Source of the DNA: an uncultured Pseudomonadota bacterium
GTDB lineage: Bacteria > Pseudomonadota > Gammaproteobacteria > Steroidobacterales > Steroidobacteraceae
Direction: 5' to 3'
Length of the DNA: 36,079 nucleotides
Assembly (NCBI GenBank): GCA_903839465.1
Contig: CAIMCI010000160.1
Coordinates: forward strand, 1-36,079
Made by a program: the position numbers and the translations under genes. The notes beneath the pieces were generated by a model. It ran no database searches. It saw only the letters and a program-made list of their open reading frames with translations, and was not told where the DNA came from. Positions 1 through 36,079 of this stretch are shown here, one piece after another (the stretch's first letter is position 1; every line of letters starts with the position of its first letter).

Positions 1-24
1 CTTCGCCAGCCATGGGAAGAGCCG

Positions 25-690
25 ATGAGTAACGACGATCAGAAGCGCCTGGCAGCCGAGGCCGCGCTGCCCTTCCTGCCCGAGGGCGGCATCATCGGCG
101 TCGGGACCGGTTCGACGGTCAACCATTTCATCCGGGCCCTGGAACCGCATCGCCACGACATCGAGGCGGCCGTTTCCAGTTCCGAGCAGAGCACCCGCCT
201 GCTGCGGTCGATCGGCATCGAGGTCGTGGACCTAAACTCCGTCGCCCGGCTGCCGATCTATGTGGACGGTGCCGACGAGGCGACCCGCGACCTGGCGCTG
301 GTCAAGGGTGGCGGCGCGGCGCTGACCCGCGAGAAGATCGTCGCGGCCGTCGCCGACCGGTTCATCTGCATCGTCGACGAATCGAAGGTGGTCCAGCGGC
401 TGGGTCGCTTCCCTCTGCCGGTCGAAGTGATCCCTATGGCCCGCTCGTATGTCGCCCGCGAACTGGTGAAGCTCGGTGGCAATCCGGTATACCGCGAGGG
501 CTGCGTGACGGACAACGGAAACGTGATCCTCGATGTCCACGGCCTCGCCATCGCCGATGCGCGCGATCTCGAAAGGCGGATCACCCTGATCACCGGCGTC
601 GTCGAGTGCGGCCTCTTCGCCGAGCGCGGCGCCGACGTGTTGCTCATCGCGTCCACGCGCGGCGTGGAGCGCATCGACCGGCAGGCCTGA
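25..690 (+). CDS. rpiA: ribose-5-phosphate isomerase A
   Basis: Interconverts ribose 5-phosphate and ribulose 5-phosphate in the non-oxidative pentose phosphate pathway (cytoplasm). The 221-residue product has the usual RpiA length and its signatures: the phosphate-binding loop GTGSTV near residue 28, the active-site DGADE near residue 81, and [11 protein letters not shown] shortly after, which carries the catalytic glutamate/lysine region. The ATG is preceded by a GGGAAGA stretch at 14-20 that can serve as ribosome binding site. An earlier ATG at 12 gives only a six-codon frame. The gene converges on the AbiEi-like gene with a 12-base gap. The pathway partner rpe lies about 7.5 kb downstream on the other strand. 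Identification is firm. Confidence 0.97.
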
Positions 691-702
691 GGCCGGCGTC
701 GG

Positions 703-1443
703 TCAGTCGCGCGGTCGCTTCAACTCAAGGCGGTCTCCACTTCGGGTTCGCGCGATCCAGCGCCTCGCGCCGCCGATTCGTCGACTGTGGCGTTCGGCGA
801 TCGGCAGCCACGGCAAACCCGCTTCCTTCGCCAGCACGTGCGCGAGGCGCACGACCTTGATGCGGACCGTGTGCGCGAGGAGGTCGTCGAGCAGCGCCTC
901 GTCCATGGCAACGAAGCTCATCGCCCTCGCCCGAGCCGCCGCGGGCTCGACGGTCCGGCCGACATCGCTCAGGTACTCGAGCATCGCGCGCTCGGAACCC
1001 GACACCGCAAACTCGCCGCCCGGACCGAAACGGGTCAGCAGGCCGCGCCCTTCGGGGAGGCCCGCGGAGAAGATCGCGGTCGTCTGCAGGCTGGCCGGAA
1101 ACGCCCCGACAAACCAGGCCGGCAGGCGCGCCGGCTCGCCGGACCACAGGGTGAGCACGCCACCGGGAGGTAGGTCCGGCCAGGCAAGCGCGGCCGCTCC
1201 GCCCACGTGAAATCCCGCAATTCTGGCGGCGAGATAGCCAAGAGCCCCCTCCCGCGTCATCCGGTCACCGGGCAACAGGTAGGCGTCGCGGCCGAGCCGG
1301 GTGAGCCAGCCGTGTCGGGACAGCCAGGCGGGATGCGAGCGTCCGAACCCCGCCTCGTAGAGGGTTCTGGCGCTGATCGGTGCACCACGGGGCAGTTTTG
1401 CGAACACCGCTTTGAATGAAAATCGTGTTTTATTCGGTGTCAT
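703..1443 (-). CDS. AbiEi-type (type IV toxin-antitoxin) antitoxin-like protein, orphan
   Basis: A 246-residue protein matching the AbiEi_3 layout: an N-terminal winged-helix region (about residues 8-60, with ARTLYEAGF then LSRHGWLTRLGRDAYLL), followed by the AbiEi C-terminal region containing HVGGAAALAW near residue 78. In known systems AbiEi represses its own promoter and antagonises the nucleotidyltransferase toxin AbiEii. No AbiEii-like gene is visible here: downstream is rpiA (convergent), and upstream is an AT-rich gap and then a DUF3147 gene on the other strand. It is therefore an orphan antitoxin, a solitary regulator, or a partner encoded elsewhere. The ATG lies in the AT-rich island six bases after a perfect TATAAT, so the mRNA may be leaderless. 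Family assignment is from remembered consensus only. Confidence 0.75.
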   Translation of the reverse strand: MTPNKTRFSFKAVFAKLPRGAPISARTLYEAGFGRSHPAWLSRHGWLTRLGRDAYLLPGDRMTREGALGYLAARIAGFHVGGAAALAWPDLPPGGVLTLWSGEPARLPAWFVGAFPASLQTTAIFSAGLPEGRGLLTRFGPGGEFAVSGSERAMLEYLSDVGRTVEPAAARARAMSFVAMDEALLDDLLAHTVRIKVVRLAHVLAKEAGLPWLPIAERHSRRIGGARRWIARTRSGDRLELKRPRD

Positions 1444-1560
1444 TCATTGATTATATCGTTTTTATCAACCACCCGGGCGTGGTTCCGGAGCCAATGGATT
1501 ATAAAAACAATAATAATCGCTATTTAACATCGATTGGTGATGATAAATCATCCGGGCGAT
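1444..1560 (-). promoter_or_regulatory. AT-rich island with -10 box and two inverted repeats upstream of the AbiEi-like gene
   Basis: This stretch is strikingly AT-rich in a GC-rich window. Read on the minus strand, a perfect TATAAT at 1455-1450 ends six bases before the AbiEi-like ATG. Two perfect inverted repeats lie further upstream: AACCAC-N6-GTGGTT at 1467-1484 and GATGAT-AA-ATCATC at 1539-1552. AbiEi proteins are known to bind inverted repeats in their own promoter, so these are candidate operators. That is inference. Confidence 0.45.
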
Positions 1561-1678
1561 TGCCACGGACCCGCCCCAAACCCGCACCGCCACCGATCGG
1601 GGCCCAGCGGGCCGCACAACGCGTTAGGATCCGGCGAGGCGCGGACGCCCCGGGCCGCCCGTACCTGCGAGCCCCGCG

Positions 1679-2035
1679 ATGCCCTATCTCCAGTACCTGG
1701 TGAAGATCGGCCTGACCGCCGTCACCGTCGTCGCGGTGTCCGAGCTCGCCAAGCGCAGCACCCTGTGGGGCGCCCTGCTGACGTCGCTGCCGCTGACCTC
1801 GGCGCTGGCCTTCGTCTGGCTGTATGTCGACACCGGCGACACCGACCGCATCGCCCGCCTGTCGATCGACGTGCTCTGGCTGGTCGTCCCGTCACTGCTG
1901 TTCTTCGTGGTGTTGCCGGTGCTCCTGCGCGTCGGCGTCGGGTTCTGGTGGAGCATGGCGGCGGCCACCGTCAGCACCGCCATCGCCTACGCGGCGACGG
2001 TCGCGCTCCTCGCCCGCGCCTCCAGTCGCTCCTGA
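1679..2035 (+). CDS. DUF3147 family small membrane protein
   Basis: A 118-residue, almost wholly hydrophobic protein with about four membrane segments (roughly residues 4-22, 30-48, 64-85 and 92-112). Loops are short, and KRSTLWGALLTSLPLTS sits between the first two helices. Length and pattern fit the DUF3147 family, whose function is unknown. An inner-membrane location is inferred from the helices. The ATG has no convincing Shine-Dalgarno sequence. The stop codon is five bases before the start of the FMN reductase gene, so the two are probably cotranscribed. No specific role is proposed. Confidence 0.75.
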   Translation: MPYLQYLVKIGLTAVTVVAVSELAKRSTLWGALLTSLPLTSALAFVWLYVDTGDTDRIARLSIDVLWLVVPSLLFFVVLPVLLRVGVGFWWSMAAATVSTAIAYAATVALLARASSRS

Positions 2036-2040
2036 CCCTG

Positions 2041-2583
2041 ATGGATGGAAGCGCGCCGGGCTGCCGCGTGCTAGGTCTCTGCGGCAGCCTGCGCCGGGCG
2101 TCAATCAACCGGGCGCTGCTGCACGCCGCCGCGATCGTCATGCCGGACCCGACCCGGTTCACGGTGCACGAGGACCTGGGCTCGCTGCCGCTCTTCAACG
2201 CGGATCTCGTCGTCGCGCCGGACTCGCCTGTCGCGGAACTCTGGCGGTCGGTCACGACCGCCGACGCCATCGTCATCGCAAGCCCCGAGTACGCACACGG
2301 CATCACCGGCGTCCTGAAGAATGCCCTCGACTGGCTGGTCGGCCTGCCGGAGTTCTACGGCAAGCAGGTCGCGGTGCTGAACGCCTCGGCGCGCGCCTCG
2401 CACGCCGACGCGGCGCTGCGCGAGGTCCTCTCGACGATGGGTGCACGCCTCGTCGAGGAGGCGTCGATCACGCTGCCGCTGACCGGCGTGCCTGCCGACA
2501 GCGCGGCGATCCTCGCGGACCCGCACCGGCGGGCGGCGCTGAACTCGGCGATGGCGGCGCTCGCCCGCGGCGCCGGAACCTGA
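2041..2583 (+). CDS. NADPH-dependent FMN reductase family protein
   Basis: A 180-residue flavodoxin-fold reductase. It starts with a Rossmann-like strand and the flavin-phosphate loop GSLRRASINR (about residues 14-23). It carries the family signature SPEYAHGITGVLKNALDW in the middle, which contacts the flavin isoalloxazine. Known relatives reduce FMN, quinones, azo dyes or chromate with NAD(P)H. The substrate here cannot be told. The open frame extends far upstream, but that part is a shadow of the DUF3147 gene. ATG 2041, five bases after the DUF3147 stop, gives the normal family length and the correct N-terminal strand. Probably an operon with the preceding gene. Confidence 0.88.
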   Translation: MDGSAPGCRVLGLCGSLRRASINRALLHAAAIVMPDPTRFTVHEDLGSLPLFNADLVVAPDSPVAELWRSVTTADAIVIASPEYAHGITGVLKNALDWLVGLPEFYGKQVAVLNASARASHADAALREVLSTMGARLVEEASITLPLTGVPADSAAILADPHRRAALNSAMAALARGAGT

Positions 2584-2610
2584 CCCGCCGACGGGCCCGC
2601 GCCAGGGGTC

Positions 2611-2635
2611 CCGCCGGCGCATCGTGCGCCGGCGG
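2611..2635. terminator. perfect 11-bp hairpin between convergent genes
   Basis: CCGCCGGCGCA, loop TCG, then TGCGCCGGCGG: a perfect 11-bp stem with a 3-base loop in the 63-base gap between the FMN reductase (+) and the amidohydrolase (-). There is no T-tract on either side, so it may be a bidirectional mRNA 3'-end stabiliser or a weak terminator rather than a classical one. Confidence 0.4.
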
Positions 2636-2646
2636 AACGGGGCCGT

Positions 2647-4389
2647 TCAGGAGGCGTGATAGACGGTCTTGCCGCTCTTGATCGTCTCGACGACCTTGAT
2701 GTCCTTGATGTCGGTCTTCGAGACCTTCAGCGGATTGCGATCGAGGATCACGAGGTCGGCCAGCTTGCCGGCCTCCAGCGTGCCCTTCGCATCCTGTTCA
2801 CCGTACATCTCGGCCGGCCAGATGGTGAGCGCCTTGATGCCCTCGAGGGGCGTGACGCACTGTCCCGCGCCGATCACCGCCCCCGCCCGCGAGATGCGGT
2901 TCACAGACGACCAGAGCACGAACATCTGGTCGAGCGGTGCGACCACGAAGTCGGTGTGGTTCGCCGGGTGCAGCCCGGCATCGATCGCATCGCGCATCGG
3001 GCTGATGTAGGCGGTCTGCTCCGCGCCGCGGTTCGCCGTGTGGGCCTCGGCGAAGTAGTAGGTGTGCAGCGTGTAGAACGACGGCCGGATGCGGTATTCG
3101 GCGAACTTCTGCAACTGGTCCTTGCGAATGAATTGAGCATGAATTGCCGTGATATTCCGCTCCTTGGCAGGCTCACCGGCGACCGCAAACTCGTGCGCGC
3201 GAAGCAATGCATCGATCGCCGCGTCGCCGTTGGCATGGATGAGGACCGGCACGCCGAGGCCGTAGACCTGCTTTAGGATCTGGTTTGCCTCCTCCTGCGG
3301 GAAGCCAAGCTCGCCTTTCCAGTTCTTCTGCCCGGCCGGCCCGCCGGTGAGGTACGGGGTCGTGAACGCGGCGGTCCGGCCCTGCGGCGAGCCGTCCAGC
3401 GTGATCTTCACGCCGCCGATCTTCAGGCCCTTCTCGTAGCGGCCCCAGGTCGTGACCGGATAGGCGGCCAGTGTCTTGTCGAGATCCGTGATGAACGGAT
3501 AGGCGACGACGTCGATCAGCTGCGCGCCGCCGGCGGCGGCGCGCTTGAGGACTTCGAGCTGGTTGAGGTGGGTGGCACCCTCCTGGGCTGTCGTGATCCC
3601 GTAGGACGCATACAGGAGCTGGCCCGCCTTGCTCGCCTCGACCTCCTGCTCGGCGGACATTGCCTCCTGCTTCTCCACGACGGGCAGGAACGCCATCTCC
3701 ATGATCAGGCCATAGGGCTCCTGAGTGCCCGGCTTGCGGACGATCACGCCGCCCGGCGGAGTCTTGGTCGCGGCGCTGTAGCCGTAGTGCTTGAGCGCGA
3801 GGCTGTTCAGCACCGTGCCGTGCATCGACACGTGATCAACGCGCACCGGATTGTCGGGGAAGGCCTTGTCGAGGTCGTCGCGATTCAGGGTCCGGCCCTT
3901 CGGCATCACCGAGTCGTCGTAGCCGTAGCCGACGATCATCTGCCCCTTCGGAATCTTCCGCTCCGTGGCGAAGGCCGTCAGTGCGGCGACGATGCCGGGC
4001 ACGTCATTGCCGGGACCGGCCGGCGCCGGGTACAGGTTCGCCTGGCCGGCGACGAGCAGTGAATTGAAGAAATGGCTGTGACCGTCGACGAAGCCCGGCA
4101 GGAGCGTCTTGCCGGCGAGGTCGACGACCCGCGTCGCCTGGCCCTTGTTGGCCTTCTCGATGTCGGCGCGCGTGCCGAGCGCGAGAATCCTGCCGTCGCG
4201 AACGGCCAGCGCCTCGACCGTGGGTTGCTTGTCGTTCACCGTGACGATGTCGCCACCGACGTAGATGACATCGGCTGCCTGGGCGGCCGGCGGCGTCACC
4301 GCCTGCGGAGTGCGCGCCGAGTCGCAGCCCGGTGCGACGAGCGCGCCAAGGAGCGCGATGGAGGCGAGCGTTGAAGTTCTGATCGTCAT
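2647..4389 (-). CDS. YtcJ-like metal-dependent amidohydrolase, exported or lipoprotein
   Basis: A 580-residue amidohydrolase of the YtcJ type. Visible metal and active-site motifs are GFVDGHSHFF (HxH, about residue 107), LIHANGDAAIDALL, IHAQFIRKDQL and the late HTDFVV aspartate. ADVIYVGGDIVTV begins the small beta-sandwich, which is completed at the C-terminus by DLVILDRNPL. The start MTIRTSTLASIALLGALVAPGCDS gives a signal peptide ending in a possible but imperfect lipobox (APGC), so the enzyme probably acts in the envelope. Start 4389 was chosen because AGGAG precedes it by five bases. An open frame extends upstream to 4458 without such a site. The substrate is unknown; relatives hydrolyse C-N bonds in cyclic or N-acyl compounds. 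Confidence 0.85.
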   Translation of the reverse strand: MTIRTSTLASIALLGALVAPGCDSARTPQAVTPPAAQAADVIYVGGDIVTVNDKQPTVEALAVRDGRILALGTRADIEKANKGQATRVVDLAGKTLLPGFVDGHSHFFNSLLVAGQANLYPAPAGPGNDVPGIVAALTAFATERKIPKGQMIVGYGYDDSVMPKGRTLNRDDLDKAFPDNPVRVDHVSMHGTVLNSLALKHYGYSAATKTPPGGVIVRKPGTQEPYGLIMEMAFLPVVEKQEAMSAEQEVEASKAGQLLYASYGITTAQEGATHLNQLEVLKRAAAGGAQLIDVVAYPFITDLDKTLAAYPVTTWGRYEKGLKIGGVKITLDGSPQGRTAAFTTPYLTGGPAGQKNWKGELGFPQEEANQILKQVYGLGVPVLIHANGDAAIDALLRAHEFAVAGEPAKERNITAIHAQFIRKDQLQKFAEYRIRPSFYTLHTYYFAEAHTANRGAEQTAYISPMRDAIDAGLHPANHTDFVVAPLDQMFVLWSSVNRISRAGAVIGAGQCVTPLEGIKALTIWPAEMYGEQDAKGTLEAGKLADLVILDRNPLKVSKTDIKDIKVVETIKSGKTVYHAS

Positions 4390-4496
4390 GGCAGCTCCTG
4401 AAGTTGCGAGGGATCGGGTGACACGCCGCGCGTCAGTGTGCCACCGACAGTGCACCATCCGGCGCGGATTCTTCGTAACGGTCGATCGGGCGTCGA

Positions 4497-4525
4497 ATCG
4501 TAACTTGTTGTTTTTGTTATATCAA
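4497..4525 (-). promoter_or_regulatory. candidate sigma-70 promoter for the amidohydrolase gene
   Basis: On the minus strand TTGATA (4525-4520), a 17-base spacer and TACGAT (4502-4497) make a reasonable -35/-10 pair in a locally AT-rich patch. The -35 overlaps the last codons of the DUF71-like gene. The implied leader before ATG 4389 is about 100 bases. Confidence 0.45.
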
Positions 4526-5221
4526 TATGCCATCGACCAGCCGCAGCGGCGAGCTCGCGATGAGCTTCGGGCTGGCCGGCGGACGGCTTGGCACGAGCCG
4601 GGTGGCGCCCACGGCGACCTTCACTGGCGATGCCATCCCCGGCGCGTCGTCGACGAAGGTATGGAATTCGCCGTCCTCACCGATCGGGCAGACCCCGGTC
4701 GGCAGTCGGGCGAGCAGGCTCGCGTCGTAACGCGTGCCGCAGAATCCGGCATCGAGGCGCGTGGTATCCACGCCGACGAGCAGCGCACGAATCCCCGCCG
4801 CGAGCACCGCCTCCGCGATCGCCCGGCGCGACTCGCCCCACAGCGGAAACAGCGGCTCGATGCCGGCTTCGATGCACAGCGGCTCGATCCAGTCACGATG
4901 CGCCTTGAGGTCGATGTCACCGAATACCATCGTCGCGTGCCCGCTCGAGCGCAATTCGGCGAGCGTGGCCGTGAAGGCGGCGGCATAACCCCCGACCGGA
5001 ACACGGACGGAAAGCCAGCGTGCGCCGAAGCGCGCCACCTGTGCCTCCATCACCTCGGCCGGCACTGCATGCGCGATGCTCGAGCCGTCGTCCTCGCACA
5101 TCGTGACGAAGGTCCGCACGTCGAGACCGGCAGCCAGGGCACGCCGCAGGGCAAGGCAACTGTCCTTGCCGCCGCTCCAGCTGATCGCGGTCCTCGTGTT
5201 GTCGGTGCCTGTCATCGCCAT
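4517..5221 (-). CDS. DUF71/COG2102 ATP-binding protein (Dph6-like, PP-loop)
   Basis: A 234-residue PP-loop ATPase of the diphthine-ammonia ligase (Dph6) superfamily. The ATP pyrophosphate loop SWSGGKDSC is near residue 12. Other family motifs are VFGDIDLKAHRDW, the FPLWGESR segment and the GFCGTRYD motif. Bacteria lack diphthamide, and bacterial DUF71 proteins have been predicted to act in cobalamin salvage or other amidation chemistry, so the true reaction is unknown. Two close ATGs (5221 and 5215) are possible, neither with a clear Shine-Dalgarno sequence. A TAGACT hexamer about 30 bases upstream could be the -10. The C-terminus runs into the promoter of the amidohydrolase gene, so the two genes need not share a transcript. 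Confidence 0.82.
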   Translation of the reverse strand: MAMTGTDNTRTAISWSGGKDSCLALRRALAAGLDVRTFVTMCEDDGSSIAHAVPAEVMEAQVARFGARWLSVRVPVGGYAAAFTATLAELRSSGHATMVFGDIDLKAHRDWIEPLCIEAGIEPLFPLWGESRRAIAEAVLAAGIRALLVGVDTTRLDAGFCGTRYDASLLARLPTGVCPIGEDGEFHTFVDDAPGMASPVKVAVGATRLVPSRPPASPKLIASSPLRLVDGILI

Positions 5222-5300
5222 GGGTGGTAGGGCCCGGGCCGCTGGGGGAGCGTCCAGTCTAGCGCGCCGGACGGTTGAGGATAGCGCGCGGATGCCGGCC

Positions 5301-5328
5301 AAAAAAAAACCCCGCAGAGCGGGGCTTT
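5301..5328 (-). terminator. rho-independent terminator after tRNA-Gln
   Basis: On the minus strand GCCCCGC, loop TCT, GCGGGG and nine consecutive T form a textbook intrinsic terminator (stem 5310-5315 with 5319-5324, T-tract 5309-5301). It lies about 40 bases beyond the 3' end of the tRNA-Gln gene and would end the rplM-rpsI-tRNA transcript. Confidence 0.9.
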
Positions 5329-5365
5329 CTGTCGGACCCGCGGTGTTCTGACCACCGCGGCAAGT

Positions 5366-5439
5366 TGGCTGGGGGACTAGGATTCGAACCTAGGTTGGCG
5401 GAGTCAGAATCCGCAGTCCTACCACTAGACGATCCCCCA
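5366..5439 (-). tRNA. tRNA-Gln (anticodon CTG)
   Basis: On the minus strand a 74-base cloverleaf can be drawn: 7-bp acceptor stem TGGGGGA/TCCCCCA, D-arm with AGTGGTAG, anticodon stem GCGGA/TCCGC with loop TTCTGAC (anticodon CTG, reads CAG), T-arm CTAGG-TTCGAAT-CCTAG, discriminator G and an encoded CCA. The U1 start, the G-rich acceptor and GGATTCTGA agree with bacterial tRNA-Gln. Its 5' end is only 23 bases after the rpsI stop codon and no separate promoter is evident. It is therefore probably released by processing of the ribosomal-protein transcript. Confidence 0.96.
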
Positions 5440-5462
5440 AATACAGGAGAACCGGCGTTCGT

Positions 5463-5855
5463 TCAGCGCTTGGAGAACTGGGTTCCGCGACGAGCCTTAC
5501 GACGGCCGACCTTCTTACGCTCCACCTCTCGCGCATCGCGAGTCACAAAACCGGCGACACGCAGCGACTTGCGCAGCGTCTCGTCGTAAACCATCAGCGC
5601 ACGCGTGATGCCGTGGCGGATCGCGCCGGCCTGACCCGTGATGCCGCCGCCGGCCACCTCGACGTCAACGTCGAACTTGTCGACGAGCTGCGAGAGCTCG
5701 AGCGGCTGACGCACGATCATGCGGCCCGTCTCGCGGCCGAAGAACTCGTCGAGCGGACGATCGTTCACCTTGATCACGCCCGTACCGTTCTTGAGGTAGA
5801 CGCGGGCAGTGGAGGATTTGCGGCGGCCGGTGCCGTAGTAAGTCGTTGCGGGCAT
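5463..5855 (-). CDS. rpsI: 30S ribosomal protein S9
   Basis: The 130-residue S9 protein of the small ribosomal subunit. The start [17 protein letters not shown], the central [19 protein letters not shown] and the basic tail ending [11 protein letters not shown] are diagnostic. The C-terminal KR reaches the P-site tRNA in known ribosomes. It follows rplM with a 38-base gap, the universal bacterial order. An AAGG Shine-Dalgarno core lies eight bases before the ATG. tRNA-Gln follows immediately. Confidence 0.99.
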
Positions 5856-5893
5856 GTCGTGACCTTGGGACTGGATTCAGTGATGGCTGGCCG

Positions 5894-6325
5894 TTAGGCC
5901 AGCGCGAGGGGCTTCGGCTGCTGCGCGGCGTGCGGGTGCTTGTCACCGGCGAACACGTGCAGCTTGCGATACATCTGACGGCCGAGCGGGCCCTTCGGGA
6001 GCATGCCCTTGACGGCAATCTCGAGCACCCGCTCCGGATGTTCCTTCAGCAGCTTGTGCAGGGCGATGCCCTTGATGCCGCCGATGGCGCCGGTGTGGTG
6101 GTAGTACATCTTGTCGCGGAGCTTCGCGCCGGTGACCGCAATCTTTTCAGCATTGAGGATGATGATGTTGTCGCCGCAGTCGACGTGCGGCGTGTACTCG
6201 GGCTTGTGCTTGCCACGAAGGCGCATGGCGACCTGGGTCGCGAGGCGACCGAGCGTCTTGCCATTGGCGTCAACTACGAACCAGTCCCGGCGGACCGTTT
6301 CCGAACGGGCGAATACCGTGCTCAT
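5894..6325 (-). CDS. rplM: 50S ribosomal protein L13
   Basis: The 143-residue L13 protein of the large subunit, first gene of the rplM-rpsI operon. Diagnostic segments are [19 protein letters not shown] near residue 15, [16 protein letters not shown], the [13 protein letters not shown] turn and [17 protein letters not shown] -10 TATAAT lies about 38 bases upstream, and the gene is divergent from coq7. The Shine-Dalgarno sequence is weak, as is common for this gene. Confidence 0.99.
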
Positions 6326-6363
6326 CGTTTGAATACTCAGACTGCGGATGCGAAGGGCGCAAA

Positions 6364-6392
6364 ATTATAGGGAAAGCGCGTTGATTTTGAAA
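6364..6392 (-). promoter_or_regulatory. promoter of rplM-rpsI-tRNA-Gln
   Basis: Minus strand: perfect TATAAT at 6369-6364, 17-base spacer, and TTTCAA at 6392-6387 as a weak -35. The leader to the rplM ATG is about 32 bases. Position and spacing make this the likely ribosomal operon promoter. Confidence 0.6.
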
Positions 6393-6426
6393 GGCCTGAA
6401 GGCACATTCAATCGGGAGCCGGTGGG

Positions 6427-6457
6427 GGTCCCCGGCGCGCGCCGGGTCTCGGGGACC
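6427..6457. repeat. nested GC palindrome between rplM and coq7
   Basis: A perfect 16-bp palindrome, CCCGGCGC/GCGCCGGG (6431-6446), is nested within a 7-bp inverted repeat, GGTCCCC (6427-6433) and GGGGACC (6451-6457). It sits between two divergent promoters. It could be a hairpin, a cruciform or a binding site. No role is established. Confidence 0.5.
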
Positions 6458-6477
6458 GACAGTATATATAATGTCGG
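6456..6477 (+). promoter_or_regulatory. coq7 -10 box inside an inverted repeat
   Basis: CCGACA (6456-6461) and TGTCGG (6472-6477) form a perfect 6-bp inverted repeat around a TA-rich core containing TATAAT at 6467-6472. The -10 ends six bases before the coq7 ATG at 6479, so transcription should begin at or next to the start codon. A protein bound to the repeat would cover the -10. No good -35 is visible. Confidence 0.5.
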
Positions 6478-6478
6478 C

Positions 6479-7138
6479 ATGGCTGTCGGAATCCGTGATC
6501 TCACCCCGCTGGATAGGTTTTTTTCTCTTATAAATGAGGGACTTAAGACCACCCTGGCGGACCCTTCGAGTCGCCGTCGGAGCGGTCGGCCGAATCCGGC
6601 GGCGGCGGTGGCGTCAGGCGACCTGCCCCCGCAAGCGGCCCGCCACGCCGCCGGCCTCATGCGGGTCAACCACGCCGGGGAAATGGCCGCCCAGGGCCTG
6701 TACCACGGCCAGGCGCTCGTCGCCCGCTCGCCGGCCGTCCGGGCGCAGCTCGAGGCGGCGGCCCTCGAGGAGGGTGACCACCTCGCCTGGTGCGAGGATC
6801 GGCTCGCCGAACTCGGCGCGGGCGTCAGCCGGCTCAATCCGCTCTGGTACGCGGGCTCGGTGGCGATCGGTGCCGGCATGGCGCTCGCGGGCGATGCGAT
6901 CAGCCTCGGCTTCATCGCCGAAACCGAGCGCCAGGTGGAGGCGCACCTGGATCGCCACCTCGAGGATCTGCCCGAAGCGGACGCCGCCAGCCGCACCATC
7001 GTCGAGGCAATGCGCGCCGATGAAATGCGTCACGGCCAGAGCGCACTCGATGCCGGCGGACGCGCCCTGCCGGCGCCGCTGGTGGCGATGATGCGTGCCG
7101 TTTCGCGCGTCATGACCGCAACCGCCTACCGTCTCTGA
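6479..7138 (+). CDS. coq7: 2-polyprenyl-3-methyl-6-methoxy-1,4-benzoquinone monooxygenase
   Basis: Di-iron hydroxylase that makes demethylubiquinol, the penultimate step of ubiquinone synthesis, at the inner membrane. The 219-residue protein shows the carboxylate and histidine ligands of the family: VNHAGEMAAQGLYHGQ (Glu68), EEGDHLAWCEDRL (the E..H pair), ETERQVEAHL, and MRADEMRHG (the last E..H). The ATG at 6479 gives the normal N-terminus DLTPLDRFF. The frame stays open upstream but crosses the promoter palindromes. No Shine-Dalgarno sequence is present, and the -10 is six bases away, which suggests leaderless translation. The ubiquinone gene followed by a Crp-family gene is typical of Xanthomonadales-like genomes. 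Confidence 0.95.
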   Translation: MAVGIRDLTPLDRFFSLINEGLKTTLADPSSRRRSGRPNPAAAVASGDLPPQAARHAAGLMRVNHAGEMAAQGLYHGQALVARSPAVRAQLEAAALEEGDHLAWCEDRLAELGAGVSRLNPLWYAGSVAIGAGMALAGDAISLGFIAETERQVEAHLDRHLEDLPEADAASRTIVEAMRADEMRHGQSALDAGGRALPAPLVAMMRAVSRVMTATAYRL

Positions 7139-7242
7139 GCGGCCACGCGGCACGAATTGGCTTGCGGCTCAGCGCATTATGTTCTAAAAAGGTGCGCGAC
7201 CCGCGCGCAGTCACGGGCGCAGGCGATACTTAGGGAGTCCTA

Positions 7243-7968
7243 ATGGAAGAGCTGCAAAAGCCTCTGGGTGACCTGCCCGCGATCAGTCGATTCCTCAGCT
7301 ACTGCCGCATCCGCAGCGTCCCGTCGAAGACGGTGATCATCCACGCAGGCGACCTGCCGGACGTCCTCTACTACATCATGACCGGCTCGGTCGAAGTCAT
7401 GATCGAGGACGAAGAGGGCAACGAGATGGTCCTCGCCTACCTCAACAAGGGGCAGTTCTTCGGCGAGATGGGCCTTTTCCACGACTCCGCCATGCGCAGC
7501 GCCTGGGTGCGCACCCGCCAGAGCTGCGAGCTCGCGGAAATGACCTATCCGCGTTTCCGGCAGATCGCCGCGGAATCGCCGGGCCTGATTTTCGAGCTGG
7601 CAACGCAGCTCGCCACCCGGCTCGACCGCACCAACCGCAAGCTGGGCGACCTCGCGTTTGTCGATGTCACCGGCCGCGTAGCGCACGCCATCATGGACCT
7701 GTGCGGCGAGCCGGATGCCATGACGCATCCGCAGGGCATGCAGATCAAGGTCAGCCGCCAGGAGCTGTCCCGCCTGGTGGGCTGCTCGCGCGAGATGGCG
7801 GGCCGCGTCCTCAAGGTGCTCGAGGAGCAGGGCCTGCTCAAGGCCAGCGGCAAGACCATCGTCGTCTACGGCGCCCGGCCGAAGGTCAAGACCCGGCCGG
7901 TCATCGTCCCCACCAAGGAAGCGCGGGCGCGCCTCGCCAAGGCCCAGGTGGACGACGACGAGGACTGA
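7243..7968 (+). CDS. crp: Crp/Vfr/Clp-type global transcriptional regulator
   Basis: A 241-residue homodimeric regulator of the CRP family. The N-terminal cyclic-nucleotide domain has FFGEMGLF (Gly74-Glu75) and MRSAWVR (Arg85-Ser86), matching the phosphate and ribose contacts of E. coli CRP. A dimer helix follows, then a helix-turn-helix with SRQELSRLVGCSREMAGR, whose recognition-helix R-E-x-x-G-R contacts are kept. The position equivalent to Ser128, which touches cAMP across the dimer, is Asn131 (TRLDRTNRKLG). About 30 residues follow the usual end and finish in an acidic tail. Ligand identity, cAMP or c-di-GMP as in Xanthomonas Clp, is open. AGGGAG lies five bases before the ATG. Confidence 0.93.
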   Translation: MEELQKPLGDLPAISRFLSYCRIRSVPSKTVIIHAGDLPDVLYYIMTGSVEVMIEDEEGNEMVLAYLNKGQFFGEMGLFHDSAMRSAWVRTRQSCELAEMTYPRFRQIAAESPGLIFELATQLATRLDRTNRKLGDLAFVDVTGRVAHAIMDLCGEPDAMTHPQGMQIKVSRQELSRLVGCSREMAGRVLKVLEEQGLLKASGKTIVVYGARPKVKTRPVIVPTKEARARLAKAQVDDDED

Positions 7969-7975
7969 CAGGGCC

Positions 7976-8007
7976 GGCGGCGTCGACCGGGGTCGCGCGC
8001 CGCCGCC
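7976..8007. terminator. GC hairpin between crp and rpe
   Basis: GGCGGCG (7976-7982) and CGCCGCC (8001-8007) form an inverted repeat in the 45-base gap between convergent crp and rpe. No T-tract follows, so termination function is only possible. Confidence 0.3.
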
Positions 8008-8013
8008 GTCGGC

Positions 8014-8718
8014 TCAGGCCGAAGCTCGCCGGCCGTCGGCAATGGCCGCGCGCATGGCGCCGATCGTCGCGGCATAGTCCTTCGAGCCGAAGATCGCCGA
8101 GCCCGCCACGAACATGTCGGCTCCCGCCGCCGCGATGGCCGCGGCGTTGTCGACCTTCACGCCACCATCGATCTCGAGACGGATCGCCCGCCCGCTGGCG
8201 GCGATCCGCTGGCGGATGGCCGTCAGCTTCGGCAGGGCGCCCGGGATGAACGACTGGCCGCCAAAACCCGGGTTGACGCTCATGACGAGCACGAGATCGA
8301 TGCTGTCGAGCACGTAGTCGAGGACGGACAGCGGGGTGGCCGGATTGAGCACGATCCCCGGCTTGCAGCCGGACTCGCGGATCAGGTTCACGGTCCGGTC
8401 GACGTGCTCGGACGCCTCCGGGTGGAAGCTGATCCAGTTGGCGCCGGCCGCGGCGAAGTCACCGACGATCCGGTCGACCGGACGAACCATCAGGTGCACG
8501 TCGACTTCGGCCTTGATCCCGTAGCGACGCAGCGCCGTCAGCACGAGGGGTCCGATCGTCAGGTTGGGGACGTAGTGGTTGTCCATGACGTCGAAGTGGA
8601 CGACATCGGCACCGGCCTCGAGCACGCGCGCCACGTCGTCGCCAAGGCGGGCGAAGTCGGCGGAGAGGATGGACGGTGCAATCAGCGCCGGCAGCGGCGC
8701 CGCGGTGGTCGCGGTCAT
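8014..8718 (-). CDS. rpe: ribulose-phosphate 3-epimerase
   Basis: TIM-barrel enzyme interconverting ribulose 5-phosphate and xylulose 5-phosphate. The 234-residue protein shows the family motifs: [14 protein letters not shown] (catalytic Ser/Asp region), [19 protein letters not shown] (metal-binding His and Asp), [20 protein letters not shown] (phosphate and metal loop) and LEIDGGV with the second catalytic Asp. It is the last gene of a minus-strand run djlA, Xre/ParS-like gene, rpe. A TAGAGT hexamer about 34 bases upstream could provide its own -10. It pairs functionally with rpiA at the start of the window. Confidence 0.97.
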
Positions 8719-8780
8719 CGGCGGTCTCGCTCGGGGTTATCCGGCCACTCTAGCACGCCGCCCGGGCGGCTAAACGCGGC

Positions 8781-9200
8781 TCAGCGGCCCGACAGCAGAT
8801 GAGCGACCGCGATCAGCGCGTCGACACCGCCCTCCATCATGAAATGGACCGGCGTTTCGCCCTTGAACGGCGTTTCCTTGCGCGCCTCGTGTATCCAGCG
8901 GTAGGCGCGGTCCGGCGTCAGGCCGTTCTTGGCGAGAGCGGCATGGATGCCCGTGATGATCTGGATGCGCTTCTGCTGCGCCGGCGTCAGGCGCGGGCCC
9001 TGGCCCGCCCGGTAGCGGCGCAGGACGGCCGCCGACGGGCACCGCAGCAGCCGGCACTGCTGGATTTCGGAGAGCTCCCAGGCGTCCGACACGCGGAAAA
9101 AATTCTTGAGCGCCGCCGGCACGTTCTCGCCGATCGGCTGGGCAACCGGTTCAACGGAATCCGCGACGGGCGGCGATCGTTTCGTAGGCTTCTCGGACAC
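8781..9200 (-). CDS. Xre/MbcA/ParS-like antitoxin family protein, orphan
   Basis: A 139-residue protein. The first 25 residues look disordered. A short helical DNA-binding-like region follows (LSEIQQCRLLRCPSAAVLRRY, about residues 43-63), then the C-terminal domain typical of MbcA/ParS antitoxins, ending GETPVHFMMEGGVDALIAVA. In known systems this domain blocks a RES or related toxin encoded next door. None is here: djlA lies upstream and rpe downstream. The start is GTG at 9200, which overlaps the end of djlA by 50 bases, with AGGA 12 bases upstream. A GTG near 9122 is an alternative. Family call is moderate. A solitary regulator is equally possible. Confidence 0.55.
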   Translation of the reverse strand: MSEKPTKRSPPVADSVEPVAQPIGENVPAALKNFFRVSDAWELSEIQQCRLLRCPSAAVLRRYRAGQGPRLTPAQQKRIQIITGIHAALAKNGLTPDRAYRWIHEARKETPFKGETPVHFMMEGGVDALIAVAHLLSGR

Positions 9201-9930
9201 GCTGCGTATTTTCCTTGGCGAGTTCCTGCATGGACTCCGGCAACCCTCGCGCGACGAGTTTGTCGGGATGGTTCTCGCTCATCTGCCGACGATACGCCTT
9301 CTTGACCGCCTCGTCGCTGGCCGAGGCATCGATACCGAGCAGTTCATAGGCTTCGGCAAGGCCGGAACCCGCCGGACGGGCGGTCGGCGTCGCCACCCGG
9401 GCGCGTTCGACGAGCTCGAGATGGGCGAGATCGGCCGTGGAGATTCCCAGGGCCTCGCCAACGAGCAGCAGGCGGCCCCGGATCGGCTCGACGAGGCCGT
9501 TACCGGCAATGGCGGCCCTGAACTGCAGTTCGATGAAAAACCGCAGCAGCTGGGGCTCGCGCGCGCACAGTTCGCGCAGGTGCCCGACCTCCGCCGTCAG
9601 CGCGTAACCGGGCGCCTTGCCCCGACCGAAGCAGTGGATCGCCTGCGCGGTCTGCGACTCGTCCAGTCCGAGGAAGCGCATGACGCCGCGTGCGGCGGAA
9701 ATCTCCTGCTCCGAGACGCGGCCGTCGAACTTGGCGAGGTGGCCCATCACCGCAAACGTCGTGTCGTAGAACGCGGTCCGGATCTCCGCCGTGCTCGCCC
9801 GCCGGCCCGCCTTCGCGCCGACCCCGCTGTCATAAAGGGCGCCGAGGACGAGACCCGCGACACCGCCGCCCAGCGACCTGCCGAGAGCGAGCCCGAGGAG
9901 AGTGCCGATGACCTTGCCGTACCAGTGCAT
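9151..9930 (-). CDS. djlA: membrane-anchored J-domain co-chaperone DjlA
   Basis: A 259-residue DnaJ-like co-chaperone of DnaK. One N-terminal membrane segment rich in glycine (about residues 8-32, GLALGRSLGGGVAGLVLGAL) is the dimerising anchor typical of DjlA. A TerB-like helical domain occupies residues 50-170 (FAVMGHLAKFDGRVSEQEI). A C-terminal J-domain follows (AEAYELLGIDASASDE, then SENHPDKL with the essential HPD). The last 50 bases overlap the next gene. The architecture is complete and matches the family length. It is divergent from purC. Confidence 0.92.
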   Translation of the reverse strand: MHWYGKVIGTLLGLALGRSLGGGVAGLVLGALYDSGVGAKAGRRASTAEIRTAFYDTTFAVMGHLAKFDGRVSEQEISAARGVMRFLGLDESQTAQAIHCFGRGKAPGYALTAEVGHLRELCAREPQLLRFFIELQFRAAIAGNGLVEPIRGRLLLVGEALGISTADLAHLELVERARVATPTARPAGSGLAEAYELLGIDASASDEAVKKAYRRQMSENHPDKLVARGLPESMQELAKENTQRVREAYETIAARRGFR

Positions 9931-9939
9931 TCGCGATTC

Positions 9940-9969
9940 TTGACCCTGTTTAAGACCGACTGCCAGAAT
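9940..9969 (+). promoter_or_regulatory. candidate promoter of purC
   Basis: TTGACC (9940-9945), 18-base spacer and CAGAAT (9964-9969) give a plausible sigma-70 promoter within the djlA-purC divergent gap. The leader to purC would be about 120 bases. No riboswitch was recognised in it. Confidence 0.4.
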
Positions 9970-10095
9970 GCAATCGACAGGTTGGGACGCCGCCCGCCGG
10001 GCATCCTCGGTATTTTAGCAGCGGCACGGGTCCCTGCCCTGCCCGCACGCTCCGCTTTGCGTACCCGGGCCGCCGCCCGTAACGCGCCACCCGTG

Positions 10096-10995
10096 ATGGA
10101 TCCCATGACGCCAGACACCGTGTTCACGACCGATCTCAAGGGCCTGAAGCGCCTGCACCGGGGCAAGGTCAGGGATATCTACGACCTGCCCGGCGGCCTG
10201 ATGCTGATCGTCACCTCCGATAGGCTGTCGGCGTTCGACGTCGTCCTCCCGGACCCGATTCCCTACAAGGGACAGGTGCTGACCGAGATCTCGAACTTCT
10301 GGTTCGCCCGCCTCCGGCACCTGATACCGAACCACCTGTCAGGCATCGACTTCAGGGATTACATAAGCGACGCCGACGAGGTCCGCGCCCTGACCGGGCG
10401 CACGCTGGTCGTGCGCAAGCTGAAGGCCCTGCCGTTCGAGGCGGTCGTGCGTGGCTACCTGTCGGGCTCGGGCTGGAAGGACTACCAGCGCAGCGGCGAA
10501 ATCTGCGGCCTGCGCCTGCCCGCCGGCCTGCGCCTCGCCGATCAGCTGCCGGAACCGATCTTCACGCCGGCGACCAAGGCGCCGCTCGGTGCCCACGACG
10601 AAAACGTGTCCTACGCCCACGTCGTCGAGGCGCTGGGCGGCGACCTGGCGGCAGAGCTGCGCTCGAAGGCCGTTGCGCTCTACATGGCGGCGGCGACGCA
10701 TGCCCGCGCACGGGGCATCATCATTGCCGACACGAAGTTCGAGTTCGGTCTGGACGATGCCGGGCAGCTGGTCCTCATCGACGAGGCACTGACCCCCGAC
10801 TCCTCGCGCTTCTGGCCGGTCGAAAGCTACGCGCCCGGCGTCAGCCCGCCATCGTTCGACAAGCAGTACGTCCGCGACTACCTGGAGACGCTCGACTGGA
10901 ACAAGCAGGCGCCCGGTCCGCACCTGCCGCCGGAAATCATCGCCAGGACGAGCGAGAAGTACCGTGCCGCGCTCGAGAAACTGACCGCCCCGTAG
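10096..10995 (+). CDS. purC: SAICAR synthetase (phosphoribosylaminoimidazole-succinocarboxamide synthase)
   Basis: Joins CAIR and aspartate using ATP in de novo purine synthesis. The 299-residue protein is of the long, yeast-like class rather than the short E. coli class (about 237). Visible motifs: HRGKVRDIYDLPG (nucleotide-binding start), SDRLSAFDVVLPDPIPYKG, VVRGYLSGSGWKDYQ, the IIIADTKFEFG motif and the DEALTPDSSRFWP signature. Two ATGs three codons apart are possible (10096 and 10105), and neither has a strong Shine-Dalgarno sequence. The other pathway genes purE and purK are 7 kb downstream on the same strand. Confidence 0.96.
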   Translation: MDPMTPDTVFTTDLKGLKRLHRGKVRDIYDLPGGLMLIVTSDRLSAFDVVLPDPIPYKGQVLTEISNFWFARLRHLIPNHLSGIDFRDYISDADEVRALTGRTLVVRKLKALPFEAVVRGYLSGSGWKDYQRSGEICGLRLPAGLRLADQLPEPIFTPATKAPLGAHDENVSYAHVVEALGGDLAAELRSKAVALYMAAATHARARGIIIADTKFEFGLDDAGQLVLIDEALTPDSSRFWPVESYAPGVSPPSFDKQYVRDYLETLDWNKQAPGPHLPPEIIARTSEKYRAALEKLTAP

Positions 10996-11004
10996 CGGCG
11001 CGGC

Positions 11005-11832
11005 TCAGACGGCCCTGCGCCGCGACCAGTCGAAGATGATTTCCTGCAGCGCGTCGACGCCGTCGGTAAGCGCGGCCGGGCCGGGCTGGAGTATGAGCGG
11101 CGACTTGACCTCGTAGAGCGCACCGTCACGGACCGCCGGCACGTCCGCCCAGCCGGGCCGCGCCCGGACCGCCGCCGGCGCGAATTTCTTGCCGCACCAC
11201 GAGCCGATGATGATGTCGGGCGCGCGCCGCGCCACCTCGAGCGGATCCGCGATGATCCGCTTCGCGCCGAGCGACTCGGCCGCGAGTTCGGGAAACACGT
11301 CGGTGCCGCCGGCGATCGTGACCAGTTCCGAAACCCAGCGGATCGCCGAGATCTGCGGCTCGTCCCATTCCTCGAAATAGACCCGCGGCCGTGCCGGAAG
11401 CGTTGCGGCCCTGGCCGCGACCGTCGCCAGACGCCCGTTCAGGCGCCCGAGGAGTTCCGCGGTACGTTCGCCGGCACCGATGAGCGCGCCGAGCGAGCGG
11501 ATCATTTCCAGGATGCCGGCGACGCTGCGCTGGTTGTAGACGTGCACCTCGACGCCGTGGCGGATCAGGGCCGCGGCGATATCGGCCTGCAGGTCGGAGA
11601 AGCCGAGCACGAGGTCCGGCTCGAGGGCGAGGATCCTGTCGATCTTGGCACTGGTGAATGCCGACACGCGGGGCTTCTCGCGGCGGGCCCGCGCCGGGCG
11701 GACGGTAAAGCCGGAAATCCCGACGATGCGCCAGTCCTCGCCGAGGAGGTAGAGCGTCTCGGTCGTTTCCTCGGTCAGGCAGACGATCCGCTGCGGACCG
11801 ACGGGACCGGTGGCAGCCACGGGCGTATTCAT
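11005..11832 (-). CDS. BtuF-like periplasmic-binding-fold protein without signal peptide
   Basis: A 275-residue class III substrate-binding-fold protein resembling BtuF and other cobalamin/iron-chelate binding proteins. Features are RIVCLTEETTETLYLLGE, the IDRILALEPDLVLGFSD strand-turn, PRVYFEEWDEPQISAI and PDIIIGSWCGKKF. It starts directly with the first beta-strand and has no signal peptide, so it appears cytoplasmic. Such forms are common in proteobacteria and often labelled cobalamin-binding, but the ligand is unproven. Start ATG 11832 overlaps the stop of the S9 peptidase gene in an ATGA, so the two are translationally coupled. No ABC permease or ATPase is nearby. Confidence 0.8.
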   Translation of the reverse strand: MNTPVAATGPVGPQRIVCLTEETTETLYLLGEDWRIVGISGFTVRPARARREKPRVSAFTSAKIDRILALEPDLVLGFSDLQADIAAALIRHGVEVHVYNQRSVAGILEMIRSLGALIGAGERTAELLGRLNGRLATVAARAATLPARPRVYFEEWDEPQISAIRWVSELVTIAGGTDVFPELAAESLGAKRIIADPLEVARRAPDIIIGSWCGKKFAPAAVRARPGWADVPAVRDGALYEVKSPLILQPGPAALTDGVDALQEIIFDWSRRRAV

Positions 11833-13841
11833 GGTGCCGGCAGGTTCTCGATGTGCAGGTCCTCCGCGCCGCCCGACGGCACGAAGCCGAACACGCGACC
11901 GTAAAAAGCCAGCTCGGACTGCAGCGAGCGGATGACGTTCTCGGCGCGGCGAAAGCCATGCGCCTCGCCCGGGTAGAGCAGGTACGCGACGGGCGCCTTG
12001 CGGCGGCGCAGCGCCTCGACGATGCGCTCGGACTGCGACGGCGGCACGATCGGGTCCTCGGCGCCCTGGAAGACGATCAGCGGCACGTGCAGGCCGTCGA
12101 GGTGGTTGAGCGGCGAGCGGGCATCGTAGATCGCCTGTGCCGCGGGCAGAGGCCCGATCAGGGAATCGAGGTAGCGGCTCTCGAACTTGTGGGTATCTTT
12201 CGCCAGCGCCGTCATGTCGGACACGCCGTAGTAGTCGGCACCGGCCCGGAACACGTCGGTGGTGGCAAGCGCGACGAGCACGGTATAGCCGCCGGCACTG
12301 CCGCCACTGATCGCGGTACGCTCGGGATCGGCACGGCCGCCGGCCGTCAGGTAATGGACGGCGGCGGCGACGTCCTCGACATCGACCACGCCCCAGTTGC
12401 CGTTCAGGCGCTGCCGGTAGGCGCGACCGAAGCCGGCGCTGCCGCCGTAGTTGACGTCGACGACTGCAAAGCCGCGGCTGGTCCAGAACTGGATCGCCGG
12501 CGAGAACTCGGGCGTCGCATCGGCCGTCGGCCCGCCGTGCACGAAGGCGAGCAGCGGCGGGCGCGTGCCCTCCGGCGCGCGGTACGCGGAGTTCCGTGGC
12601 GCGTAGTAGAACGCGTGGGCGGTACGGCCGCCGGCGCTCGGGTACTCGATGGCCTCGGCAACCGACAGCGAGTCGCTGTCGAGCGCCGCCGGCGACACCG
12701 CCCGCCGCAGGACGGCGACCGCACCGCTGCCGGCGTCGACCGTCACCAGCGAGCGGGGACCGTCCGCCGCGCCGGCCAGCAGCACCGCGTGGCGCCCGTC
12801 AAGCCGCGCGAGCTGGCCGTAGCGCACGTACGGCAGGTCGAGCTCGCGCAGCCGGCCGGTGCCGAGCTCGAGGACCGCCAGACGGTCGCGGCCGGCCACG
12901 CCGAAGCGGATGAGCGCGAGGCCGCCGTCCAGCAGCGCGTAATTGGCCTGTCCCAGACTCCACAGCGGCGCGCCGGCATCGGCCGCCCGGGCCGTGACCG
13001 GCCGGACGGCGCCGTCGCTGAGCCGATACAGGTTCCAGAAGTCGGTGCGGTCGGACAGGAAGTAGAGATCCCCGCCCTCGCCCCACTGCGGCTCCAGCAC
13101 GGCCTCGTCCTTGCCGCCGGCCGCCACGCGCAGGTTCGAGAGCCCCGCCGGCGTCAGCTCGGCGACCATCAGGCGGGAGGTGTCCCAGGGCATGTTCGGA
13201 TGGTCCCAGGCGATGAAGGCGAGGTGCCGGCCGTCGGGACTCGGCCGCGGATAGGCGACGAACGCCGAGTCGCCGTAAAGCACCTCCCCCGGACCACCGG
13301 CGGCGGTATCGAGGCGGAGGATCGCATTGCGCGGCTCGCCGCCCGGCACCTCCTCCTCGCGCACGCAAACGAGCACCGGCGAGGCCGCCTGGCCGCCGAG
13401 CTCGCGGCAGTCGGCGTAGCGAAAGCCAGCCGGCGTGACCGCGCGGCGCGGCCGGGTGCCGTCGATTTCGTACAGCCGCTGGTCGTTGAACTGGCTGTAG
13501 AAGACCCGTCCGCCGGCGATCACGTACGGCGCGCCACCGTACTCGTGGACGCGGGTCCGCACGTTGGCGCCCGTGGCGGTGACTTCGGCGACCTCGCCGT
13601 CCGGCTGGCGTGCCATCAGGGCGATGCGCCCGCCCTCGTTCGGCCGGTTCTCGGTCCAGTAGACGCGCCCGGCCGCGACCCGCACGTTGTCGAGCCGGGT
13701 GCCGCCGGCCGCGACGTTCTCCGCCGAGAGCGGCGAGGCCCAGCTGCCGTACGGCGCGGTCAGCGGCGGCACGACAGCACCGGTCGCGCCGGTCGCACCG
13801 GCCAACAGAAGCACGGACAGCATCCGGACGGTGACGGGCAT
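11829..13841 (-). CDS. S9 family peptidase (prolyl oligopeptidase-like), exported
   Basis: A 670-residue secreted serine peptidase. A signal peptide (MPVTVRMLSVLLLAG) precedes a beta-propeller of repeated strands such as RVYWTENRP, LAFIAWDHPNMPWDTS and DLYFLSDRTDFWNL. A C-terminal alpha/beta-hydrolase domain follows, with VHGGPT (oxyanion region), the nucleophile in SGGSAGGYT, the Asp in GAEDPIVPP and the His in GEAHGFR. It resembles dipeptidyl aminopeptidases/acylaminoacyl peptidases. ATG 13841 was chosen because it begins the signal peptide and has GAGG upstream. The frame opens 12 codons earlier only with a TTG. A TATGCT at 13882-13877 is the likely -10. It overlaps the BtuF-like gene by four bases. 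Confidence 0.92.
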   Translation of the reverse strand: MPVTVRMLSVLLLAGATGATGAVVPPLTAPYGSWASPLSAENVAAGGTRLDNVRVAAGRVYWTENRPNEGGRIALMARQPDGEVAEVTATGANVRTRVHEYGGAPYVIAGGRVFYSQFNDQRLYEIDGTRPRRAVTPAGFRYADCRELGGQAASPVLVCVREEEVPGGEPRNAILRLDTAAGGPGEVLYGDSAFVAYPRPSPDGRHLAFIAWDHPNMPWDTSRLMVAELTPAGLSNLRVAAGGKDEAVLEPQWGEGGDLYFLSDRTDFWNLYRLSDGAVRPVTARAADAGAPLWSLGQANYALLDGGLALIRFGVAGRDRLAVLELGTGRLRELDLPYVRYGQLARLDGRHAVLLAGAADGPRSLVTVDAGSGAVAVLRRAVSPAALDSDSLSVAEAIEYPSAGGRTAHAFYYAPRNSAYRAPEGTRPPLLAFVHGGPTADATPEFSPAIQFWTSRGFAVVDVNYGGSAGFGRAYRQRLNGNWGVVDVEDVAAAVHYLTAGGRADPERTAISGGSAGGYTVLVALATTDVFRAGADYYGVSDMTALAKDTHKFESRYLDSLIGPLPAAQAIYDARSPLNHLDGLHVPLIVFQGAEDPIVPPSQSERIVEALRRRKAPVAYLLYPGEAHGFRRAENVIRSLQSELAFYGRVFGFVPSGGAEDLHIENLPAP

Positions 13842-13982
13842 TCGGGGCGACCTCGGCGCGGCTGGCTCATGGCCCAAGCATACCGTGCCGCGTGCGGCCG
13901 ATCAGGTCCGCCGGCGGCCGCCATGGCCACACCGGCCACGGTGCTGTGCTTAAATGCGGGGCCTTCGACCCACGAGCCGCCG

Positions 13983-15290
13983 ATGAACGACCTGCTGGCC
14001 CGCCTCGAATCCGCCCTGTTCGCGCCGTGGCCGGCCGACCGGCGACCATGGCTTGGCCGGCTGCGAGTATTCCTGCGCTACGTCTACGCGCTCATCCGCG
14101 ACCTGCTGACCGGCGATCACAACCTGCGGGCGATGAGCCTCGTCTACACGACATTGCTCTCGGTCGTGCCGCTCGTTGCCTTTGCCCTTTCGGTCCTCAA
14201 GGGCCTCGGACTGCACCACGACCTGGTGCCGCTCCTGGCCGAGATGCTGCGCCCGCTCGGCGACCACGCGACCGACCTTGCCCAGCGCCTCGTCGCGGTG
14301 GTCGACCGGCTGCAGGGCCGGCTGATCGGCACCGTTGGCTTCGCCGTCCTGATCTTCAATTCGATGGCCGCGATCCAGAAGATCGAGGAGTCGTTCAACC
14401 ACATCTGGAACGTGCCGCGGCTGCGCGGTGCGGGCCGGCGGATCGGCGAGTACCTCGGCGTCCTGATCGTCGGCCCGGTCGTGATCGTCACGACCTTCGG
14501 CGTGGCGAGCGGCCTGGCGAGCCACTCCGGCAGCGACTGGCTGCGCGAACACACGCCCCTGGCGCCGGTGCTCGCCGTAATCCACGGCGCCGCGCCGTGG
14601 GGCCTGACCTGCCTCGCGCTCGCCTTCCTGTATGCGTTCGTGCCGAACACGACAGTGCGGGCGCGCGTCGCGCTGACGGCGGGACTCGTCACCGGCGTCG
14701 TCTGGGTGGCCGCCGGCTTCGCCTTCGCCAACCTCGGCGCGTACTCCACGCGGATGATGGCCGTGTACGCCAGTTTTGCGATCACGCTGCTGACGCTGAC
14801 CTGGCTGTGGCTGAGCTGGCTGATCCTGCTGCTGGGCTGCCAGCTGGCCTTTTACCTGCAGAACCCCCGATACCTGCGCACCGGCCGGCGCCTGCTCGTC
14901 GCCAGCCCACGGCTTGCCGAACGCCTGGCGCTGTCGACGATGATCGAGGCGGCAAGCGCGTTCCAGGCAGGGTCTGCGAAACCGACACTCGCCGGCCTTG
15001 CCGAGCGCTTCGATGTCGCGAGCGGCGTGCTGACGCCGATCGTCGACTGCCTGGAGCGGACGGGCCTGCTGGTCGAGACCGCCGACGGCGCGCTGGTGCC
15101 CGGGCGTGCGCCCGGCACCATCGGCCTCGCCGCCATCGTCGGCGCCATCCGCGATGGCACGGACACCGAGCACACGAGCCTCTGCGAGGCGCTGACCCTT
15201 GACCGCGCCGACGCGGCGAGCGACGGCCTGGAGCAGGCCATCGAGGCGCACTTCGCGGACCGGACGCTGCTCGACCTCCTCGACCGGTAG
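13983..15290 (+). CDS. YihY/BrkB family inner-membrane protein with C-terminal winged-helix-like domain
   Basis: A 435-residue membrane protein of the YihY/BrkB family, once called RNase BN, though that activity belongs elsewhere. About six membrane segments lie between residues 45 and 295. Family motifs are AMSLVYTTLLSVVPL, FNSMAAIQKIEESFNHIWNV and LTWLWLSWLILLLGCQLAF. Residues 305-435 are soluble and look like a winged helix followed by a helical tail (PTLAGLAERFDVASGVLTPI). A subset of the family has such an extension. The function of the family is not settled. ATG 13983 follows a TTAAAT-like hexamer about 30 bases upstream. The large upstream open frame is antisense to the S9 gene and not real. 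Confidence 0.9.
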   Translation: MNDLLARLESALFAPWPADRRPWLGRLRVFLRYVYALIRDLLTGDHNLRAMSLVYTTLLSVVPLVAFALSVLKGLGLHHDLVPLLAEMLRPLGDHATDLAQRLVAVVDRLQGRLIGTVGFAVLIFNSMAAIQKIEESFNHIWNVPRLRGAGRRIGEYLGVLIVGPVVIVTTFGVASGLASHSGSDWLREHTPLAPVLAVIHGAAPWGLTCLALAFLYAFVPNTTVRARVALTAGLVTGVVWVAAGFAFANLGAYSTRMMAVYASFAITLLTLTWLWLSWLILLLGCQLAFYLQNPRYLRTGRRLLVASPRLAERLALSTMIEAASAFQAGSAKPTLAGLAERFDVASGVLTPIVDCLERTGLLVETADGALVPGRAPGTIGLAAIVGAIRDGTDTEHTSLCEALTLDRADAASDGLEQAIEAHFADRTLLDLLDR

Positions 15291-15302
15291 GCGAGGCACC
15301 CC

Positions 15303-15851
15303 CTACTTGCCGCTCGCGATGTCCTTGCGGCAACCGGCGATGTCGGCCTCGGAGGTCGTGACGTAGGCGCCGAACGCGGGCAGCGTCGAGGCCACGGCGA
15401 GTTCAGCGTCGCGCACCGCGGCGAGGTCATCGCACAACCGGCCTGCCGCCTGCCTGACGAGGTTGACCTTGGCCTCGACGGTCGCCTCGACGTCCCTGGA
15501 GTCGCCCTTGGCGAGGCTCTCGAGCGCGGCACCGGCGGCGGCCACACCGACCTTGGCGCCGGCCTTTCCCGTATCGATGCCGTGCTGGATCATCTGATGC
15601 GCAACCTGCTGCAGGCGGACCAGTTCGGCGCGCTGCGCGGCGGTGACGGCGACCCCGGCGCCGCCGATCGACAGCGAGCCGTCCGGCGTGACGCGGGCCT
15701 TGGTCGAGTTCTTGCCGGACAGCAGCAGGTCGTCGCCGTCGAAGGTCATGTGGCCGGAGTCGGTGTGGACGCCGACGTGGCTGTCGCAGGCCGGCAGCGG
15801 CAGGAGGCCTGCGGCGACCAGGAGCGCGGTCGTTGTGCCCTTCGCGTTCAT
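15303..15851 (-). CDS. putative DUF2884 (YggN-like) lipoprotein
   Basis: A 182-residue exported protein. The signal peptide MNAKGTTTALLVAAGLLPLPACDS ends in a possible lipobox (LPAC). A short beta-rich segment follows, with HMTFDGDDLLLSG and RVTPDGSLSIGGAGVAVT. A long helical region then starts RAELVRLQQVAHQMIQHG. This layout recalls YggN (DUF2884), a periplasmic protein of unknown role. AGGGAG sits a few bases before the ATG. It follows pmbA on the same strand with a 78-base gap and may be cotranscribed. It converges on the YihY gene. Family assignment is tentative. Confidence 0.6.
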   Translation of the reverse strand: MNAKGTTTALLVAAGLLPLPACDSHVGVHTDSGHMTFDGDDLLLSGKNSTKARVTPDGSLSIGGAGVAVTAAQRAELVRLQQVAHQMIQHGIDTGKAGAKVGVAAAGAALESLAKGDSRDVEATVEAKVNLVRQAAGRLCDDLAAVRDAELAVASTLPAFGAYVTTSEADIAGCRKDIASGK

Positions 15852-15929
15852 CGTGCTACTCCCTTGGCAAGTGCATCGGCATCGGAACGGACGGCGGGCG
15901 CCGACGGTGGGCCCGCCATCAGCAGGGGC

Positions 15930-17267
15930 TCATTCGCCGGCGATGGTCATTTCCTCGAGCAGGACGGAGCCTGTCATCAGTGCGCCGCGGCGGTCGACGT
16001 CGCTGCCCACGGCGACGATTCCCTTCAGCATGTCCTTGAGGTTGCCGGCGATCGTGATCTCGTTGACCGGATAGGCGAGCTCGCCCTGCTCGACCCAGAA
16101 GCCGGCAGCACCGCGCGAATAGTCACCGGTCACCCCGTTCACGCCCTGGCCCATGAGTTCGGTGACGACGAGGCCACGGCCCATGCGCGCCACGAGCGCC
16201 GCGAAATCGTCGCCGCCGGAGGCAACGATCAGGTTGTGGACGCCGCCCGCATTGCCGGTCGTGCGCAGGTTCAGCTTGCGCGCGGCGTAGGAATTGAGAA
16301 CGTACCCGGTCAGCACGCCGTCCTTGACGAGCGCACGGTCCGCCGTCCGGCAACCCTCCGCGTCAAACGCCGCGCTGCCCAGCCCGCGCCGCAGGTGCGG
16401 ACGCTCGTCGATCTGCATGAACGACGGGAACACCTGCGTGCCGGCGGCATCGAGCAGGAAGGAACTCTTGCGGTACTGGCTGCTGCCGCGGATCGCGCCG
16501 AGAAAGTGCCCGAAGAGACCGCGCGCCACCTCGGGCACGAAGAGGACCGGTGCCCGGCCCGTGGCCAGGCGCCGGGCGCCGAGGCGGCGCACGGTACGCA
16601 ACGCGGCCGTACGGCCGACGGACTCCGGTGTCTCGAGGTCGCCGGCGGCGCGCCCGGCGGTGTACCAGTAGTCGCGCTCCATCGCCTGGTCCTGGCTGGC
16701 GACCACGACGCAGGACTGACTGTAGTAGGTGCTCGGCTGGCCGCCCATGAAGCCGAGCGTATTGCCGTAGATCTTGATGCCGCGCTGGGTGCCGATCGAG
16801 GCGCCTTCCGAATTGGTGATCCTGGCATCGACCGCAAGCGCCGCCGCTTCGCTCGCCTTGGCAATCGCGATCGCCGCGTCGACGTCGAGCGCCCAGGGAT
16901 GATCGAGGTCGAGATCGATGCTGTCGGCATCGCGCGCGAGGTCTGCGACGTCCGGCAGGCCGGCAAAGGGGTCCTCCGCGGCAAACCGCGCCATGCTGAC
17001 CGCCTTGGCGACCGTCTCGGCCACGGCCGGCCAGCCGAGGTCGCCGGTCGTGGCCGTGCCCTTGCGCTGGCCGAGATAGACCGTGATGCCGAGGCCCCGG
17101 TCGCGATGGTGCTCCAGCGTCTCGACCTCGCCCAGGCGGACCGTCACCGACAGGCCCGAATCGACCGAGACCGCCGCATCGGCGCCGGTCGCACCGAGCC
17201 GGGTGGCTTCCTCCAGCGCGCGCCGGACGAGGGTCTCGAGCTCGGTCTTGGCAGGGAAAGTGGACAT
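15930..17267 (-). CDS. pmbA: metalloprotease TldE/PmbA
   Basis: The 445-residue PmbA/TldE subunit of the TldD-TldE heterodimeric protease, which degrades unfolded peptides and matures microcin B17 in E. coli. Characteristic segments: GLGITVYLGQRKGTATTGDL near residue 58, NSEGASIGTQRG, FLLDAAGTQVFPSF, the GGVHNLIVASG turn and TELMGQGVNGVTGDYSRGAAGFWVE near the end. PmbA lacks the HExxxH metal site, which TldD supplies. ATG 17267 gives the family length. The open frame running further upstream crosses darP. It is divergent from darP, the conserved neighbour arrangement. Confidence 0.95.
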   Translation of the reverse strand: MSTFPAKTELETLVRRALEEATRLGATGADAAVSVDSGLSVTVRLGEVETLEHHRDRGLGITVYLGQRKGTATTGDLGWPAVAETVAKAVSMARFAAEDPFAGLPDVADLARDADSIDLDLDHPWALDVDAAIAIAKASEAAALAVDARITNSEGASIGTQRGIKIYGNTLGFMGGQPSTYYSQSCVVVASQDQAMERDYWYTAGRAAGDLETPESVGRTAALRTVRRLGARRLATGRAPVLFVPEVARGLFGHFLGAIRGSSQYRKSSFLLDAAGTQVFPSFMQIDERPHLRRGLGSAAFDAEGCRTADRALVKDGVLTGYVLNSYAARKLNLRTTGNAGGVHNLIVASGGDDFAALVARMGRGLVVTELMGQGVNGVTGDYSRGAAGFWVEQGELAYPVNEITIAGNLKDMLKGIVAVGSDVDRRGALMTGSVLLEEMTIAGE

Positions 17268-17379
17268 GCTGGGCCTTGGGCGCTCTGGGGGCCCTAGTCT
17301 ACCAAGGGTGGACCCTGCGCCGGGCGCCGGCGCGGGGGGTGGTAGAGTGGCGGCCGGAAGGCGGGCGCCGGGAGCGGGT

Positions 17380-17928
17380 GTGGGCAAGCGGGAAGACGAC
17401 GAACACGAGACCGACGGCGAGGAGTACGGGCCGAGCAAGAGCCAGCGCAAGCGCGACGCCAGCGCCCTGCAGGATCTCGGCGTGCGCCTGTGCGAGCTGC
17501 CGGCGACCGAGCTCGACGTCCTGCCGCTGCCGGAGAAGCTCCGCGACGCCATCGACCTCGCCAAGCGCATCACGAGCCACGGCGCGCTGTTCCGCCAGCG
17601 GCAGTTCATCGGCAAATTGATGCGCCACATCGACGTCGAGCCGATCGTCGTGGCGCTGAACGCGAAAACCGAGCGCCAGGCGGAAGCGGCGCGCCACTTC
17701 CATCGCCTCGAACAGTGGCGCGACCGGCTGCTGGCCGAGGGTGATGCGGCGCTTGACGCCTTCCTCGCCCGCTATCCCGCCGCCGACGGCGGTGCCCTGC
17801 GCACGCTCGTCCGCCAGGCGTCGGCGGAGCGGGCCGAGGGAACTGAAAAAGCCGCGCAGCGGGCCCTGTTCAAGGCGGTCCGGGCCGCCGGCGAGGCGGA
17901 AACGGGCCCGGTCGACCCGCCGGCCTGA
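17380..17928 (+). CDS. darP: ribosome biogenesis factor DarP (YjgA, DUF615)
   Basis: A 182-residue, highly charged helical protein of the DUF615 family that assists late 50S subunit assembly. An acidic start ([25 protein letters not shown]) is followed by the family core: [38 protein letters not shown] and [18 protein letters not shown]. The start is inferred as GTG 17380 because GGGAG precedes it by five bases and the protein then has the family length. A GTG at 17347 is in frame but overlaps a likely -10 TAGAGT at 17343-17348. It is divergent from pmbA with about 110 bases between. Confidence 0.92.
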
Positions 17929-17966
17929 GCGCCGGCCGGCGACGGCCCCCGTGGTATCATGGCGTG

Positions 17967-18467
17967 ATGACGGCACTGGTCGGCATCATCATGGGTTCCG
18001 CTTCCGACTGGGAGACGATGTCCCATGCGGTCGCGATTCTGGAGAACCTCGGCGTTCCGCACGAGACCCGGGTGGTCTCCGCGCACCGCACGCCGGACCT
18101 CCTGTTCGAGTACGCGGGCGCGGCCCAGGGCCGCGGTCTCGAGGTCCTGATCGCCGGCGCGGGCGGAGCGGCCCACCTGCCGGGCATGGCCGCCGCCAAG
18201 ACCCGCCTGCCGGTACTGGGCGTGCCGGTGCAATCCAAGGCCCTGAACGGCATGGACTCGCTGCTCTCGATTGCGCAGATGCCGGCCGGCATTCCGGTCG
18301 GCACCCTGGCCATTGGCATCCCCGGCGCCAAGAACGCCGCGCTGCTCGCCGCCGCCATTCTCGCCAACAAGTACCCGGAGATCGGTGCCCGCCTGGATGC
18401 GCTGCGCGCGAAGCAGACGGCCGACGTGCTGGCGCACCCCGATCCCCGCCACCCGCCCGGCTCGTGA
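17967..18467 (+). CDS. purE: N5-carboxyaminoimidazole ribonucleotide mutase
   Basis: Converts N5-CAIR to CAIR in purine synthesis, after PurK. The 166-residue protein shows the PurE signatures: [58 protein letters not shown] and [16 protein letters not shown] 17967 is preceded immediately by an in-frame GTG. There is no Shine-Dalgarno sequence. A TATCAT with an upstream TG (extended -10) ends six bases before the ATG, so the message may be leaderless. The stop overlaps the purK start in a GTGA. Confidence 0.96.
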
Positions 18468-19549
18468 AGATCGGCATCATCGGCGGCGGGCAGCTGGGCC
18501 GCATGCTGGCCCTGGCCGCCTATCCGCTCGGCGTCCTGCCGGTCTTCTACGAGCAGACACCCGACACCTGTGCCGGCCAGGTCGGCCCGGTCATCGGCGG
18601 GCGCTTCGACGATCACGAGGCGCTCGCGGCCTTTGCCGCCTCGGTCGACGTGGTGACCTTCGACTGGGAAAACGTGCCCGTGGACTCGGTCCGGCCGCTG
18701 TCGGGCCACGCCCGGGTGGCACCACCCGCACTGGCGCTCGAACAGTCACAGGACCGGCTCGCCGAGAAGAACCTCTTCACCCGGCTCAAGATCCCGACGC
18801 CGGGCTACGCGGCGGTCGACAGCCGCGACGATCTTGACCGGGCGATCGCGCGCCTCGGCCTGCCCGGCGTCCTCAAGACCCGCCGCTTCGGCTACGACGG
18901 CAAGGGCCAGGCCGTGCTCCGCTCCGCGCGCGACGTCGAGCGGGGCTTCACCGCGCTCGCCGGTCAGCCGCTCATCTATGAGCAGTTCGTGCCCTTCGAG
19001 CGCGAGGTTTCGCTGGTGTCCGTGCGCGCCCGCAACGGCGAGACGCGCGACTATCCGCTCGCCGAGAACGTGCACGAGTCGGGGATCCTCGCCGTCAGCT
19101 CGGCCCCGTACACCGACCCGCGGCTCGCCCGCCAGGCGGCCAAATACGTGCACCGCCTGCAGGAAGCGATGCGCTACGTCGGCGTGCTGGCCGTCGAGTT
19201 CTTCGTCCACGAGGGCCGGCTCATCGCCAACGAAATGGCGCCCCGCGTCCATAACTCCGGCCACTGGACGATCGAGGGCGCGGTGACGAGCCAGTTCGAG
19301 AACCACGTCCGCGCGATCGCCGGCCTGCCGCTCGGCGATACGCGGCCGACCGGCCATTCGGTCATGGTCAACTTCGTCGGGCGCATGCCGCGCCGCGACG
19401 TCGTGCTCGCCCTGCCCGGCGTGCACCTGCACGACTACGGCAAGGCGCCGCGGCCGGGCCGCAAGCTCGGCCACGCAACCGCCGTGATGCCGACGGTCGC
19501 CGCCCGCGCCAGGGTACGCCGGACCCTGCTGTCGCTGCGCCGGACCTGA
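18464..19549 (+). CDS. purK: N5-carboxyaminoimidazole ribonucleotide synthase
   Basis: ATP-grasp enzyme that carboxylates AIR to N5-CAIR using bicarbonate. The 361-residue protein has the N-terminal [19 protein letters not shown]-grasp features [14 protein letters not shown] and [13 protein letters not shown], and the metal-binding [13 protein letters not shown] motif. The start is GTG 18464, which overlaps the purE stop codon in GTGA and gives translational coupling. The longer open frame upstream is an artefact running through purE. The ATPase-FHA gene follows after 40 bases, possibly on the same transcript. Confidence 0.96.
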
Positions 19550-19589
19550 GCGCGGATCGCCCCGCGGCGCATCGGCAGGAACCCGCCCC

Positions 19590-20912
19590 ATGTATCTCGA
19601 ACTTTTCGGCCTCCGGGAACTGCCCTTCCGGCTCAGCCCCGATCCACAGTTCCTGTACCTGTCCAAGCACCATGCCCGTGCCAAGACCTACATGGAGTCG
19701 ACCGTCTGGTTCACCGACGGCTTCGTGGTGATCACCGGCGAAATCGGCTCCGGCAAGACGACGCTCATCGAGACGTTCCTGCGCGAACTCGACAAGGACG
19801 TCGTCGTCGCCCAGATCAACCAGACGCAGCTCTCGCCGATCGCCTTCTTGCAGACCCTGCTCGCGCAGTTCGGCTTCACGCCGTTCAAGATGAAGAAGGC
19901 GGAACTGATCGCCACGATCAGCACCTTCCTGATCGAGCAGTACGCGGCGGGCCGCAAGGTCCTCCTGGTGGTCGACGAGGCGCAGAACCTCTCGAACCGG
20001 GTGCTGGAGGAAATCCGCCTGCTGTCCGGCGTCGAGACGACCAAGGACAAGACCCTGCGCATCATCCTGGCCGGCCAGCCGGAGCTGAACGACAAGCTGC
20101 GCTCGCCCGAGCTCGTGCAGCTCGCGCAGCGGATAAGGCTGCGCTTCCACCTCACGGCTCTCTCCCGCCAGGACCTGTCCGCCTACGTCCGCCACCGCCT
20201 GGAAGTCGCCGGCAGCGGCGGCCGCGAGATCTTCACCGAGGATGCCCTCTCGCTCGTCTACCGCTACACCGGCGGCGTGCCGCGCCTGGTCAACACGCTG
20301 TGTGACACGGCGATGATGTCGGCGTTCGCCATCGAGAAGAACGTCGTCGACCAGGCCATCATCGAGAGCGCCGTCGAGGACCTGCAGTGGGTGGAGTTCA
20401 TGGCCCGCACCAACCGCATGCCGGCGCTCGTCCAGCGTCAGCAGCCGGCGATGCCGGTGCCGCAGGGCCCGGTGCAGGCCCGCCTGTACCTTGCCACCGA
20501 GGGCCGGACGATCGCCGAATACGAACTGCGCAACGGCCGGTTCGTCATCGGCCGGACCTACGACAACGACCTGCCGATCGATTCCAAGTTCGTCAGTCGC
20601 CACCATTGCCAGATCTCGAGCGACGGCGAGGAATCGATCCTCGAGGACCTGAACAGCACGAACGGCGTGTACGTGCACAGCCGGCGTGTCCGGCGCCACG
20701 TGCTCAAGGACGGCGACGTGATCGTTATCGGCCGCCACGAGGTGATGTACGTCGACGAGCGCATGACGCGGACGGTCGCCATCGGCTCGTCGGCCCAGCC
20801 CGGTGCAGCGCGCCAGCAACCCTACCTGCTCGGCTCCCCGGGCGGGGAAGTTGCGGAGGACGCCGAGCCGCCGGTGCTGCTGCCGGGCCCGGACAACGAG
20901 CCGCAGATCTAG
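19590..20912 (+). CDS. ExeA/GspA-type AAA ATPase with C-terminal FHA domain
   Basis: A 440-residue protein. Residues 1-275 are an ExeA/GspA-MshM-like ATPase: the opener MYLELFGLRELPFRLSPDP, Walker A GEIGSGKTT (about 50-58), Walker B VLLVVDEAQN (about 125-134), a sensor region ILAGQPELNDKL and the C-terminal lid with YTGGVPRLVNTLCD. Residues 298-385 form a forkhead-associated domain (GRTYDNDLPIDSKFVSRHHC, then LEDLNSTNGVYV), which binds phosphothreonine peptides. ExeA-type ATPases help place secretion or pilus assemblies through peptidoglycan, often with a peptidoglycan-binding domain. Here an FHA domain replaces it, suggesting phospho-dependent recruitment (inference). No secretion genes are adjacent. 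AGGAA lies eight bases before the ATG. Confidence 0.88.
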   Translation: MYLELFGLRELPFRLSPDPQFLYLSKHHARAKTYMESTVWFTDGFVVITGEIGSGKTTLIETFLRELDKDVVVAQINQTQLSPIAFLQTLLAQFGFTPFKMKKAELIATISTFLIEQYAAGRKVLLVVDEAQNLSNRVLEEIRLLSGVETTKDKTLRIILAGQPELNDKLRSPELVQLAQRIRLRFHLTALSRQDLSAYVRHRLEVAGSGGREIFTEDALSLVYRYTGGVPRLVNTLCDTAMMSAFAIEKNVVDQAIIESAVEDLQWVEFMARTNRMPALVQRQQPAMPVPQGPVQARLYLATEGRTIAEYELRNGRFVIGRTYDNDLPIDSKFVSRHHCQISSDGEESILEDLNSTNGVYVHSRRVRRHVLKDGDVIVIGRHEVMYVDERMTRTVAIGSSAQPGAARQQPYLLGSPGGEVAEDAEPPVLLPGPDNEPQI

Positions 20913-20975
20913 ACGGGTGCGCCGCGGAACTCGCGGAACGCCCCGGCAGCGGCGGCGCAAACGCTCCCCGACTTC

Positions 20976-21563
20976 CTACTTGCGCCGGGACTTCCACCCT
21001 GGCGACAGGGTGTTGTTCCGTGCCGGCCAGCGCTCATCGAGAGGAGGGAGCAAGCCAATCTTGCCGGTGATGAGTTCCGGCGTGATCGCGTAGACGATGG
21101 TTGCTGCCATTCGTGGAAATGAGCCGACTTCGCGACCCCACGAGTCCGCCGGAGCATACTTGGTCATGAACCTCGTAAAGAAGCCGGCCGCATCGTCCTC
21201 GCCGTCCAGCTGGCGGATCCGCCCGAACATGACGACTGATCGGTACGCGACCGACGTATCGCACTCGATGTTGCCGTAGGGAAACACCTCGCCGGGCTCG
21301 TCAACCTCAAAGCTGACGCGATCGCAATGTTTCACGTTTGCCGCAAAGTGGCCGGGATGGCGGCCGGTGTGCAGGTAGACGACTCCGTCGTGCCAGACAA
21401 ACAGGTTCGGGGCAATGTAGGGGTACCCGTCGGCACCTATCGTCGCCGTGCGCCCACAGAAGGCGCCGACAAGAAACTCGTCGACCTCGCCAACCGTCAT
21501 TACCTTGTCCGCGCGCCGGAGGAGCCCCCGCCGGTCGTCGGACTGCCGGTCGGTACCCGTCAC
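20976..21563 (-). CDS. pyridoxamine 5'-phosphate oxidase-related FMN-binding split-barrel protein (Nim-like)
   Basis: A 195-residue flavin split-barrel protein of the COG3467/NimA type. It has GRTATIGADGYPYIAPNLFVW (first strands), YLHTGRHPGHFAANVKHCD and the VSFEVDEPGEVFP strand. Relatives bind FMN, and some reduce nitro or N-oxygenated compounds. Whether this one makes pyridoxal phosphate is doubtful. The GTG start overlaps the stop of the gamma-lyase gene in GTGA, and an internal ATG at MTVGEVDEF is an alternative. As last gene of the four-gene cassette it probably acts on a product or cofactor of the lyase. This is inference from context. Confidence 0.83.
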   Translation of the reverse strand: MTGTDRQSDDRRGLLRRADKVMTVGEVDEFLVGAFCGRTATIGADGYPYIAPNLFVWHDGVVYLHTGRHPGHFAANVKHCDRVSFEVDEPGEVFPYGNIECDTSVAYRSVVMFGRIRQLDGEDDAAGFFTRFMTKYAPADSWGREVGSFPRMAATIVYAITPELITGKIGLLPPLDERWPARNNTLSPGWKSRRK

Positions 21564-22762
21564 CGGGAAGCTCCGGGGGATGCCGCCTGAAGCGCATTGT
21601 CGAGGTCCGCGATCAGGTCGCTGGGATGCTCAAGCCCGATCGACAGACGTACCAGCCCCTCAGTGATACCCGCCTCGGCTGCCTTCGATGCGCCCACCGA
21701 ACCCGACCACATCGCCCCTGGCAGAGTCGCAAGGGATTCGAACCCGCCAAAACTCACGGCGCGGCTGACAAGACGCATGGCGCCGACGACTGCATGCGCA
21801 CCCCTGGACCCGGTTCCCACTTCGAAGCTCATCAGACCGCCGAAGCCGCCACCCATCTGTCGACGCGCCAGCTCGTGCTGCGCGTGGCTGGCCAATCCCG
21901 GATAGTGGACTCGCGATACCGCCGGATGCCCCTCGAGAAATCGCGCGACTTCCAGCGCCGTCCTGTTCTGCCGCTCCACCCGCAGGGGCAGAGTTCGCAA
22001 CCCACGCAGCAAGAGCCAGGCGGCGAACGGATCCGGCACCGGACCCAGTGCCACGGCCGTGTGCCATACGCGCTCGATGATCTCGCGGCTGCCCAGGACG
22101 ACGCCGGCCATCAGATCGTGGTGCCCGCCCAGGAATTTGGTGGCGCTGTGCACGACGAGATCGATTCCCAGGCTCAGCGGCAGCTGATTGACAGGTGTCG
22201 CTATCGTGCTGTCGCACAGCGTAAGGATGCGACGGCTGCGCGCAAGTTCCGCCACGGCCGCGAGATCGGTGATTGTCAGCAGCGGATTCGCCGGGGTCTC
22301 GACCAGGATGAGCTTTGTCTTCACGGTAACAGCATCGGCAAACGCCTGCGGGCTCGTCTGATCGACGAGAGTCACGTCGACCCCGAACCGCGGCAATATG
22401 GTCGCCAGCAGCTGGGCAGTTCCCATGTAATGCGTGCGCTGGGCGATGACATGATCGCCGCTTCCCACCAGCGTCAGGACCGTCGTGCTTATCGCACCCA
22501 TGCCGCTCGCGGTGAGCAACGCCGCCTCTGCTCCTTCGAGTGCGGCCAGCACCGCCTCGACCCGGCTGAAGGTTGGATTGCCGTCGCGCGTGTAGTTTCG
22601 ATTGTGCCGCGGAGTGTTCGACATCAGCGCGAATTCGTCGTCCGACATGGCCCGAAACGGTGCGGTCTGGTGGATCGGTGGCGCAACGTCCGAGTCGGCA
22701 TCGATGCCGCGATCGGCGTGGGCCACCACGGTGTCGGCATGTACGTCGGTAATGAGGCTCAC
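21560..22762 (-). CDS. PLP-dependent Cys/Met-metabolism family gamma-lyase
   Basis: A 400-residue fold-type I PLP enzyme of the cystathionine gamma-lyase/synthase, methionine gamma-lyase and canavanine gamma-lyase group. Visible: NYTRDGNPTFSRVEAVLAAL (phosphate and cofactor contacts from the neighbouring subunit), ASGMGAIST (PLP phosphate loop), THYMGT with the active-site tyrosine, LVETPANPLL, the cofactor Asp in LCDSTIATP, and HSATKFLGGH with the Schiff-base Lys at about 209. The active-site tyrosine is followed by Met-Gly rather than the Gly-Cys of methionine gamma-lyase or the Gly-Gly of cystathionine enzymes, so substrate assignment by homology is uncertain. The start is GTG 22762 with AAGGA eight bases upstream. 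It sits 48 bases after the B3/B4 gene. Canavanine gamma-lyase is a contextual guess. Confidence 0.88.
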   Translation of the reverse strand: MSLITDVHADTVVAHADRGIDADSDVAPPIHQTAPFRAMSDDEFALMSNTPRHNRNYTRDGNPTFSRVEAVLAALEGAEAALLTASGMGAISTTVLTLVGSGDHVIAQRTHYMGTAQLLATILPRFGVDVTLVDQTSPQAFADAVTVKTKLILVETPANPLLTITDLAAVAELARSRRILTLCDSTIATPVNQLPLSLGIDLVVHSATKFLGGHHDLMAGVVLGSREIIERVWHTAVALGPVPDPFAAWLLLRGLRTLPLRVERQNRTALEVARFLEGHPAVSRVHYPGLASHAQHELARRQMGGGFGGLMSFEVGTGSRGAHAVVGAMRLVSRAVSFGGFESLATLPGAMWSGSVGASKAAEAGITEGLVRLSIGLEHPSDLIADLDNALQAASPGASR

Positions 22763-22810
22763 AGGTGCATTCCTTGTTCGGGCCGGCGGGCGGGGATCGT
22801 CGCCGTGCGA

Positions 22811-23527
22811 TTACGCGATTGCCGCGGTGCCGGTGCGGTCGACAAGGCGCACCGACACCTGCGCCGTGGGGCTGACTTGCTGCAGAACGTCCTTCAGCAC
22901 GATGGCGGCTTCGACGGCGGCGGCGACGGGCATCGGCTCGAGGCGCTCAAGCACGAACCAGGCAAGCCGCGTCTCGGTCGTTATGCGCGTCCGGACGCCC
23001 TGGCGCCAATTCCAGCGGCGACAGGTAACACCCCGGTCATCGGCCCAGACCACCTCACCGGCCGGAACCGGCTCGGTGACCAGTTCACCGTCCTTCATCG
23101 TGTCGAAGTGTTCCGAGCCGTCGGCACGCCGGAGGCGTGGAACACCGACGTAGGCGGCGATGTCTTCGCCGCCGACGGGAATCACATGGCTGACGCTGAT
23201 GGCGTTGTACAGGTCGACCACGGCATTGATGCCGGGCAGCCGGCCGTCCGAGCCTAGCCGCTGCAGCAATGCTTCAGCGGAATTGAGCGTCCGCTGCGGC
23301 TTGGCGCCGAATGAGCGGTAGGTTGACCGCCATGCCTCCAGGTGCGCCTCGAACCAGGGCACCCGAACAGGAAGCTTCACCGCCTGTTCGACATATCGAC
23401 AGACCGCGGGGTGAGCAACTGCGTTTGTGATGCCGTCGGCGATCACGCTGACTGCGCAATAGTCCGGCCGCAGCGCAAGCACGTCGGCATTGATGACCGG
23501 CGTGAACTCGGGGTGGATCTGCGTCAC
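22811..23527 (-). CDS. standalone B3/B4 domain protein (COG3382), candidate tRNA-editing deacylase
   Basis: A 238-residue protein related to the B3/B4 editing domain of phenylalanyl-tRNA synthetase beta subunit, but freestanding. Diagnostic parts are TYRSFGAKPQRTLNSAEALL, LPGINAVVDLYNAISVSHV, IPVGGEDIAAY and VVWADDRGVTCRRWNW. A member of this family, CtdA, is known to hydrolyse canavanyl-tRNA(Arg) and so protect proteins from canavanine. Others are uncharacterised. The start is GTG 23527, overlapping the stop of the Xre-cupin gene in GTGA. Together with the downstream PLP gamma-lyase it suggests defence against a toxic amino-acid analogue. Canavanine is the best-precedented candidate, not shown here. 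Confidence 0.85.
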   Translation of the reverse strand: MTQIHPEFTPVINADVLALRPDYCAVSVIADGITNAVAHPAVCRYVEQAVKLPVRVPWFEAHLEAWRSTYRSFGAKPQRTLNSAEALLQRLGSDGRLPGINAVVDLYNAISVSHVIPVGGEDIAAYVGVPRLRRADGSEHFDTMKDGELVTEPVPAGEVVWADDRGVTCRRWNWRQGVRTRITTETRLAWFVLERLEPMPVAAAVEAAIVLKDVLQQVSPTAQVSVRLVDRTGTAAIA

Positions 23528-24105
23528 CCGACCGGCTCCAGCACGACCATCTGAAACTCACACGCCACTTTGGCCAGATTCGCGTAGCGATGCGGCGCGT
23601 CCGCCAAGAATCGCGCGGTGCATCCGGAGCGGATGATTGCCGTTTCACCGGCGCAGCCCACCGTCAGCGTGCCCCGCCGCACCGAGAGGAATTCGGTCGT
23701 GCCCCCGGGATGCGCGGCACCGTCGAACTGCTCGCCGGGTGACAGGCGCCACCGCCAGATTTCGGCGGCGAGATCGCCGAGGCGCACGGTGTCGATCAAC
23801 GTCGCGCAACTGCCCGCGCCCGTCTCCCACAGGATGCGTCCATCGGCATCCGGACTGACGACGAAGCGTGTTTTGGCGTCGTTCTGGGCAAGGAGCTCGC
23901 CGATCACGACGCCGAACGCGTTGGCCAGCCTGCAGAGAATGGCGATTGACGGATTGGTACGTCCCTGCTCGATCTCGACGACCATGCCTTTGCTGATCCC
24001 GGAGCGCTTCGCCAGCGCGTCCAAGGTCAGGAGGCGTGCCTTTCGCAAGCGGCCGCAATTGGCGGCCACCGTCCGCAAAATCGCTTCTTCCTGATTCATG
24101 GTCAT
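23524..24105 (-). CDS. Xre-cupin transcriptional regulator
   Basis: A 193-residue regulator with an N-terminal lambda-repressor-type helix-turn-helix (about residues 14-70, LDALAKRSGISKGMVVEIEQGRT) and a C-terminal cupin sensor barrel (about 110-190, LSPGEQFDGAAHPGGTTEFL). Proteins of this type sense small metabolites, often amino acids or their breakdown products. It heads the four-gene operon and overlaps the next gene by four bases, so it is the likely local regulator. ATG 24105 (MTMNQEE) was chosen; ATG 24099 is close behind. A TATAAT at 24135-24130 would give a leader of about 20 bases. An upstream open extension is AT-rich leader and unlikely to be coding. Confidence 0.88.
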   Translation of the reverse strand: MTMNQEEAILRTVAANCGRLRKARLLTLDALAKRSGISKGMVVEIEQGRTNPSIAILCRLANAFGVVIGELLAQNDAKTRFVVSPDADGRILWETGAGSCATLIDTVRLGDLAAEIWRWRLSPGEQFDGAAHPGGTTEFLSVRRGTLTVGCAGETAIIRSGCTARFLADAPHRYANLAKVACEFQMVVLEPVG

Positions 24106-24196
24106 TATATCGACTGCTTGGTTTTTTATATTATAGTAACGCCCGCGATCCCAATGGAAGCCATGCTGCGGCGGTGCAACAATCAACCCGACCCTT
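24106..24196. promoter_or_regulatory. AT-rich divergent promoter region of the analogue-defence cassette
   Basis: The 91-base gap between the Xre-cupin gene (-) and the EamA-type gene (+) begins with an AT-rich stretch holding TATAAT on the minus strand (24135-24130) and TATTAT/TATAGT on the plus strand around 24129-24137, overlapping each other. One regulator bound here could control both directions. No clear operator palindrome was found, and no guanidine-riboswitch-like hairpins with ACGR loops were seen. Confidence 0.45.
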
Positions 24197-24622
24197 ATGC
24201 CCATCGGCCTCATCATCGCCTCCCAGGTCGGCTACCAGCTCGCGCAGCGGGCAATGCCCGCCGGCGCCAATCCCTTCGCGGCCATCGCCGTCGCTTACGT
24301 GCTCGGGATCGCTGCCTGCGTGGCCCTGGCGCCGTTGGTCGGCCGGCCGATCGGAATCGCCGACTCCGGACTGGTCAGGCACTGGCCCATCTGGGCGTTG
24401 GCCGCATCGGTCGTCGGCATCGAGCTTGGGTATCTGCTGGCCTACTGCGCCGGCTGGACGCTCGCGACGACCACCGGTGTCGGCTATTCGGCAACGATCG
24501 TTCTGGTCGCCCTCATCGGCGCAGCGTATTTCTCGGAGGCCATATCAGCCCGTCGCGCCGCCGGGCTTGTCCTGGCGGTCGGTGCGGTTTGGCTGTTGAT
24601 CGCCCCGCCGCGTTCGACCTGA
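24197..24622 (+). CDS. half-size EamA/DMT superfamily transporter
   Basis: A 141-residue membrane protein with four to five hydrophobic segments (about 2-20, 26-48, 64-86, 90-110 and 118-137). The last part, GAAYFSEAISARRAAGLVLAVGAVWLLI, matches the end of an EamA repeat (E, then G..L...G). EamA carriers usually have two such repeats in one chain, so this would work as a dimer, like the related small multidrug/guanidinium exporters of the same superfamily. It is divergent from the Xre-cupin operon across a 91-base promoter region, which suggests shared control and a role in exporting the toxic compound or its product (inference). The ATG lacks a Shine-Dalgarno sequence. Confidence 0.78.
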   Translation: MPIGLIIASQVGYQLAQRAMPAGANPFAAIAVAYVLGIAACVALAPLVGRPIGIADSGLVRHWPIWALAASVVGIELGYLLAYCAGWTLATTTGVGYSATIVLVALIGAAYFSEAISARRAAGLVLAVGAVWLLIAPPRST

Positions 24623-24773
24623 GTGATTCCCGGTCATTGCCCGTGCCCGCTGATCGCGGCACCGCGCTCGGCGCCCGCCCTGGCAGATGGAGCGGTCGGC
24701 ATAGCCACTGCCATGGTCGGCGTGCCGATCAGCGGCCTTCGGATATCAGCGGTGCAACCGCTTCCCCGGATCG

Positions 24774-27128
24774 TCAGGCGGCCGCCGGCAGTACCAGCGT
24801 AAACGTCGAGCCGACCCCGACCTTGCTGTGCACGGCCACCCGCCCGCCGTGCTTGGCGGCGACGGCAGAGACGAACGCGAGACCGAGCCCGGCACCGCCG
24901 GGGTCAGCCTCGCCGTCGTGCAGGCCGCGCGCGTAGCGGCGAAACAGGGCCTCCTGACCGGACGCCGGGATGCCGGGTCCCTGGTCGGTCACGGTAAGCC
25001 ACAGCTCGGGCCCGCGCGGGTCCAGGGCCACGGCCACGACGGTGTTGTCGGCCGCGAACTTGACCGCGTTGCCGAGCAGGTTGCCAATGGCCCGAGCGAG
25101 CAGCGAGCGGTCACCGACGACCTCGACCGGCAGCCGAGGCGTAGCCCAGTCGATGACGATGCGGCGCGCCGCGGCAGCGGCCCAGACCTCGTCGACGGCG
25201 TCCTGCACGGCGTCATGGATGGCAAACGTCCGAAAGACAAGCGGGTCGGCCGCCTCGGCACGGGCAAGCGCAAGAAAACCGTCGACCAGCGACAGGGTCC
25301 GCTGCGCGAGGATGTCGAGGCGCTCGGCCAGTACGGCGGGCGGCAGGGCGCGCGCGGGATCGCGCTGCAGCCGGGCGAGGCCCGCGAGCGAGGCCGCCGG
25401 CCCTTTCATGTCGTGCGACAGAAAGCCCATCACCTCGTCGCGTTCGCGCTGCAACTGGCGCAGCTCCGTGATGTCGGCGAGATCGAGGATCGTGCCGAGG
25501 CGCACGCCGCCCCGCCCGTCGAACGGCACGACGCGCACCAGGAAGTCGCGCTCAAGGCGCGTCGAGCGGTATTCGAGCGTGCACGGTGCCCGCGCCGCAA
25601 GCGCCGCGAAGTCCAGCGGCCGGCCGGTGAGCTCGGTCAGGAGCGCGGCGTCCACCGCCCGCCCCTCCAGCGGTCGGTCGCCGAACACGCCGAGCACGCT
25701 CGCCGCCTCCGGATTGGCGAGCACGATGCGCCCTGCGAGGTCGACCACGACGGTGGCATCCGGCAGGCTGCGCACCGTGTCGGCGAACAGCCGGCGCACG
25801 TCGCGCAGGTGCTCGGCGGCCTCGCGCACGACGTCGATCTGGCGCTGGAACGGATCGAGGCGCGTGTCCCGCGCGCGTGGATCCGGCGCCGGTCGCGGCA
25901 GCGGTTCGTCCTTGAACGTGGCGAACTCGGCCTCGAGAAACGCCTGCGCCGCCTCGAGGCGGCGCCAGCTCCACAGCGGGTAGAGCAGGACGAGCGCACA
26001 GAGGGCAGCCGTCGGCGGCCACCAGTAACCGACCTCGCGCAGGAGGACGAGCGCGGCCCCGGCGGTCAGCACCACGAGCGCACCGATCAGCAGCAGCGAT
26101 TGGCGCGGCCGCAGCAGCAGGAAGCCGGCGAAGGCGGCGAGCACGGGTATGAGGTCGAGCACGAACTCGGCGGCCGGCGATGCACGGCGGATCGCCCGGC
26201 CGTGCCTCAGCGCCGAGGCAACGTTGGCCGTGATCTCGACGCCCGGCATCGCCACGCCGTAGGCCGAGCGCGGCGTCGGGTAGGCGTCGGGCAGGCCAAG
26301 CCCGGTCAGACCGACGAGCACGACCTTGTCGCGGAAGGTGCTCGCGGGTGCCCAGCCGTTCAGTGCGTCGATGAAACTGACGTGCGGCATGGAACCGGCC
26401 GGGCCGGCGAAGGGGATGCGAAAGCGGTAGTCGCGCACCCAGGCGCCGCTGCGCTGCTCGGGGTACGGGTTGCGCTCGCCCGACAGCCGCGTGCCCGGGT
26501 CGTCGCCGGCCGCCGCGAGCAGCGCGACCGCCAGGTGATCGCGACTGGCCCGTCCGGGACCGGCCTTCAGGTAGACGCTGCGCACGATCCCGTCGCCGTC
26601 GATCTCGAGTTCGGCGTGGCCGAGGCCGGCGGCCGCGGCGGCGAGGCGCGGGATCGGCAGGCTTTCGCTGAGCGCACCCTCGTCACCGGGCTCCGGCGCC
26701 ACGGGCAGGACCACGGGCAGTCCGGCCGTCATGGCCGCGGCCAGGCGCTCATCGTCGTCGCCGTCCCGCTCCGGCTCGGTGAACAGGAAGTCGAGCGCAA
26801 CCGCGCGCGCGCCCGAGGCGCGCAGCCGGTCGAGGAGCGCCGCGTGCACCGACCGGCGCCAGGGCCAGCGACCGATCGCCTTCAGCGACGGCTCGTCGAT
26901 GCCGACGATCACGACATCGCCGCTGACCGGACCGGAAGCGAGCGCGGCATCGTAGGCGCCAAGGTTCGCCCGCCAGAGCCAGTCGCCGCGCACGGCACCC
27001 GCGAGGAGCAGCACGCTCACGGCCAGCAGCCACAGCCACTGGCGGAGCACGGGCGAGCGTCGTCTCGCTGGCGACTCCGTCAGAAGAATGACAGCACCGC
27101 GGCCAGCGACACGACGAAGCCGATCCAC
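24774..27128 (-). CDS. CHASE2-PAS sensor histidine kinase
   Basis: A 784-residue membrane sensor kinase. One N-terminal membrane segment (about 30-45) precedes a periplasmic CHASE2 domain (about 50-320, VVIVGIDEPSLKAIGRWPW and KVVLVGLTGLG). Three further membrane helices follow (about 325-400), then a PAS region (LPDATVVVDLAGRIVLANPEA), the phospho-acceptor box MGFLSHDMKGP (His572), the N-box NLLGNAVKFA, G1 DQGPGIP and G2 GGAGLGLAF. It is catalytically complete. ATG 27128 overlaps the end of the FecR gene by 49 bases. A GTG about 26 codons in is an alternative. Its partner is presumably the OmpR-type regulator at the head of the same three-gene operon. Confidence 0.93.
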   Translation of the reverse strand: MDRLRRVAGRGAVILLTESPARRRSPVLRQWLWLLAVSVLLLAGAVRGDWLWRANLGAYDAALASGPVSGDVVIVGIDEPSLKAIGRWPWRRSVHAALLDRLRASGARAVALDFLFTEPERDGDDDERLAAAMTAGLPVVLPVAPEPGDEGALSESLPIPRLAAAAAGLGHAELEIDGDGIVRSVYLKAGPGRASRDHLAVALLAAAGDDPGTRLSGERNPYPEQRSGAWVRDYRFRIPFAGPAGSMPHVSFIDALNGWAPASTFRDKVVLVGLTGLGLPDAYPTPRSAYGVAMPGVEITANVASALRHGRAIRRASPAAEFVLDLIPVLAAFAGFLLLRPRQSLLLIGALVVLTAGAALVLLREVGYWWPPTAALCALVLLYPLWSWRRLEAAQAFLEAEFATFKDEPLPRPAPDPRARDTRLDPFQRQIDVVREAAEHLRDVRRLFADTVRSLPDATVVVDLAGRIVLANPEAASVLGVFGDRPLEGRAVDAALLTELTGRPLDFAALAARAPCTLEYRSTRLERDFLVRVVPFDGRGGVRLGTILDLADITELRQLQRERDEVMGFLSHDMKGPAASLAGLARLQRDPARALPPAVLAERLDILAQRTLSLVDGFLALARAEAADPLVFRTFAIHDAVQDAVDEVWAAAAARRIVIDWATPRLPVEVVGDRSLLARAIGNLLGNAVKFAADNTVVAVALDPRGPELWLTVTDQGPGIPASGQEALFRRYARGLHDGEADPGGAGLGLAFVSAVAAKHGGRVAVHSKVGVGSTFTLVLPAAA

Positions 27129-28705
27129 GGCGAGCGCGGCGCCTGCAACGGCACTACCGGCCCCGGCGGCGTCTCGTAGCCGTCGCTGTCGATGCCGCGC
27201 ACCCGCGCGTAGTAGCGCCCGCCAAACAGCGAGCCTGTGTTCCAGACGGGCTCGGCCACCGTCGCGGCGCGGACCGGCCGCGTGAAGTCCCGGTCGCGCG
27301 CAAGCTCCACCCGGTAACGGGCGGCGCCGGTTGGCTGCCAGGCGATGGTCGACGTCTCGCGCCGCACGGCCCGGACCTCGGCCACCGGCGGCGGACGACG
27401 GACGGTGAAGCGGCGCGTGGCGCCCGGCGCGCCGAGATCACCGGCCGAATTCTCCGCAGCCACCCGCCAGGAATAGGTGCCGGCCTCCAGGTCACCGACA
27501 TCGAGTTCGGGCCGCTCGACCCGCCGGCGCAGCAGCGGCTCCTCGAACGCCTCGTCACGGGCGACGACCACCTCGTAGGCCACCGCGTCCGCGACGGCCG
27601 CAAAACGCAGGCCGGCGCTGCGACCGGCGACATTGGCATCCGCCGGCGGCTCGAGCGGCGCGGGCGCCGCCGGGGCGCGGCGCACGGTGAACTCGCGGAT
27701 CGCGTCCGGGCCCTCGAGGTCCCTGGCCGTGATCGAGCGCGCCTTCAGCCAGTAGCGCCCGTCGGCGAGCGCCGTGAGGGTGCCGCCGGGTCCGCTGACG
27801 ACGTCATCGCGCAGAACCGTATAGAACGCCTCGTCGTCGGCGAGCTGCAGGCGGTAGCGTGCGGCTCCAGGCACCGCCGCGAAGGCGACGGCCACGTCGC
27901 CGCTCGCGCTGCGGGCCGGCAGCGCCCCGAGATCGGGGGCCGGCGGCAGCGGTACCGGCGCGGCGGGCGGCGCGTCCCTATCGACCCGCGTGCCGAAGCC
28001 CGCGGGCACCGCCACCGTCGCGCCGGCGCCGTCGACCCCGACGGTGCCCTCGAGGGTCTCGGTCCGCGCATCGGCGTCGGCCGCATCGAACGCGGCACGA
28101 AAACGCGTGCCGCGCACGGCACTGACCGCCACGGGCGTGCGGATCTCGAAGCGTCCCACGTCATGCTGGGGCTGGACCTTCGTCTCGGCGCGGCCGGCCG
28201 TCAGGCGAAAGCCGACGTCGTGGGCATTGAGGCCGTCGATGCGCTGCATCCGCTCGACGGCGAGGCGGCTGTCGCGCTGCACGGTCACGATCGAGCCGTC
28301 CGGCATCGCGATCGTCGCCGAGCCGTTGCTGCCTGTCTCGACGACACCGCCCGCACCGAGCCGCCCGCCCTTGACCAGCGGCGCGCCGTTCAGCCGCGCC
28401 TCGCCGCCCACGCTCAGCACCTCGGCCTGCTCGGGCGACAGGCGCAGCCAGCGATAGGGAATGTTCAGCAGCGAGCCGGTCGGGATCTGCCGCGGCTTCG
28501 CGACGTGGTTCAGCGTCTGCAGGTCGACCCAGCGGCGCGGCTCGATGAGGACCTTCGCGGACAGGCCGATCAGCGTGTCGCCGGCCCGCGTGTGGTACGG
28601 GTAGAGTTCGCCGTCGGCGGGCTCGGCGCCGTGCGCGACGCCAAGGACCACGAACACGCCGGCAATCATCGGCGCCGCGCGGCACGGCCCGCCGCGGACG
28701 GTCAC
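27080..28705 (-). CDS. LysM-FecR domain periplasmic protein
   Basis: A 541-residue exported protein. The signal peptide (to about residue 27, ending AHGAEP) is followed by a LysM-like module (YPYHTRAGDTLIGLSAKVL, then IPTGSLLNIPYRWL) for peptidoglycan contact. A FecR domain follows (about 95-215, GSATIAMPDGSIVTVQRDS and IRTPVAVSAVRGTRFRA), then three fibronectin-III-like repeats marked by YRLQLADDEAFYTVL, YEVVVARDEAFEEPLL and YRVELARDRDFTRPVR. The C-terminal hydrophobic stretch WIGFVVSLAAVLSFF may anchor it. GTG 28705 overlaps the response-regulator stop in GTGA. Internal ATG 28669 would give a signal peptide with no positive start. It probably senses envelope state for the CHASE2 kinase. Confidence 0.9.
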   Translation of the reverse strand: MTVRGGPCRAAPMIAGVFVVLGVAHGAEPADGELYPYHTRAGDTLIGLSAKVLIEPRRWVDLQTLNHVAKPRQIPTGSLLNIPYRWLRLSPEQAEVLSVGGEARLNGAPLVKGGRLGAGGVVETGSNGSATIAMPDGSIVTVQRDSRLAVERMQRIDGLNAHDVGFRLTAGRAETKVQPQHDVGRFEIRTPVAVSAVRGTRFRAAFDAADADARTETLEGTVGVDGAGATVAVPAGFGTRVDRDAPPAAPVPLPPAPDLGALPARSASGDVAVAFAAVPGAARYRLQLADDEAFYTVLRDDVVSGPGGTLTALADGRYWLKARSITARDLEGPDAIREFTVRRAPAAPAPLEPPADANVAGRSAGLRFAAVADAVAYEVVVARDEAFEEPLLRRRVERPELDVGDLEAGTYSWRVAAENSAGDLGAPGATRRFTVRRPPPVAEVRAVRRETSTIAWQPTGAARYRVELARDRDFTRPVRAATVAEPVWNTGSLFGGRYYARVRGIDSDGYETPPGPVVPLQAPRSPWIGFVVSLAAVLSFF

Positions 28706-29400
28706 GTCACCTCACCGTTGACCGCCTCGAGACGGTAGCCGTAGCCGTAGACCGGCGTCAGCCGCAGGCCGCTGGCGGCGGACAGCCCGAGCGCCGCGCG
28801 CAGCCGGCTGATGTGGGTATCGACCGTGCGGGTCGTGGTGCTGTCACCGCGACCCCAGACGGCCTCGAGGATGTGGGCGCGCGACAGCACCTTGCCGAGG
28901 TTGCGGCACAGGAGTACGGCGACGTCGAACTCGCGGCGCGTCAGCGGGATCGGCACGCCGTCGCGCTCGATGCGCTGGCGCGTGACGTCCACCGTGAAGG
29001 GCCCGGCCGTGAAGCGCTCTTCCTCGGCCGGCGCGGCGACCGCCCGCCGGCCGAGGGCGCGCACCCGCGACAGGAGCTCGCGCTCGCGCGGCGGCTTGGT
29101 CATGTAATCGTCGGCCCCGGCCTCGAGCGCCGCCACGACGTCCGCCTCGGCATCGCGCTGGGTCAGAAACAGCACCGGCGTCCGGCCCCGGAGCCAGGGC
29201 CTGGCGGTCGCCAGCACCTCGAGCCCGGACAGGTCCGGCAGGCCCCAGTCGAGCACCAGCAGGTCGTAGCTTTGCACGGCGAGACTGGCGAGCAGCACGC
29301 GGCCGCGACTGAAGACGTGGACCTGATGGCCGTCGCTGCTCAGCAGTGACTCGAGTCCCGCCGCCTGCCCCACGTCGTCTTCCAGAATGGCGATACGCAT
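28702..29400 (-). CDS. OmpR/PhoB-family response regulator
   Basis: A 232-residue response regulator. The receiver domain has acidic residues EDD (7-9), phospho-acceptor Asp51 in LVLDWGLPDLSG and Lys about 101 in MTKPPR. A winged-helix DNA-binding domain follows (about 132-228, PIPLTRREFDVAVLLCRN, RTVDTHISRLRAAL and the wing YGYGYRLE). It is the first gene of the operon with the FecR protein and CHASE2 kinase. A TATACT at 29414-29409 ends eight bases before the ATG, so the transcript is nearly leaderless. The frame stays open upstream of ATG 29400 but has no protein-like content there. Confidence 0.95.
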   Translation of the reverse strand: MRIAILEDDVGQAAGLESLLSSDGHQVHVFSRGRVLLASLAVQSYDLLVLDWGLPDLSGLEVLATARPWLRGRTPVLFLTQRDAEADVVAALEAGADDYMTKPPRERELLSRVRALGRRAVAAPAEEERFTAGPFTVDVTRQRIERDGVPIPLTRREFDVAVLLCRNLGKVLSRAHILEAVWGRGDSTTTRTVDTHISRLRAALGLSAASGLRLTPVYGYGYRLEAVNGEVT

Positions 29401-29408
29401 ACTGGACA

Positions 29409-29414
29409 AGTATA
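29409..29414 (-). promoter_or_regulatory. -10 hexamer of the two-component operon
   Basis: Minus-strand TATACT eight bases upstream of the response-regulator ATG at 29400. No good -35 is visible; the spacer region is GC-rich with an imperfect palindrome of CCGGC repeats. Confidence 0.4.
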
Positions 29415-29479
29415 TCGGGCGCGCCGGCCGGCGTTCCGGCCGCCGGCAGGCGTCACAATAATTAACAGTTGCGGCGGCG

Positions 29480-30712
29480 TTGTTCACAGTGCCGAACGAC
29501 CGACCGGCTACCGTGCTGGCACGCACCCTGCGCAACCACCTGCTCGCCGGCCATGAACGAACCGATGCAACTCGGCCAGGACGTCCGGGTTCCCGTCGCG
29601 GATCCGGCCGCCGCCCGCACCGTGGCGCCGCCCGGGCGCTTTCGGACCTTGCCACCACGGCGGCCACGGTCGCCGCCGCGGAGCTCGTGCGCCTGTGCCT
29701 CGCCGAGCCGGCGGGCGTCTGGTGGGCGGGGGTCGCCGCGCATCTGCCGCGGGCGGACGACGCCGCGCTCGGCGCGCTGCTCGATCGCGGCGACCTCGCG
29801 CCGGTCACGGAGCTCGGCGACGATGCGCGCGTCGCCGGTCTTGGCGGCCGCTACGGCACGCTTGCGCAGCTGCCGGTCGTCGTCGGCGGCACGGTGCTCG
29901 GCGCACTGAGCGCCTTCTATCCCCTGGGCGTCCGGGTCGGCGCGGACCGCCTCCAGGCGCTCGCCGCGATTGCACGCCTGGCGGGTGGCACGGCGGAACG
30001 TCTCGCCGCCGAGCACGAGGTGAGCCGGCGGCACGCCGAGCACCGGCGTCTGGCCGCGGCGGCTGCCGCCGGCGAAGCCGAACGCGGCCGGCGGCTCGCC
30101 CGTGAACTGCATGAAGGCCTCGCCAACCAGCTCACCGGCACGGCGCTTCTGGTCCAGTCACTGTCCCGGCGGGTCGCGGCGCTGGGTCCCGACCTCCAGC
30201 AGGACGTCCTGCACGTCAACCGGCAGCTGCACGCGGCGCTTGCCGCGACGCGGGAACTCGCGACCGGCAGCCTGCCCTACGTGCTCGCCGCGCACGGGCT
30301 GGTCGATGGCCTGAAGATCGCGCTGCGCCGCCTCGAGCATCGGCCCGGCAGCCGCATTGCGCTGATCGCCAGTCCGCACGCCGGCCAGGGCCTGTCGCCG
30401 GCACGGGCGCTGTGCCTGCTCGAAATCGCACTACACCTGATCGATATTGCAAGGCCTGCACAGGGCGCCGGCCGCCTCACCGTCCGCCTGCGCGATGAGG
30501 GCGGTTGCCGGACCCGGCTGTCGGTCAGCGGCGAGCGGCCGTGGTTCGGTGCCGGCGCGTCCACCGACACGATGCCGCTGTGGCGGGAGGTCCGCTACCA
30601 CGCCCGGCGTGCCGCCGCCGATGTACGACCCTTCGGCGACACACATCCGCAGTGCCGCTGCCGGGTCGACGTCGTGCTCGAAGAGCCCGTTCGCCGTGCG
30701 CCCCGGGCTTAG
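29480..30712 (+). CDS. degenerate NarX-like histidine kinase (GAF-like + HisKA_3, no ATPase motifs), N-terminus possibly frameshifted
   Basis: A 410-residue frame from TTG 29480. The first third after residue 55 resembles a GAF-type sensor ([20 protein letters not shown]). Then comes the dimerisation box of the NarL-partner kinases, [17 protein letters not shown], with a candidate phospho-His. The ATPase part is recognisable only in outline: the N-box is [14 protein letters not shown] without its Asn, and no DxGxG box exists, so it should not bind ATP. It may be a phosphotransfer or scaffold partner of the divergent two-component operon. From 29553 to about 29640 another frame ([13 protein letters not shown]...) has the GC-rich third positions of real coding, while this frame does not. 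A one-base deletion near 29620-29640 is therefore suspected. The 3' end overlaps tldD by four bases tail to tail. Confidence 0.62.
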
Positions 30713-32175
30713 CCCGTGCCGCCGACGGTCAGCGCGTCGACCTTCATGGTCGGCTGGCCCACGCCGACCGGCACGGTCTGGCCTTCCTTGCCGCAGATGC
30801 CGATCCCGGCATCGAGCTTGAGATCGTTGCCGAGCATGGAGACGCGGGTCAGTACCTCGGGCCCGGAACCAATCAGCGAGGCGCCTTTGACCGGTCGCGT
30901 CACCCGCCCGTCCTCGATCAGGTACGCCTCGGACGCCGAGAAGACGAACTTGCCGCTCGTCGTGTCGACCTGCCCACCGCCGAAGTTCACCGCGTAGAGC
31001 CCGCGCTTGACCGAGCGGATGATCTCCTCGGGATCGTGCGGACCCGGGCGCATGTAGGTATTGGTCATGCGCGGCATCGTCGCGTGCGAGAAGGATTCGC
31101 GCCGCCCGTTGCCGGTCGGCTGCGCGCCCATCAGCCTGGCGTTCAGCAGATCCTGCATGTAGCCGACGAGCCTGCCGTTCTCGATCAGCGTCGTGCACTG
31201 CGTGGGCGTGCCCTCGTCGTCTATGTTGAGCGAGCCGCGACGCCGCGCCAGCGTGCCGTCGTCGACCACGGTGCAGAGCGCCGAGGCGACCTGGTCGCCC
31301 ATCCGGCCACTGAACGCCGATACGCCCTTGCGGTTGAAGTCGCCCTCCAGCGGATGGCCGACCGCCTCGTGCAGCATCACGCCGGGCCAGCCCGCGCCGA
31401 GCACGACCGGCATGGTGCCGGCCGGTGCGGGTGTCGCCTCGAGATTCACCGAGGCGGCGTGGATGGCTTCGCGCGGAATCGCATCGGTCGCCGGATCCGC
31501 GACGAGTTCGCTGAGCGAGAAGCGGCCACCGCGCCCGGCATAGCCCTGCTCGCGACGGCCTCCCGACTCGAGGATCACGCTGACGTTCATGCGCACCAGC
31601 GGCCGGACGTCGGCCGCGTAGAGCCCGTCGGAATTGACGACGAGGACGATCTCGTGCGAGGCCGTGAGGCTCGCCATGACCTCGCGCACGCGCGGGTCCA
31701 GCGCCCGTGTCTGGCGGTCGAGCCGCTCGAGGAAGGCCACCTTGTCGGCGTCGGCGAGCGTGTCGATCGGGTCGGCCGGCAGGTACAGGCCCCGCGCGGG
31801 GCTGACCCGGAACGGCTGTGCGGTGCCGCTGCCGCCACTGGCGACGATGGCCCGGGCGGCACCGGCCGCCTGCAGCAGCGCCTCGAGCGACAGGTCGTCG
31901 GTATAGGCGAGGCCGGCGCGCTCGCCGGCAATGGCGCGCACGCCGACACCGCGGTCGATGCTGTGGCTCGCCTCCTTGACGATGCCGTCCTCGAGCGACC
32001 ACGACTCGTCGCGCGACCACTGGAAGTAGAGCTCCGCCAGATCCAGCCGGTGGGTGTTCATGGCCGCGAGCACGCGGCCGAGCGCGCCGGCATCGAGGCC
32101 GGTCGGGTCGAGCAGGGCACGGACGGCCAGCGCGTCGGCGTCCGCGGAGAGATCGGCGTCGGAGAGGGCAACCAT
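30709..32175 (-). CDS. tldD: metalloprotease TldD
   Basis: The 488-residue TldD, catalytic subunit of the TldD/TldE (PmbA) protease. The zinc motif HEAVGH lies in [19 protein letters not shown], with further family stretches [41 protein letters not shown] and the C-terminal [18 protein letters not shown] that supplies a metal ligand region. The length is normal. It follows the nitrilase gene on the minus strand after 75 bases, in the widespread order yhdP-nitrilase-tldD. Its partner pmbA is about 13.5 kb away in this window. Confidence 0.97.
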
Positions 32176-32250
32176 GGAGTGGGATTCAGCCTTGCAGTGA
32201 GGGGCCCTGACGGCAGGACCCGGTGGAGATGGGGGTGCGCGCCCGGCGCA

Positions 32251-33069
32251 TCAAGCCCTGAACACGCGGTTCGCGAGGACCGGAAAACTCGCCCTGGCGC
32301 TGGCCTGGCCGGCGAGGTCGACATCGGCGGTCACGATGCCCGTACCGCGCGGCAGCCGGTCGAGGACCCGCCCCCAGTAATCGACGATCAGGCTGTCACC
32401 GTAGGTCTCGCGGCCGTTGGCATGCAGCCCCGACTGCGCCGCGGCGACGACATAGGCCATGTTCTCGATGGCGCGCGCCCGCAGCAGCACTTCCCAGTGC
32501 GCCCGGCCGGTCGGCGCGGTGAAGGCCGCCGGCACGACCAGTACCTCGGCCCCCTGGCGCACGAGTTCCCGGTAGAGCTCGGGAAACCGCACGTCGTAGC
32601 AGACCGACAGGCCGATGCGCCCGACCGGCGTGTCGACCAGCACGGCCGTCTGGCCGCGCTCGACGAAGGCGCTTTCGCGGTAGCTTTCCGCCCGCCCGGG
32701 CAGGTCGACGTCGAACAGGTGAATCTTGTCGTAGCGGGCGACCCGGCGCCCGTCGGCATCGTAGACAAGGCAGGTGTTGGTGGTCCGCTCCGGCGCCTGC
32801 GGTACCTTCATCGGCAGCGTGCCGCCGATCAGCCAGATGCGGTGGCGGGCGGCGGCCTCGGCGAGGAAGTCCTGCATCGGCCCCGCGCCATCCTCCTCGG
32901 CGACGCGCAGCTTGTCCGCTTCCGAGCGGCCCATGAAGGCGAAATTCTCGGGCAGGAGCGCCACGCTCGCGCCGGCCCCGGCGGCACGGCGTACGAGGTC
33001 GGCCGCAACGCCGAGGTTCGGCGCCACGTCGGCGTCGGCGCACAGCTGCAGGGTAGCGATCAGTCCCAT
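32251..33069 (-). CDS. nitrilase-superfamily amidase (Nit1/omega-amidase-like)
   Basis: A 272-residue carbon-nitrogen hydrolase with the Glu-Lys-Cys triad: LLPENFAFMG (Glu), YDKIHLFDVDLPG (Lys) and SVCYDVRFPELYREL (Cys). This branch includes deaminated-glutathione amidase and omega-amidase, both metabolite-repair enzymes; which one applies cannot be settled by eye. It sits between yhdP and tldD as in many gammaproteobacteria. No Shine-Dalgarno sequence is evident. A TATGCT at 33081-33076 ends six bases before the ATG, suggesting a leaderless message. Confidence 0.92.
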   Translation of the reverse strand: MGLIATLQLCADADVAPNLGVAADLVRRAAGAGASVALLPENFAFMGRSEADKLRVAEEDGAGPMQDFLAEAAARHRIWLIGGTLPMKVPQAPERTTNTCLVYDADGRRVARYDKIHLFDVDLPGRAESYRESAFVERGQTAVLVDTPVGRIGLSVCYDVRFPELYRELVRQGAEVLVVPAAFTAPTGRAHWEVLLRARAIENMAYVVAAAQSGLHANGRETYGDSLIVDYWGRVLDRLPRGTGIVTADVDLAGQASARASFPVLANRVFRA

Positions 33070-33125
33070 GGCCCAAGCATAGCGAATAGGGCACCGCCCG
33101 GCAGGCCCGGAGCGGGCGCCCGGCG

Positions 33126-36079
33126 TCAGCGCCGGCTGCGCGGCGATTCGACCGTTTCCGGCTCGGTGGCCGGCGCAGGTGGGGACGGCACCGGCGTAGG
33201 CGCGGGCGCAGGCGCAGGCGCCGTCAGCGCCGGGTCCGGCCCGGTGTCGAGTGCCCCGCTGCCCGCCTCCGCCGAATGGGCCGCCACTGCCCCGATGCTG
33301 TCGATCCTCGGTTTGTCCCAGGTACCGGTGATCCGGTAATAGCCGCGTGCGATTCCCTCGACCGCCCCCTGGAAGACCTTGGTGAAGAGGAAGAGCGCGC
33401 CGCCGATCACCGGCCCGCCGGCAATCGCACCGGCGGCGGCCAGCCCGTCGCCGAAGTGCCCGGTGACCACCGCCGTCTGGTCGTAGTCCTGCGCCTTGAA
33501 TCCGGTCCGGCCGACGAGGCCGATGTCCGCCGCCGGCCCCTTGACGACCAGATTGTTGGTGTAGGCGTTGCCGTCACGAAAATCGAAATCGCCCTGCAGG
33601 CTGTCGAAGGCGAAGCCCTTGTCGGTCAGATCGTGGAAATCGAGGGCGAGGCGACGCGGCAGGTTCGCGATCGACAGCAGGCCGAGCACCCGCCCGGCGC
33701 CGGGCTGGACGTTGAGGATCTGGCCGTCGCGGGCCTGGACGTGGGCCTTGCCCCACAGCCGCTCGAGGATCGTCGCGTCCAGACCGTCCTTCCAGCGCAG
33801 CTGGCCGCGCGCGTCGGCCGACGTGCCGGCCATCGTCGGCTCGAAGGCAAGCGCGAGGAGCGTCTCGCGCACGTCCGTGCTGTGCGCGCTGCCCTCGACC
33901 TCGCACCACTCGTTGTCGCCCTCGCCGGTCCAGCGGCCGGTCACCTGACCGGTGAAGGACGGCGCCTTGAGCGTGGCGCGATCGAGCTTCAGTCCGCCTT
34001 CGATGCGCGACAGGCTGGCATCGACCGTGCCGAGCTTGCGTTTCATGAACTCGAGATTGCCGACATGGGCGTTGATGGCCGGCAGGCCGGCAGGCCCCTC
34101 GCGCGGACCGTCGGCCTTGACGTCGGGATCCCGGTCGTTGAGGACCAGCCGCTCCAGATCGAGCTCGACCGGCTGTGCGCCGTGCAGCTCGTACGGTACC
34201 CGCACGCGGCCTGCAGCCGCGGGCCCGCTGCCGTGCACGTTCCAGGCGTCGGCGCCCGCCGTGAACTCGCCGCGCAGGTCCGTCAGGTTGAAGCCGAGTA
34301 TCCCGAAGCTGTCGACGGTGAGCTCACCACCCTTCAGCCAGCTCGAGAGCGGCGAGCCCGGCTTGTCGGACGTGCGCACGCGCAGCCAGGCGGACAGGTC
34401 AAAGCGCGGCAGCCGCCCCTCGAGCCAGACGCCCTCGGCCTCGCGCAGGCGCGGCAGGCCACCCCCGAAGCGGGTCGTGCCGCGCGCGAGCTTCAGGTGA
34501 CCGGACGAATCGTCGGCCTCGCCCGCCGGCGCCTTCAGCCATTCGCCGCTGAAGGCGTCGTTGCCGAGCGCGCCCTGGACCGTGAGGCGCGGGTCGCGCG
34601 GACCTTCGGCGGCGGCCAGCGACCGTGGCGGTGCTTCGTCCGCCTCGCGCACGCCGGGATCGAGCAGCAGGTCCGCCTTCAGGTTGCGCAAGGAGTCGGC
34701 GGACTTCGCGAGCGGCGCCGGAAAATGCAGGGCGAGGCCCGCCAGCGGCGACTCGACGTGCACGGCGACGGGCAGCCAGCGCGCCTCGGGCTCGCGGCGC
34801 GGCGGCGGCGGATGGTCATCCGGCTTTATCGCATACGGCCGGCCGGCCTCGGCCTCGCGCACCTGCCAAAGGTCAGGCTCGGGCGGCTTCGCCGGCAGCG
34901 GCTTCATCCAGTCGAGCCGGCCGAGCCTGACCTCGGCGTGCCAGTCGGTCGCGCCCTCCAGCCAGCGGCCCTGGGTGATGTCGAGCTGGGCCATCAGCCG
35001 CTCGGCGTTCGCATTGCCGTCGAGACGAACGACGGTCGTGTGCAGCCCGTCGGCGCCCTTGGCCGGTGCCTTGCTGTCGGCACGTACGGTGAGCGGGCCG
35101 CCGAGCAGCGTGGCCCGGATCGCCGCCGTGCTGAAATCGAGATTGCTGATGTGCAGCGACCCGCCGATGTCGGTCACCTCGTCGGCGAGGCCCGGCAGGC
35201 GCAGCGCAGCCCGGTCGAGCCGGGCGTCCACCTCGATGCGCCGGTCGCCGAAATGCCGCAGCGGCAGGTCGAGGTGCAGCTGGCCGGCGAACCCGCCGCG
35301 CCCGTCGATGGCCGCGAAATAGCTGCCGAGCGATTTGGCGACGGGCGAGGTCTGCAGCAGACGCAGCGCCCGGTGCAGGTCGCCGGTCGCATTGCCGCCG
35401 ATGAGCAGATCGGCATCGCGGAAATCGCTCATGACGGCCCGGCCGCCGCCGACGCTCAGGCCTGCCATGCGCGCCGCGCGCAGTTCCGCGTAAAAGCCCT
35501 GGTTGCGGAACTCGAGCTGGCCGCTGGCGTCCTCGACATCGGCCCAGCCGGTGGCGTAGTGCACGCGCGCGCCACTGAAGTCGCCCTGCACCAGCCAGAG
35601 GCCCTGGTGGTCGCGAAACGGGAAGCCCTCGGTGGGACCGACGTACTGCAGGCGGGCGTTGTTGATCCGCCCGGCCTGGAACGCCTGGTCGAGCCAGCTG
35701 ACCGCGTCGACCGGAAAGCGCATCAGCGGCAGGTACTTCACCGCACCGCGCAGTTCGACGTCGCGGATCGCAAGGTCGAGCACGAGGTGCGGCGGCTCGC
35801 TACCGCCGGGGACCCAGAGGCGGACGATGCCGCCGCCGTGCGCATCGGGCGTGTCGGCCGTGGCGTCGTCGCTGGCAAGGTGCCAGCCGTCGGCTTCCTG
35901 CGACCAACGCACCGTGGCCGCGATGCGCGTCGCGGTCACGGGCGCGCGCAGGTAGCGGGCAAGGTCGAGCGAGAGGGGCGCGGCGCGCAGCGTGAGGGTG
36001 CCGGCCGAACCGTGCGCGGCAATTTCGCCGTCGAGGCCCGTGAACCCCGGCACGGCGCGCCAGGCGCCGATGCCGAGGC
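33126..36079 (-). CDS. yhdP: YhdP family AsmA-like envelope protein, 3' part
   Basis: The C-terminal ~983 residues of a YhdP-type protein, a very long bridge-like protein of the AsmA class thought to carry phospholipids between inner and outer membranes. The frame runs off the window with no stop, and the GTG at 36053 is internal, so the start is outside. Visible family parts are VSWLDQAFQAGRINNARLQYVGP, RLGRLDWMKPLP, and the conserved C-terminal AsmA-like region GQILNVQPGAGRVLGLLSIANLPRR-like (about nt 33645-33720), LTDKGFAFDSLQGDF and YYRITGTWDKPRID. The tail is extended by a low-complexity Pro/Ala stretch of about 35 residues ending in SPRSRR. Confidence 0.93.
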   Translation of the reverse strand, partial: LGIGAWRAVPGFTGLDGEIAAHGSAGTLTLRAAPLSLDLARYLRAPVTATRIAATVRWSQEADGWHLASDDATADTPDAHGGGIVRLWVPGGSEPPHLVLDLAIRDVELRGAVKYLPLMRFPVDAVSWLDQAFQAGRINNARLQYVGPTEGFPFRDHQGLWLVQGDFSGARVHYATGWADVEDASGQLEFRNQGFYAELRAARMAGLSVGGGRAVMSDFRDADLLIGGNATGDLHRALRLLQTSPVAKSLGSYFAAIDGRGGFAGQLHLDLPLRHFGDRRIEVDARLDRAALRLPGLADEVTDIGGSLHISNLDFSTAAIRATLLGGPLTVRADSKAPAKGADGLHTTVVRLDGNANAERLMAQLDITQGRWLEGATDWHAEVRLGRLDWMKPLPAKPPEPDLWQVREAEAGRPYAIKPDDHPPPPRREPEARWLPVAVHVESPLAGLALHFPAPLAKSADSLRNLKADLLLDPGVREADEAPPRSLAAAEGPRDPRLTVQGALGNDAFSGEWLKAPAGEADDSSGHLKLARGTTRFGGGLPRLREAEGVWLEGRLPRFDLSAWLRVRTSDKPGSPLSSWLKGGELTVDSFGILGFNLTDLRGEFTAGADAWNVHGSGPAAAGRVRVPYELHGAQPVELDLERLVLNDRDPDVKADGPREGPAGLPAINAHVGNLEFMKRKLGTVDASLSRIEGGLKLDRATLKAPSFTGQVTGRWTGEGDNEWCEVEGSAHSTDVRETLLALAFEPTMAGTSADARGQLRWKDGLDATILERLWGKAHVQARDGQILNVQPGAGRVLGLLSIANLPRRLALDFHDLTDKGFAFDSLQGDFDFRDGNAYTNNLVVKGPAADIGLVGRTGFKAQDYDQTAVVTGHFGDGLAAAGAIAGGPVIGGALFLFTKVFQGAVEGIARGYYRITGTWDKPRIDSIGAVAAHSAEAGSGALDTGPDPALTAPAPAPAPTPVPSPPAPATEPETVESPRSRR

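Follow-up and report, generated by a model that had tools for sequence, protein, structure and literature searches.

A conserved HisKA_3-type pseudokinase as a candidate ATP-independent accessory of a BiofilmReg-type two-component system

We examined a degenerate histidine kinase encoded in a 36,079-nucleotide stretch of DNA from an uncultured member of the Steroidobacteraceae (the window; its genome is designated G000, and the other two genomes of the genus G001 and G002). Genes in the window are ordered pmbA, purE, purK, a gene for an AAA/FHA protein, an extra cassette, the genes for a CHASE2 kinase, a FecR protein and a response regulator, then the pseudokinase gene and tldD. As the sequence-only reading of this DNA had it, the pseudokinase faces a two-component operon, with the response regulator, FecR and CHASE2 kinase genes on the opposite strand. 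The features of the locus are as follows.

24774-27128, minus strand: CHASE2-PAS-HisKA-HATPase_c kinase (HATPase_c E 1.3e-22; HisKA below cut-off)
27080-28705, minus strand: LysM-FecR protein (LysM match weak, E 0.28, below cut-off)
28702-29400, minus strand: OmpR-type response regulator (best NCBIfam model CreB, below its cut-off)
29401-29552, no strand: divergent intergenic region, common to the pseudokinase and response regulator genes (DNA alignment with G002)
29553-30712, plus strand: probable extent of the pseudokinase gene (the ATG at 29553 is conserved; body read in the frame of 29480)
29633-30049, plus strand: N-terminal GAF-like region, residues ~52-190 (without a Pfam match here; the G030 relative matches GAF)
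30062-30271, plus strand: HisKA_3-type DHp domain (Pfam, G002 alignment)
30110-30112, plus strand: phosphoacceptor His211 (codon position, alignment)
30125-30127, plus strand: Asn216 at H+5 (alignment of HisKA_3 rows)
30272-30685, plus strand: degenerate CA domain, predicted GHKL fold (lacks the N-box Asn, DxGxG and GxGL; the VraS CA domain is the best solved match)
30709-32175, minus strand: tldD (convergent with the pseudokinase gene, 4-base overlap, as in G002)

The regulator, LysM-FecR and CHASE2-PAS kinase genes lie on one strand and have the order and domains of the BiofilmReg operon described in Burkholderia contaminans, where interruption of the regulator gene is reported to have abolished biofilm formation (PMC5192318). 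By analogy, the operon may control biofilm in the window organism. The HisKA match of the CHASE2 kinase scores 15.8 bits against a cut-off of 26.9, and its best NCBIfam model, PhoR, is also below cut-off. BiofilmReg response regulators are described as mostly of the CreB subfamily, and the usual fourth gene in Burkholderia, encoding a DUF4136 protein, lies inside the operon and is not divergent from it as the pseudokinase gene is; the term HisKA_3 is absent from the main text of that paper (PMC5192318).

The window contains an open reading frame of 410 amino acids at 29480-30712 (+). Long open reading frames are cheap at its GC content of about 75%, as a 944-amino-acid plus-strand frame that crosses tldD and its neighbour illustrates, so length alone proves no gene. 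The evidence for a real gene, as judged from sequence comparison, is an orthologue in G002 together with codon-position conservation. The orthologue (406 amino acids, contig CAITAM010000501.1) is 44% identical over residues 50-408, and nucleotide identity between the two genes is 0.58, 0.62 and 0.41 at codon positions 1, 2 and 3. It too is divergent from a response regulator gene and convergent with tldD, with an identical 4-base overlap. Its HisKA_3 match, at 17.7 bits, is below cut-off. A scan of public genome contigs with the pseudokinase alone gave no match, and one with the alignment gave the G002 contig as the only match.

The start at 29480 given in the sequence-only reading is probably wrong, and is unsupported for the first ~50 residues. 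We doubt it because the conserved ATG, at 29553, where the DNA alignment places the G002 start, is out of frame with the 29480-30712 frame, and because codon-position GC switches frames, favouring the frame of 29553 to ~29600 and that of 29480 from ~29613. The alignment with the orthologue supports the pseudokinase body from about 29627, and the N-terminal residues show no significant likeness to those of the orthologue in either frame (28 and 22, each against a shuffle mean of 25). The frame discontinuity near 29600-29613 in the assembly may reflect an assembly error, a real lesion or a downstream start. Within the divergent intergenic region, short stretches are conserved with G002, TTGTTCACA among them; a search of the region found no sigma-70 consensus promoter.

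A search of G001 for the pseudokinase gave no match. There, the AAA/FHA gene, purK and purE come straight after tldD (the genes are identified by resemblance to those of the window). The CHASE2 kinase gene of G002 is divided between two contig ends, and the contig that carries its C-terminal part continues into the AAA/FHA gene. Within the genus, then, the pseudokinase, regulator, FecR and CHASE2 kinase genes are there or missing as one module between tldD and the AAA/FHA gene. The two G002 kinase pieces (C501:1-1105 and C549:4668-6392) overlap in the query and differ slightly in sequence. The extra cassette in the window (20976-24622), which encodes a PNPOx-like protein, a Cys/Met PLP enzyme, a B3/4 protein, an XRE-cupin regulator and an EamA-like protein, lies between the AAA/FHA and CHASE2 kinase genes and is missing at that place in G001 and G002. 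Elsewhere in the window, 703-1443 (-) encodes an AbiEi-type antitoxin-like regulator (AbiEi_3 plus an N-terminal domain).

Analysis of the protein confirmed that a HisKA_3-type box is retained. Pfam HisKA_3 (PF07730) matches residues 204-262 with E 2.8e-6 and 28.2 bits, against a cut-off of 24, and includes the predicted phosphoacceptor His211. In a scan of the whole of Pfam-A up to E 1, the only other match was a 12-bit DUF7462, and HATPase_c was absent. The first DHp helix is the best conserved part of the protein (27 of 42 residues identical to G002, 64%); the second is poorly conserved (9 of 28, 32%), and the last CA segment is 33% identical. We judged the ATP motifs by alignment with seven intact HisKA_3 kinases from genomes of the same family. 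The claimed loss of the N-box Asn and glycine-rich boxes held in this alignment: the N-box Asn column is Ile, the DDGxG columns read GERPW, and both Gly columns of GxGL are changed, to Met and Leu. The helix after GxGL is still recognisable (VRYHARR against MRYRAR). The orthologue in G002 lacks the same motifs. The DxxxQ phosphatase motif reads ExxxN, with Asn216 at H+5. By its sequence, then, the pseudokinase is a HisKA_3 protein that has retained its His and lost its ATP motifs and the phosphatase Gln.

We also ran the structure prediction of the C-terminal part that had been proposed for this protein. The full-length AlphaFold model has a mean pLDDT of 59 and was used for the C-terminal half alone. 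A core model of residues 195-410, made with one orthologue, reaches a pLDDT of about 80 over positions 101-210 of 216; its first 80 residues, the DHp helices, are at 52-65, and we draw no DHp geometry from them. The top VIA-align match of the C-terminal domain is the CA domain of VraS (Z 15.4, 133 residues, 3.0 A), and DosS and DesK both score Z 14.1; we take all three to be HisKA_3-type kinases. Second in the list, at Z 14.6, is 4r3a, which is presumably a kinase of another type. Given this match and the near-ties (rows within 1 count as tied), the list points to a GHKL kinase fold and not to the HisKA_3 group specifically. RetS is among the top matches, and DivL (4q20) follows at Z 13.3; ChpT and Spo0B are not among the best 50 rows, an absence that is no evidence. 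A PDB sequence search with the pseudokinase, and one with a profile of four rows (this protein and the three relatives described below), gave no match. The CA half is thus predicted, from sequence and model, to keep a kinase-type GHKL fold in which the nucleotide site is lost.

To place the protein among its relatives, we scanned 217 genomes of the family for the FecR gene, scoring up to six candidates per genome, which makes the count a lower bound. The gene was found in at least seven: G000, G002, G226, G030, G012, G137 and G069. The four genomes with a degenerate HisKA_3 protein (G000, G002, G226 and G030) are all among these carriers. In G226, which belongs to another genus, the degenerate protein has no GAF match and faces the regulator of the same operon; in G030, the gene for a GAF-HisKA_3 protein whose C-terminal domain is degenerate is located away from the operon. 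The N-box Asn position is occupied by Ile, Ile, Leu and Gln in the four proteins. Conservation of the His in relatives, on which the sequence-only reading had set weight, was borne out in all four, and each also keeps the acidic residue at H+1. At H+5, Gln is found in 63 of the 70 aligned HisKA_3 rows and Asn in four, which are the same four proteins; of the remaining rows, two have G or A and one, L003, is misregistered by the pattern (its H-box is HDGLGQ). The CA folds of the G226 and G030 proteins are assumed, on sequence, to be like that of the window protein.

The other three carriers, G012, G137 and G069, have HisKA_3 matches in which the N-box Asn is present where covered (one G137 match ends before the N-box), and none resembles the pseudokinase; one G069 protein (L163) has no clear DxGxG. 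A 256-amino-acid HisKA_3 protein in G012 (C1:140797-141246 (-), L161/L230) keeps the N-box Asn and has DDSAA in place of DxGxG, and is perhaps another partly degenerate kinase. We looked for a profile match beside the operon in G012, G030, G137 and G069 and found none, so that four of the seven family carriers are without a degenerate HisKA_3 neighbour. In G030 the gene divergent from the operon encodes a YidB-like protein, and in G137 it encodes a GGDEF-EAL protein. The latter (L114:2002-3696 (+), EAL E 5.9e-45) faces the regulator, which fits a link to biofilm or c-di-GMP.

Class-wide, a FecR match was found in 31 of 340 genomes, the window's own included. A six-frame profile search of 32 regions upstream of these matches, five of them shorter than 1,500 bases and 15 with a recognised regulator, returned no degenerate HisKA_3 neighbour; the genes of G226 and G002, which served as positive controls and are themselves rows of the profile used, were both recovered. 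In the sampled genomes the association is confined to this family, in three of seven carriers by adjacency and four of seven by presence. We rejected a P value for co-occurrence (four of four pseudokinase genomes among 7 operon genomes of 217) as a formal test, because two of the four pseudokinase genomes come from the genus of the window, G226 was noticed partly through both matches lying on one contig, degeneracy was checked only at loci that the searches returned, and scoring six to eight candidates per genome makes both counts lower bounds.

Six of 57 aligned rows fail all three ATP patterns: those of the four proteins, that of L005 and that of a truncated G002 copy. Some N-boxes that look intact on inspection, such as that of L057, also escape the pattern. 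L005 is a second degenerate GAF-HisKA_3 protein in the window's genome (G000 C90, L005:1297-2583 (-)), in which the H-box HEGIAQ and DDG are kept and the N-box Asn and GxGL are lost. A GAF protein in G018 (C106, L151:449-1630 (+)) has a degenerate HisKA_3-like core, HKGLAAE, without a Pfam HisKA_3 match; the FecR scan found no FecR operon gene in that genome. These two proteins suggest that ATP-motif losses are recurrent in this kinase group. Small GAF-HisKA_3-HATPase_c kinases of the same family, such as that of G226 C79, are similar to the pseudokinase in length and layout, and are perhaps the ancestral type; unlike the pseudokinase, the G226 C79 kinase has an intact N-box, DDGxG and DxxxQ.

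Do the four degenerate proteins descend from one ancestor? Asn at H+5 in all four, and a shared position in two of the three lineages, point to common descent. Motif loss is uneven, however: the N-box Glu, lost in G000 and G002, is still there in G030 and G226, and G030 retains the first D-G of DxGxG. Leave-one-out profiles recover G000 and G002 only, at 122 and 134 bits, where rows of other genes reach no more than 75 and 88; when left out, G030 and G226 are not in the ten best rows, that is, they fall among ordinary kinases. A tree likewise joins only G000 and G002 (99% SH-aLRT), and has long branches and no resolution in the rest. These sequence comparisons support common descent for the G000-G002 pair and not beyond it.

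Our preferred reading, to which we give a probability of roughly 0.4, is that this conserved pseudokinase is an ATP-independent accessory of the facing BiofilmReg-type system, acting by phosphotransfer or docking. The protein would be a HisKA_3-derived pseudo-histidine kinase that does not autophosphorylate from ATP and that dimerises via its DHp helices. The GAF-like sensory N-terminal region would govern the conformation that the DHp/CA core adopts, and the core would exchange phosphoryl groups between receiver domains via His211, as ChpT, Spo0B and PhyT do; as an alternative output, it might dock or sequester the regulator. Dimerisation, the target, phosphotransfer or docking, and the biofilm link are the parts that we infer. 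A phosphotransfer node was among the roles first suggested for the protein, and is the one that we prefer, alongside ATP-independent docking.

In favour of an accessory role, a degenerate HisKA_3 protein faces the same operon in a second genus (G226), the gene and the operon behave as one module within the window's genus, all four genomes with a degenerate protein are FecR carriers, and DHp helix 1 is better conserved than the last CA segment. HisKA_3 kinases normally partner NarL-type regulators. DesK-DesR, for example, is described as a pair of this kind (PMC5231405). One objection to the accessory reading is therefore that the facing regulator is OmpR-type and not NarL-type; others are that DHp helix 2 is so poorly conserved, that the G030 gene is not beside the operon, that four of seven family carriers and the 32 class-wide upstream regions gave no such neighbour, that the ATP motifs are unevenly lost, and that one further degenerate GAF protein belongs to a genome (G018) in which the scan found no FecR gene.

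The main rival, though unlikely, is that the pseudokinase works as a decoy or heterodimer partner, pairing with and tuning an active HisKA_3 kinase encoded elsewhere. The retained DHp domain would allow this, G000 has other HisKA_3 kinases (at least seven matches, the pseudokinase included), RetS is among the top fold matches, and FasB/FasC and RetS-GacS heterodimers are reported as precedents (PMC12675982). It is weakened by G030, in which the only HisKA_3 match at the thresholds used was the genome's own degenerate protein (7 of 7, 8 of 14 and 8 of 12 candidates scored in three scans). Moreover, the closest kinase in the window's own genome is just 30% identical over the core, and the adjoining kinase looks HisKA-type. 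The same two points, the facing kinase's type and the lack of a second match in G030, weaken the dominant-negative role that the sequence-only reading had offered as an option.

Next in probability, and doubtful, is a phospho-state sensor resembling DivL of Caulobacter, in which the dead core would bind phosphorylated regulator, the N-terminal region or CA domain would relay the signal and the His would go unused. DivL is described as having neither kinase nor phosphatase activity and as keeping its fold in a dead kinase core (PMC4211667), and a GHKL fold without ATP motifs is what is predicted here; DivL itself is in the fold list. However, DivL, which is reported to bind DivK~P, has Tyr in place of the His (PMC4211667), whereas the His is kept in all four proteins here, and no output domain follows the core.

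Lower again, and improbable, is that the gene is a decaying relic of a kinase, now without function and drifting. The protein evolves fast: its G000 and G002 copies share 44% identity, compared with 86% in TldD and 82% in the regulator. The gene is missing from G001, the window's copy has the frame discontinuity near its start, and the branches of the tree are long. The sequence-only reading had held that intact ATPase motifs in relatives would indicate simple decay, and here the evidence divides: distant relatives such as the G226 C79 kinase have them, and the nearest orthologue does not. Fresh decay is unlikely because that orthologue shares the losses and because dN/dS comes to about 0.5 (dN 0.60, dS 1.16, the latter saturated), a ratio equal to that of the FecR neighbour (0.41/0.79). 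Codon positions 1 and 2 are better conserved than position 3, the bodies in G000 and G002 contain no stop codon, and the His and the predicted CA fold are jointly kept.

The H+5 Gln of HisKA_3 kinases (Gln193 in DesK) is reported as key to phosphatase activity, and the His as nonessential for that of NarX (PMC5231405, PMC3510030). That the pseudokinase is a phosphatase of the facing regulator, another option first proposed for it, is accordingly very improbable: its gene adjoins the regulator gene and the acidic H+1 residue is there in all four proteins, but the catalytic Gln is Asn in four of four and the His, dispensable for HisKA_3 phosphatases, is the residue kept. We favour phosphotransfer or docking over phosphatase activity because the His is kept in four of four, the Gln in none of four and the ATP site is lost.

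A broader form of the accessory reading is speculative and unlikely to hold in full. It would see here a lineage-specific upgrade of BiofilmReg, in which a HisKA_3 kinase became a module that serves an OmpR-type regulator by phosphotransfer or docking, independently of ATP and outside the usual HisKA_3-NarL pairing. The change from Gln to Asn would mean that the phosphoryl group is passed on and not hydrolysed, and the arrangement would have originated or persisted on two or more occasions within a single gammaproteobacterial family, each known case being in a genome that has the operon.

Pfam families exist for both ChpT and Spo0B, and neither matches the pseudokinase in the scan of whole Pfam-A to E 1. 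ChpT of Caulobacter and Spo0B of Bacillus, both dimeric histidine phosphotransferases, are described as having, like the pseudokinase, a DHp hairpin whose His can be phosphorylated; the ATPase-like domain of ChpT is degenerate, does not bind nucleotide and is structurally most like that of DesK, a HisKA_3 kinase (PMC3433190). Both work in phosphorelays that include an intermediate receiver, and no such receiver was seen encoded beside the pseudokinase. PhyT of Sphingomonas melonis is a phosphotransferase whose presumed origin is a histidine kinase; it is encoded at the locus of its regulator, and is reported both to transfer phosphoryl groups to that regulator and to sequester it (PMC5898713). 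PhyT is membrane-bound and serves the general stress response with SdrG and PhyR (PMC5898713). The neighbours of the pseudokinase gene are a response regulator gene and tldD. Further dead kinases, RocA among them, are described in the literature. In the literature that we searched, which leaves most subscription journals outside it, we found no description of a HisKA_3 pseudokinase, of a pseudokinase beside BiofilmReg, or of a phosphotransferase or dead kinase built on HisKA_3. Phosphotransferases derived from histidine kinases and dead kinases are represented by few systems, Spo0B, ChpT, PhyT and DivL, and the proteins of G000, G002, G226 and G030 offer a natural comparison between what is kept (the His and probably the fold) and what is lost (the ATP site and the phosphatase Gln). 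Our preferred reading predicts phosphotransfer to, or docking on, the BiofilmReg regulator without phosphatase activity; if true, the pseudokinase would be an accessory component added to an operon with a reported role in Burkholderia biofilm.
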